Source: Pocillopora verrucosa
Lineage: Eukaryota > Cnidaria > Anthozoa > Scleractinia > Pocilloporidae
Reading direction: 5' to 3'
Assembly: GCF_036669915.1 (NCBI RefSeq)
Contig: NC_089317.1
Span: forward strand, 8,582,911 to 8,646,910
Length of the DNA: 64,000 nucleotides
The translations under genes were made by a program, and so were the position numbers. The stretch's first letter is position 1, and the number at the start of each line of letters is the position of its first letter. This document shows positions 1-64,000 of the stretch, piece by piece. The notes under the pieces were generated by a model that ran no database searches, had not been told where the DNA came from, and saw nothing but the letters and a program-made list of their open reading frames with translations.

Positions 1-3000
1 ATCTACTCCACAGATTTAAGTCCAGTCCAAAATGAGATTTACTTTTGTTGCCTCGCTGCTTGTATTCATTTTAAGAGAAGGAAGTAAACAAACCTGTCGT
101 GGGTGGAGGAAAGAAAATGAAACAGCTGAAAGCCAGGGTAAAAGCATTGGAAGAGTGCCAACTTAACATTTAAAACTTGTAGAAAGTTGTAGAATGTTTA
201 TAATACTAACAAATCTTGATTTATCATATTCAATGTGATGGTGAGGAAATACCTATCACAGAGTACTTAATCATGTAGATATTGATGAGATACAAAAATA
301 TCTCCTTTTTCTAAAAGATAACTACCGCCAACGTACTTTCAGTGCGCGTACTTTTATGTATTCACGTCCATAAGTAAAGATAAAAATGTCGTCTTGCATG
401 GAAACCTAGTTTATCTAAATAATTGTCTTGTTTCCACGAAGGGTTTTTTTTTAATTGACGAACAATGCTAGGGTTTAGTTCAACTTTTTCTATGAGAGGC
501 AACATTCTTGGGATAAGAACCTATAAATCGCATTTTTATGGCTGAGGTTGAAGTAGCTTCATAGCCGGTGTGGTTTACATGCATACATTATATGCGTTCT
601 TTGCTCTTAATATGTGCTTTAAATTTGTCTTTGATTTTGATGAAAATTATATTTTTATAATAAACAGAACAGTATATGTCTTCCTTTTAGATTCGAGTCT
701 ATCTTTACGTGTCCCCCGTGAGAGAAGCTCACTCGTGAATGATAGTATCAACACTAGTAGATAAAAAATTGTATCCATGGGCGGTCATGTAATGTTCTCT
801 GTGCACTTTTAAGCTGTTTGGGTAAAGTTGAGGAAGAAAATTTCGTAACTCTTAGACGTTTTTAAAAGTTTTTCCCGTCCTTTGGTAGTCTGCTCCGTGA
901 TTGAAGAGCTGTTGGAGAGAGTTAAAACTGGAAAATAGAACTCAACCTCCAACCCCCACAACAGCTCCAGCACCTCCTACGACAATGCCATCACGTTAGA
1001 CGAAAGTATTTTGAATTTTATTTCTTTTAAGGTTTTTTTAACATTTTAATCTTAGAGAATTAGCCTTCATTAGTTGAGGCCTAATAAATGTACTCCAAGA
1101 AACTGTTGTCCGTTTCTTTACATCGTTTATACGGGATGGACTACCTACTGCCTCATGAAGAACGCAACTAATCCAAATTTGAGAGAATTTTACAAATATT
1201 AAGAACGGAATCAAAATAACCATGAACTGCTGAACTCAGAAATAGACCAAAAACTCTTTACAGAAGCCCATCTTTTCATTATGGGTCATTAGGCTGCTAG
1301 CGGATTTGGACCGGGGGGGGGGGGGGGGCATATCCGTTAGCGGATTTGGACCGGGGCTCCAAATCTAGGGGGGTCCAAATCCGCTCGGACAACGGCATTT
1401 TCTTGATCTGAAGACTTGCAACTCCGCAAGTGACTTGAAATGTCTTTTTAACAATCACGGAAGGAAACGACTTGGTCTTCTCGATAACTAAACCCACAAG
1501 TTCCACCAGCGAACGATTTAACTAAACAGCGAATCTCCATGTTTGCATGTAAGATGAGACGCTTATAAAACAGATCAGTTAGCTAAGGCCCGTGTCGCAG
1601 TAGGGAATTTTTTGATTAATAATGCGTCAAAAAAGGATTAATGACTATTATCACAGCGAGTTTCCTTATGCGACCGGTGTTTCACAAATTTCTAAAATTT
1701 CGGAAAGTCCGCAGAAACTTCAAAGACACTGAAGTGTATGGGTGGGGCAGGCAGATTTGAAACAATAAAAAAAACAAAAGACACCGCTTCCGGAACTGTC
1801 AACGCTAGTCATTTGACCATACATTGGCTGGACCGAGCTTAGATCAAGCGGGACTAAGCGGAATTTTGCTTAATCAGTCCGATAGTCCAGCAAGTGTGGT
1901 AAGGGAGCTTCAGGTCAGCTGAAGGTTTGGCACAAAAAGAAAAAAAAACAATACGACAAATGGCCGCAAGAAGAGCAAAGGGCTCAAGTAATGAATACCA
2001 AACCATAATTCGGCTGTGCGAGAAATGGTCCATGTGTAAGGCTCAACACGAATTCTACGTACATCTCTGATACAGGATGAAAAGCCAGATGTTGCATGTC
2101 GATAATTTGTAGAAGTAGAAGGGCAAAAGCAAACCAAAATGCCCGATTTGGGTTTATGTTTATTACCGCACAATACGCGCCAGAAATGAAATCTGATCAA
2201 TTGTGTTTATTTTGACATATTTGTGTATTTCGGTAGTGCGACTCAAAAATTGTGTCACATTTTTCGGCTCTTCCAGTTGCAGTTTCAACTTTTCGAAAAT
2301 TTTTTGGCAGCCTAATTTTTGGTTTGGGCAGTAGTGCGACCTTGGCCTTAATAAATAAACAAGGTAAGAGTGTTTTGTAAGGTTTTTTTTGCAAACTGTA
2401 GTGATTTATGCCAGTTAACGGTGGCGACAAGTAGGCGAACCATGTATATTTCATAGTCGCTATCAAGTAAGTTTTGCTGGACTTTGAGTTCGTTTCAAGA
2501 TAGAACAACACAAATACACAAGGAGATTTTTACAAACTTTATAACCATCCTTTTGTCTTATAAAAGTCTGAAGCTCAGTAGATTTTGTCATATCGGTCAT
2601 TGTTAAAACTGTCTTTGTTTTGATGCTACTTTTCGACATAGGAAAAGTATCTCGGACAAAAATATTCACCAAAAAATAAACATTTCTTTTCCAGCTTCAA
2701 TAAGGACAGGGGATTAAGTTCAGATGATAAAACAAAGGATTATTTTCGGAGAATTACCGTAGGTCTTGTACATTCGTTACATGAGGTCACACAACTCACG
2801 GTGAAAATTTGCATATTTGAGCGGTCGAACGAAAAAAACTATTGCTCGAAAACTAAAATAATGTTTTACAAAAAAAACTACACCACAATTATTAGAACAT
2901 ATTGGGCTACAAAATATGAAAGTAGGAGTGAAAACAAGTTTGGGTGACTTGCCGCTGTTTGTTTGATGCATGCTGACATTAGCTCTTAAGAGAGATTTCG

Positions 3001-3651
3001 TATTTAAGTAGCAAAGATCACAGACTTTCTTAAAGACACCTTTATTATATGCAGTTACGACAGGGGTTACCGAGTTTAATTACAGAAAAAACATTTTCAG
3101 CAAGAGGATAATCGTGGAACAAGAGTAGCCAGAAGAGAAAAACTAGAGAATAGAACAGGCTTAAACACGAGTTGAAAATGACTTCTCTTTTTAATTTTCT
3201 ACGCTTATCAGAGGAGTTTGAAACGTTAGGGAAAAACGGTAAGGCAGGCAGTCATACCTGGAAACTCCAAAAGAAGCTATCAGAGAAGCTCCTACCATTC
3301 TGACGTACACGTGAGATCAGTTGGTCCTGCACACTCCTCAATCGACCGGCGATATGTTAACGTGAAGTAGTTTACCGTCGTTTCTTTCAATTTTGGCTCA
3401 TTTTCCCAAACAGAAATTATCAGTCATGCTCAATTGAAAGTAGTTTCAACTGATGCTGACATCATAAACTTCATCCGAAGAAGAAAACATTCCTTATCTT
3501 CGAAAGTATGCTCAAAACACTAGGAACAGTAATGAAGGTCCTTAGCTACTCGAAAATACCGCATGCGTTTTGATCGCTATCAATCTTGGTCCCTAAATCC
3601 CCTTGAAGAAAATCATCGACAGTTAGTGCTGAAGAGTTTTATTGCATTTTT
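1..3651. other. Non-coding duplicated flank, copy A
   Basis: No gene is recognised. Short open frames here are shared with copy B only as passive sequence and match no family I know. The stretch holds a G-rich palindromic repeat at 1,299-1,388. The interval 3,087-3,320 is missing from copy B. Confidence 0.6.
1299..1388. repeat. G-run and short foldback repeat
   Basis: The motif TAGCGGATTTGGACCGG occurs twice (from 1,299 and from 1,338), and its reverse complement GGTCCAAATCCGC lies at about 1,373-1,385. A run of 16 G occupies 1,313-1,328. The matching place in copy B (about 47,005-47,075) has a much shorter G run, joined as GGACC...GGTCC. The layout suggests a small foldback repeat whose centre has slipped. 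Confidence 0.7.
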
Positions 3652-3683
3652 GTGTCTGCTGCATTTATAATGCATGCAGACAC
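3650..3683. repeat. Helentron left end: ATIR plus hairpin
   Basis: TTGTGTCTGCTGCA at 3,650-3,663 is the left member of a 14-bp perfect inverted pair with 7,170-7,183. The same bases form a local hairpin: TGTCTGCTGCAT (3,653-3,664) pairs with ATGCATGCAGACA (3,670-3,682), with one bulged base. Confidence 0.8.
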
Positions 3684-3803
3684 TTAGATAAGCTGTAAAA
3701 CGCGCGACCAGCTACTTCATATACGACAAGATCTCGGATTTACTCTTGACGTTTCAGTGCGGATTCCATTTGGTGATAGGATACATGAAGTATGCACGGA
3801 GGG

Positions 3804-3847
3804 GTAATACTTTCGGCCTGTAATACTTTCGGCCTGTAATACTTTCG
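3804..3847 (+). repeat. 16-bp tandem repeat, about 2.7 copies
   Basis: The unit GTAATACTTTCGGCCT starts at 3,804, 3,820 and 3,836, the last copy being partial. It lies within the Helentron left part. Confidence 0.85.
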
Positions 3848-4287
3848 GGTGCAAACTTCGTTCCTCAGGGGAATAATCTATCCAATCGGATACGAGGAAA
3901 GGACAAAGGAAAGAGGTCGTGGCAAACTACCGATTTCCGGGAAGACTCGGAACCAATCAAATCTGAGAAAAGGACAAAGTCAAATCCGTCAAACTATGTG
4001 CTTTCGAAAAACGTTTGGGTTGCGTCGTATCGTCCTGATTTCGTTCGTCAAGCCAGGGTGTATTATTGCTTGCAAGGTGAGTGATCTTTTCGCTTTTCAT
4101 ATTTGTAATGGATTTCTTAAAAGGTGTTTTCTCATTTTGCCACAGCATTCGCACTGGGTGTCATTCCGGCCGAGTGAAAGGTTTTGAAAGATGCTTTGAA
4201 TTTGTAAATCGACTGAAGCTTTCTCGGCGCCAACACGATCACCGCCCCGCCATTTTGCAAGTGCTCAGGACGCAAAATAAGCTTTAT

Positions 4288-4411
4288 GAGCCCCATTTGG
4301 GGAATGCAAAATCCCTTCGGGGAACAATTGAGCTCCATTTGGGGAATGAAAAGCCCGTTAAGGGAATTATTAAGTCTCACTTGGGGATTACAAAGCCCAA
4401 TGGGGGATATA
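4288..4411 (+). repeat. 42-bp hairpin-bearing tandem repeat, 3 units
   Basis: Units at 4,288-4,329, 4,330-4,371 and 4,372-4,411 are similar. Each has the form CCCATTTGGGG then an A-rich linker then CCC...GGG, giving one or two tiny hairpins per unit (for example CCCCATTTGGGG in unit 1). The third unit is the most diverged. The array sits in the Helentron between the left end and the Rep fragment. Confidence 0.8.
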
Positions 4412-4564
4412 AGATGCCCTGTTTACGAAATGGATTTTGCCGAAGATACATGTATTTCACTACACACATGAAAACATCTATCACTAGACAAACATGTGCG
4501 AAAGCTGTGGCGATTTTACAGAGGAGAGAAACCTAGAACTAGTGTTCTTCATGATAATTATTAT

Positions 4565-5203
4565 CTAAGCATCGCTATGAACAGATCTTTGCATACAGTT
4601 GTAAGGTATCAATGCTTTCAAAAATTGGAATCCTTCATCAAGATGAATCAAGCGCTCAATTGCTCCTTCACATTTCAACTGTCCAGCATTTGAAGATTTG
4701 CTATTTCCTTTGCACTTCCTAAGTGCAACTTGTGATTTTCCTAAGAGAATTTTCATTTGAAGCTTTTTTGTTTTGAAGAATATATTTTCAACACACATAG
4801 CAGCTCTCCTATCTGATCGTCTTAGTTCAGATTTACAAATGTCGCTATAATGAACATTAGCTAGTCTATCTTTATTTTCTGGTCGACTTTGACCAAGGAA
4901 TATACCAGGATATGCTAACTCTTCAGAATATTGATCTCTGAATATACTTAAGGGTTTGTTTCCCTCTCCTGGTGCAACATTTAAAATACGTTGAGGCAGA
5001 CTGTCTTCAAAATAATGTGTGTTGGTCAACATGGTGTCAGTAACACCAGCAGGTGTTTCTGCTTCATCTTCAGTCCACTGATCAACATTATCATTACTGT
5101 CATTTCCATCTTGCTTATTGGAACCACTGCTCTTTTCTATTTCTTGTTCACTTTGATTTTCAGTATTAGTATCATCTAATAAACAGTTTGCAGTATACTG
5201 CAC
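4565..5203 (-). pseudogene. Helitron Rep protein N-region fragment
   Basis: An open frame of about 212 residues on the minus strand. Its middle has the block 'RILNVAPGEGNKPLSIF', then an SEELAYPGIFLGQ block, then 'YSDICKSELRRSDRRAA', 'NIFFKTKKLQMK' and 'LIHLDEGFQFLKAL'. This order matches the conserved region just upstream of the HUH (Rep) domain in animal Helitron and Helentron proteins. The match breaks at about residue 200. The HUH endonuclease and the PIF1-like helicase are absent, so this is a truncated remnant. The N-terminus is acidic and low in complexity. The first in-frame codon here is GTG, so the true start is not visible. The identity rests on recognised motifs, not on a search. 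Confidence 0.72.
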
Positions 5204-5346
5204 TCCCCAACCTTCATTTAGTGTTATTCCTTCCTGTCTGTAGAGGCTGCTGTCGTGGATTGATTTATAATGAATAAGTAAACAGATAAAAAATTATAAT
5301 TCACCTAGGTTAGTTTTTTTTTTTGGCATTTTGTTGTTATAGTTAA

Positions 5347-5382
5347 ATTTTGTAGTAGTAGTCGTAGTCGTCGTCGTCTTTT
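5347..5382 (+). repeat. GTA/GTC trinucleotide microsatellite
   Basis: A short run of GTA repeats passing into GTC repeats, within the Helentron upstream of the RPA-like gene. Confidence 0.75.
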
Positions 5383-5433
5383 TGATGCAGTGCTCCCTAT
5401 GTTATTAGAAATTTTGAAATACATTATATTGCT

Positions 5434-6340
5434 ATGAAACAAACTCAAAAGGTTCTTTTTCACTTGCAGTCAATGGAAGAACAAAAAGAAGAGATTGTTG
5501 GTTTCTTACACAATGTGTCTCCAACTAAAAAAAGTAGCAAGACATCTTACTTTGACATGTCCATACAAACCACCGATGGCCTAGTAAGAGGAGTCTGCGT
5601 CTCCGGAAGTAAACAGGAACACTTTGATCAAATGAGCAAAAAGAAATCTCCAATAAAACTTCGAAATTTTAGAATTGAAAGAGCAGGAGATGCAACCACA
5701 GTACTGATGAATAACAATGTACTGTTAGAGCCTACAAAAGAAATACCTTTTTCAAGAATTGAGTTGCCAAGTGCCAACAATATCCAATCAATTTCAGCTG
5801 CAAACACAAATCAAAGTATCACCATCAAAGCCAAACTTATTCAGATGTCATCAACAAAAAAAGTGAAGACAGAGTATGGTGAAAAAAAAAAGTTGTTTGC
5901 CTATCTTGTGGACCCACATGGAGCCATTAAGGTGACACTTTGGGAACAATTCTGTGGATCTCATTAATCCTGCTGAGCTACCTCAGAACTTTACCAATAC
6001 AACAGCAGCAGCAGAAATACTTGGAGTGCGAAGTGTCACGGCATATCAAGCCTGCTGCAACTGTAACAAAAAGCTGGTAATAGAGACGTCTCCCATACTA
6101 ACCTGTTCAACTTGTGGGCTCAAGCAGAATATGAAGTCCACCATTCAACAATGTTATGGACAACTACTGGTACAAATTAAAGAATCGAAGATCACAGTGA
6201 CCCTGTTCAACGACATCCTGCATGATATGCTAGCGTCACAAGGAAAGAGAACTCTTCCGATCACTGAGGAAACCATAACTACCTTTCTTCTAGAGTTACC
6301 AACTATAACCAGCATAACATTCAACAACAAACAAAAATAG
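5434..6340 (+). pseudogene. RPA70-like single-strand DNA-binding protein, broken
   Basis: Two open frames that overlap in different phases. Frame 1 (5,434-5,967, 177 aa) has an OB-fold-like N-part ('VGFLHNVSPTKKS', 'FDMSIQTTDG') and a second OB start ending 'HGAIKVTLWEQF'. Frame 2 (5,954-6,340) has a zinc ribbon, 'CCNCNKKLV' ... 'CSTCGLK', followed by a third OB-like strand set. The order OB, OB, zinc ribbon, OB is that of replication protein A large-subunit relatives, which are known cargo of Helitrons and Helentrons. The frame change at about 5,955-5,965, plus missing sequence expected between WEQF and the ribbon, indicate a deletion. A candidate splice acceptor (pyrimidine tract and CAG) ends at about 5,469, just upstream of an in-frame ATG at about 5,473, so the true start may be there. 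Confidence 0.72.
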
Positions 6341-7169
6341 TGGAGTCAGTGCAAATCTGAATAAAATGAACAATTTCCTGTCACACATCAGTGGAAATTA
6401 CTACTGAATACCAAACGTTAATAATACCTGTTTTGTTACAGTTTGCAACAAACATTTTGTAGACACTGGTTTTAAGTGAAATGATTGTTTCTCTGACTGA
6501 TAAACATTATTTACAAGTACACGTGCTGCTTTTTTTGGGATAATATTTCTGTTGCGTTACATTTCTGATACATTTAATTTCAATTAAAAGACAAACACTT
6601 CAAAATACTTTTAAAAGTATATTCACCTATTAGTTACTTGAACACAACAATGTAAATATACTAACTTTGTTTTACCTATGTTTTGTTCCAAATTGATTGC
6701 ATATTACCATTAAATGAAAAACATAATGATTTCTTAGGAATTATTACAACCAGAGACTTTTTCTTGCTTTGCAAAACTGCTACTGCGTTTGCATTACAGT
6801 TGTCTTGTGTTACAAAGACTTCTGATACTATTCAATTTTGTTAAAAACTATTGGCTGTTGTATTTCAATTCTTTGATTTAAATATTCTGCTACAAAATAA
6901 AAGAAACGTTCACTTTAATGTTAGATTCTTTGCAGTACCATAACACAATAAAAGTTATTTAAACAGTGATGAAGATGTAATCACAATCATTATATTGATG
7001 ATTGATATTGATGATCCCTTACCTCCAACTGGAGCATTGGACATTCACCACTTCAGTTCCCCATCTTTGTGATGCCTTGAGCATTCCATAGCACTGCCTT
7101 TCGGGAGATGTTTCTAGCCAGTTTAACAGTATTCAAAAAAATAGGCGCCTACAGCAGATTCCATTCCAC
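6341..7169. other. Helentron non-coding right part
   Basis: AT-rich, no coding signal and no recognisable RNA. It runs from the RPA-like stop codon to the right inverted repeat. Confidence 0.6.
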
Positions 7170-7200
7170 TGCAGCAGACACAAGTACCCATTGGGTACCT
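7170..7200. repeat. Helentron right end: ATIR and terminal hairpin
   Basis: TGCAGCAGACACAA (7,170-7,183) is the inverted partner of the left end. It is followed immediately by a hairpin, GTACCCA (7,184-7,190) / TGGGTAC (7,192-7,198), and then CT and a T-rich target. A hairpin just inside the 3' end is typical of rolling-circle transposons. Confidence 0.8.
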
Positions 7201-9790
7201 ATTTTTTATTCTAGCGAGGGGCTGGAAAATAAATTAAAAAGGCTCCGCTTTTAGGCTTGGCCAAATATATATATATGTATAATTTGTTAAATTTTCACGC
7301 AACGCTTTCATCAACACAACAACGCCTGGGGGATAAGTTTCCAAATAAGTTGGTTCGGCCTATTGGCTGATACCGATGAACCGGAATTGGCTGAACCGAT
7401 CAGACAACCAGAAATGTAATATCCAAAACCGATAATTCAATAATAGTTATTCAGCTTGGCTTGCCATCAGTATAAAATAAAGTGGCGAAGCTGTATTTGG
7501 TCAAAACTAGCTACGGTTTCCACTCACATTAGACAGATTTTAATCTCTGATTGACCTGAATTAATTGTTTTAAGTGGTTTATCTTGGTGAAAACCTCTGC
7601 CTTGTGCTTCTGCTCTGCGAACATTTATTTTACCGAACAACAGAATGAAAATAATTGAAAATTGTATATTTCATGGATTTTATTATGCATATCTCTTGGA
7701 ATTGATCAATTTAGAAACAAATAACAACACCTCATAGCCAAATTAGGTAAATAGTTCTGTATTTGTTTGAATAAAGAGTCTTACAGTTCTATTAATATGG
7801 TAAATATTCTTCACATATCCGCTAAAAACGAAGACAGTCAAAAATAGTTTTCTTTGTTTTTGCCCATAAATCATTCAGCTTGTTTCTTCCGCGGTGTGGA
7901 ACTTGAAATAGGTAGGACAGGAGAGGTGAGAGTTTATATGTGTATCACATAATTTTATTGAGAGGTTTGAATCACCTGCAATTCTCTTGCATAGGCAACA
8001 CTTTAGGAGTTCTTGGATACTGACACCGAAGAGGTTTTGTAGGGGTCACTCCGGTCTGGCCAAAAATTGAAACTCAAAAGCCTTCTTAAGTTATTCTCTT
8101 TGAAGTATGGATCCGCGCCAAATATGTAGATGATACCTGCATTGATGCAGTTTTATCTCGATTTAGAGTTTGAGTCAGAGAACGAAAAGGTGCATTCATC
8201 ATTGACGTTTAAAGGATGTTTTAACTGCAAAATGAAAAGAATGGTTGATCCGTATTGGCAGCAACGCGAAGCATATAATGCGTACAACCAAAAAGCCCAA
8301 TAAACAGGTAATAACAACGCGCGTTATATCCGAAGTTTATTAAAATTTTGCATATAACAAAACATTTTATAGTAACCGATAAGTTTTGTAATAACGGTTG
8401 AGGCATTTCGTAATAACGTACGTAATAGGTTTTGAAATGATCAGGGATGTGTTTCGTCGTTATCTCTAACACACGCCTCTTTCAAAGAAGTCACATGAAT
8501 GAATAAGAATGTAACTAAGGAAAGCTATTCCAAAGCTATGGACGGTATGAACCAGGGCCCAGAATCTCGTGAGTAAGTAAGACATCTTTGCAAGAGGTAT
8601 CACAAAATACCTCAGAGCAACGACATTGGAGGTTAAAGGAGTCACTCACCTAAGACCCCACCCAAATAGCATTAACAATGAAAGTTAAATTAAAATTCTG
8701 GAGTTAAGAATGCATACAATCAAAACGCACAGTTGGTGGTCCAACCGCTGCATATTTCTTCAATCTTTGCTTTATCATCCTTGCCCTGTAAATCCGGATA
8801 TAAAACTAATTCTGTATAACCGGAAACTTTTCATCGAAGCCTTTACTTTTTTACTGAGCTCAAAATTTGCCATTTTTCCTACTCCATATAGCCACAAAAA
8901 GATTTTAAGAGCACTGATCCTTAAAGTATACAACATAAAGTTTTTTGAAGCTCAGTAGTGGAGCATCTGAGTTTTGATCCATCATGGGAACCCAGAATTT
9001 TCTCTTTATTCTAAGCTCGTGAAAGAAGTACCAAAAATTAATATTCTCTTCAAAACCAACTTTCATTGCCACTGAATGCCGATTTCGTGTTTTGTTTTTA
9101 AAGAAGACTAAAGTCAAGATGGGAAGAGTGATTTGAGATAAAACAAAGAAACATTAATGATTTGAATTTCAGCGCCATGAAGTAGATGTAGCGGTACTGA
9201 CACGAGGAAACATCCAATGAGTTATTGTTCGCCAGAGCTTGCACTTAGAACCGAACACATTGATAGAGCTATATTTTCTCGGAAGTAACGACAGTTCTCA
9301 TTTTCATAAGAAAAGGATTGTTTCACTGATCAGTTCCAAAGGTGTGCTGTAAAAACAACTCTGTCATTTGCTCAGCGAAATATTTATTTTACCGCTGGAA
9401 AAACAAAACGAAACCAAACAGAACAAAGAAAGAGAAATACAGATGAGAAGTACGAGAAAAAGAAAAAAGCCTTTTTGATATGCATAAACATGTTTATGAT
9501 ACATATTTGATCATAAAAGAAAGGACTGAAATAGTTAAAAATCTTTTAAAATCAAAGTACTGTTGTATTCAGCCTTCGAAAAAGGGCTTCACAGTAAACG
9601 CAGTAATCGCTATTTTGAGTTAAATCATGAATTGATCACATTGATCTCGCCTACCCAAATTTCCATGGACTTCTACCGGTTTTTTCTCAATCTGAGTAAT
9701 GTAATGATATGCGTTTATTTGCACTCCAGACAATCTGATTCCCTATTTATTCACGTGATGCGAAATCATCTACCCTCCGTTAACATCTCT
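7201..9790. other. Upstream flank of GPCR copy A, no gene seen
   Basis: Matches copy B from about 49,255 to 51,900. A more diverged version is found in patches at 31,800-38,500 upstream of the intact GPCR. It contains a short AT microsatellite near 7,266-7,280. I see no coding exon. Confidence 0.65.
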
Positions 9791-9795
9791 TTCAG
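9791..9795 (+). promoter_or_regulatory. Splice acceptor remnant before GPCR copy A
   Basis: TTCAG ends at 9,795, 38 bases before the ATG. Copy B and the intact paralogue have a longer pyrimidine-rich tract before the same CAG. Here about 23 bases of that tract are deleted, so the 5'UTR splice site is probably weakened. Confidence 0.5.
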
Positions 9796-9832
9796 TGTTT
9801 TCGTCAACCCTCGTTGTTCATCATAATTAATC

Positions 9833-10660
9833 ATGAACGACAGCAATGCAACCTCAAAGTTTCCCAAACAACACTCCGACGATGGACTCAAGACCTTGAG
9901 CATAGCAATATTTCTGGCTAATGGACTCGTGCTTGTCTTGTTTTACCGATGTAGTCGTCTTCACACCTCTTCTAACTATGTGCTTCTCAGCCTGGCAATT
10001 TGTGACTTCAGTACTGGCGTTATCGCTCTTCCATACTTCATTGTTTATAATTTTGGCATTTTGCCGTCACAATTAAGTATTGGGGTACACATCTCGCATA
10101 CATTACTAGCTACATCAGGTGCTTATCACATACTCTTTATTACTGGGCTCAAGTACATGGCAACGGTCAGTCCACTAAAACACTATTTGGTGACTAAGAG
10201 CTTGGTTTTGAAAATTGTGCTCGGTGTTTGGATCACTTCGACTGCTTTTGCTATCATTCCTTTTGTTCTGTATGATGCTGAGGTATCTACGCTTTGGGAC
10301 GTTATTTATACTGCAGTTTGCTTCGTTGCAGTTTCCCTTTTCCCGTACATGGCAGCGACCACCTTTGATTCAGAATAAGAACTCACGGGAACAGAAGAAA
10401 AGCGAAAGTGACAGGAAGTGTATCTTGGTTTTCGCAGGCATGGCGATCATATTTGCCTGCTGTTGGTTCCCTTATTTTATCGTCATGCTATTATTCCAAA
10501 TAGGATTAAAAGATTTGCATAGCGTCATTGAAGCTTTTGTGGTCATTCGATATTGGCCAACCCTCTTCTCTACACGTTTTTCAAACGCGACTTCTTGTCC
10601 GCCTTTCAGAATCTGTTGCAAAACAAGGAAAACGTCCGTTCTTCTTCTCAAAAATTAATC
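9833..10660 (+). pseudogene. Class A GPCR, copy A, multiply deleted
   Basis: Starts MNDSNATS like its two paralogues in the window. Compared with copy B it lacks 18 bp in TM1 (in frame), 47 bp at the end of TM5 (frameshift), and 11 bp in TM7 that removes part of the segment before NPxxY. Everything after about 10,655 is gone through a deletion of about 640 bp, so the C-tail is lost. Frame 1 stops at 10,378 after TM5. The remaining CWFPY of TM6 lies in another frame (10,390-10,658). It cannot make a seven-helix receptor. Sequence outside the deletions is very close to copy B, so the decay looks recent. Confidence 0.92.
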
Positions 10661-13600
10661 ATTTACGTATATGAAGTGTATGCTATGAAAAATGGTTAAA
10701 TTTTAAGCTCTATAGAGCCCTTTCGATAAAAAAATCGTTAAAACAAAACCAAAGCCGTTCCGGATTACCCTCGATGGTCAATTAAAACTTTTTAAGAAAC
10801 ACTCTCCTCTTATATAGGGCTCTTCAAAGCGAGGTCGCGTTCAAATTTGCTGCTTTATTGATTATCGCCATTAAGAGCAGTTGAAGTGTGGTTGAATTTA
10901 TACATGACTTTCATGCATAATACACGCGCGAGATGGTTTGTTAGTCTCCATTTATACTCAATGGGAAATGTGTCAACTTAACCTTTAGCAATTCTAGCCA
11001 ACATATTTGATTGAGGGAAGTCTAAGAAATGCAACAGGAAGTTCTAAGCCATATTTTCAGGGTACAACGACAATTTTATCTAGGATGGAAGATGCCCATG
11101 GTTTGAATAGGTAAGTAATTTGTTCAATTTTAAAATGAAGTAAAAAAGATAGTTTAAGACATATAATTCATTTTTAGTTTTTCGACACATTGATACAAAA
11201 AGTGAATTCCAAATTTGAGAGTTCATAAGAAAATTTACCTTTTCACTTACGGTTCCAAAGATTGCAGGTACAATAATTTACATAGGTGAGATCAATGCTA
11301 AGATTACTAAGAAAGATTTGGTAAATACATTAGAGATTTTCAGTTCATTTTCAATTCATTTTCAATTTATTTCCAATTTTTGCTGGATACTTCATTAGTA
11401 TTGTAAAAAAAAATTTAGGTAACAGTTCCTTTTTTTCCCCATGCATATGGACATCACAGGTTGCAAAAAGGAAACTCAGTTTTTTCTGTGAGCTTGTACA
11501 AGCATGAATATTATAGCATTTTGTTTCTGAAATGGCTTGAGCAAGAAGCTCATCTTTTAGATTCTGGAGGAAACTTTCTCGGCCAACGGCAAAGCAATAT
11601 TTACATATATAAAAGGAACTTTCTTATCTTAGTGGGAAAACGAGACGAATGTCTTTATACGGGAGCATCGATAAGACAAAGTTTCTTGTTGCTACCAAAA
11701 CTTTTGGATTAGGTTAAGTTCACTTTCAGTCTTTGGAGGTTTCCAGTTTTTGATATTCCATAAAACACATTCATTACAAGTACGATTATTTCAAACTTCC
11801 TGGCTTTTTCAAATGTTTTCACTAGTCTTTTTGGTGACTTTGGTCTCTTATTAGCCAACTAGTTTAGTTTGAAGAAGTGAAATAAGCAGTGTTTTTTAAA
11901 AAGACAGGTTTGCATACGCGTCGCTTCACTGTAATGGTTTTTGAGAAAGCGTTCTCTTTCTGATGAATAATTTTGTTATGAGATAAAGTAATAAAGACGC
12001 TAAGGACAGAATTTGTGTGATATTACTCAGAAACCTTCATTATTCACACTTCTAACCTTTAATAGTATCAAGTAGGTATACCGATCTGACTTGTAAAACC
12101 ATACATAGTTTTAACCAATATGATATCGATTCAGATAGACTGTAACTATTAAACGACTTAAAAATATACTCCCGCAGGAAATTCACCACCATGACTGAAG
12201 GAAAAGGGTATTGACTTAATGTCTGTCGTCCTAAGACAATTAAATAATTAGTTTGGTCTTCAAATTCAACTGATTTCATCGATTTCAGTCGACTGTTCAA
12301 CCATAAACAATGTAGGTGAAAAAGAAAAAACCTGTCTCATTTTATGTTCCACTACAAAGAAAGATCAAAGAGACATTCAAAATTCTTATTTAAAAATTTT
12401 GATAACATCAACCACGTATTTCACTCTGAACAGTAAAAATCACACGCATGAATGTATTTATTTAATTTTTTTATTAACAAGGAAGTTATCAATTCTGGCA
12501 AACTGTTCCTTATGATCAAATGAGACAAAGTATGCATTTGACCATCTGCTACATTCAGACCTTTCCACCATTTATTTCCCGAGCAGTTTAAACAAATTAA
12601 AAGTGTTCCCGTCCACTTCACCCGATTGTTCATACAAAAACGACGCGACGAGAAAAAAAACGTTGCGAAAAAACCTACCTTTATTTGTAAGACAGGATAA
12701 CCTACCTCTAGGATTGATAGACATTTCGTGCATTTTTACTGGTTTATGTTCAAGTGATGACACTCGTTGCATTTCCTTATCTGCCCCCTCAAATGGCTCA
12801 ATTTTCAAATTTTTACTCGGGTAGTAAATTAAGTATCTTCCTTACGATTGGTCGTCGGCATGATAAGTCGTCTTACCATATTTCTCATTCAGATCAAATA
12901 TTGACACTTCCTTTAAATTGAGGAAGTCGAAGCCCCTTTTTTTACCCTTCATCTAAATTCTTTATCACACGGTAAATCGCAAGGTAAGTTGATTCTATAA
13001 AATTTCTTTCGAAGCGTCAAATTGACATAAATTTAAAGCAATTATGAGAAAGTTCCGAGATTTCATTTCTATCAAGAGCTCCGCTCGTGTTTTGGTGAAA
13101 AACAACGTCAAAGCAATGAAGAAAGTGATTTAGACATGTTTGCGACGAAAAGCTTCAAATATAACTTGCTCCAATAGCTACATTTTTTTCTTTTTTTGAA
13201 ATCGTTTTTGCACATAAAATTGATTCAACGGAATTGGTATTACATTATTGGCGATAAGCAAGGTTCGGACCATCATTTTTTGTAGTAAATATTATCAATA
13301 GAATTTTTGTTACTGAGCTGAGGCTCCACGATGGGAGGCGCTCGCCAGTGATAATTTAGCTTTGCCTTGATTTTCTTCAATTTGCTCCGTTAAAATCTCT
13401 AAAAATTTTCACAATTTGTGAAATTTGTCTTGCCGATCATTTAAAAGCCGAAAACAGTTGGGGTTGCAGAGGCAGTTTCCTCGCCATTTGCAATTTCGTG
13501 TTCTATCCCTCTATCTTAAATTTGGTCTTAGGAATTTTTTGAAAACAGACAGTATGAATGGCACAAGTATGTTTAACAATCTAGCAAATTTTAGGAAATT

Positions 13601-14832
13601 CCTCATAAAGGAGACGCGATAAATATTGCCCGAAAGATCCGTATTTGTTTGTTGCGAAACATTACGTTATGGAATAGGACTTTGCCAAGAATCTGTATCT
13701 GAGCATGCGTTAACTTTCAATTCTGTCGCCTTTTGGAAATCTTTCCCGCAGTGTTTTCTTTCGGTTGACCTCTTTTTCAGGCGTAGAAGACCTATGAATA
13801 TTACGGATACAGTTGCTGAAAACCCTAGATTCCATAACATAAAAACTGTATTGTGTTACACTGCCTTAACACACCCCTTTAGATAATAATCGTGCGATCG
13901 TATGGAGCTGCCCCGTTTGTTTTGCACGTTGACACTTTTATACTTGCGCTATGTTCGCACCCAGATGTCGCGCGGTACAAAAACCCTTTGGAGCCTTCTT
14001 AAGTTGAATTTCCAACTCTCAGGCGCCAGTTATTTCTTCTCTATCGGACATTTATTTCCAGAACAACTCATTTTTAAAGTCCATGAATATTAACTGACTA
14101 TAATACAAACTTCCCGAAGGCAGAAAGGTCTTGAACAGTTCTTAAGGCAAGGTAATGAACTTTATTTTTCGTTCTCAGTTTTGATCATGACTTGACAGTT
14201 TCAACTGTTACAACCCAACAATGATTAAATAATATTATCTCGTAATCTAGAAGGTGGCGAATCTTAGGGAAGAAAAACATGAAGTTAATTTATTTCAGAG
14301 CAGCATTTATACGCCGAAACCGTGATTTTCATATGTGCGATTGAAAAGTTCATGTCGAATTTTGACACTGAGATTTCAAAGAGTAAGCTAATCATTCCAA
14401 AACTGTGTTGAAATTGGTCAAAATTTGCAGTTTGCCAGTGACAAAGCTATGCTTTGCTCCTCTTTTCTAACTGATATCGAAACGGTAAATAATTAGGAAA
14501 TTAGGAGAAAATTTTCAAACCAAAATCCCATATTACACGCCGCGGCATTATTAAGATCTATTCACTTCTCAGCAGCCGAAGAGACAAAATTGCGCATCAA
14601 GAGTTTATTTTTTTTAATATACCACTCTTCGGTATATTGACAGAAATAAACAATTTTTTTGTTTTCTAAATGGTATAAACTAAAAAAAAAATAACCTACT
14701 TCAACATCGATAAAAGTGTAGGATATTCATCTCGCCGCTTTACAGCTCGGTAAATATCTGCATCTACTCACCTCCACCTCGGTAAATGATTGTGAAACAG
14801 TGGAGATGATCACTATATGGTTTTTAGAGCGT
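10661..14832. repeat. Tandem spacer unit 1, non-coding
   Basis: First of three related spacer units. A recognisable landmark, AACCTTTA...TCTAGCC...ATATTTGATT, lies at about 10,979 here, 16,260 in unit 2 and 21,152 in unit 3. Copy B repeats it at about 53,826 and 62,031. Small open frames (for example 11,461-11,712) recur between units but differ by frameshifts and unconstrained substitutions, so no gene is called. Confidence 0.75.
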
Positions 14833-15078
14833 ATTTCTTTAACTTCGTTGGGCAATTTGAGATTTTCTTCACACGTTTTTCAAACGCGACTTCTGTTCCG
14901 TCCTCCAGAATCTGTTGCAAACAAGGAAGACGTCCGTCCTTCTTCTCAAAAAGGTCAAATGGGGTCTCTTAATCTCACGATCCGATTAAGATCAAGATCA
15001 AGCGTCAACAGCAGAAGAAGAAGGACAAGAGTCAACCTAACCTTTTGTAACGAGACGTTCCATACAATTAGTATTTAA
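14833..15078 (+). pseudogene. GPCR C-terminal tail fragment, copy A
   Basis: Codes in part for the end of TM7, helix 8 and the C-tail of the local GPCR family. A frame-shifted FKRDF-like stretch is followed by 'SSQKGQMGSLNLT', 'RLRSRSSVNSRR' and 'CNETFHTISI'. No upstream helices are present, and the NPxxY region is scrambled. It marks the start of the second tandem unit, left by an older duplication of the receptor together with its 3' flank. Confidence 0.88.
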
Positions 15079-18000
15079 CGGCTTGCGGGGAATAAAAGAA
15101 GAACACAGACTTGGTGCCACATTTACGAGTCAAAGGATCCCGCTGAATCGCCATTAAGAGCAGTTGTGTGATTGAACTGAAACATAACTTTCACTTATTA
15201 CAAACGCGCGAGGTGGTTTGTCAGTCTCCATTTATACTCAAGGACAGAGAGAGGCATTGTAAAAGGTTTTTCGCCCAGAGACACAGCACAAACAAATAAT
15301 TAATGACATCCACGCGTTCTGTCCGATGTAGTAATATGTATTTTTGCGTAATTATTTCTTGGATTGTTGTAGTAGTTTTGAAATGATAAGTAGTACTTTT
15401 GCGCTTGTGGATTATTAAGGGGAGTAGCAATCGTTAGGTATCAAGAGATAATGTTAGATATCATTCACGGAAGTCAAAAAAACGTGTCTAGCACATGAAG
15501 TGGTGGCTATCAAGTCAAAGAGGAAGTGTGCTGCAGAAACCTTTTCCGTATCTCTGCAAATTAGAATCCACTTATGTCATTATTACACTGATTGAGGTTT
15601 GAGATTCCAAAGAGTAACCTGGTCTTTGGACAGCTGTCTTCGTACATTGTATGTGCTCAAGAATTCGACGATGAACGCCGCCATTTTGAATCGTGCTGTG
15701 CAGCCTAGCTTTTTTATCGTGACGTAACTGAGTCTCGCTCCGAATTTTTTCTCTGTTTGAATAATTTAGAGATCGAAACTGGACTCTAGTTTCTCTTCAG
15801 AAACTTGACTCACGGTGCGCGGTAAATCTTCAGGAGCACTTTCTAAAAGCAGAGAGAAAAGGCTTTGTCTTTCTAATTCTCCTTTCTTAACTATTTTTCA
15901 CGATAAGTAAAGTACTGATTTTTTTTTTTCTGGAAAGAGCATATCAACAAAAGCAAAGGTACATAAAAGAACTTAATGAAAATGAGAAGGTATTGAAAAA
16001 CTCTGGATTTTAGTCAATTTTTGAGTCTCAAGTTCTTAGCAGTTTTTTTCATTAAAATAGGCCCACAAGGATGAAGAGCTGTCAAAGAATAAACAAAACT
16101 TTATTGAAAACAAGACAAATATATCCGTAGTATATATATTTATGTATTCTTCAGTTAAGGTATAAATTTTAATTTTTATACGTGTCATTTTAATATTTCT
16201 TTTTGTTTTGTTTTAAAATGCGAGGCGATCATTGCCGTCAACTGAGAAGGAGTCGACTTAACCTTTAATAATTCTAGCCGACATATTTGATTAACGGAGG
16301 TCTAGAAAATGCAACAGGAAGCTGAAAGCCATATTTTTTAGGGTACAACGACAATCTAATCCAGGATGGAAGATGCCCATGGTTTGAATTATAGGTAAAT
16401 AATTTTCTCAATTTCAAGATGAAATCAGAGATAGTTTAAGACGTATTCATTTTCAGTTGGTCGACACTTTGGTACAAAAAGTAAATTAGAAATTTGAGAG
16501 GTCAAAAGTTAATTTCCCTTTTCACTCACGGTTCCAAAGATTGTATGTACAAATGATTTACATAGGTGAGATCAAAGCCAAAATTTTATGAAAAAAATTT
16601 GGTAAATGCATTAAAGGTTTGAGTTCATTTTCAAATTTTTGGGTAACAGTTCCTTTTTTTCCTATGTAAATGGACAGCGTAGGATGCAAAAAAGGAGTTT
16701 TTTTCCGTGAGCTTGTACAAGTATGAAGATTGTAGCTTTTTTTTCCTGAAATGGCTTGAGCAAGAAGCTCATCTTTTATATTCCCGCCAGAATACAAAAG
16801 ATGAGGAACTTTCTTATCATGGTGGGAAAACGAGGCTAATGTCTTTATCCGGGAGCATTAATAAGACAAAGTTCTTGTTGCCACCAAAATGTTTGGATTA
16901 GGTAAACTTCACTTTCAGTCTCCGGAGGTTTGCACTTTATGATGGTCCAAAGAACAAATTCATTACATGCGCGATTATTTCAGACTTTCAGTTTTTTCAA
17001 ATGTTTCTTCCAGTATTTTTGGTGACTTTGGTGTTCTCTTGGCCAGTAAGTTTTGGTTTAAACACTAGTTTTTTAAAAGACAGGTTTGCATAAGTGTCGC
17101 TTCGCTTTAATGGTTTCTAAAAGTTTTCTCTTTCTGATAAATAATTTTGCAATCAGATAAAGTAAATAAAGACCCTGGGAGCAGAATCTGTGGGATATTA
17201 CCTAGAAATCTGTATTATTCACACTTCTAAGCTTTGATAGTATCAGCTAAGTATGCCGATCTGATTAGTAGTCATACATAGTTTTTATATTCCGACTAAT
17301 ATGATTTCGATTCTGACAAACTGTTATTATAAACCGAGGTAAAGAAATGTTTTCCTACAGGAAAATTTACCACCATGATGGAAAATGGTATTGACTTAAT
17401 TTATGTCATCCTAAGGCAATTTAATTATTAGTTTTGCCTCTAAATTTTACTTATTTCATCGACTTCAGTCGACTGTTCAAACATAGACGACGCAAGTGAA
17501 TAAAAAGATCCTTTCTCACTTTGTGTCCCCCCTGTATAGCACGATCAAAGAGACATTATTCAAAATTTTTGTTTAAAAGTCTTGATAACGTCAACCAGGT
17601 ATATCACTCTGAACAGTAAAAACACACATGCATGTATCTATTTCCATTTTTTATTATCAAGGAATTTATCGAAGTGCAAACGGTAAACTGTTCCTTATGA
17701 TCAAATGGGGCAATGTACTTTGAGTTAAAAATTTATCTCTAATGATGCAGGGAAATTATTATATTCATTTAACCATCTGCTATATTCAGACCTTTCCACC
17801 ATTTATTTTCCGAGCAGTTTAAATAAATTAAAACTGTTCCTGTCCCCTTCTTCTGATTGTTCAAACAAAAACCACGTTACGAGAACAAAAAAAAGGTTTC
17901 GAAAAAAGCTATCTTGCTTTCTACGACAGGATAACTTATCTCGAGGATTGACAGACGTTATAATTTTATTGGTTTATGTTCAAGTGATGTCACACGTTGC

Positions 18001-19622
18001 ATTTCCTTGTCTGCCCTCTCAAATGGCTGAGTAATTTTCTATTGAATTTTAGTCTGTTAGTAATTTAAGTATCTTCTCTACGATTGGTCGTCCGAATGAT
18101 AAGTCATCTTACCATACTTCTCACTCAGATCGAATATTGACATTTCCTTGAAATTGAGGAAGTCGAGGCTATTTTGCTTTTTTTTTTTTTCTGTGCATCT
18201 CACTCAGCTCTTTACAACATGGTAAGTAGTAGCAAGGTAAGTTGATTCTATAGCTTTTCTTTTGAAGCCTCAAAATTGACATTATTTCAAAGCAATTATG
18301 AGAAAGTTCCGAAATTTCATTTCTATCAAGAGCTCCGTTATTGTTTTGGTGGAAAACAATGTCACAGCAAAGAGGAAAGTTATTTAGCCATGGTTGCGGC
18401 GAAAAGCTTTAAATGTTACTTGCTCCAATAGCTACATTGTTTTTTCATTGTTAGAAATGGCTATGCACCTAAAATCGATTCAACGGAACACGTTATGTCC
18501 AATGAAATCTCATAAAGATGAAACTATCTCCGTCATGGAGAACTTGAGGAGGCTCAATAGGGTTTTTGCTCAATGTTTGCGCGCGCATCAGGGTAATGTT
18601 TCTCTCGTAACTTTTTAGGTTATTTTTTTCATTTCACGGTCACTTAAAGCCATCAAAAGGTTCGGACTTTCGTTTGCTGTAGTAAATATTATCAAAATGA
18701 TTTTCGTTACTAGGCTGAGGCTCCATGAAGGAAGATGCTTGCCAGTGTTAATTTGGCTTTGCTTTTGATTTTCTTCAATTTGCTCGGGTGAGATCTCTCA
18801 AAATGTTCACAATTTGTGCAATTTGTCCTGCCGATCATTTGAAAGCCAAAAAAATTGGGGTTGCAGAGGCAGTATCCTCACTATTTGCAATTTTGCGTTT
18901 TTTCCTCTATCTCAAATTTTGGTCCTACGAATTTTTTGAAAACAGGCAGTAGGAAGGAAAGAAATATGTTCAACGACCTAGCAAATCTAAGGATATTCCA
19001 CCGGAGGAAACGCAATAAATATTGCTCTAAAGATCCTTACTTTCTTTGTTGCAAAATATTGCGTAATGGAATAGAAGTTCGCGAAGATCTGTATCTGAGC
19101 GTGCGTACACTTTCGAAGCTGTCGCCTTTTGGCAATCTTTCCCATCGTGTTTGCTGTTTGGCTGACTTCTTTTTCACGCGTAGAAGGCCTATGAATATTA
19201 CAGGTGTAGTTGCTGGAACACATAGATTCCATGACATAAAAACTGTATCGTGTTAAACTGTTTAAGCACACTTTTGAACATTGATCATGATTTGAAAGTT
19301 TCAACCGGTACAACCCAACAATGATTAAGACCATATTATCTCGTAACGAATATTGGGAAAGAAAAACATGAAGTTAATTTATTTCAAAGCAGCATGTGTA
19401 CACCGAAACCACGTCATATCCGCGATTGAAAAGAATTTTGACACTGAGATTTAAAAGAGTAAGCTAATCATACCAAAATTGTGTTGAAATCTGTCAAAAT
19501 TTGCTGTTTGCGAGTGACAAAGCTAAGCTTTGCTCCTCTTTTCCAATTGTTATCGAAATGATAAATTATTCGGAGATTAGTAGAAAATTTTCAAACCAGA
19601 ATCCCAAATTGCACCCCGCAGC
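15079..19622. repeat. Tandem spacer unit 2, non-coding
   Basis: Homologous to unit 1 (from 10,860) and unit 3 (from 20,956). Its first kilobase also matches the 3' flank of the intact GPCR (39,640-40,440) at lower similarity. No gene is recognised. Frames such as 18,855-19,256 correspond to shifted, unconserved frames in unit 1. Confidence 0.72.
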
Positions 19623-20955
19623 AAATTTTCGTAAATATCTTTTTTTATAGTATGTACTACAGAGTACAGAATAATGAACATTGCGGCCACCAAAAACGTC
19701 AGACTACCGTCCAAATCTGGACGAGGAGATGGAATTAACGTACACTGATCCGAACCTAGAATCGGACCCAGAGGATAGCCCTCCAGCATCACAACTCGAG
19801 CCAAGGCATAAAGCTGAATTCGCCAAGCAACGCAGCAACGAAGGTCTACACCTTCAAAAAGAAAGCCGTCAAAAAGAAAACCTTCCGAGGAATAGCCGAT
19901 CCACGCGGCAGCCAAGGAAGAGGAAACATGAAGACACCATCAGCGCTATCCAGTTCAAGAAGCAAAAAACTGAAACCTCCATTTTAAAACTGGAGAGACA
20001 CTTACAACAAAAGACTTGCCCTAAGTCACTTCAATACAAGGCGAAGGCAAACGTCACGCCTGACGAAACCTTTCGACAGGAAATAAGCGCTATTAAAAGT
20101 CACGCCGAAGAACAATACGTTAGCGCCCTAGTGCGCTTCCATCAGCGTAGACTTGTTAGTCACAAGAACAAACTTGAAAAGGCTAATATTGCCAAGTCTC
20201 GATCACAATACAATGTAAATACACGTGAAAGATCACGTTTGCCCTTGAAGAACACTTTAAATACTGATGCCGACAGGATAGACAAAAAAGAAAATCAGCT
20301 TTCAGAGCTGAAAGATCTTATATGTACACGCTTTCAGAGTGATAATAAACATGTTGAAAAGTACAACATTGTCATCTCTGAAAAATTAGTCCAAAAGATT
20401 CCAAAACGAAGCTATCCTCGACGTCAAAACTCACTACAAACCGACCGAGACCTTCCAATATACACACTATTCATCTTGCCACCCGCCAGGTGTTAAAAAA
20501 GGCTTTATTAAAGGAGAAGCTATCAGACTTCTAAGAATAAACTCCTCGGAAAGAAATTTCCAGGAGGCCATGTGTAACTTCAAAACACGACTTGAAGCAC
20601 GTGGTTACCCAAAAAGCCTAATTGAAAAAACGTTAACTGAGGTCTCGTTTGCCGCAAGGCAGTCGACACTTAAAAAAGAAACGAAAAAAACTACAGGCAA
20701 AATATTGCCTTTTGTGACAGCATACCACCCAGGGGTTAAAAATTTAAAACAAATACTGATGCAAGAATGGAACCTCATCCAAAATCAGCCACTGCTGAAA
20801 ACAATTTACAAAACGCCTCCGATTATATCATACAAAAGAGGTAAATCGCTCAAAGACATACTCGTCAGAGCGAAGCTTTAATTAAAGACTTTTGCGTCGC
20901 AAACGTAAAACCACAGAGGGGAGTCTGTGTAGGCCTGTCTATGACCTTTTCAATA
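19623..20955 (+). mobile_element. Penelope-like element, internally deleted
   Basis: Unit 2 homology stops at about 19,622 and unit 3 homology begins at about 20,956. Between them lies coding sequence typical of cnidarian Penelope-like retroelements: the N-terminal basic region joined directly to the C-terminal connector, without the reverse-transcriptase core. The GIY-YIG endonuclease also appears to be lost. Flanking terminal repeats were not identified. Confidence 0.75.
19681..20881 (+). pseudogene. Penelope-like polyprotein with RT core missing
   Basis: The first frame (first ATG at about 19,731, to 20,496) is lysine- and arginine-rich. It has an acidic start ('ELTYTDPNLESDPED') and the block 'CPKSLQYKAKANVTPDETF', which I associate with the region upstream of RT in coral and hydra Penelope-like proteins. 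A second frame, readable from about 20,408 to 20,881, has 'HYSSCHPPGVKKGFIKGEA', 'RLLRINSS', 'LPFVTAYHPGVKNLK' and 'SYKRGKSLKDILVRAKL'. That is the segment between RT thumb and GIY-YIG. The two frames meet near 20,400 in different phases. The RT motifs (including YxDD) are absent, so the copy is dead. Confidence 0.75.
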
Positions 20956-23900
20956 GGCCCAGAAGGATGAAAAGCTGTCAAAGTATAAATGAAACTTTAT
21001 TGAAAACAAGACAAATATTTCCGTAGTCAATATATTTATGTATTCTTCAGTTTAGGTAGAAATTTTAATTTATACGTGCCATTTTAATATTTCTTTTTGT
21101 TTTGTTTTAAAATGCGAGGCGATCAATGCCGTCAGCTGAGAATGAGTCGACTTAACCTTTAACAGTTCTAGCCAACATATTTGATTAACGGAAGTCTAGA
21201 AAATGCAACAGAAGCTGTAAGCCGTATTTTTTGGGGTATAACAACAATCTAATCCAGGATGGAAGATGCCCACGGTTTGAATTATAGGTTAGTAATTTTT
21301 CCAATTCTAAGATGAAATCAAGAAGGCAGTTTAAGACATGTTGGTCGACACTTTGATACTAAAGGTAAATTGGAAATTTGAATTCAAAAGTGAATTTCCC
21401 TTTTCACTTACGGTTCCAAAGTTGGCATGTACAAATAATTTACGTTGGTGAGATCAACGCCAAAATTATTGAGAAAGATTTGGTAAATACATTAAAGATT
21501 TGAGTTCATTTTCAATTTTTGCTGTATGCTACAGTAGTTCTGTAAATTAACGATTTGGGTTACAGTTCCCTTTTTTCTCCCATGTATATGGACATCGTAT
21601 GATGCAAAATAAGAGTTTCGTTTATGTGAGCTTGTACAAGCATGGCTTGAGCAAGAAGCTCATCTTTTGCATTCTGGTGGACACTTTTTTCGGCCAACAG
21701 CAAAACAATATTGACATATACAAGAGGAACTTTCTTATCATGGTGGGAAAACGAGAGTAATGTCTTTCTCCGGGAGCATTAATAAGACAAAGTTCTTGTT
21801 GCTACTAAAATGTTTGTATTAAGTAAACTTCACTTTCAGTCTTTGGAGGTTTGCAATTTTTGATGTTTAATAGAACACATGTGCGATTATTTCAAACTTT
21901 CAGTCTTTTTCAACTGTTTGCTCCAGTGTTTTTGGTGACTTTCGTGTTCTCTTAGCCAATACGTTTGAAGAAGTGAAATAAGCACTGGTTTTTTTAAAAG
22001 ACAGGTTTGCATAAGTGTCGCTTTGCTGTAATGGTTTTTGAGACAGCTTTCTCTTTGTGATCACTAATTTTGAATTGAGATAAAGTAAATAAAGACCCCG
22101 AGAACGTAATTTGGGGGATATTTATTAGAACCTGCGCTATTCAAACCTCTAAGCTTTGATAGTTATAGCTAGGCATGCCGATCTGATTAGTAGTCATATA
22201 TAGTTTTCATATTCCGACCAATATGAATCGATTCTGACAAACTCTTATCATAAACCGAGGTAAGGAAATGTACTCCCACAGGAAATTTACCTCCATGATC
22301 GAAGGAAAATGGTATTGACTTAATGTCTGTCGACCTAAGACAATTTGATAATTAGTTTTGCCTCTAAATTTGACTGATTTCATGGATTTCAGTCGACGCA
22401 GGTGAACAAAAAAATCCTTTCTCACTTTATGTCCCCCATGTATAGCACGGTCAAGGAGACATTGTTCAATATTTTTCGTTTAAAAGTCTTGATAACATCA
22501 ATCACGTATGTCACTCTGAACAGTAAAAACACAAACATATATGAATTTTTAATAACAAGAAAGCTATCAATTCTGGCAAACTGTTCCTTATGATCAAATG
22601 AGACAATGTTCTTTAAGTGAAAATTAATCTCTAATGATATAGGGAAATTTTTATATTCATTTAACCTTCTGCTACATTCAGACCTTTCCACCATTTATTT
22701 TCCGAGCAGTTTAAACAAATTAAAACTGTTCCCGTTCCCTTTTGATTTTTCAAACACAAACCACGTGACGAGAAAAAAAAACGTTGCAAAAAAAGCTATC
22801 TTGCTTTCCACAACAGGATAACTTACCTCTAGGATTGACAGACGTTACATTTTATATTCAAGTGATGACACTCGTTGCATTTCCTTGTCTTCCCTCTCAA
22901 ATGGCTAAGTAATTTTCTGTTGAATTTTTAGTCGGTCAGTAATTGAAGTATCTTTTGTACGATTAGTCGTCTGAATGATAAGTTATCTTACCGTACTTCT
23001 TACTCAGATTTGAAGTCGAAGCTATTTTGTTTTGTTTTGTTTTTACTGTGCATCTAAGTTCTTTACTACATGGTAAGTAGCAAGGTTAGTTGATTCTACA
23101 GCTTTTCTCTTGAAGCTTCAAAATTGACATTATTTCAAAGCAATTATGAGAAAGTTCTGAGATTTCATTTCTATCAAGAGCTCCGTTCGTGTTTTGGTGA
23201 AAAACATTATCACAACAATGAGGAAAGTAATTTAGCCAATGGTTACGACGAAAAGCTTTAAATTTAACTTGCTCCAAATGATTCTGCACCTAAAATAGAT
23301 TCAACGGAATTGGTATTACACATAACACGTAATGTTCGATGAAATCTCATGAAGATGAGAGTTTTTGCTCAATGTTGGCGCGAGCATCAGCGTAATGTTT
23401 CTCCCGTAGCTTTTTAGGTGTTTTTTTTTTTCATTTCAAGGTCACTAAAAGCCATCAAAAGGCAATGAGCGAGGTTCGAACTTTCGTTTGCTGTAGTAAA
23501 TATTATCAAAATGATTTTCGTGCTTGCTAGTGTTAATTTGGCTTTGCTTTTGATATTCTTCAATTTTCTTGAGTAAGATCTCTCAAAATTTTCACAATTT
23601 GTGCAATTTGTCCTGCCGATCATTTAAAAGCCAAAAAAAATTGGGTTGCAGAGGCAGTTTCCTCGCTATTTACAATTTTGTGTTTTCTCCCCTATCTCAA
23701 ATTTGGTCCTATGAATTTTTTGAAAACAGGCAGAAGGAAGGACAGAAATATGTTCAAATCTTCTTCTTGCTCTAAAGATCCTTATTTTCTTTGTCGAAAA
23801 ACATTACATAATGGAATAGAAGTTCGCTAAGATCTATATCTGAGCATGCGTAAACTTTCGAAGCTGTCGCCTTTTGGCAATCTTTCCTTCAGTGTTTTCG

Positions 23901-24226
23901 TTTCGGTTGACCTCTTTTTCAACCGTAGAAGGCCTATGAATATTACGGGTGCAGTTGCTGGAAATCCTTGATTCCATGACATTAAAACTGTGTTGTGCTA
24001 AACTGCTTTAACACAGCTTTTCAGATAACAATCATGCGATCGTATGGAGCCGCCATGTTTGTATTACATGTTGACACTTGTAAAGCTCGCGGTATGTTCG
24101 CACTCAGATGTCGCGTGGTAAAAAACACTATGGAGCCTCCTCAAGTCGAATTTGTAACTCAAATTTTATGAAAAATAACTGACTGTAACACAAACTTTCC
24201 GCAGGCAGAAAGGTCTTGATCAGTTC
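20956..24226. repeat. Tandem spacer unit 3, non-coding
   Basis: Third spacer unit, homologous to 16,056 onward of unit 2 and 10,975 onward of unit 1, with its own deletions. It has no GPCR tail fragment at its start. It is interrupted at 24,227 by the Kolobok element, and the homology resumes briefly at 29,472. Confidence 0.75.
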
Positions 24227-24249
24227 TTAAAGGAGAACTGAAGCCAAAA
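24227..24249. repeat. Kolobok left TSD and TIR
   Basis: TTAA followed by AGGAGAACTGAAGCCAAA. The right partner ends at 29,467. Confidence 0.9.
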
Positions 24250-24509
24250 ATTGAGTTAATTTCTTTCGATAGCCAAAGTGACGAAATTCTCGATTTCAGG
24301 CGTTATTTGTGCTAAATGTGTCTTGCCTTGGAGAAATATTTCTTTAAATTTTGTATTTTCGCACTGTTTCGGCTTTCAATCCGTGGGCACCAATTTTAAA
24401 TCAGCGGTCTTCCAAATGAGCCTGTGACGTATGTTATGGGGATCACTTTAGAACGTGTTATCGTTCGGCTAAATTATAATACAAATTGCTTCTTCGTCGA
24501 CCCTTCGTC

Positions 24510-25320
24510 ATGAGCGGAATAGAACCATTTCAGTTCGAACCAGTATATCAGCCTGGAGAAGAACCACCTCAGGAAGAGAGTGTAGAACAGGAGGTAGAAG
24601 CCCACGAAGAAGACAATACTTCGAGGATGGGAAACACCGAATGGTGTTTGTGCGGCGCTTGTGCGCTTATGCCGGTGGCAAATGAATGTTACTGCTGCCA
24701 AGAACTAGAGGAGCTTAATCAAAAGTTCGACAATTCAGGTTTGTACTTATTATGTGATTATTCTCACGAGTATTTTGTTTGAAGCGGCCGCTTCTTTGCT
24801 AAGAGTGACAAAAGGTGGACAATTGCAAACTCGATCTTAGTTGTAATTGTAATTACAATTACAAGGTCTGATGGATGAAAATTATTGAAACAGTGAGGGA
24901 AAGAAAATGTTAAGACTTTTTTCTTTTTTTGGGGTATTGATAGGTGTTAGATGTATAACAGAACATCCGAAATTTGGCATTGTATGCTTGGACAGGGATG
25001 TTTTGAGCACGGCATTGGTTGCAATCCACAATGCGCGGCTCAATCCAATTCCCGACCCTATCGTCAACAGGTAAACTGTCTTTTTCTTTCTTATTTTGTA
25101 CGCGTAATTAAGTCAATCGCTTTTGTGACTTTATATCCTCTTGTTCTTTAGAACTTGGCGTTTGGCAGCCTACAGACAATTTACTTGGTAGGCACATGGG
25201 GTATTAGGAAAAAACCGGCGGAGAATCGTGCCTGCATGCGTCGTCACGGCCATACGTAAAACATTTCCTGAAGAGAGTGGTAATTACGTGGGGTTTCGAG
25301 AAGCAGATCTGGAACTTTGA
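24510..25320 (+). pseudogene. P2X7 C-terminal (ballast) zinc-domain-like protein
   Basis: Three exons read in phase: 24,510-24,738, 24,944-25,070 and 25,152-25,320, with GT/AG junctions (CAG|GTAAAC after exon 2, TTTAG before exon 3). The product would be about 174 residues. An acidic N-tail is followed by 'EWCLCGACALM' (Cys46, 48, 51), 'ECYCCQE' (Cys60, 62, 63), 'CITEHPKFGIVCL' (Cys80, 91), 'WRLAAYRQFTW', 'RRRIVPACVVTAIRKTFPEE' and 'YVGF'. This is the order seen in the intracellular zinc-binding ballast domain of vertebrate P2X7 receptors and in stand-alone invertebrate relatives. There are no membrane segments. An in-frame TAG at 25,189-25,191, right after 'RQFTW', breaks this copy; the frame stays open on both sides. 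The function in the transposon is unknown. DNA- or chromatin-associated and accessory transposition roles are only guesses. Confidence 0.86.
24841..24864. repeat. 24-bp perfect palindrome in intron 1
   Basis: TTGTAATTGTAA followed directly by its reverse complement TTACAATTACAA. It lies in intron 1 of the P2X7-ballast-like gene. Confidence 0.9.
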
Positions 25321-25602
25321 ACTTTATCCGTAATGCCCTTTAATAATGATTAGTAACATATTCTTTGCGTGTATAACATCAGACGCTCTTCTTTCCTAAT
25401 GTTACGGTTTATTTCTAAAATTTGCGTGAAATATACAATTACTTATCGAGGATATGAATTACTAACACATTTCTGCATCCACATTGCCAGGGATAGCTGC
25501 GTGGCCTGAATGAAATAAACCTCAAACCTAACTTTGATTGCTTTTTGCTACGATGATTGCTTTTATTTTCATTTGATTGTGTTATTGACAAAGTTGTTGT
25601 AT
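25321..25602. other. Kolobok region between convergent genes
   Basis: No coding signal. An AATAAA at about 25,514 is suitably placed as a polyadenylation signal for the plus-strand gene. Confidence 0.5.
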
Positions 25603-27541
25603 TTAATTGTTCGAAAATCTCGAAGTATGATTAGCAATGACATCTGCTTTAGGAGGCCGGGGTTTGCTGGCAATGTTTTCAGGAATGTGTGGTGCTGTGA
25701 CTATTGCACTCCTCTCTTGTGGTTTTAAGCATTTTCCCTCTACAATGGCATTAAGGATTGGCTTGAGATGATAATTGGTTGTCTTCTCAAATATGGGCTT
25801 TGCCACCCATTCTTTTGTATTTTTCGGAAACACTACCTGGTATTGCAGCTCCCCTTGGTTGGCACCCCTGGATACAGTGGCTTGTTGTCTACCAGTGTTG
25901 GCATTATGGTCTATGGCTGCCAACTGAGTTCGAGCAACCATGCCATTACAAGAGAAGTGCTGCCGTTTGGGTGCATATTTGGTCTGCACACTATGGTACA
26001 TCTCTAAATTCCCAGTATGACAACTTAGTGTTAGTTGCTGAATGTCCTGCAACAGATTTTTATCGAATACAACCTCCTTCAATGCATTATGAGCAGAGGA
26101 GCCAGGCCTAAGCCACCTTTTAGTTCTTGCGATAGCTGGAGGGATTGGTTGGCGGGCACATTCCTCATACAGGTCAGCTGAATCCCAGGAGTGGATATTG
26201 GCAGTGTGATAGACAATGGATATCCACTTCTCTCTCAACATCTCCTTGTCTCCCCCACATGTTTTGGCACACCACCAAGATGGATCTGATCCAGAGAGAG
26301 AGATCAGCACATTCTTTCTTCTTTGCTTTTTCAGTTAACTTTTTAGTTATACTCTTGGAAAGGTGCCACACATCAAATTAATGATCAACTTCAGGGAAAT
26401 TTCTTTTCATGTCAGCCCTAATGCCCACATGACGGTCAGTTGCAACGACCATAATTTTCCCCCCTTTTTCATAGATGTTTTCCATACTGCGTTTAAAACC
26501 CTCTCTTTCCATGGCATTGCTATTATTTACTTCACTGACCTGAACAACCTTTAAGTCAACAATCTTATCAGTTTTCTGATCAATCATGGTATATGTCCCA
26601 TATTTTGCATTATGGCCAGGACTGTCACAACGCCCATCCCCTGAAAGCCACAGATCTGGCCCCCCTAGCTCAGAAAAAGTGGAATTTTGTTCTTTAAGCC
26701 AGAACTCATTGATTACAAGTAATAAGTACTTGTTTTGAATATTATAAAATGTTTTCGCACTGAAAATTTTCAAGTTTAAGATATCTGCCAAAGATGCTTC
26801 TTTTGTAAAGGTAGAGCCACTGAGCTAAATACATGATGACAGCAACAAATTTCCAGCTGCCATCCCCTCAAGCATTGGCTGGCTTTGCCAGGAGTACTTA
26901 TGATTATTCATACATTCTAGGGTGACAAATAATTGGCTTCCTTGTGTGGATTGGTTCCTCTTAATCACAACTGCACCACACTCAGGACAGTACTTAAACA
27001 ATTTAAATAGCTCTTGTTTAAATACAATGTATTTGGTATCATCCTGTGGCTTTTCGCATTTTGTTTCTCCTTGGTGTTCGTTGTCTGATCCTGACAAGTT
27101 TTAATCATCTGAATCTTCCTGTTTTGTGGGAAGGCAGATGTCATCTTTTCTTGGAGAGACTTCTGGGGAAGCAGCAGCTTCAGTTGCTTCTTCCTTGTTA
27201 TCTTCAATTTCAGGAAGGAATACCTCTTCAGTCTGGGTGCTGCTTTCTGAAACATCAACCTCGACTTGGGTGTCAGTAGATTTCATCATTAAATGGAGAC
27301 CACGATTGACTTGGATCCCAAAATCCACACCCTTGTTTGGCAAATTCACCTGCACTGCTTGTGACTCAACCAACGTGCTTTTAGGCCCTAAATAATGTGG
27401 GAATGGATATGATGGGCTGTCTGAGGTTGATGTACTTGCTCCACAATTCACTACATCAACAGGTGTAGGCTGTTCTAAAGCTGAAGCTGCATGTTCTTCG
27501 ATTCTACAACTAGATTGTGCAGTTACAGAGGCTATATACTA
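25603..27541 (-). pseudogene. Kolobok transposase, main DDE exon, degenerate
   Basis: Read from 27,541 down to 25,603. The exon opens after a pyrimidine-rich tract ending TTATAG. An acidic linker follows, then a zinc knuckle ('YCPECGAVV' ... 'CMNNHKYSW'). Next is the RNase-H-like core, with 'LSGDGRCDSPGHNAKYG' (probable first Asp) and 'VVATDRHVGIRADMK' (probable second Asp). The C-part has 'WWCAKTCGGD', 'SCHTGNLEMYHS' and 'KYAPKRQHFSCNGM'. In-frame stops occur at about 27,101-27,103 (TAA after EDSDD), about 26,825-26,827 (TAG after LLSSCI) and about 26,378-26,380 (TAA after PEVDH). A frameshift lies near 26,285-26,305. The blocks are otherwise collinear, so this is an eroded transposase. The catalytic assignment is inferred from position, not from alignment. 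Confidence 0.85.
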
Positions 27542-28254
27542 TAACAGAAAAAATATTAACTCTGTTATGGTATGGGTTAGTGACCCTTTGAGAGAATGAA
27601 AAATGTAGGTATGGGGGATAAACTATGCTACTATATGGTTACACAATGATTCAATGGGGTTTTCTTGGAAAATATAACACCTGACCCTGCCCTCCTTTGG
27701 TTGAAAGCCTGCACTGGTTTCAACTTAGAATTTCCAGTTGTATTAACTTTTTATTCACATAGAAGGAAAGAAGGTTAAAAGAATTCATTATTTAAAGAAT
27801 AATATCCACAACTTATATCTATAGTCTAATTGTACTAATTTTGTTCACCTGCTAGTTAACAAGGGACGGGTATAATGTTCCTAGAATTAGAGAATAATCA
27901 CTTTATTCTGAAACAATTTAATTTTGTTTACCTACTGGTCAAACATGTTCAGGAGAGACGAAGTACAAAGATGACTCAGAGTTAAAAAAACATCAAACTA
28001 GAAGGAATTCCATGGCAGGATATTGTTTTGCTTAAGGAGAAGAAATACTTTTCTGTGAAAATTTAATGTTTCTCAATGGAACCTATTCGGGTGATATCCC
28101 TTAAGATATAAATTGTTATTGCCCCCAAACTGCATTCACCTTTCAATTTTTTTTTTATCAATCATGCATAAATGACGAGCAGCTTCAAGAGTTTGCAACA
28201 ACCCAAGCTTTGCAACAACCCAACCCAGTTACAATAGAGTAATTCGCGATTCAC
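27542..28254. other. Presumed intron of the Kolobok transposase
   Basis: AT-rich with stops in all frames. It lies between the THAP exon and the main exon of the transposase. Confidence 0.5.
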
Positions 28255-28590
28255 TTACTTCTTTCCTGACTTCTCTTCTGAACGTTTCTCCGATGAAAGT
28301 CGAGGTCTTTTTGATGGTCTCCGATGCGAAAAAACCTTGGGTATTGCACCTGGTTTTAGCGTAGATCTGGGTTTCAAACCAAGAATTTCTGCTTTCAAGT
28401 CTCGTTCGTAGCAGTCAGGTGTAAAATGTTCTGAGCACAGCCTGGAGTTTTTCGAAACGACCAGATCCGCTCGTGAGATCTTTGCCAGCCACTGTGATCG
28501 TAGAGCTTCATCCCTCGGAAAGCAATGGTAGGATATACCAGTTGTGTACCTCGAGTCGTTGTTACAATCGAACGCCGCGCAGAATACCAT
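28255..28590 (-). pseudogene. THAP zinc-finger exon of the Kolobok transposase
   Basis: ATG at 28,588-28,590, reading MVFCAAFDCNND. The C2CH zinc ligands fit Cys4, Cys9, Cys52 and His55 ('LCSEHF'). The THAP signature residues F24-P25, W34 and the AIP block at about 82-84 are in place, followed by a basic stretch ('HRRPSKRPRLSSEKR'). THAP domains bind transposon ends in Kolobok and P elements. A GTAAGT donor-like sequence lies at about 28,254-28,259, and the next block starts at 27,541, suggesting an intron of about 0.7 kb. The simple junction does not keep frame, so another small exon, a different splice site or decay must be involved. Confidence 0.85.
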
Positions 28591-29447
28591 TTTTAAGCTC
28601 GAAAGTAATCGAAGTAAATATTGCAACGGGGGCTACTCAACCGCCAAGAACAGATAGAAGAATAAACTCAAACAACTCGGGCTTCCGTATTTGTACATCC
28701 TTTCTTGCGTAAGCCAAGAATTTAACCCATTATAGAGAACCTATAAACCAAAGTTCAACACGAATTTCAAAATTTTATTTCCTTTTGGACTTCTTGCGAC
28801 ATTGTTAACAGCGTGCGTTATCGTCCATGCCGTTGCAAAATCCAGACTTCAAACGCGTTGCAAACTAATGGTAAAAAAGGTAAATAACAAAATATGGGAA
28901 ACAGAATGGAAGATGAAATATCTTAAATTACCAGTATATAAGAAAAATTAAAGTGGAGACCCTATTCCGAAAACATCGAGGTCAATCCAAGTATAAAAGA
29001 TGCGCCGCACATGATCTGGACACGTAACTACGTCAGAGACACAGGGTTACGAAAGCCACAATATTTTTCTCTTACACAATGCCTGGATAGAAGACCAATT
29101 TTCTAATATGAGAGGCGCTTGAATCATTTTTTGCTTCACCTTGCACAATCTTTACTCCTGGAAAACCACAAATTCTTTCCCGCGAGCAAGCCGCAGTCCT
29201 GAATTCAACTTGCCTGTTTACCTGTCTTGCCGTGTTTACCTTCATCCCCATAACCTACGTCACACGCTACAAAGAGAACCGCTGACATTCGTGTTCTGAG
29301 CCGACGTACCACAGTCAAATATCGAGCCAATTATCACTAAAAACCTTTCGTTTTCTGGATGAAAACTGTCGTTCGAGGGAAAAAAAATGACGGAAATTTG
29401 TTCCATCATACATAAATGTACGATACATGGTGAAAAAAATTACATGA
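28591..29447. other. Kolobok right sub-terminal region
   Basis: No coding block recognised. It presumably holds the transposase promoter and 5' leader. Confidence 0.5.
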
Positions 29448-29471
29448 ATTTGGACTTCAGTTCTCCTTTAA
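29448..29471. repeat. Kolobok right TIR and TSD
   Basis: TTTGGACTTCAGTTCTCCT followed by TTAA. It differs from the left repeat by one substitution and one inserted base. Confidence 0.9.
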
Positions 29472-31800
29472 GGCAAGGTAATGAATTCTATTTTTAGATA
29501 TTGATATCACTAGATGTGCTTATCTCCAAATTTTCTTTCTGTCAGTCGGTTTTGGGTGGTGTGCTCAGAAACAGGTAATCAATGAGGTGAGGCATATTTT
29601 CAAACTCTCAGTTACTGCGAAAACTGGGAGAAATGACTGTAAAAAGAATATTGATATTTGAAAACTTGTTTACAATTTTAAAGATATTTAAAGATCGAGA
29701 GCCTCCTGTGAGGGGCAGCTTAATTGGTGAGTTCTGAAAGACCTTGAAAACGCTGACTATCGCTACTACTAGCCGCTTTTTTCGGCAGCTGATGTTGAAT
29801 TTAAGCCCGTTTTTAGTTTAGTGGTTTAGCTCATAGAGATCCTCTTTGAACGTTACTTAAATAGAAATTCGATCTGTTTAACATCAAATCTTGCGCAAAA
29901 CATGTCTGAGAAATTTAGACATTTTATTCGATATTCTACCCGTAATTTCAAATCAACCTCGATCGTGCTGTGCACTTACCTGATTTGAGATTTGTTTGAG
30001 TGTTGATGGCTGGTGGAAAATTTTTAGTAACTACTTTAGAACTGTACACGTTGATACCTTGTCTCTGACCACGCCATGCCGCGCCATTTGGTCTCATCAA
30101 GTGGAGATGATGACCAACTTTTTAAAAGACTTTTTCTGCTTTTGTGGCAAATGAACAGAGAAGACAAATCAATCGAGCGATATGATATACAAGTTTTGAT
30201 TAGCGAGGACACTGAGGCATTACGGGTTTTGGACAATATTCGATTGATTCCCTTAATTTGGTAAACAAATAGGATCTCCGGTGGTCGAAAATCAGCAGAA
30301 CAAATGATGACAAGACACTGAAATGACGGTGAAAAAGACCACTAAGAGTAAAAAGCCTTTCTTCTGAACAGTCATATTGTTGAAAAAGCTCAAGAAACGT
30401 GACATTTCAAGGGAAAAAGATCTATTGAATAGAGGGAATACTTGAAAAGTGTGGGTGAGAAAATGTCCAAGGCTTTGAAGGTAGAAAATCAAGATATGAG
30501 TGGTCATAAAAGAATTTGTCACCAGAAGTGTGATTATTCGTGTTGTTGTGTACATATCTAAACTTAGGTTAGACAATTTGAAACCCATTTGAGGAAGAAC
30601 GAGTTCAGAAATCACCCGCATCTAAACTGAAGCGGTAGAAAGTTACTTAAAGGTTTCAATTTAAACGAGATCGCATCGAAAAATTGTTTTTCTTTCTTTA
30701 CCTCCATACATTGTTTTCGAAACAGGCGAAATTCCGGTGTTTCATCAATATTTACAAAATAAGTATTAACAGTTTGTGATTTGATCTTATTTTTTCAACC
30801 TTAATTTCGTTAAAATATGCAAGAGGGCAAAAAATATGTGTTATCGGTAGGATCATGAGACATATTTTTTTGAAAAGTGGTGAATGATCGGGACAAATTT
30901 GACGTCTACCTTTGAAAGCAACTGGCGTCTGGTGCAATAAATTTGAAAATCAATGGCAGTGTTGAGTCCAAACACATTATTCTGAATTGTGTTGAGCCGT
31001 AAGTTTTGTGGCCTATTTTTGCGAATCAGCTCTAAAAATGTTATCTAAAAATATAAAATCAGGTTGTGGTGAAGGGAGATATCTTACCATGAAATCTGCA
31101 TATCTCCTGAATTTGTTGAATAAAGACGAAACTTCCCGTTTTTTACATAAACGGGAACTTTACGTAGAGACAGAAGAACAGTGGAAAAAAATGTTGTACC
31201 ATTCATGGATATCTTGAATATGAAAGTGATCTTCGCAGTGATGGATATCTCGTCGAGATGCTTAATATAGCAGAAACTGAGATCACTCAAGGGCGTTAAA
31301 ATCTATTGAATATCTTCCTCAAAGGTTGGATTTGCATTAAGCATTTCATTTCCTGGGGTGTGGCTAAAGCGTATTCATATCGTGGCCATAAAAACCAATA
31401 GGACGAGCTTAAAGATTAATATCATGGAATTCTTTTAAAGTAAAAGTTTTTTTTCTTCTGTTTATATGGAGGCGGTTTTAGATCAATTTATGCTGTTCTC
31501 GCATTTCCCCCGGTGACAAAACATGCGCCAAAAATGGGACCGCTTCAAGTTGTTTAAAACGATGCACGAAAGCTTTTAGTGTAAAGCAAAATTGCAGATG
31601 GGGAGTTTGGAGAGAATGAAACCTGTGAAAAATACTTGCAAAGAAGGCAGTGCGTAAGTAACGGCCAGGTGATCCCATATTAAATGCATATTTTTCTTAT
31701 TTTGAAATTTCCTGGATATCAACACTGAGAAATTCTGTGGGTAGTCATTATCCCCAGGTAAATTTTGGGACTTAAAATCGTACACAAGTTAAATTATTTG
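29472..31800. other. No gene seen
   Basis: The first 40 bases or so continue spacer unit 3. The rest shows no recognisable exon, RNA or transposon end. Confidence 0.5.
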
Positions 31801-34800
31801 AGCCTACTATGATGATGTCTGCATCGATGCACTTTTGTCTCGATGTGGAGCAATAACCTATTTAGAAAACCATAAGGAGGAGTTATCGTCGACGGTCTAA
31901 CTCGGTATTATATGAACTCTAAAAAGTGTAAATTCGGCAATTCATTAATGAAACAATCAGAGCCTCGTAAGCCAAATTGGTGGTCATAACTACTGAAAGC
32001 TTTTGACAACTGAATAATAATGACACATTGATAGCGAACTAAACCGCAACAATAGCAGCTAGCCAACCTGCTTCATCAATAATTGCGTTATCGTTCTAAT
32101 GAAAATCGTTCTTAATTTCTTTAAACGTTCCCTTCTGTAGAAAATATCATCGATTGTGGTATGTGAATAGACGTGTTCATTCCTGCTTTCAACTGCACTT
32201 ATCCCCGGACATAAACAGTGTAAGTAGTACCACATAAATTTACACTTCGTTATCTAATAGGTAAGGGTACTCTCCAAATTCATTTACAACTGATCATAAG
32301 TAGCCGTATTGCTTTTATCAGTTCGGAAGCGTTGTTGTATGGAAAGGAATGAAGAAACCCAGCGTTATGGCAGCCCGAACGTAATTTATAGATGAGATTT
32401 TGAAACTCAGGGTTGAGTCAGAGGGTAGAAATGTCGATGCAGAATTTGCAAGTTATTGTCAAATTTTCGAAATGAAGATAACCGGCTGTGAATTCTCTTG
32501 TGTTTTTACCTTTTTAAGACTATACGACGTCGATGTCAGTGAAATTTAGGTATAATTTATTATCTAGCTCAGTTTGCTCTTAAAATTAAATACAGCGGCA
32601 AAGCTTTATTTGGTCAGAATTAGGGACAATTTCCATTTCTATTCGATAGGTTTTAAGCCTCTGATTGATTTGAATTAATTTATATAAGTTATTTAACGTT
32701 ATGAGCAACTCAGCCTTCGTTTATCGAGCAAAAAGTAAGACAAAGCAAAAAGATTACAAATTAAAGGGTCGAAAATTGAGCCGAATCATTTTATTAAATA
32801 TTAAGAAAGATGTTTTTCGTCTTGTCACGAGCGTGGGACAAAGAAAAAATTCTAAGTCCCCATGAGGAATAGGAGTAGGAAACAGATATTATCCGACAAA
32901 TATCCGCTGCAGACGAAGGCAGTCAAAAGAAAATTTCACGTTTGTTTTTGTTTTGTTTTTGTTCCTTTAGTCTGTTTCTTCATGGGGAAAAGCTCAGTTT
33001 TAGTTATCTGCGGAGAGAAATCTGACATGGAAAGGACAGGTGTATATATGAACCATTTTCAAGCCTTTTGCGCAGGCAACACGCGATTAGATATTTTACG
33101 CACCTCAAGCGGTAGTCATGAAGCCGGTGGTGTCATCAGAGACACCAGAAACATTATTTATATGTTCTTTTCTCTTTAAGAATTATTGGATACTGAAATC
33201 GATAAACTTTGTAGGGGTCACTCTTTCTGGCCAGAAGTTGGAACTGGGAAGCCTATTAAGGTTGTTCTCTTTGAAGAAATGGATCCGAGCCAAATGTGTA
33301 GTGATAAAAATGATGGATAATTCTCTTAGGCAGAGTGCGTACAATAAAAAAACACAATGCTGATCTGAGGGATATTACCAATGAGGATCGACATGGAAAA
33401 GACAGCGATATAAAATGAGCCAATAACAGTGAGTGAGCCAGCTGCTAATAATTCACGGTGTGCGTTATCGATTTACGGCATCGCTTGACTGATCTATCAT
33501 CGTCCGGGTTTACAATTGGATCTTATTTCTCCTACCATCTCTCGCAAAGAAGATCTTTGTCTTTTCCGTTGTAAAAATGGGAATAACTAATTTCCATTAG
33601 AATTGTCCTAAAACATATCAGTAGCTAAAGACACACTTTAGAAGGCCACAGTTTGGCACCTGAAAGGTAAGAAAACAAATTCAAATTTGAAAGAATTCAC
33701 ACCAGCATGTGTTCACATTTAAAAGCCATAACTTGTTATGTTAGTAAAGAAGCTTTTAAAAACTCCAGGTACACAGTTTGATTTGAAACACGGCACAGAA
33801 AACTCAGTATATTACAAATTTTCTCGTCATTATCAAAGAGACGTAGAGGCACAAAATATGAGAAACAGCTTATGATTATCATTCGGCTAAGTTTGCGCTT
33901 GGAAGGAAGTAGAACGACAAGGCTTCGTTTTGACGATAATAGTGATTCTTCTTTCAATTTTAGCAGACAGGTGTAATATCTTTAGTTGGAATTTAAACAA
34001 GTAAATTTAAAGGTGATCTATCATTAGATATAATTTCCTTTTGCTCTGCGAATATTTATTTTACCGCTCGGAACAGAAAAAATAAGAAAAAAGTAAGCAA
34101 TCAAGAAAAAGGCGAGCAACTCGAAAACAAAACGAAAGCGTAAAAAGCTGAGGGAGATAAACTGAGCCGCTTTCTTTCACAAGCCCCTTTCAAAATATTT
34201 GTTCTTCATAGTGATCATTTAAAAAGCTAATTTGAATAATTGTTATAATCGTAGGTAAATGCATATGTATTTAATTTAAAGAAAAGGTTGCCAGTTTTGC
34301 ACTGATCACAGTCAGAAAGTGGTTTGCTAGATTTTAGTAGCGATTACTTGGGAAATATGGAAGGATCGAGGGTTAAATAGATCAAGCAGACGAAGCAGTT
34401 TCTAAACGATGAGGAACCAGCGTCATTAAGGTGGGATTTTGGGTAGTTTTAATTTAATTCCATCTTGAAAAGATGACTATATTCTCTTCCTCTTACCTAG
34501 CCTGTGGTCGAGAATGATTCAGTTAAAAAGGTTCTCAGAGGCAGATGACCACTGTTCTTCAGTTTATTAACATCTAATGAGATTTAATTGAGATGTACAA
34601 GACACGATACGTTGGAAGTTTTTCAAGCGGATTCTGTATTTTTGACCGCATTTTTCAAATGCCAACATGGTCACAGAGTGGTCGGCCAGGGAATATGATA
34701 GCGGAGAGGCAGGATGCTAAGCTTGTCACATACGAACTTTGTAAAGGCGCGAGGTACTGGGATCTTTTGTAATGACCCATGCTCTTGTCAAATGACATCT

Positions 34801-37800
34801 TTCATCATCATTTAACATCTTTATTTTTTTAACGAACGACCATAGATGTGTTTGTTCGTCATCTCTAGCTCGCGCTTCCGTCAAAGGAAGCAAGTTGATA
34901 CATGAGCTGGTAATTAAGTAAAAAGGACGAAAGTAGAAAAAAGAAGAACAAGAAGAAGAAAAAGAACAATTATGTGTGTGTGGTTTCGATTTCGACCTCG
35001 ATTTGAGGTTTGATTTCTTTTAGGGAACCCAGGTCTTTAATTTGTCCCATGCTTGCGACATAACGAATTCAATATCTTCCAGACCTGCTCGACAGAAGAC
35101 AAATTCTCCTGCTTCTTTTTGTATTTGAAGATATATTTGGAGCTAGTTAAAGTTTTAACTGTATTGAGGCATTTTGGTTGCAGCATTTTTCATCAACTTA
35201 TGGATTTCGTTATAAGTATCGAGGCGGTGTGTTTAGACGTTATCTCTGGCTTATAATACCTTTGTCAAAGAAGTCTTGAGTCGGTGACACCTAGCCAGAG
35301 AACTAAGCAAATTACACGGAAGCCATGGAAAGCCGGATCGTATCCAGAGTGACCTAGAATTTCACGGGCACTCAGAGAATTTCTGCAGGAGGTGAAAAAT
35401 GGGAAGAATTCGAAATAGATTTTAGCCTCCTTAAATCTCAAGGAGGTAAGTTTGAACTTTCAAACCGGTGATTGCGCGACAAAGTGATCCGATCTACTTA
35501 CCATGGAAGATAAAGGAGTCAGCTGAAAAAATAAAAAAACATTCCAAGGTACTATGGAATCCATAATGAGGAAGACAAGAGGAACTTACACTGTGGCTGT
35601 TCAAGGCGCATTGAAGGTTATTTTGGGCAACGATCGAATGAAGGCTATGGCATTGACAGTAGTGCTACAATGTAAATTAAGGGGGAAAGACTTATCTCGG
35701 GAACACGCGAGCGTCAACAGCGTCAGGAAGAAAGCAAAGTACTACAACTAAAAGCTGAAGGAACGAACTATGGACCAGAAAATACTTCGTAACTCTTTTC
35801 CATCAAAGTATATGCATACCAGGAGACGTCAAAGTTCGCAATTTGCATTAGCTTACTAAAATAGTAAGGCTGGTCGAATTCAACATTTTTGCCTTTAGTT
35901 GTTTTATCCTTAATACAGAATCCGAAAGTGAAATGTTAAGTAAAATCCGACCGAATTGTGGCTAATAAAGCGCGCAAGTTATCTCATATGACTATTAGTA
36001 AACAAACTGCTCAAGGCGTTAGTTTTATGCCGGAATGAACGACAGCCAAATACTCGGGAACATGGTGATTGCTCAGGATGACAGCGCCGTAAAACTCAGG
36101 TGCTGTGAATGATGTGGCCCAACACTCGACGCATTGGATACCAGAGCAAGCTCTTGTTGTTTATATAAAGGGCGGCGATGTTTCTTCTGAGGCTTGTTTC
36201 ACTGCGATGACGGGAGATTGCTGTGATGAGCAAACCACGATCGACCATAGTATGACCAGCGTCGCTCTGACTCCTTCGTAATTTAATGAATTTTAAACAG
36301 TTATACTATAATAATGAGTTTGACTATATTTTTCATCATTCATGTTTTGTTTCTGTTTATCACCAAACTATATCTACTATAGGTATGTTAGCTGTATTTG
36401 TGTTTTACTACCGTACGTATACTTATTGATCTAATTGAGCGCGAAAACTTTCAAAACTCGGACAGTCCATTTCTTTTTCTCTTTGGTGATTTTCGTCTTT
36501 GCTCAAGCTATGATAACGTCTGTCAAGGCGCTTGGCATGTTCACAAACCTTTGCTTGGTTCTTCCATTGCTACTTGGCAGCCCTCTTGGAAAAAAAAAAC
36601 TAGAGAGGAATTCGGAAAATGGTCAGACATTGTGCAAATCGGCAGATGACGTGACAGCTTTAGCCTAGCTCTGTGTTTTGCAACCTGATAACGCGCTCGT
36701 TACACCGATGATAGCGCGAGTTATATTCGAAATTTATTATGATATAAAACGGGGAGGTAGTTACAAAATGTTTCATTATTACAAGATCCCGCAGAGCAAC
36801 GACACGGTATCACATTTAAGACTTCATCCAAATAAGATTTTAAAACAATGAAGGTCAAAATGAAACTCTCGTGGGAAAAATACACACAATCTTTGAGTAC
36901 AGCGGTGGTTTACGACAGATTCGAACCACTGACGACTGAATAATGAAGACTCACTGAGAGAGAACCAAAAACGCAGCAATCCCACGAAAGTGACTCGCTA
37001 CACATCCAGTCAGTCTTCGCGTTATCATTCTAAAATATTGCCCGGTATATTGGGATATAAAATCGATTATACGTTATTGAAGCTTTCAACAGGAACCTTT
37101 ATCATTACTGGTATATTATTGTATGTGTGTAGACGTATTTGAGCTCCACTTGTGCCTTGACATCAAGAACTCAAAAAGTGCTTTAGCAGGCAACAACTCG
37201 GCAAAACGTAAGTTAACTTTCAATTTTCAAATATTCCAAACGTATCCTTATTTACTGAGCTCAAAATTTACCATTTTTTCATATTTTATACAAACGCACA
37301 AAGCTTCGAACAGCTTGTAGCTGGCACACCTGCCATATGAAGCTAGTGTGGCCTACCATTCATATGTGTTTTTTGGATGCTTAATGGTAGAGCATCGGTG
37401 CGCATAATTTGCCGATAGTTTTAGGTTCGATTCACCATAAGCACTCATAACTTTTTGTTTTTCCTAGCCTCGCGACAGATCGAAAAATATATTTCCTTGA
37501 TTCGAAGTTTGTTTTAATTTGTATTTAAAAGCCAATTTCGTGCTTTGTTTTCATAGAAGAAAAAATTAAGGATTGACAGTATGACTTGAGATACGGCAAA
37601 GAGAAATCAATAATTAATAACGCATCGCCATGCACCATAACAAAATAAAGAGACAAGAAATAAAGAAGAGAAATCGAGAACAAGAAAAAAACTTCTGTTG
37701 CAACTGTTTGTTTTAAATACGCATGTACATGTTTGTTTTTCATATTTAACGATTAAAGATTTGACGGAGATAATTCGTAACTTAGCAATTAAGCCTCTTA

Positions 37801-38514
37801 GCATTTATATTTATATCAAATTTCTTTGCTCTTATGCATTCATTTTGCCCTAGCTAATGTAAACACAGTAATCCTTAATTTTCAAAGGTTTGGACTCGGC
37901 CATTTTGTGGTCAAACCTTTTTCTGAATTTGTCTAAAACGGTATTGATTTTAAAACTGAAACTAAGCTCGTTATTAGTGCTAATCATCATAGTTGCTAAA
38001 TATGTATAACATCTTAGCAGGCAAGTTGAAGTTTATCGTGAGAACAATTAACAAACCCTTAAAAAACCCCTGACAATCAATTATTTCGTATTTTGTTTAC
38101 ATTTCGTTTTTCTAGCAAAGAAGTTTAAAAAGAGATATGTAAACGAGTGCGATAGATTGCTGTCTTATGAAAAATATACCGGAGAAAACTATCGCTTGTG
38201 GGTGTTATCGTACAAAAGAAATCAATCACCTTTCGCTGGCCTCTCTATAGAAGCCTTCAAACATGACAAATATAGCAGGTTTCTCTACCTCCTGAAAACC
38301 GTAAAAGCATGAGCATTTTGACCTCAATATCGATATTTCAATTTACCAAATCAATTTGAAATCTTTTATTGATCTCACTTACTAAATTCCCACCGACATT
38401 TACTGAAATTTTCTTTCAATCTCAGTTTTTGTATTCCAAATAATCTGAGTCACTCGATACTTGCATAATGCGCAATCATATACCTTTCGTTAGCATCGTT
38501 TCATTTTTACACTT
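31801..38514. repeat. Diverged upstream flank of the intact GPCR
   Basis: Patches match the flanks of copies A and B at lower similarity. For example, 32,595-32,690 resembles 7,480-7,565, 33,180-33,300 resembles 8,010-8,130, 36,780-36,880 resembles 8,590-8,690 and 37,245-37,320 resembles 8,845-8,910. The order is the same, so an ancestral unit including several kilobases of 5' flank was duplicated. Purine-rich AAG repeats lie at about 34,935-34,968. No exon is recognised. Confidence 0.65.
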
Positions 38515-38528
38515 TTGTTCTCTTTCAG
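38515..38528 (+). promoter_or_regulatory. 5'UTR splice acceptor of the intact GPCR
   Basis: A pyrimidine-rich tract ending TCTTTCAG at 38,528, 38 bases before the ATG and conserved in copy B (51,912). This suggests a non-coding first exon lies somewhere upstream. The promoter was not located. Confidence 0.6.
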
Positions 38529-38565
38529 TGTTTTCGTCATCCCATGCTATTCATCGTAATTAATC

Positions 38566-39624
38566 ATGAATGACAGCAATGCAACCTCAAAGTTTCCTCA
38601 ACAACACTCCGGCTTTGGACTCAAGACCTTGAGCAAACTTCTTCCAGTTGCCATAGTAATGGTTCTGGCTAATGGACTCGTGTTTGTCTTGTTTTACCGA
38701 TGTCGTCGACTTCGCACCTCTTCTAACTACGTGCTTCTCAGTTTGGCAATTTGTGACTTCAGTACTGGCGCTATCGCTATTCCATACTTCATTGTTTATA
38801 GTTTTGGCATTTTTCCGCCACAAATGTATTATGGGGTTTACGCCTCGCATACATTACTATCTATTTCAGGTGCTTTTCACATACTCTTTATTACTGGGCT
38901 CAAGTACATGGCAACTGTCAGTCCATTAAAACACCACGTGGTGACCAAGAGCTTGGTTTTGAAAATTGTGCTCGGCGTTTGGATCACTTCTACTGTTTTT
39001 GCCATCATTCCTGTCGTTTTGCATATTGCCGAAGCATCTGCACGTTGGGACGTTATTCATACTGCAGTTTGCCTTGTTATGGTTTTCCTTTTCCCGTACA
39101 TATTTATGATTTATGCATACATAGCCATGTTCAGTGCAATTACTAAAAGGCAGCGACCATCGTTGATTCTGAATAAAAACTCGCGGGAGCAGAAGAAAAA
39201 AAAAAGTGACAGGAAGTGTATCTTGGTTTTCGCAGCCATGGCGTCCATATTTGCCTGCTGTTGGTTCCCTTATTTTATCGTCATGCTATTAGTCAATATA
39301 AGACTAAAAGTTCTGTTTAGTGTCTTTGAAGCTGTTATCGTCATTCGATATATCACATCTTTGGCCAATCCTCTTCTCTACACGTTTTTCAAACGCGACT
39401 TCTGGTCCGCTTTTCAAAATCTGTTGCAAAACAAGGGAAAGGTCAGTTCTACTTCTCAAAAAAGTCAAACAGGGTCTCTTAGTCTCACGAGCCGACTAAG
39501 ATCCAGATCAAGCGTCAACAGCAGAAGGTTAACGACGCTCGAAGGAGAAGGACAAGAACCGAGAATGATTCCCAATAGCAACGTGACCTTTGGGGAAGAG
39601 ACATTTCTTACAAGCCGTGTTTAA
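38566..39624 (+). CDS. Rhodopsin-like (class A) G-protein-coupled receptor, intact
   Basis: 352 residues in a single coding exon, seven predicted helices, plasma membrane. The N-tail has sequons at Asn2 and Asn5. TM1 about 22-44 (ANGLV 35-39), TM2 about 54-78 (LAICD 60-64), TM3 about 93-115, TM4 about 128-152 (Trp139), TM5 about 165-188 (Pro177), TM6 about 218-242 (CWFPY 232-236), TM7 about 252-275 (NPLLY 268-272), then helix 8 (FKRDFWSAF). The DRY motif reads LKY (112-114). No cysteine is seen at the usual top-of-TM3 and second-loop positions, so the standard extracellular disulfide is absent. The C-tail is rich in Ser and Arg ('RLRSRSSVNSRR'), a likely phosphorylation region. The ATG is the only one fitting the conserved MNDSNAT start of all three copies. 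The ligand is unknown; this is a cnidarian-type orphan receptor. It is the only undamaged coding gene I see here. Confidence 0.95.
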   Translation: MNDSNATSKFPQQHSGFGLKTLSKLLPVAIVMVLANGLVFVLFYRCRRLRTSSNYVLLSLAICDFSTGAIAIPYFIVYSFGIFPPQMYYGVYASHTLLSISGAFHILFITGLKYMATVSPLKHHVVTKSLVLKIVLGVWITSTVFAIIPVVLHIAEASARWDVIHTAVCLVMVFLFPYIFMIYAYIAMFSAITKRQRPSLILNKNSREQKKKKSDRKCILVFAAMASIFACCWFPYFIVMLLVNIRLKVLFSVFEAVIVIRYITSLANPLLYTFFKRDFWSAFQNLLQNKGKVSSTSQKSQTGSLSLTSRLRSRSSVNSRRLTTLEGEGQEPRMIPNSNVTFGEETFLTSRV

Positions 39625-40450
39625 CTGCTTGCAGGTGATGGACACTCCACTGGGAAAGGTTTTTTTTTGCCTAAGAAAACAGCACAAAGTCATAGATAAG
39701 TTGGGCTGAACACTCCGCGGGTATTTGATTAAGTTTAGCTCATTAAACCAATCACATTGCAAAAATAGGACCGGTGTAGCACCTCAAAAGCACGTACAAT
39801 TTATTTACCAGTGATAGAGCATTCTTTTAACATTACTTTTTTTGTTTGGTATATTATTATTTTCTTTAAGTGATACAGAATTTAATGAAGTATTGCACCA
39901 CAACTCAAAAGCATTTTATTAATAGGTATAGGTTCGCTAATTTTAGTCTTTTACATGTTTTGTGAAAAGTTATAGTAATCGTTTGAAATTAGATTTAAAA
40001 AAGGTATTCTTATGCTGGTAAGTTTTGAACTGTTTTCATGGGTGGTAAAGAATTTGACGATTGACAGCGCCATTTTGAATCGTGTTTAACAACTTACCCC
40101 CTTTACTGTGAGGAAATGAGTCCGACCCTGCATTTTCCCGTCTCTTAGCGATTTGTTTGAATAATTAGGAAATGGAAACTCAATACAAAGAATGGTTTTT
40201 GACGATAACTAGAGCAGGGTATATGTGTGAGCTGACGTTTTGGTTTTTCTTTTTCGGCCAATTTTTTTAAAAATAGCGGCGTCGAGTTTTAGGCATTTTT
40301 GAGCGCACAATTCTTTTCCAAAGCTCAAGTTTTTCTTTAGAAACCTAATACGCGGTGAGTGGTAAATTTTTCCACTGTTTACAAAAGGAGCGGAAAAATA
40401 CGGTCTTTCCAATTCACCTTTTTTTTGCTCCTTTTTTTATGATGAGTAGT
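39625..40450. repeat. 3' flank of the intact GPCR
   Basis: Diverged relative of 15,210-15,900 and 53,160-53,280 (for example the AAAGGTTTTT...ACAGCACAAA block at about 39,655-39,688). No further exon is seen. Confidence 0.6.
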
Positions 40451-43048
40451 GTGCAACTAATAATTTTATTTTCCAACTGCATAAAGTAGAGTACATATAA
40501 CGCGCGATTAGATTACAAATATTCCGCGATATTATACGGTTACTTGGACAATTAGTTATTTTGTACTGTTTAAAAAAAAAAACTGTTTGATAAGTTTGGT
40601 AGACTTGCCTTCTCTGGTGCCGTATTTAACAGCTGTACCATTTTTCTTGGTTCATAGCCCTCAGCTCCTCAAGTAAAGGCAGTGATTGTTGCGAAGCGTC
40701 GTCGGCATGTGATTGAGTCGGACGATAAAAATGAGATGTAGTTTTGGAAATTCTCTTTTTGTAGGCTTAGAGCTCATACATGTCTTTGAGAGTTTGTCTC
40801 CTGGTAGATTCAAAGCTTTGTTACTTGTGGTAAATTATTCATCACTTTTCATCGATAAACGAACACTTTTCTTCTTGCAGTACTTTCAAATGTGCACGAG
40901 TTGAGAACAACGATCGAAAATAAAATTCAACTTTGAATCGTTTTGAAACCCTACGTGACAAGTTGACGTCTCATGGGCCAATCCGACGCGAGCATTAGGC
41001 AAGACCTGTCACAAACCGCTCCTTTGTTTGTTTCGCTTTTCCCGCCTTATAAGAATTGCATAAAAATTAAAGCAGTTGGATAATAAATATCTTATGACAC
41101 GTTTTGGTGCGCAGTATCACTGAGTATTTTAGTCGTTTTTTGTATTTTGACTCGCCCTGCGGAATAGTAAAAAAAAAAGCACAACTCGTGAAATTACTTA
41201 GCGATACTACACACAAATACGTCTAAAAATATATATTTATTCTTGAATAATCTTACTGAAACGAAAGCAAAGTACCTGGACAGTTAGTCGGGATACCAGA
41301 GCTGTATGAGATTTGTATGAATTACTTATAACCAGTTTACGTAGCATGCTTTATATGTATTGGATAATTGGACCTTTGTAAAGCATACCGAATTTATTGT
41401 AGGAATGATTAACACAGAGAACTGCAAAGTTGTTTAAAAAGCACTTTCTGTTGTTTAATTTTCCTTTCTAATGACTTAATCATAATAATAGGTAAAATGG
41501 TAGTATCAATAAAATTAATATAATTGATGATGCTGATAACACGCAATTATTGGATAAGGTTGAGCATTATATTTGACAGTTATTCGAAGAGTGTGCGTTG
41601 AACATGAGATGGTTCATAGCCAAAAAGGCGTGTCGCGCCAAGTTTCAGTTTTTGGCCTTTTCAATTTTTGGCAAAATGCAAAAAACCATTACAGCCAATA
41701 TTCAGCCATGTCAACCTCGCACTTGATCAATATCGCATGTATATCATGTGATAACCGAATTAGACCATTGTTTTTGGCAAAACAAGACTTTTCTTTCTGA
41801 GTTTGCAAATGTCTGATTTTAATCTAATTTAACCATAGTTTGTGATGACGTATAGAGTAATTACTCCAGAAATATCAGAGGATCTCAGTGGGTGATGGCT
41901 TTTACGGCTCACGAAAAAAAATTGGCCATTTTACGACTAGCCGTGGTTAACTCCAAATCAGACAAACTTACACATTCCAGAAAGGAAACATTACGGTTAC
42001 CTTTCGTTACGAATAACGGTTAAAAAGGTTTTTGACCTTTTCACGGCAAATAGTTAACCCAATTGAGACACTTATCACTCGGTTGTTTCACTTGGCTCAC
42101 AAGTAAATGCTTCTTACTCACGAAGTGAGAAGTCCTTGATTCGATCGTCTACAACTTGAAATTCATCACTTTTTAATTCCTGAGGCGAAAATCGAGAGCA
42201 TTCTTTATATGTCATAAAGGATAACACGTATTTGCACATTTCAAAGTTAAATTATCTCAGATGTTTATGGTTTTGGATGCAGATGATCCGCACACGATAA
42301 GCTCCGATCCTTACATGTCTTTCTAGCAGGGAAATAGCAACCACTTTTCAAGCCTTAATTCAGGACACCGTGTTTATCGCATAATTTCGAGACATGGACC
42401 CTGTTTTTAACCCTTCTTTTTTTTGTTCATTGGAATATTCATGTTCTCCTAGAGCGTAAAGGTGGTCTTACAGGTGAAAAAATGGCAGTGAAAAATATCG
42501 CTAAAAAAATTGGCGTTCAAACTTTAATTCAGAAACAGCGTTAGTCCGATGACAAGTAATGTGTTTTCTCAAACTACAAAGGATCTTTCACTTGATCTGA
42601 AGGCCTTTTGACAAAGAGAAAATCAATTTATATTTAATTCCAACGGATTTTTTATCTAAATTCAAATCTTGAATCGATTCAAATAAAGTACCACATTTTC
42701 TTGAGAAACTTACCCCACTTATTGTTTTGCAATGCTCAAGGGCATGCATGCAAGTTAACTCCAGTTGATAATACGGTCGCGTGTCGTTACTCTCGAACAA
42801 ACCTATACTAGGTTGGATTCTTTCAAGAAAGTAAAGAGTGGATTGACCCCTTCATATATCTCCTACTGAAATTTTCCCATTCCTGGGCCAGCCAGGATTC
42901 TAAAGAGGGTGCAGGGGGCATAAATTTTCCGTATGGAAGCTCCTTGCCAATATTTAGGTAAAAGAACGTTTCAAAATAGTTGAAAATCTCAATTTTACAA
43001 TTTCTCCCTTATTCTTGTGGGTTTCAACTGAGTTGATATTGTGCATTG
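40451..43048. other. No gene seen
   Basis: AT-rich. Short open frames only, none with a recognisable motif or a counterpart in the duplicated blocks. Confidence 0.5.
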
Positions 43049-43157
43049 GCCACCGTAAAGAGTTTCAAAGCTGACGTTTCGAGTGTTAGCTCTAAGTCAG
43101 AGCTAATGACGAAGGGCTCACGCTCGAAACCTCAGCTTTGAAACTCTTCACGGTGGC
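43049..43157. repeat. Long inverted repeat with nested hairpin
   Basis: Left arm 43,049-43,085 and right arm 43,121-43,157 are reverse complements over 37 bases with three mismatches. The loop holds a second hairpin, TTAGCTCT (43,086-43,093) / AGAGCTAA (43,099-43,106). I associate the CGTTTCGAGCG...CCCTTCGTCA motif with a dispersed repeat common in anthozoan genomes, but could not search for it. Confidence 0.85.
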
Positions 43158-43271
43158 TAATTTTCATAATAAATTCAGTTGATAATAACCAAATTTTCTT
43201 GATATGCTTCCCCAGTGACGCAGCACCACAGTTTCTTTAGAAACTTATCCCCTTTTTGCAATTTTTTTCCT

Positions 43272-43295
43272 TTTTTTGTTTGTTTGTTTGTTTTT
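43272..43295 (+). repeat. TTTG tetranucleotide microsatellite
   Basis: About five units of TTTG inside a T-rich tract. Confidence 0.8.
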
Positions 43296-43439
43296 GGCCA
43301 AAACAAACGGTACATCGGCTTGAGCGAACAAAATCCTACCAAAGCTGACATTGTATCTTGTATTCCAAGAATGAAGCTACCCTTATTCCCAAGAGAAATC
43401 GAACGAGCAAGATCTAAGAACGAAGATTAATAATTTCTT

Positions 43440-43815
43440 AACAAACGAACCGAACAGTGAGCGACCCAACTTTACCGACGGATTGAGACCGACGAATCAC
43501 GACCGACCAACACCAGTAGAGTCTCATAGCCATTAACATTGACGGAAAACTGACCAATCGGTTTTCACAAACCGGACTTAGAACGTTCGACTGACAACAA
43601 CTATTCAATTGACTCTGATGATGACTTTGGCCAAGGTTGTCGAAACGTTAGTCACTACTACCAACAACAGTCCTTCTCAGGAATGCACACACCCGGACGA
43701 TCAGACTACACTATTACATGTTACTCCCGGGTTGAAACCAATTACTGTAATAATTTCCGAAAAAAGAGTCAAGCGATGGCAATCCAGAGTTCAAAAGAGT
43801 GTTCAAAGCAATTGA
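43440..43815 (+). mobile_element. Penelope-tail-like repeat fragment
   Basis: Includes a frame (43,609-43,815) reading 'LMMTLAKVVETLVTTTNN' and 'HPDDQTT', plus the upstream non-coding stretch with CAGTGAGCGACCCAAC. I recognise these as a common sequence linked to Penelope-like elements in coral genomes, often mis-annotated as protein tails. No RT or endonuclease is present, and the boundaries are uncertain. The sequence contains CTGATGA (43,615-43,621) and GAAAC (43,642-43,646), both parts of a hammerhead-ribozyme core. Confidence 0.5.
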
Positions 43816-44408
43816 CGTTTCCTGCATCAACTGAACTCTGTAAGCCCAAAAAGATTTGACGCAAACAATGAGAACCTGCACGGGAACCATTTAGCCTTCA
43901 AATATTTTGCTGATATCTCACTCACCTAGCTACAATGAAAACGAAACCAACCCTGGTGACAATAAGAGAGTAAGTTTACTAGTCTTGTGGAAATTTTTTC
44001 GCGAGAACAACGAAACTTTGTATCTCACTTTTACCCAGATATTTCACAAAGGAAAAGTGGCATCGATTAACATTTGATAGATGGGAGAGTTTTTAAGGGC
44101 TAGAAGCTTGAGGCATTTTCTAAGAAATCGAGCGTGTGAGCTCTTTGAATATTCAAATCCTCAGCTGAAAAAAAAATTTGGCGTGTAAAAATGTCAGTAG
44201 GCTTGCAATGACATAGAATGTTTGTTGATTCCAAATTTCAACAATAATAATTATATTAGCGATAATAATAACTTGCAATATCTTTGTTTCCTAACTCCGC
44301 TCTGACAAGGTAACAAGCTACAGAGCAACATTCCGTATGGAGGAAGAGACACAAAATTGAGGCTCGACTAAACCAAAAACCAGTACACGCTCCACCGCTT
44401 GTACTACA

Positions 44409-44554
44409 GGCCCCAGTTGTTCAAGGGTTAGAGAACGCTATCCACCGGATAAATCGCTACCTGGTGGATAGCGTAATACGTTTTTCTAACATTTATCCAC
44501 TGGATAGTAATTTATCCGTTATATAGCGTTATTCACTCTTTGAACAACTGGGCT
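44409..44554. mobile_element. MITE with TIRs, about 146 bp
   Basis: The left end GGCCCCAGTTGTTCAA (44,409-44,424) pairs with the right end TTGAACAACTGGGCTC (44,539-44,554), with two mismatches at the outer end. The interior holds a second inverted pair, CGCTATCCACC / GGTGGATAGCG. The target duplication is unclear; a CAG on both sides is possible. There is no coding capacity. Confidence 0.8.
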
Positions 44555-45688
44555 CAGATCTATAACTACTACTAGTAAACATCTCGAGAACCGAAGGTAT
44601 TCTCAGCGATGACGATCTCTGGTAGCTTTTCTTAAAAAATTTTGTGACCATGAAAAGGGATTAACAAACATTATGTTTCTGGACCTAGCACCTGAGTGTC
44701 CCTACTTCTAAAAAGGCGGTGTTGTTTTCCCACCACCCCCATTAGATCGTAAAAGTAGAAGTAGGAGAAAGAGACGATAGGGATATCCTCCTCATCCCTG
44801 TTAGGCAAAACCATCTCACCAGTTTCGTTTGCTGAGGATCTCGGGGTATACACTGATCAATATCTTACCTATAAAGATAAATATCACTAAAACAGCCTCT
44901 AGTTGTATGAAGTAGTTAGTAAAGATAAGTAGAATTAAACACCTTTTAGGTATAAAAACACTTTTATTACTAGCTTTGTTTTCTGTTTCATTGTGCTTCA
45001 GTGTGGGAGAACACATCTAAACGTAATCTACACAAACTGCAGTTGGTTCAAATTTTGCTATCAGAGTCGTATTAGGTTTAAGGAACTTTGACCACACCTC
45101 TCAGGAACGGAGATCTCTTAGATGGTAAGATGTTACGGAGAAGGTTTCACCAAATGACTTTGCTTGAGCATTCAGATGTGCAAATGGTTAAACGTTCAGC
45201 AGTTCATAACAAGAACATAATGGGATGCAACAATTTCGTTTCTTTTTTAAATTAGAAATTAGTTGCAATCTTAAGAAAGCTCAAGCAAAAGTCATCATAA
45301 ATTTTTGTTTACTTGGAGACGATCTTATTTTTACTGGCAAGCTGCGAATTCACATTGTTTCCGCTGCTTCCGTAAGCATCGCTCCTTTACCTTGTTTATA
45401 CTCTGCGAATTCATATTCGAATTGTAATGAAAAATGCTTTTGAAGGAAACTTAAGCGAGCAAAAAAATAAAATGATTTTAGTATATGAGGTGCGAACCTT
45501 ATCAATTCAGAACTTTGGTAGATGATGAGAGAACTTTTTTGGAGCAAATACCAAATGTGTCATTACGTACCCATAAATGTTTTCGTTGCTTTTTTTTCTC
45601 TTCTTTTCCTCAACGAGAAAGGATGTGAAAGAAAATAAGTCAGGAGAGAAGCTGACATGGGAATAAAAATGTTCTTGTGACTTACTGT
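44555..45688. other. No gene seen
   Basis: AT-rich sequence just left of duplication copy B. Nothing recognised. Confidence 0.5.
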
Positions 45689-48600
45689 ATCTACTCCACA
45701 GATTTAAGTCCAGTCCAAAATGAGATTTACTTTTGTTGCCTCGCTGCTTGTATTCATTTTAAGAGAAGGAATTAAACAAACCTGTCGTGGGTGGAGGAAA
45801 GAAAATGAAACAGCTGAAAGCCAGGGTAAAAGCATTGGAAGAGTGCCAACTTAACATTTAAAACTTGTAGAAAGTTGTAGAATGTTTATAATACTAACAA
45901 ATCTTGATCTATCATATTCAATGTGATGGTGATGAAATACCTATCACAGAGTACTTTATCATGTAGATATTGATAAGATACAAAAATATCTCCTTTTTTC
46001 AAAAGATAACTGGCGCCAACGTACTTTCAGTGAGCGTACTTTTATGTATTCACGTCCATAAGTAAAGATAAAAATGTCGTCTTGCATGGAAACGTAGTTT
46101 ATCTAAACAATTGTCTTGTTTCCACGAAGGGTTTTTTTTTAATTGACGAACAATGCTAAGGTTTAGTTCAACTTTTCCTAAGAGAGGCAACATTCTTGGG
46201 ATAAGAACCTACAAATTGCATTTTTATGTCGGAGGTTGAAGTAGCTTCGTAACCGGTGTGGTTTACATGCATACATTATATGCGTTCTTTGCTCTTAATT
46301 TGTGCTTTAAATTTGTCTTTGATTTTGATAAAAATTGTATTTTTATAATAAACAGAACAGTAAATGTCTTCCTTCTAGATTCGAGTCTATCTTTACGCGT
46401 CCCCCGTGAGAGAAGCTCACTCGTGAAAGATAGTATCAACACTAGTAGATAAAAAATTGTATCCATGGGCGGTCATGTAATGTTCTCTGTGCACTTTTAA
46501 GCTGTTTGGGTAAAGTTGAGGAAGAAAACTTCGTACATTAACTCTGAGACGTTTTTAAAAGTTTTTTCCGTCCTTTGGTAGCCTGCTCCGTGATTGAAGA
46601 GCTGTTGGAGAGAGTTAAAACTTTGGAAAATAGAACTCCACCTCCAACCCCCACAACAGCTCCAGCACCTCTTACGACAATGCCATCAGGTTAGACGAAA
46701 GCATTTTGAATTCTATTTCTTTTGAGGTTTTTTTAACATTTTAATCTTAGAGAATTAGCCTTCATTAGTTGAGGCCTAATAAATGTACACCAAGAAACTG
46801 TTGTCCGTTTCTTTACATCGTTTATACGGGATGGACTACCTACTGCCTCATGAAGAACGCAACTAATCCAAATTTGAGAGAATTTTACAAATATTAAGAA
46901 CGGAATCAAAATAACCATGCACTGCTGAACTCAGAAAATCAAATGAAGAAATAGACCAAAAACTCTTTACAGAAGCCCATCTTTTCATTATGGGTCATTG
47001 GGCCGTTAGCGGATTTGGACCGGGGGGGTCCATATCCGTTAGCGGATTTGGACCGAGGCTCCAAATCCGTTCGGACAACGGCATTTTCTTGATCTGAAGA
47101 CTTGCAACTCCGCAAGTGACTTCAAATGTCTTTTTAACAATCACGCAAGGGAACGACTCGGTCTTCTCGATAACTAAACCCACAAGTTCCACCAGCGAAC
47201 GATTTAACTAAACAGCAAATGTTTGCATGTAAGATGAGATGCTTATAAAACAGATCAGTTAGCTAAGGCCCGGGTCGCACTAGGGAAGTTTTGATCAATA
47301 ATCCGTCAAAAAAGGATTAATGTCTATTATCACAGCGAGTTTCCTTATGCGACCGGTGTTTCACAAATTTCTAAAATTTCGGAAAGTCCGCAGAAACTTC
47401 AAAGACACTGAAGTGTATGGGTGGGACAGGCAGATTTTGAGAAAGATAAAAAAAAAAACAAAAGACACCCCTTCTGGAACTGTCAACGCTAGTCATATGA
47501 CCTGCAGTTAAACTATTCAATCGGCGGGAATTTTTGATATTCACCTGCCAACTTTTAGCATGGATGGACGTTTTCCTTTTTGTTATGCGCCGGGATTTCC
47601 AAGCCAAAATGTTCGTTATTTCAGTTCATCACCATACATTGGCTGGACCGAGCTTAGATCAAGCGGGACTAAGCGGAATTTTGCTTAATCAGTCCGATAG
47701 TCCAGCAAGTGTGGTAAGGGAGCTTCAGGTCAGCTGAAGGTTTGCCACAAAAAGAAAAAAAGAACAATACGACAAATGGCCGCAAGAAGAGCAAAGGGCT
47801 CAAGTAATGAATACCAAACCATAATTCGGCTGGGCGAGAAATGGTCCATGTGTAAGGCGCAACACGAATTCTACGTACATCTCTGATACAGGATGAAAAG
47901 GGAAACATTTGCAGATGTTGCATGTCGATAATTTGTAGAAGTAGAAGGGCAAAAGCAAACCAAAATGCCCGATTTGGGTTTATGTTTATTACCGCACAAT
48001 ACGCGCCAGAAATGAAATCTGATCAACTGTGTTTATTTTGACATATTTGTGTATTTCGGTAGTGCGACTCAAAAATTGTGTCACATTTATCGGCTCTTCC
48101 GGTTGCGGTTTCAACTTTTCGAAAATTTTTTGGCTGCCTAATTTTTGGTTTGGGCAGTAGTGCGACCTGGGCCTTAAAAAATAAACAAGGTAAGAGTGTT
48201 ATGTTAGGTTTTTTGCAAACTGTAGTGATTTATGCCAGTTAACGGCGGCGACAAGTAGGCGAACCATGTATATTTCATAGTCGCTATCAAGTAAGTTTTG
48301 CCGGACTTTGAGTTCGTTTCAAGATAGAACAACACAAATACACCAGGGAATTTTTACAAACTTTATAACCATCCTTTTGTCTTATAAAAGCCTGAAGCTC
48401 AGTAAATTTTGTCATATCGGTCATTGTTAAAACTGTCTTTGTTTTGATGCTACTTTTCGACATAGGAAAAGTATCTCGGACAAAAATATTCACCAAAAAA
48501 TAAATATTTCTTTTCCAGCTTCAATAACGACAGGGGATTAAGTCCAGATGATAAAACAAAGGATTATTTTCAGAGAATTACCGTAGGTCTTGTACATTCG

Positions 48601-51600
48601 TTACATGAGGTCACACAACTCGGGTAATTTCAGGGTGAAAATTTGCATATTTGAGCGGTCGAACGAAAAAAATTATTTCTCGAAAACTCAAATAATTTTT
48701 TACAAAAAAACTACACCACAATTATTAGAACATATTGGGCTACAAAATATAAAAGTAGGCGTGAAAACAAATTTGGGTGACTTGCCGCTGTTTGTTTGAT
48801 GCATGCTGACATTAGCTTTTAAGAGAGATTTGGTATTTAAGTAGCAAAGATCACGGACGTTCTTAAAGACACCTTTATTATACGCAGTTACGACAGGGGT
48901 TACCGAGTTTAATTACAGAAAAAGGTGGTCCTGCACACTCCTCAATCGACCGGCGATGTCTTAACGTGAAGTAGTTTACCGTCGTTTCTTTCAATTTTGG
49001 CTCATTTTCCCAAACAGAAATTATCAGTCATGCTCAATTGAAAGTAGTTTCAACTGATGCTGACATCATAAACTTCATCCGAAGAAGAAAACATTCCTTA
49101 TCTTCGAAAGTATGCGCAAAACATCAGGAACAGTAATGAAGGTCCTTAGCTACTCGAAAATACCGCATGCGTTTTGATCGCTATCAATCTTGGTCCCTAA
49201 ATCCCCTTGAAGAAAATCATCGACAGTTAGTGCTGAAGAGTTTTATTGCATTTTTTATTATAGGGAGGGGCTGGAAAATAAATTAAAAAGGCTCCGCTTT
49301 TAGGCTTGGCCAAATATATATATATATGTATATTATGTTAAATTTTCACGCAACGCTTTCATCGACACAACAACGCCTGGGGGATAAGTTTCCATATAAC
49401 TTGGTTCGGCCTATTGGCTGATACCGATGAACCGGAATTGGCTGAACCGATCAGAAAACCAGAAATGTAATATCCAAAACCGATAATTCAATAATAGTTA
49501 TTCAGCTTAGTTTGCCATCAGTATAAAATAAAGTGGCGAAGCTGTATTTGGTCAAAACTAGCTACGGTTTCCACTCACATTAGACAGATTTTAATCTCTG
49601 ATTGACCTGAATTAATTGTTTTAAGTGGTATATCTTGGTGAAAACCTCTGCCTTGTGCTTCTGCTCTGCGAACATTTATTCTACCGAACAACAGAATGAA
49701 AATAATTGAAAATTGTATATTTCATGTATTTTATTATGCATATCTCTTGGAATTGATCAATTTAGAAACAAATTAGAACACCTCATAGCCAAATTAGGTA
49801 AATAGTTCTGTATTTGTTTGAATAAAGAGTTTTACAGTTCTATTAATATGGTATGTATTCTTCACATATCCGCTAAACACGAAGACAGTCAAAAATAGTT
49901 TTCCTTGTTTTTGCCCATAAATGATTCAGCTTGTTTCTTCCGCGGTGTGGAACTTGAAATAGGTAGGACAGGAGAGGTGAGAGTTTATATGTGTATCACA
50001 TAATTATATTGAGAGGTTTGAAACACCTGCAATTGTCTTGCATAGGCAACACTTTAGGAGTTCTTGGATACTGACACCGAAGAGGTTTTGTAAGGGTCAC
50101 TCCGGTCTGGCCAAAAATTGAAACTCAAAAGCCCTCCTAAGTTATTCTCTTTGAAGTATGGATCCGCGCCAAATATGTAGATGATACCTGCATTGATGCA
50201 GTTTTATCTCGATTTAGAGTTTGAGTCAGAGAACGAAAAGGTGCATTCATCATTGACGTTTAAAGGATATTTTAACTACAAAATGAAAAGAACGGTTGAT
50301 CCGTATTGGCAGCAATGCGAAGCATGTAATGCGTACAACCAAAAAGCCCAATAAACAGGTAATAACAACGCGCGGTATATCCGAAGTTTATTAAAATTTT
50401 GCATAGAACAAAACATTTTATAGTAACCGATAGGTTTTGTAATAACGGTTGCGGCATTTTGTAATAACGTACGTAATAGGTTTTGAAATGACCAGGGATG
50501 TGTTTCGTCGTTATCTCTAGCACACGCCTCTTTCAAAGAAGTCACATGAATGAATTAGAATGTAACTAAGGAAAGCTATTCGAAAGCTATGGACGGTATG
50601 AACCAGGGCCCAGAATCTCGTGAGTAAGTAAGACATCTTTGCAAGAGGTATCACAAAATACCTCAGAGCAACGACATTGGAGGTTAAAGGAGTCACTCAC
50701 CCAAGACCCCACCCAAATAGCATTAACAATGAAAGTTAAATTAAAATTCTCGAGTTAAGAATGCATACAATCAAAACGCACAGTTGGTGGTCCAACCGCT
50801 GCATATTTCTTCAATCTTTGCTTTATCATCCTTGCCTTGTAAATCCGGATATAAAACTAATTCTGTATAACCGGAAACTTTTCATCGAAGCCTTTACTTT
50901 TTTACTGAGCTCAAAATTTGCAATTTTTCCTACTCCATATAGCCACAAAAAGATTTTAAGAGCACTGATCCTTAAAGTATGAGCTGGGACGCCAAGTCAT
51001 TCATGAACGCAGCAATAACCTCGCACGACATAGAGTTTTTTGAAGCTCAGTAGTGGAGCATCTGAGTTTTGATCCATCATGGGAACCCAGAATTTTCTCT
51101 TTATTCTAAGCTGGTGAAAGAAGTACCAAAAAATTAATATTCTCTTCAAAACCAACTTTCATTGCCACTGAATGCCGATTTCGTGCTTTGTTTTTAAAGA
51201 AAACTAAAGTCAAGATGGGAAGAGTGATTTGAGATAAAATAAAGAAACATTAATGATTTGAATTTCAGCGCCATGAAGTAGATGTAGCGGTACTGACACG
51301 AGGAAACATCCAATGAGTTGTTATTCGCCAGAGCTTGTACTTAGAACCGAACACATTGATAGAGCTATATTTTCTCGGAACTAGCGACAGTTCTCATTTT
51401 CATAAGAAAAGGATTGTTTCACCGATCAGTTCCAAAGGTGTGCTGTAAAAACAACTCTGTCATTTGCTCAGGGAAATATTTATTTTGCCGCTGGAAAAAC
51501 AAAACGAAACCAACAGAACAAAGAAAGAGAAATACAGATGAGAAGTACGAGAAAAAGAACAAAGCCTTTTTGATACACATTTACATGATCGTTTTCATAT

Positions 51601-51900
51601 TTGATCATAAAAGAAAGGACTGAAATAGTTAAAAATCTTTTAAAACCAAAGTACTGTTGTATTCAGCATTCGAAAAAGGGCTTCACAGTAAACGCAGCAA
51701 TCGCTATTTTGAGTTAAATCATGAATTGATCACATTGATCTCGCCTACCCAAATTTTCATGGACTTCTACCGGTTTTTTCTCAATCTGAGTAATGTAATG
51801 ATATGCGTTTATTTGCACTCCAGACAATCTGATTCCCTTTTTATTCACATGATGCGAAATCATCTACCCTCCGTTAACATTGTTTCATTTTTATACTTTT
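45689..51900. other. Upstream flank of GPCR copy B, no gene seen
   Basis: Counterpart of 1-9,790 without the Helentron. The uninterrupted T-run at about 49,247-49,256 is the empty Helentron site. An AT microsatellite lies at about 49,313-49,331. No coding exon is seen. Confidence 0.65.
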
Positions 51901-51912
51901 GCTCTCTTTCAG
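51898..51912 (+). promoter_or_regulatory. 5'UTR splice acceptor of GPCR copy B
   Basis: A pyrimidine-rich tract ending CTCTCTTTCAG at 51,912, 38 bases before the ATG, as in the intact paralogue. Confidence 0.6.
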
Positions 51913-51949
51913 TGTTTTCATCAACCCTCGTTGTTCATCATAATTAATC

Positions 51950-53008
51950 ATGAACGACAGCAATGCAACCTTAAAGTTACCTAAACAACACTCCGACGAT
52001 GGACTCAAGACCTTGAGCAAACTTCTTCCAATTGCCATAGCAATATTTCTGGCTAATGGACTCGTGTTTGTCTTGTTTTACCGATGTAGTCGTCTTCGCA
52101 CCTCTTGTAACTGTGTGCTTCTCGGCCTGGCAATTTGTGACTTCAGTGCTGGCGTTATCGCTATTCCATACTTCATTGTTTATAATTTTGGCATTTTGCC
52201 ATTACAATTAAGTATTGGGGTACACATCTCGCATACATTACTAGCTGCATCAGGTGCTTATCACATACTCTTTATTACTGGGCTCAAGTACATGGCAACG
52301 GTCAGTCCACTGAAACACTATTTGGTGACTAAGAGCTTGGTTTTGAAAATTGTGCTCGGCGTTTGGATCACTTCGACTGCTTTTGCTATCATTCCTTTTG
52401 TTCTGTATGATGCTGAGGTATCTACGCGTTGGGACGTTACTTATACTGCAGTTTGCTTCGTTGCAGTTTCCCTTTTCCCGTACATATTTATGATTTATGC
52501 ATACATGGCCATGTTCAGTGCAATTACTTAAAGGCAGCGACCACCTTTGATTCAGAATAAGAACTCACGGGAACAGAAGAAAAGCGAAAGTGACAGGAAG
52601 TGCATCTTGGTTTTCGCAGCCATGGCGATCATATTTGCCTGCTGTTGGTTCCTTTATTTTATCGTCATGCTATTATTCCAAATAGGATTAAAATATTTGC
52701 TTAGCGTCATTGAAGCTTTTGTGGTCATTCGATATATCACATCTTTGGCCAACCCTCTTCTCTACACTTTTTTCAAACGCGACTTCTGGTCCGCCTTTCA
52801 GAATCTGTTGCAAAACAAGGAAAACGTCCGTTCTTCTTCTCAAAAAGGTCAAACGGGGTCTCTTAATCTCACGAGCCGATTAAGATCCAGATCAAGCATC
52901 AACAACAGAAGGTTGACGATTCTCGAAGAAGAAGGACAAGAACCAAGAATGATTCGCGATAGGAACATGACCTTTAGTGACGAGACATTCCATACAAGTT
53001 GTGTTTAA
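51950..53008 (+). pseudogene. Class A GPCR, copy B, one nonsense codon
   Basis: Same length as the intact paralogue (1,059 bases) and collinear with no indel. The only lesion I see is TAA at 52,529-52,531, where the paralogue at 38,566 has AAA (Lys194). It lies at the cytoplasmic end of TM5 and is one base change. The frame continues unbroken through TM6 (CCWFLYF, where the paralogue has CCWFPYF, so the conserved proline is also changed), NPLLY and the C-tail to 53,008. LKY again replaces DRY. It could be a young pseudogene, a segregating null allele or a base-call error. The loss of the TM6 proline hints at relaxed constraint. Confidence 0.93.
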
Positions 53009-56000
53009 CTGCTTACAGGGAATGAAAGAAGAACGCAGACTTGGTACCTCATTTATAAGTCAAGGGTTACTGCTGAATCGCCATTAAGAGCAGTTGTGTG
53101 GTTGAACTTATGCATGACCTTCATGTATAATACACGTGCGAGACGGTTTGTTAGTCTCCATTTATACTCAAGAGTAGAGAGAGGCATTGTAAAAGGTTTT
53201 TCGCCCAGAAACACAGCACAAACGAATAAAAAAGCTGGACTGAGTCGTTTGAATATATTTAAGTTTATTAGGCCAATCACATTGAAGAGATGAAATTGTC
53301 GCGGTGAAAACAAGCTTCATCAATAGCAAGCACAAAATTTTCATCATTTATTTTGTGTAATATCATTATCAAGCGATTAATAATTCGATGAAGTATTGAC
53401 GCTGCTATTGTGTCTTCAGATACCTATGGTGTTTGCTGATTCAAGTACCTTACGACGTGTGTCAAAATGAACGTGTTAAAATTAATCATGAGAATATTTG
53501 TAATTTATCGTTACCACGTATATAAAGTGTATGCTACGAATAATGGTTAAATTTTAAGCTCTATAGAGCCCTTTCGTTAAAAAATCGTTAAAACAAAACC
53601 AAAGCCGTTCCGGATTACCCTCGATGGTCAATTAAAACTTTTTAAGAAACACTCTCCTCTTATATAGGGCTCTTCAAAGCGAGGTCGCGTTCAAATTTGC
53701 TGCTTTATTGATTATCGCCATTAAGAGAAGTTGTGTGGTTGAACTTATACATGACTTTCATGTATAATACACGCGCGAGATGGTTTGTTAGTCTCCATTT
53801 ATTTTCAATGGGAAATGTGTCAACTTAACCTTTAGCAATTCTAGCTAACATATTTGATTGACGGAAGTCTAGGAAAAGCAACAGGAAGTTCTAAGCCATA
53901 TTTTCAGGGTACAACGACAATTTTATCTAGGATGGAAGATGCCCATGGTTTGAATAGGTAAGTATTTTGTTCAATTTTAAAATGAAATAAAAAAGATAGT
54001 TTAAGACAAATACTTCATTTTTAGTTTTTCGACACATTGATACAAAAAGTGAATTCCAAATTTGAGAGTTCATAAGAAAATTTACCTTTTCACTTACGGT
54101 TCCAAAGATTGCAGGTACAATAATTTACATAGGTGAGATCAATGCTAAGATTACTAAGAAAGATTTGGTAAATACATTAAAGATTTTCAGTTCATTTTCA
54201 ATTCATTTTCAATTTTTGCTGGATACTTCATTAGTACTGTAAAAAAAAATTTAGGTAACAGTTCCTTTTTTTCCCCATGCATATGGACATCACAGGTTGC
54301 AAAAAGGAAACTCAGTTTTTTCTGTGAGCTTGTACAAGCATGAATATTATAGCATTTTGTTTCTGAAATGGCTTGAGCAAGAAGCTCATCTTTTAGATTC
54401 TGGCGGAAACTTTCTCGGCCAACGGCAAAGCAATATTTACATATATAAAAGGAACTTTCTTATCTTAGTGGGAAAACGAGACGAATGTCTTTATACGGGA
54501 GCATTGATAAGACAAAGTTTTTTGTTGCTACCAAAACTTTTGGATTAGGTTAAGTTCACTTTCAGTCTTTGGAGGTTTCCAGTTTTTGATATTCCATAAA
54601 ACACATTCATTACAAGTACGATTATTTCAAACTTTCTGGCTTTTTCAAATGTTTTCGCCAGTCTGTTTTGGTGACTTTGGTGTCTTATTAGCCAACTAGT
54701 TTAGTTTGAAGAAGTGAAATAAGCAGTGTTTTTTAAAAAGACAGGTTTGCATACGCGTCGCTTCACTGTAATGGTTTTTGAGAAAGCGTTCTCTTTCTGA
54801 TGAATAATTTTGTTATGAGATAAAGTAATAAAGACGCTAAGGACAGAATTTGTGGGATATTACTCAGAAACCTTCATTATTCACACTTCTAACCTTTAAT
54901 AGTATCAACTAGGTATGCCGATCTGACTTGTAAAACCATGCATAGTTTTAACCAATTTGATATCGATTCAGATAGACTGTTATTATTAAACGACTTAAAA
55001 ATATACTCCCGCAGGAAATTCACCACCATGATTGAAGGAAAAGGGTATTGACTTAATATCTGTCGTCCTAAGACAATTAAACTTCAAATTCATTGATTTC
55101 AGTCGACTGTTCAAACATAAACAATGTAGGTGAAAAAGAAAAAACCTGTCTCATTTTATGTTCCACTACAAAGAAAGATCAAAGAGACATTCAAAATTCT
55201 TGTTAAAAAATTTTGATAACATCAACCACGTATTTCACTCCGAACAGTAAAAATCACACGCATGAATGTATTTTTTTTTTATTAACAAGGAAGTTATCAA
55301 TTCTGGCAAACTGTTCCTCATGATCAAATGAGACAAAGTATGCATTTGACCATAGTTAGTAGAGGAGACTCCTCTACTAACTATGATTTGACCATCTGCT
55401 ACATTCAGACCTTTCCACCATTTATTTTCCGAGCAGTTTAAACAAATTAAAAGTGTTCCCGTCCACTTCACCTGATTGTTCATACAAAAACGACGCGACG
55501 AGAAAAAAAACGTTGCGAAAAAACCTACTTTTATTTGTAAGACAGGATAACCTACCTCTAGGATTGATAGACATTTCGTGCATTTTTATTGGTTTATGTT
55601 CAAGTGATGACACTCGTTGCATTTCCTTATCTGCCCCCTCAAATGGCTAAGTAATTTTTCTTCAAATTTTTACTGGGGTAGTAAATTAATGTATCTTCCT
55701 TACGATTGGTCGTCGGCATGATAAGTCGTCTTACCATATTTCTCACTCAGATCAAATATTGACACTTCCTTTAAATTGAGGAAGTCGAAGCTCTTTTTTT
55801 TACCCTTCATCTAAATTCTTTATTACACGGTAATTCGCAAGGTAGGTTGATTCTATAGATTTTCTTTCGAAGCGTCAAATTGACATCAATTTAAAGCAAT
55901 TATGAGAAAGTTCCGAGATTTCATTTCTATCAAGAGCTCCGCTCGTGTTTTGGTGAAAAACAACGTCAAAGCAATGAAGAAAGTAATTTAGACATGTTTG

Positions 56001-57607
56001 CGACGAAAAGCTTCAAATATAACGTGCTCCAATAGCTACATTTTTTTTTTTAATTTTTGGAAATGGTTTTGCACATAAAACTGATTCAACGGAATTGGTA
56101 TTACATATAACATGTTATGTTCTGGGAAGTCTTATAAAGACGAAACTATCTCTGTCATGAAGAACTTAAAGAGGCTCTAGAGGGTTAAAAAGCTAAAAGC
56201 CATCAAAGGGCGATAAGCAAGGTTCGGACCATCGTTTTTTGTAGTAAATATTATCAATCGAATTTTTGTTACTGAGCTGAGGCTCAACGATGGGAGGCGC
56301 TCGCCAGTGATAATTTAGCTTTGCCTTTGATTTTCTTCAATTTGCTCCGGTAAAATCTCTAAACATTTTCATAATTTGTTATATTTGTCTTGCCGATCAT
56401 TTAAAAGCCGAAAACAATTGGGGTTGCAGTGGCAGTTTCCTCGCTATTTGCAATTTCGTGTTCTATCCCTCTATCTTAAATTTGGAATTTTTTGAAAACA
56501 GACAGTATGAAGGGCACAAGTATGTTTAACAATCTAGCAAATCTTAGGAAATTCCACATAAAGGAGACGCGATATAGATTGCTCGAAAGATCCGTATTTG
56601 TTTGTTGCGAAACATTATGTTATGGAATAGGACTTTGCCAAGAATCTGTATCTGAGCATGCGTTAACTTTCAATTCTGTCGCCTTTTGGAAATCTTTCCC
56701 GCGGTGTTTTCTTTCGGTTTACCTCTTTTTCAGGCGTAGAGGACCTATGAATATCACGGATACAGTTGCTGGAAACCCTAGATTCCATGACATAAAAACT
56801 GCATTGTGTTACACTGCTTTAACACACCCCTTTAGATAATAATCGTGCGATCGTAAGGAGCCGCCCTGTTTGTTTGCACGTTGACACTTTCATACTTGCG
56901 CTATGTTCGCACCCAGATGTCGCGCGGTACAAAAACCCTATGGAGCCTCCTTAAGTCGAATTTCCAACTCTCAGGCGCCAATTATTTCTTCTCTATCGGA
57001 CATTTATTTCCAGAACAACTCATTTTTAACGTCCATGATTATTAACTGACTATAATACAAACTTCCCGAAGGCAGAAAGGTCTTGTACAGTTCTTAAGGC
57101 AAGGTAATGAACTCCATTTTTCGTTCTCAGTTTTGATCATGACTTGACAGTTTCAACGGTTACAACCCAACAATGATTAAAACAATATTATCTCGTAATC
57201 TAGAAGGTAGCGAATCTTAGGGAAGAAAAATATGAAGTTGATTTATTTCAGAGCAGCATTTATACGCCGAAACCATAATTTTCATATCTGCGATTGAAAA
57301 GTTCATGTCGAATTTTGACACTGAGATTTCAAAGAGTAAGCTAATCATTCCAAAACTGTGTTGAAATTGGTCAACATTTGCAGTTTGCCAGTGACAAAGC
57401 TATGCTTTGCTCCTCTTTTCCAACTGATATCGAAACGGTAAATTATTGGGAAATTAGGAGAAAATTTTCTAACTAAAATCCCAAATTACACCTCGCGGCA
57501 TTATCAAGATCTATTCACTTCCCAGCGGCCGAAGAGACAAAATTGCGCATCAAGAGTTTAATTTCTTTAACATACCACTCATCGGTATATTGACAGAAAT
57601 AAACTAT
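53009..57607. repeat. Tandem spacer unit of copy B, non-coding
   Basis: Matches 10,660-14,650 of copy A, plus about 640 bases at its start that copy A has deleted. An AATAAA at 53,225-53,230 may be the polyadenylation signal of the GPCR. A short block (CGCCATTAAGAG...) occurs twice, at 53,079 and 53,716. Confidence 0.7.
55344..55395. mobile_element. Perfect palindrome flanked by a 10-bp duplication
   Basis: ATTTGACCAT at 55,344-55,353 and again at 55,386-55,395 flank a perfect palindrome with 17-base arms, CATAGTTAGTAGAGGAG (55,351-55,367) and its complement (55,369-55,385), centred on one A. Copy A at about 12,534 has a single ATTTGACCAT and no palindrome. This looks like an insertion with target duplication, made of little more than two inverted termini. 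Confidence 0.88.
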
Positions 57608-60412
57608 TCTTTATGAGTCGTTATACCGCTCCACCAATATCAATCCCGAAAATTTGAAAAAAAAATGGCCTTTTTTTATTCCAGAAAACGTAACCGCACT
57701 AAGTGAAGAAGAAAAAAATTCTTGTGAAGGATTGGTAAAGGTAGAAGAATGTCAAAATGCGCTCAAAGACTTTGACAATAACAAATCCCCGGGCAATGAT
57801 GGTCTGCCTGCTGAATTTTACCGATTCTTTTGGCCCGACATCTGCCATGATCTGGTAGCGAGCTACAACTCTGCTTCTCAACAAGTCAAAGACGGGGAAT
57901 AATCTCGCTTATCCCAAAAAAATCTAAGGATAAAACTATTCTGGAAAATCTAAGGCCCATCTCACTTCTCAACGTCGACTACAAGATTCTCACTAAGGTT
58001 ATAGCCAGGCGAATCGAAAATGTCTTGCCAACTTTAATAAACCCTGATCAAACCGGTTATGTTAAAGGCCGCTACATTGGTGAAAATATAAGGCTAATTT
58101 ATGACCTAATACATTACACAGATAAAACAAATCAAAAAGGTATTGCCATTTTCTTGGACTTCAAAAAAGCGTTTGATTCCATTGAATGGAACTATCTCTT
58201 AGAAACATTGCAGCTCTTCAACTTCGGCCACGACATCCAAAATTGGATAAAAATTTTTTATAATAATGTTACTAACTGTGTTCTGAATAACGATCATGTC
58301 TCAACTTTTTTCTCCCTACAGCGGGGAGTCAGGCAAGGTTGCCCTTTCTCTGGCGTTCTCTTCGTTCTCGGCATAGAACTCCTCTCTAAAGCCATAAAAA
58401 ATGATCCTACTATTAAAGGTATCCAAGTCAACAAGCATGAGCTTAAAATAAGTCAATATGCCGACGACACAACAGTATTTGTTCGTGACCTCGATTCCGT
58501 CGTGAGTCTATTAAAGGTTTTAAATGAGTTTAAAGAACTTTCTGGCCTAGAAATAAACACAACTAAAACCGAAGCAATGTGGTTAGGCGAATGGAAAGAC
58601 AGAACCGATGAACCCTTTGGTTTTAAATGGCCAAAAGAACCTGTCAATGCCCTTGGTGTCTATTTTTCTCATAACCAAGAAAGTGCTAATAGACTGAACT
58701 TCGGTGAAAAAATACGTAATCTTGAGAAAACGCTAATCACTTGGCAACGGAGAAATCTAACTCTTTATGGAAAGATAAACATAGTTAAAACACTTGGGAT
58801 ATCTAAGTTAATTTACTCAGCCTCCGTGCTCTCTGTTCCAGATCACTATATCCAAGAAATAAATAAGCTAACTTTCAACTTTATTTGGGCAGGAAAACCC
58901 CCTTAAAATAAAAAGAAACACCATAATTGGAGAAAAGAAAGATGACAGTTTGAAAATGTGCGATTTCAATATCATGGAAAAGCACTCAAAATAGCTTGGG
59001 TCAACAGAATTCAAGATGACTCACAAGCCTCCTGGAAAATTATTCCTAACCAGCTAGCTCTTACACAAACATGGTGGTCTTGCTTTTCTAACAAAATGCA
59101 ACTTTACACCAAGCACACTAGACCTCGATGATAAGCTTCATGCATTTTACAAAAAAAGTGTTAGATTATTGGTGCGAGTTTAAAATCTCAACGGGCATCG
59201 ATTCCAAAATAAATCCTAAAAACGAAATAGTGTGGAATAACAGAAAAATTCTTATAGGAAAAAAACCTGTCTTTTACCAAACTTGGTATGACGCCGGTAT
59301 TACTAAGATAAGCGACATTTTAAACCAAAATCAGAAATTTTTGAAATGGCATGAATTTGTCACAAAATTTAATTTAAATGTGCCTTTCACCACATACTAT
59401 GGCTTGGTCAACGCAATCCCAAAAGACTGGAAAGCTATTCTTACAAACCCTATTCCAAACGTCACACACGCGAACACTACTGTAAACAGCCTAAGAACCA
59501 GCTCTATTTACTCTTCTCTTTTAAACACCGTCTTTGTTCCTCCCACTGCCGAAACCAAAATTCTACGCCACGGATTTACAAAAACTACCATCAAGAACGT
59601 TTATCTTATGCCATTTAAAGTAACAAACGAAGTTAAAATAATAATGTTTCAGTATAAAGTGATTCATAACGTGCTTCCAACTCGCGCCACTCTTTACCGA
59701 GACGGCATTTCAGAGAGCCCCTTATGCAACCTATGCAATACAGAAAAACAAACTTTGCATCACCTATTAATAAACTGCACACTAATACTCTACTTCTGGA
59801 TTCTGTTTCAAGACTGGTGGCACCAAAAAACAAATGAAACAATAACGTTATCCACAAGTCATATACTCTATGGCTGGCATTATAGGACAAAGCATTGGCA
59901 AGTCCTAAATTATTGCCTATTGTTAGCCAAATATCACATTTTCTGCACAAGCCTTTGCGGAGACATCTTAGATTTTCAAATCTTCCTACTGTTCATCACT
60001 GGAAAACTTGAAATCCTAAAAGAGATCGCGACCGCAAAAAAAGAACTTCCGAAATTTTATCGCACGTGGGCTTTTTTACTTTAATTTTTCATACTGCTGT
60101 TGTTTTTAGGTTAGACTTATACTTAACTTCATTTTTGAGACCTGTATGTTTACTTGTGATTGTCTTTTAATTGAAAAGAACTTTGTAAACACGCCAACCG
60201 TAAATTTAATTAATGTTAATTGTATTGTAATACATGTATCGTAATGTAGTGTATGCATAATTTCTGTAAGTATAAGTATCAGTAGTGTTAGTAGCAAGTA
60301 CAATGTAAGTGTAATTAATGCTGTAAGTAGTGTAAGTGATCGTCTTGTAAATAAAATTGTTTAAAAAAAAACAAAAAAACAACAACAAAAAAAACAACCA
60401 AAAAAAAAAAAA
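57608..60412 (+). mobile_element. L1/Tx1-type LINE, 5'-truncated
   Basis: Absent from the matching site in copy A (about 14,652). It starts inside the RT region, so ORF1 and the endonuclease are missing. It ends in an A-rich tail (60,361-60,412), as expected for target-primed insertion. A 3' region with repeated GTAAGT-like motifs (60,265-60,345) precedes the tail. Any target duplication is blurred by the T-rich target. Confidence 0.88.
57660..60084 (+). pseudogene. LINE ORF2 reverse transcriptase and C-terminal region, broken
   Basis: Four collinear segments. 57,660-57,902 has 'NNKSPGNDGLPAEFY'. About 57,893-58,906 has 'LRPISLLN', motif A 'IFLDFKKAFDS', motif B 'RGVRQGCPFSGVLF' and motif C 'QYADDTTVF' with the catalytic Asp pair. 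A decayed stretch covers 58,907-59,127. 59,128-60,084 has the C-terminal region with 'CNLCNTEKQTLHHLLINC', a CxxC...H...C knuckle. Frameshifts lie near 57,890 and 58,895 (an extra T after the C run), with more around 58,930-59,120. The motif set fits the L1/Tx1 group of LINEs. The active-site residues survive, but the frame does not. Confidence 0.88.
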
Positions 60413-60589
60413 TTTCTTTGTTTTCTAAATGGTATAAACCAAAAAAAAATAACCTACCTCAACATCGGTAAAAGTGTAGGATATTCATCTCACCGCTTCA
60501 CAGCTCGGTAAATATCTGCATCTAGTCACCGCCACCTCGGTAAATGATCGTGAAACAGTGGAGATGATCACTATATGGTTTTTAGAGCG

Positions 60590-60834
60590 TATTTCTTTAA
60601 CTTCGTTGGGCAATTTAAGATTTTCTTCACATGTTTTTCAAACGCGACTTCTGTTCCGTCTTTCGGAATCTGTTGCTAACAAGGAAGACGTCCGTCCTTC
60701 TTCTCAAAAAGGTCAACCGGGTCTCTTAATCTCACGATCCGATTAAGATCAAGATCAAGCGTCAACAGCAGAAGAAGAAGGACAAGAGCCAACCTAACTT
60801 TTGGTAACGAGACGTTCCATACAATTAGTGTTTA
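60590..60834 (+). pseudogene. GPCR C-terminal tail fragment, copy B
   Basis: Counterpart of 14,833-15,078. The same region of helix 8 and Ser/Arg-rich tail is present, with frameshifts and no upstream helices. Confidence 0.85.
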
Positions 60835-63800
60835 ACGGCTTGCGGGGAATAAAAGAAGAACACAGACTTGGTGCCACTTTTACGAGTCAAAGGATCCCGC
60901 TGAATCGCCATTAAGAGCAGTTGTGTAATTGAACTGAAACATAACTTTCATTTATTACAAAGGCGCGAGGTGGTTTGTCAGTCTCCATTTATACTCAAGG
61001 ATAGAGAGAGGCATTGTAAAAGGTTTTTTCGCCCAGAGACACAGCACAAACAAATAATTAATGATATCCACGCGTTCTGTCCGATGTAGTAATATGTATG
61101 TTTGCTTAATTATTTCTTGGATTGTTGTAGTAGTTTTGAAATGATAAGTAGTACTTTTGCGCTTGTGGATTATAAAGGAGAGTAGCAATCGTAAGGTATC
61201 AAGAGATAATGTTAGATATCATTCACGGAAGTCACAAAAACGTGTCTAGCACATGAAGTGGTGGCTATCAAGTCAAAGAAGAAGTATGCTGCAGAAACCT
61301 TTTCCGTATCTCTGCAAATTAGAATCCATTAAGTCATTATTAAACTGAAAGTAACCTGGTCTTTGGACAGCTGTCTTTGTACATTGAATGTGCTCAAGAA
61401 TTCGACGATGAACGCCGCCATTTTGAATCTTGCTGAGCAGCCTAGCCGTTTTATCGTGACGTAACCGAGTCTCGCCCCGAGTTTTTCTCTGTTTGAATAA
61501 TTTAAAGATCGAAACTGGACTCTAGTTTCTCTTCAGAAACTTAACTCATGGTGTGCGGTAAATCTTTAGGAGCACTTTCTAAAAGGGGAGAGAAAAGGCT
61601 TTGTCTTTCTAATTCTCCTTTCTTAGCTATTTTTAACGATAAGTAAAGTACTGATTTTTTTTTCTGGAAAGAGCATATCAGCAAAAGCAGAGCCAAAAAG
61701 GAGAATTAATTGGACAAAAAAGGGAAAGGTACATAAAAAAACTTAATGAAAATGAGAAGGTATTGAAAAACTCTGGATTTTAGTCAATTTTTTAGTCTCG
61801 AGTTCTCAGCAGTTTTTTTCATTAAAATAGGTCCAGAAGGATGAAGAGCCGTCAAAGAATTAACGAAACTTTATTGAAAACAAGGCAAATATTCTCGTAG
61901 TATATTTATTTATGTATTATTCAGTTAAAGTAGGAAATTTAATTTTTGTACGTGTAATTTTAATATTTCTTTTTGTTTTGTTTTAAAATGCGAGGCGATC
62001 AATGCCGTCAGCTGAGAAGGAGTCGACTTAACCTTTAATAATTCTAGCCAACATATCTGATTTACGGAGGTCTAGAAAATGCAACAGGAAGCTGAAAGCC
62101 ACATTTTTTAGGGTACAACGACAATCTAATCCAGGATGGAAGATGCCCATGGTTTGAAATGTAGGTAAATAATTTTTTCCAATTGAAGATGAAATCAGAG
62201 ATAAGACATGTATTCATTTTCAGTTGGTCGACACGTTTGTACAAAAGGTAAATTGGAAATTTGAGAGTTCAAAAGTTAATTTCGCTTTTCACTCACGGTT
62301 CCAAAGATTGAATGTACAAATGATTTACATAGGTGAGATCAACGCCAAAATTTTATGAAAAAAATTTGGTAAATGCATTAAAGGTTTGAGTTCACTTTCA
62401 AATTTTTCCTATATACTACAGCAGTTACTGTAAATTAACCATTTTAGTAACAGTTCCTTTCTTTCCTATGTAAATGGACAGCGTAGGATGCAAAAAAGGA
62501 GTTTTTTCTGTGAGCTTGTACAAGTATGAAGATTGTAGCTTTTTTTTCCTGAAATGGCTTGAGCAAGAAGCTCATCTTTTGCGTTCCCGCCAGAATACAA
62601 AAGATGAGGAACTTTCTTATCATGGTGGGAAAACGAGGCTAATGTCTTTATCCGGGAGCATTAATAAGATAAAGTTATTGTTACCACCAAAATGTTTGGA
62701 TTAGGTAAACTTCACTTTCAGTCTCCGGAGGTTTGCAATTTATTACGGTCAATATGATATCGATTCTGACAAACTGTTATTATAAACCGAGGTAATGAAA
62801 TGTTTTCCTACAGGAAAATTTACCACCATGATGGAAAATGGTATTGACTTAGTGTATGTCGTCCTAAGACAATTTAATTATTAGTTTTGCCTCTAAATTT
62901 TACTTATTTCATCGAGTTCAGTCGACTGTTCAAACATAGACGACGCAGGTGAACAAAATGATCCTTTCTCACTTTGTGTCCCCCCCGTATAGCACGATCA
63001 AAGCGACATTATTCAAAATTTTTATTTAAAAGGGAAATGATTATATTTATTTCACCATCTGCTACATTCAGACCTTTCCACCATTTATTTTCCGAGCAGT
63101 TTAAACAAATTAAAACTGTTCCTGTCCCCTTTTTCTGATTGTTCAAACACAAACCACGCTACGAGAAAAAAAAAAAACGTTGCGAAAAAAGCTATCTTGC
63201 TTTCTACAACAGGATAACTTACCTCTAGGATTGACAGACGTTATATTTTTATTGGTTTATGTTCAAGTGATGTCACACGTTGTATTTCCTTGTCTGCCCT
63301 CTCAAATGGCTGAGTAATTTTCTGTTGAATTTTAGTCTGTTAGTAATTTAAGTATCTTCTCTACGATTGGTCGTCCGAATGATAAGTCATCTTACCATAC
63401 TTCTCACTCAGATCGAATATTGACATTTCCTTGAAATTGAGGAAGTCGAAGCTATTTTTTTTTTCTGTGCATCTCACTCAGCTCTTTGCTACATGGTAAG
63501 TAGCAAGGTAAGTTGATTCTATAGCTTTTCTTTTGAAGCCTCAAAATTGACATTATTTCAAAGCAATTAGGAGAAAGTTCCGAAAATTCATTTCTATCAA
63601 TAGCTCCGTTATTGTTTTGGTGGAAAACAATGCCACAGCAATGAAGAAAGTAATTTAGCCATGGTTGCGACGAAAAGCTTTAAATGTTACTTGCTCCAAT
63701 AGCTACATTGTTTTTCATTGTTAGAAATTCACCTAAAATCGATTCAACGGAACACGTTATGAAATCTCATAAAGATGAAACTATCTCCGTCATGGAGAAC

Positions 63801-64000
63801 TTGAGGAGGCTCAATAGGGTTTTTGCTCAATGTTTGCGCGCGCATCAGGGTAATGTTTCTCTCGTAACTTTTTCGGTTTTTTTATTCATTTCACGGTCAT
63901 TAAAGCCATCAAAAGGTTCGGACTTTTCGTTTGCTGTAGTAAATATTATCAAAATGATTTTCGTTACTAGGCTGAGGCTCCATGAAGGAAGGTGCCTGCC
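60835..64000. repeat. Second spacer unit of copy B, non-coding
   Basis: Matches 15,079-18,747 with small indels, an extra 40 bases or so near 61,685-61,725 and a loss of about 370 bases near 62,735. It runs off the window. No gene is recognised. Confidence 0.7.

Follow-up and report, generated by a model that had tools for sequence, protein, structure and literature searches.

The 64,000-nt stretch of Pocillopora verrucosa DNA analysed here, hereafter the window, contains at positions 24,231-29,467 a DNA transposon of 5,237 bp that we regard, with a probability of about 0.85, as a Kolobok element of the Kol0 type, now decayed, encoding a transposase and, in convergent orientation, the small protein KolX. 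According to Kojima & Bao 2022 (PMC9587614), the KolX proteins of Kol0 Koloboks have the ballast fold and are similar to residues 476-595 of the P2X7 receptor, and P2X7 originated when a P2X4-like gene and KolX fused. The same paper considers Nanor a probable domesticated KolX and reports Kol0, a lineage for which it cites Kapitonov & Jurka, from cnidarians. The domain had been described across Metazoa, with corals among its carriers, by Rump et al. 2020 (PMC7016195), in whose main text the string 'transpos' is absent. No description of the coral family or its ends was found in the searchable literature (Repbase lay outside the search), and no mention of KolX was found in passages of the Xenopus Kolobok paper (PMC6004289). 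Within that literature, the case for deriving the P2X7 tail from a transposon is made only in two short sections of PMC9587614. What is new here is a concrete, recently active two-gene family in a coral; the link between KolX and P2X7 was published in 2022.

Ends and insertion site of the element

The boundaries of the element and the corresponding empty sites are the following:

24227..24230, no strand: left TTAA target-site duplication, a single TTAA at the empty paralogous sites
24231..24243, plus strand: left terminal inverted repeat AGGAGAACTGAAG
29455..29467, minus strand: right terminal inverted repeat, the complement of AGGAGAACTGAAG
29468..29471, no strand: right TTAA target-site duplication
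14083..14169, plus strand: paralogous empty site with one TTAA, 78/87 bases identical across the junction
57035..57121, plus strand: second paralogous empty site with one TTAA, 76/87 bases identical across the junction

The 13-bp inverted ends are perfect, each is found once within the 64-kb window, and imperfect similarity extends from the left end to about position 24,265. The terminal AG...CT follows the 5'-RR ... YY-3' rule given for Koloboks (PMC9587614), and the duplicated TTAA is the target site typical of the superfamily. How often such ends arise by chance was assessed with letter-shuffles of four loci (L012, L015, L021 and L022, 200 each): a TTAA-bounded 12-bp pair without mismatch appeared in 0/200 shuffles of each locus, and with ≤1 mismatch in 1/200 for L012 and 0/200 for each of the other three. 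Since the insertion sits in a repeated stretch, the window carries its own control in the form of the two empty paralogous sites, which indicate that the 5,237-bp block, with KolX and transposase both between its ends, most likely entered one repeat copy at TTAA as one unit.

The KolX gene

KolX is encoded by three exons:

24510..24738, plus strand: exon 1, acidic N-terminus and first cysteine clusters
24944..25070, plus strand: exon 2, CITEHP block
25152..25320, plus strand: exon 3, AYRQFTW ... IVPACVV ... GF block, with an in-frame TAG inside

Both introns are of the GT/AG type, and the joined exons give 174 codons and a terminal stop; a single TAG interrupts the frame earlier, within exon 3. 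An earlier note, made from the letters of the window, had read these exons as a P2X7-ballast-like zinc-domain gene and had proposed a Pfam search with the joined translation, and this search bore the reading out. With X placed at the TAG codon, residues 21-168 matched P2RX7_C (PF20478) with 73.8 bits (E 2.2e-20) against a cut-off of 23.5, and four distinct P2X7 chains were matched in PDB (E 1.4e-8 to 2.4e-7). P2RX7_C was the sole Pfam match above cut-off and no P2X channel domain was found in the 174-aa protein, so that the coral KolX stands alone, whereas P2X7 has a channel domain. A gene product of Pocillopora meandrina that is likewise 174 aa long (P0001) is 98% identical to the window KolX over its full length, and proteins of Montipora, Porites and the anemone Actinostola are 61-72% identical to the KolX of this family. 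An AlphaFold model of P0001 built with 23 sequences was of moderate confidence (mean pLDDT 68.7, pTM 0.64); in Foldseek, 12/12 of its matches at E <= 0.001 were P2X7 cryo-EM entries, and the best match to anything else had an E value of 2.8.

The coral KolX shares with the P2X7 ballast domain (PF20478; PDB 6u9v, 8tr5, 9e3m) the zinc-cysteine clusters, the AYR block, the predicted fold and a C-terminus of the type PxC ... IRxxFP ... GF. In ten diverse KolX rows, eight of the cysteines do not vary. The gene structures differ in that two introns lie within the domain of the coral KolX, whereas the P2X7 domain is described as lying in exon 13 (PMC7016195). Nanor and the stand-alone ZCD proteins described in that paper resemble the coral KolX as short proteins with the same domain. 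Profile, sequence and predicted-fold matches agree in identifying a KolX with the ballast fold, and it is on this content that the putative assignment to Kol0 is based. The further likeness to the Kol0 Koloboks described in PMC9587614 lies in the TTAA, the 5'-RR...YY-3' ends and the combination of a DDE transposase with a ballast-fold KolX.

The transposase

Two exons on the opposite strand are predicted to be joined as parts of one transposase:

25603..27538, minus strand: DDE transposase exon with DVWH signature, interrupted by three stops and a frameshift
28255..28632, minus strand: THAP DNA-binding exon of the transposase (PF05485 E 1.8e-17)

A THAP domain is usual in Kolobok transposases, as described in the Xenopus paper (PMC6004289), and the one found here agrees with the claim of the earlier note that the ballast gene lies wholly between perfect Kolobok ends beside a THAP transposase. 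The DDE frame of the window has stops at 27,101, 26,825 and 26,378 and a frameshift between about 26,204 and 26,331. Together with the exon-3 stop in KolX, these interruptions mean that the window copy is dead. In an uninterrupted copy elsewhere in the genome, the corresponding 649-aa exon showed a weak similarity to Pfam Mutator (E 1.2e-5, 24.8 bits, below the cut-off of 26.5) and contained DVWH, which fits the C/DxxH signature given for the superfamily in PMC9587614; its catalytic acidic residues were assigned by eye.

The opposite strands of transposase and accessory gene are also a feature of KolobokP, a member of the same superfamily for which long direct repeats at the termini and, mostly, a His-Me finger nuclease are described (PMC9587614). 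Unlike KolobokP, the coral element gave no match to a His-Me finger nuclease among the six pieces scanned with Pfam, and no long direct repeats, the longest one listed between 24,000 and 29,700 being 28 bp.

Copies in the Pocillopora verrucosa genome

We followed the proposal to look for further TTAA-flanked elements with the same ends. In the 353-Mb genome, TTAARGGAGAACTGAAG yielded 21 matches (one for the reversed control), corresponding to nine convergent pairs and three single ends. KolX with its splice sites was present in all nine copies having both ends; it was uninterrupted in 6/9, and in five of the nine both KolX and the 649-aa transposase exon were uninterrupted. The spread of the ballast gene by transposition, as suggested in the earlier note, is borne out by these counts, and the opposite finding, a both-ended copy lacking the gene, did not occur; KolX was missing from the truncated copy L027, which has kept THAP and transposase and has lost the left end as well. 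Two other truncated copies consist of the right end and part of the THAP exon (L028) and of the left end plus KolX residues 1-19 (L029).

The five uninterrupted copies differ pairwise by 0.0019-0.0033 (0.19-0.33%), and by 0-5 of 525 positions within KolX. KolX and transposase have multiplied together recently elsewhere in the genome, and the family has, to judge from this near identity, recently been active in the coral. The divergence of the window copy from these five (2.4-2.6%) and its interruptions mark it as dead and as older than its relatives of the recent burst. Between the KolX codons of the window and those of L012, six differences are synonymous and two change an amino acid, apart from the stop; small as these numbers are, they lean towards past selection on the KolX protein. 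Because near-identical copies with read-through KolX and transposase exons are available, a role of KolX in transposition is testable.

Separately, a transposase fragment of this family at G000:C1:13017853-13018044 lies inside a reported open frame that is 5,103 aa long and contains a single TAG; it may have inserted into, or next to, a coding repeat of very great length.

A second family, with ends AGGGGAAGTACG, gave nine matches in the genome, corresponding to three pairs and three single ends. Its ends differ from those of family 1 and the transposases of the two families are about 50% identical, and the convergent layout is the same, with KolX in 3/3 both-ended copies. The copy of 4,917 bp contains THAP, a transposase frame of 666 aa and a KolX in which Tyr replaces one of the eight cysteines that are otherwise invariant. 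The other two (L017:4451-6837 and L019:4816-7202) are derivatives of 2,387 bp each, differing at 15/2,387 positions, in which an internal deletion removed the catalytic part of the transposase and left THAP and KolX, with the frame of KolX exon 1 broken. Owing to the Tyr substitution and the exon-1 frame breaks, none of the three both-ended family 2 copies has a clean KolX. The 4,917-bp copy lies on contig C9, and its KolX agrees with the Pocillopora verrucosa protein P0053, named 'P2X purinoceptor 7-like', so that P0053 is, on this agreement, the KolX of a transposon; names of this kind are therefore not to be taken as indicating purinergic receptors.

When a stand-alone host KolX was sought, at least 16 places with PF20478 were found, a lower bound, with the decayed family-1 copies L025 and L026 outside the set. 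Ten lie inside perfect-ended TTAA elements, and transposase pieces are near three more (L009, L018, L021). Around L020, L022 and L023, which carry stops, tblastn found no transposase pieces; the ends around L022 form an imperfect pair bounded by TTAA. A third KolX type of the genome, at L021:5766-6182, has its zinc domain in one exon and is adjoined by THAP and transposase pieces.

Possible role of KolX

In the mechanism that we propose, the THAP-DDE transposase would bind the ends and cut and paste the element at TTAA, and KolX, a small protein predicted to coordinate zinc and to have the P2X7 ballast fold, would act in trans via protein-protein contacts. Its zinc-cysteine core would provide the structure and the acidic N-terminus a variable tail. 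With KolX present in two families and in 12/12 elements having both ends, intact or not, an accessory role is the most economical explanation, and we infer, at roughly even odds, that KolX is a helper needed by the element for transposition.

Alternatively, KolX could be a host gene that was taken up as a passenger and plays no part in transposition. We consider this improbable. Its presence in every both-ended copy, including those of two families that share the convergent layout despite different ends and only about half-identical transposases, speaks against a passenger, as do the 61-72% identity to proteins of Montipora, Porites and Actinostola and the description of KolX for Kol0 as a lineage by Kojima & Bao (PMC9587614). 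On the other side, the function of KolX is so far putative, the truncated copy L027 has none, and in the two transposase relatives sampled (L030 and L031, both fragmentary) no adjoining KolX match better than E 0.10 was detected, so that some related Koloboks may dispense with KolX, or these copies have decayed.

A more specific function of KolX would be that of the cofactor-sensing half of a two-protein transposase, with a regulatory guanine-nucleotide site supplied in trans to the THAP-DDE transposase, analogous to the one attributed in cis to the P element transposase. If this were true, the nucleotide-binding ballast of P2X7 would derive from a switch of transposition. We regard this as a long shot. 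The GDP contacts of rat P2X7 are given as R546, H547, R574, R578 and K583 (PMC7016195), and in the alignment of the PDB match the window KolX keeps two of the five (R546 and R578), with L, V and E at H547, R574 and K583; the case for a guanine-nucleotide role is weak for the window family. KolX proteins were further divided into classes on the basis of a 15-bit gap in HMM scores, applied to two P2X7 tails and 149 proteins, many of them unnamed metagenome proteins and some of them fragments, one of the underlying searches contributing the best 120 of 282 matches; this gave 90 members of class A (including the two tails), 54 of class B and seven at first in neither. Residue pairs were extracted by regular expression, and among the matches listed the Arg-His pair (R546-H547) occurs in 42/54 class B proteins and Arg-Leu is the commonest pair in the class of the window KolX. 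The nucleotide reading may still apply, given that R546-H547 is kept in 42 of the 54 members of one class.

That the gene is a ballast gene domesticated by the host and fixed in place, with transposon ends around it by coincidence or nested insertion, is hardly credible, even though its relatives nanor and P2X7 have been proposed as domesticated in vertebrates (PMC9587614): the paralogous sites in the window lack the entire 5.2 kb, KolX lies between the same ends at eight further places, and a stop interrupts the gene in the window. A chance cysteine pattern unrelated to P2X7 can practically be dismissed, being contradicted by the profile, sequence and fold matches, with nothing found in its favour.

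Origin of the P2X7 tail

Under the Kol0 reading of the element, the P2X7 receptor tail would represent a later capture of a KolX-like protein by a vertebrate host, an inference published before and consistent with our data. The central idea of the earlier note, a mobile element as the vehicle of such a capture, is sound and was already in print, as the relevant sections of Kojima & Bao 2022 show (PMC9587614). For the donor, which may or may not have been this element or a member of its clade, three alternative placements of P2X7 were not rejected: P2X7 held with class B, with fish KolX and with class A gave p-AU values of 0.258, 0.098 and 0.389, respectively. In a tree of 32 rows, the mouse and rat P2X7 tails were placed beside tick sequences on a very long branch (2.36). 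The profile scores of the two tails favour class A (82.3 and 83.4 vs 38.9 and 38.2 bits), whereas the Arg-His pair favours class B. As indicators of a donor lineage, these four lines of evidence were mutually conflicting or indecisive. Intron structure was dropped as a clue to the P2X7 donor because it is too variable among KolX types to decide: introns lie inside the domain in families 1 and 2, the domain of L021 is in one exon, and L022 seemingly has one intron.

Surroundings in the window

The window also contains a large duplicated array, with repeats over about 10-24 kb and about 52-64 kb. Three related ORFs are located at 9,827-10,378, 38,560-39,624 and 51,944-52,531, the second of which encodes a rhodopsin-family GPCR (7tm_1 E 3.6e-26). 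At 57,851-60,084, a reverse transcriptase ORF (RVT_1 E 3.3e-42) and, after it, an ORF carrying a zf-RVT domain probably belong to a non-LTR retrotransposon.
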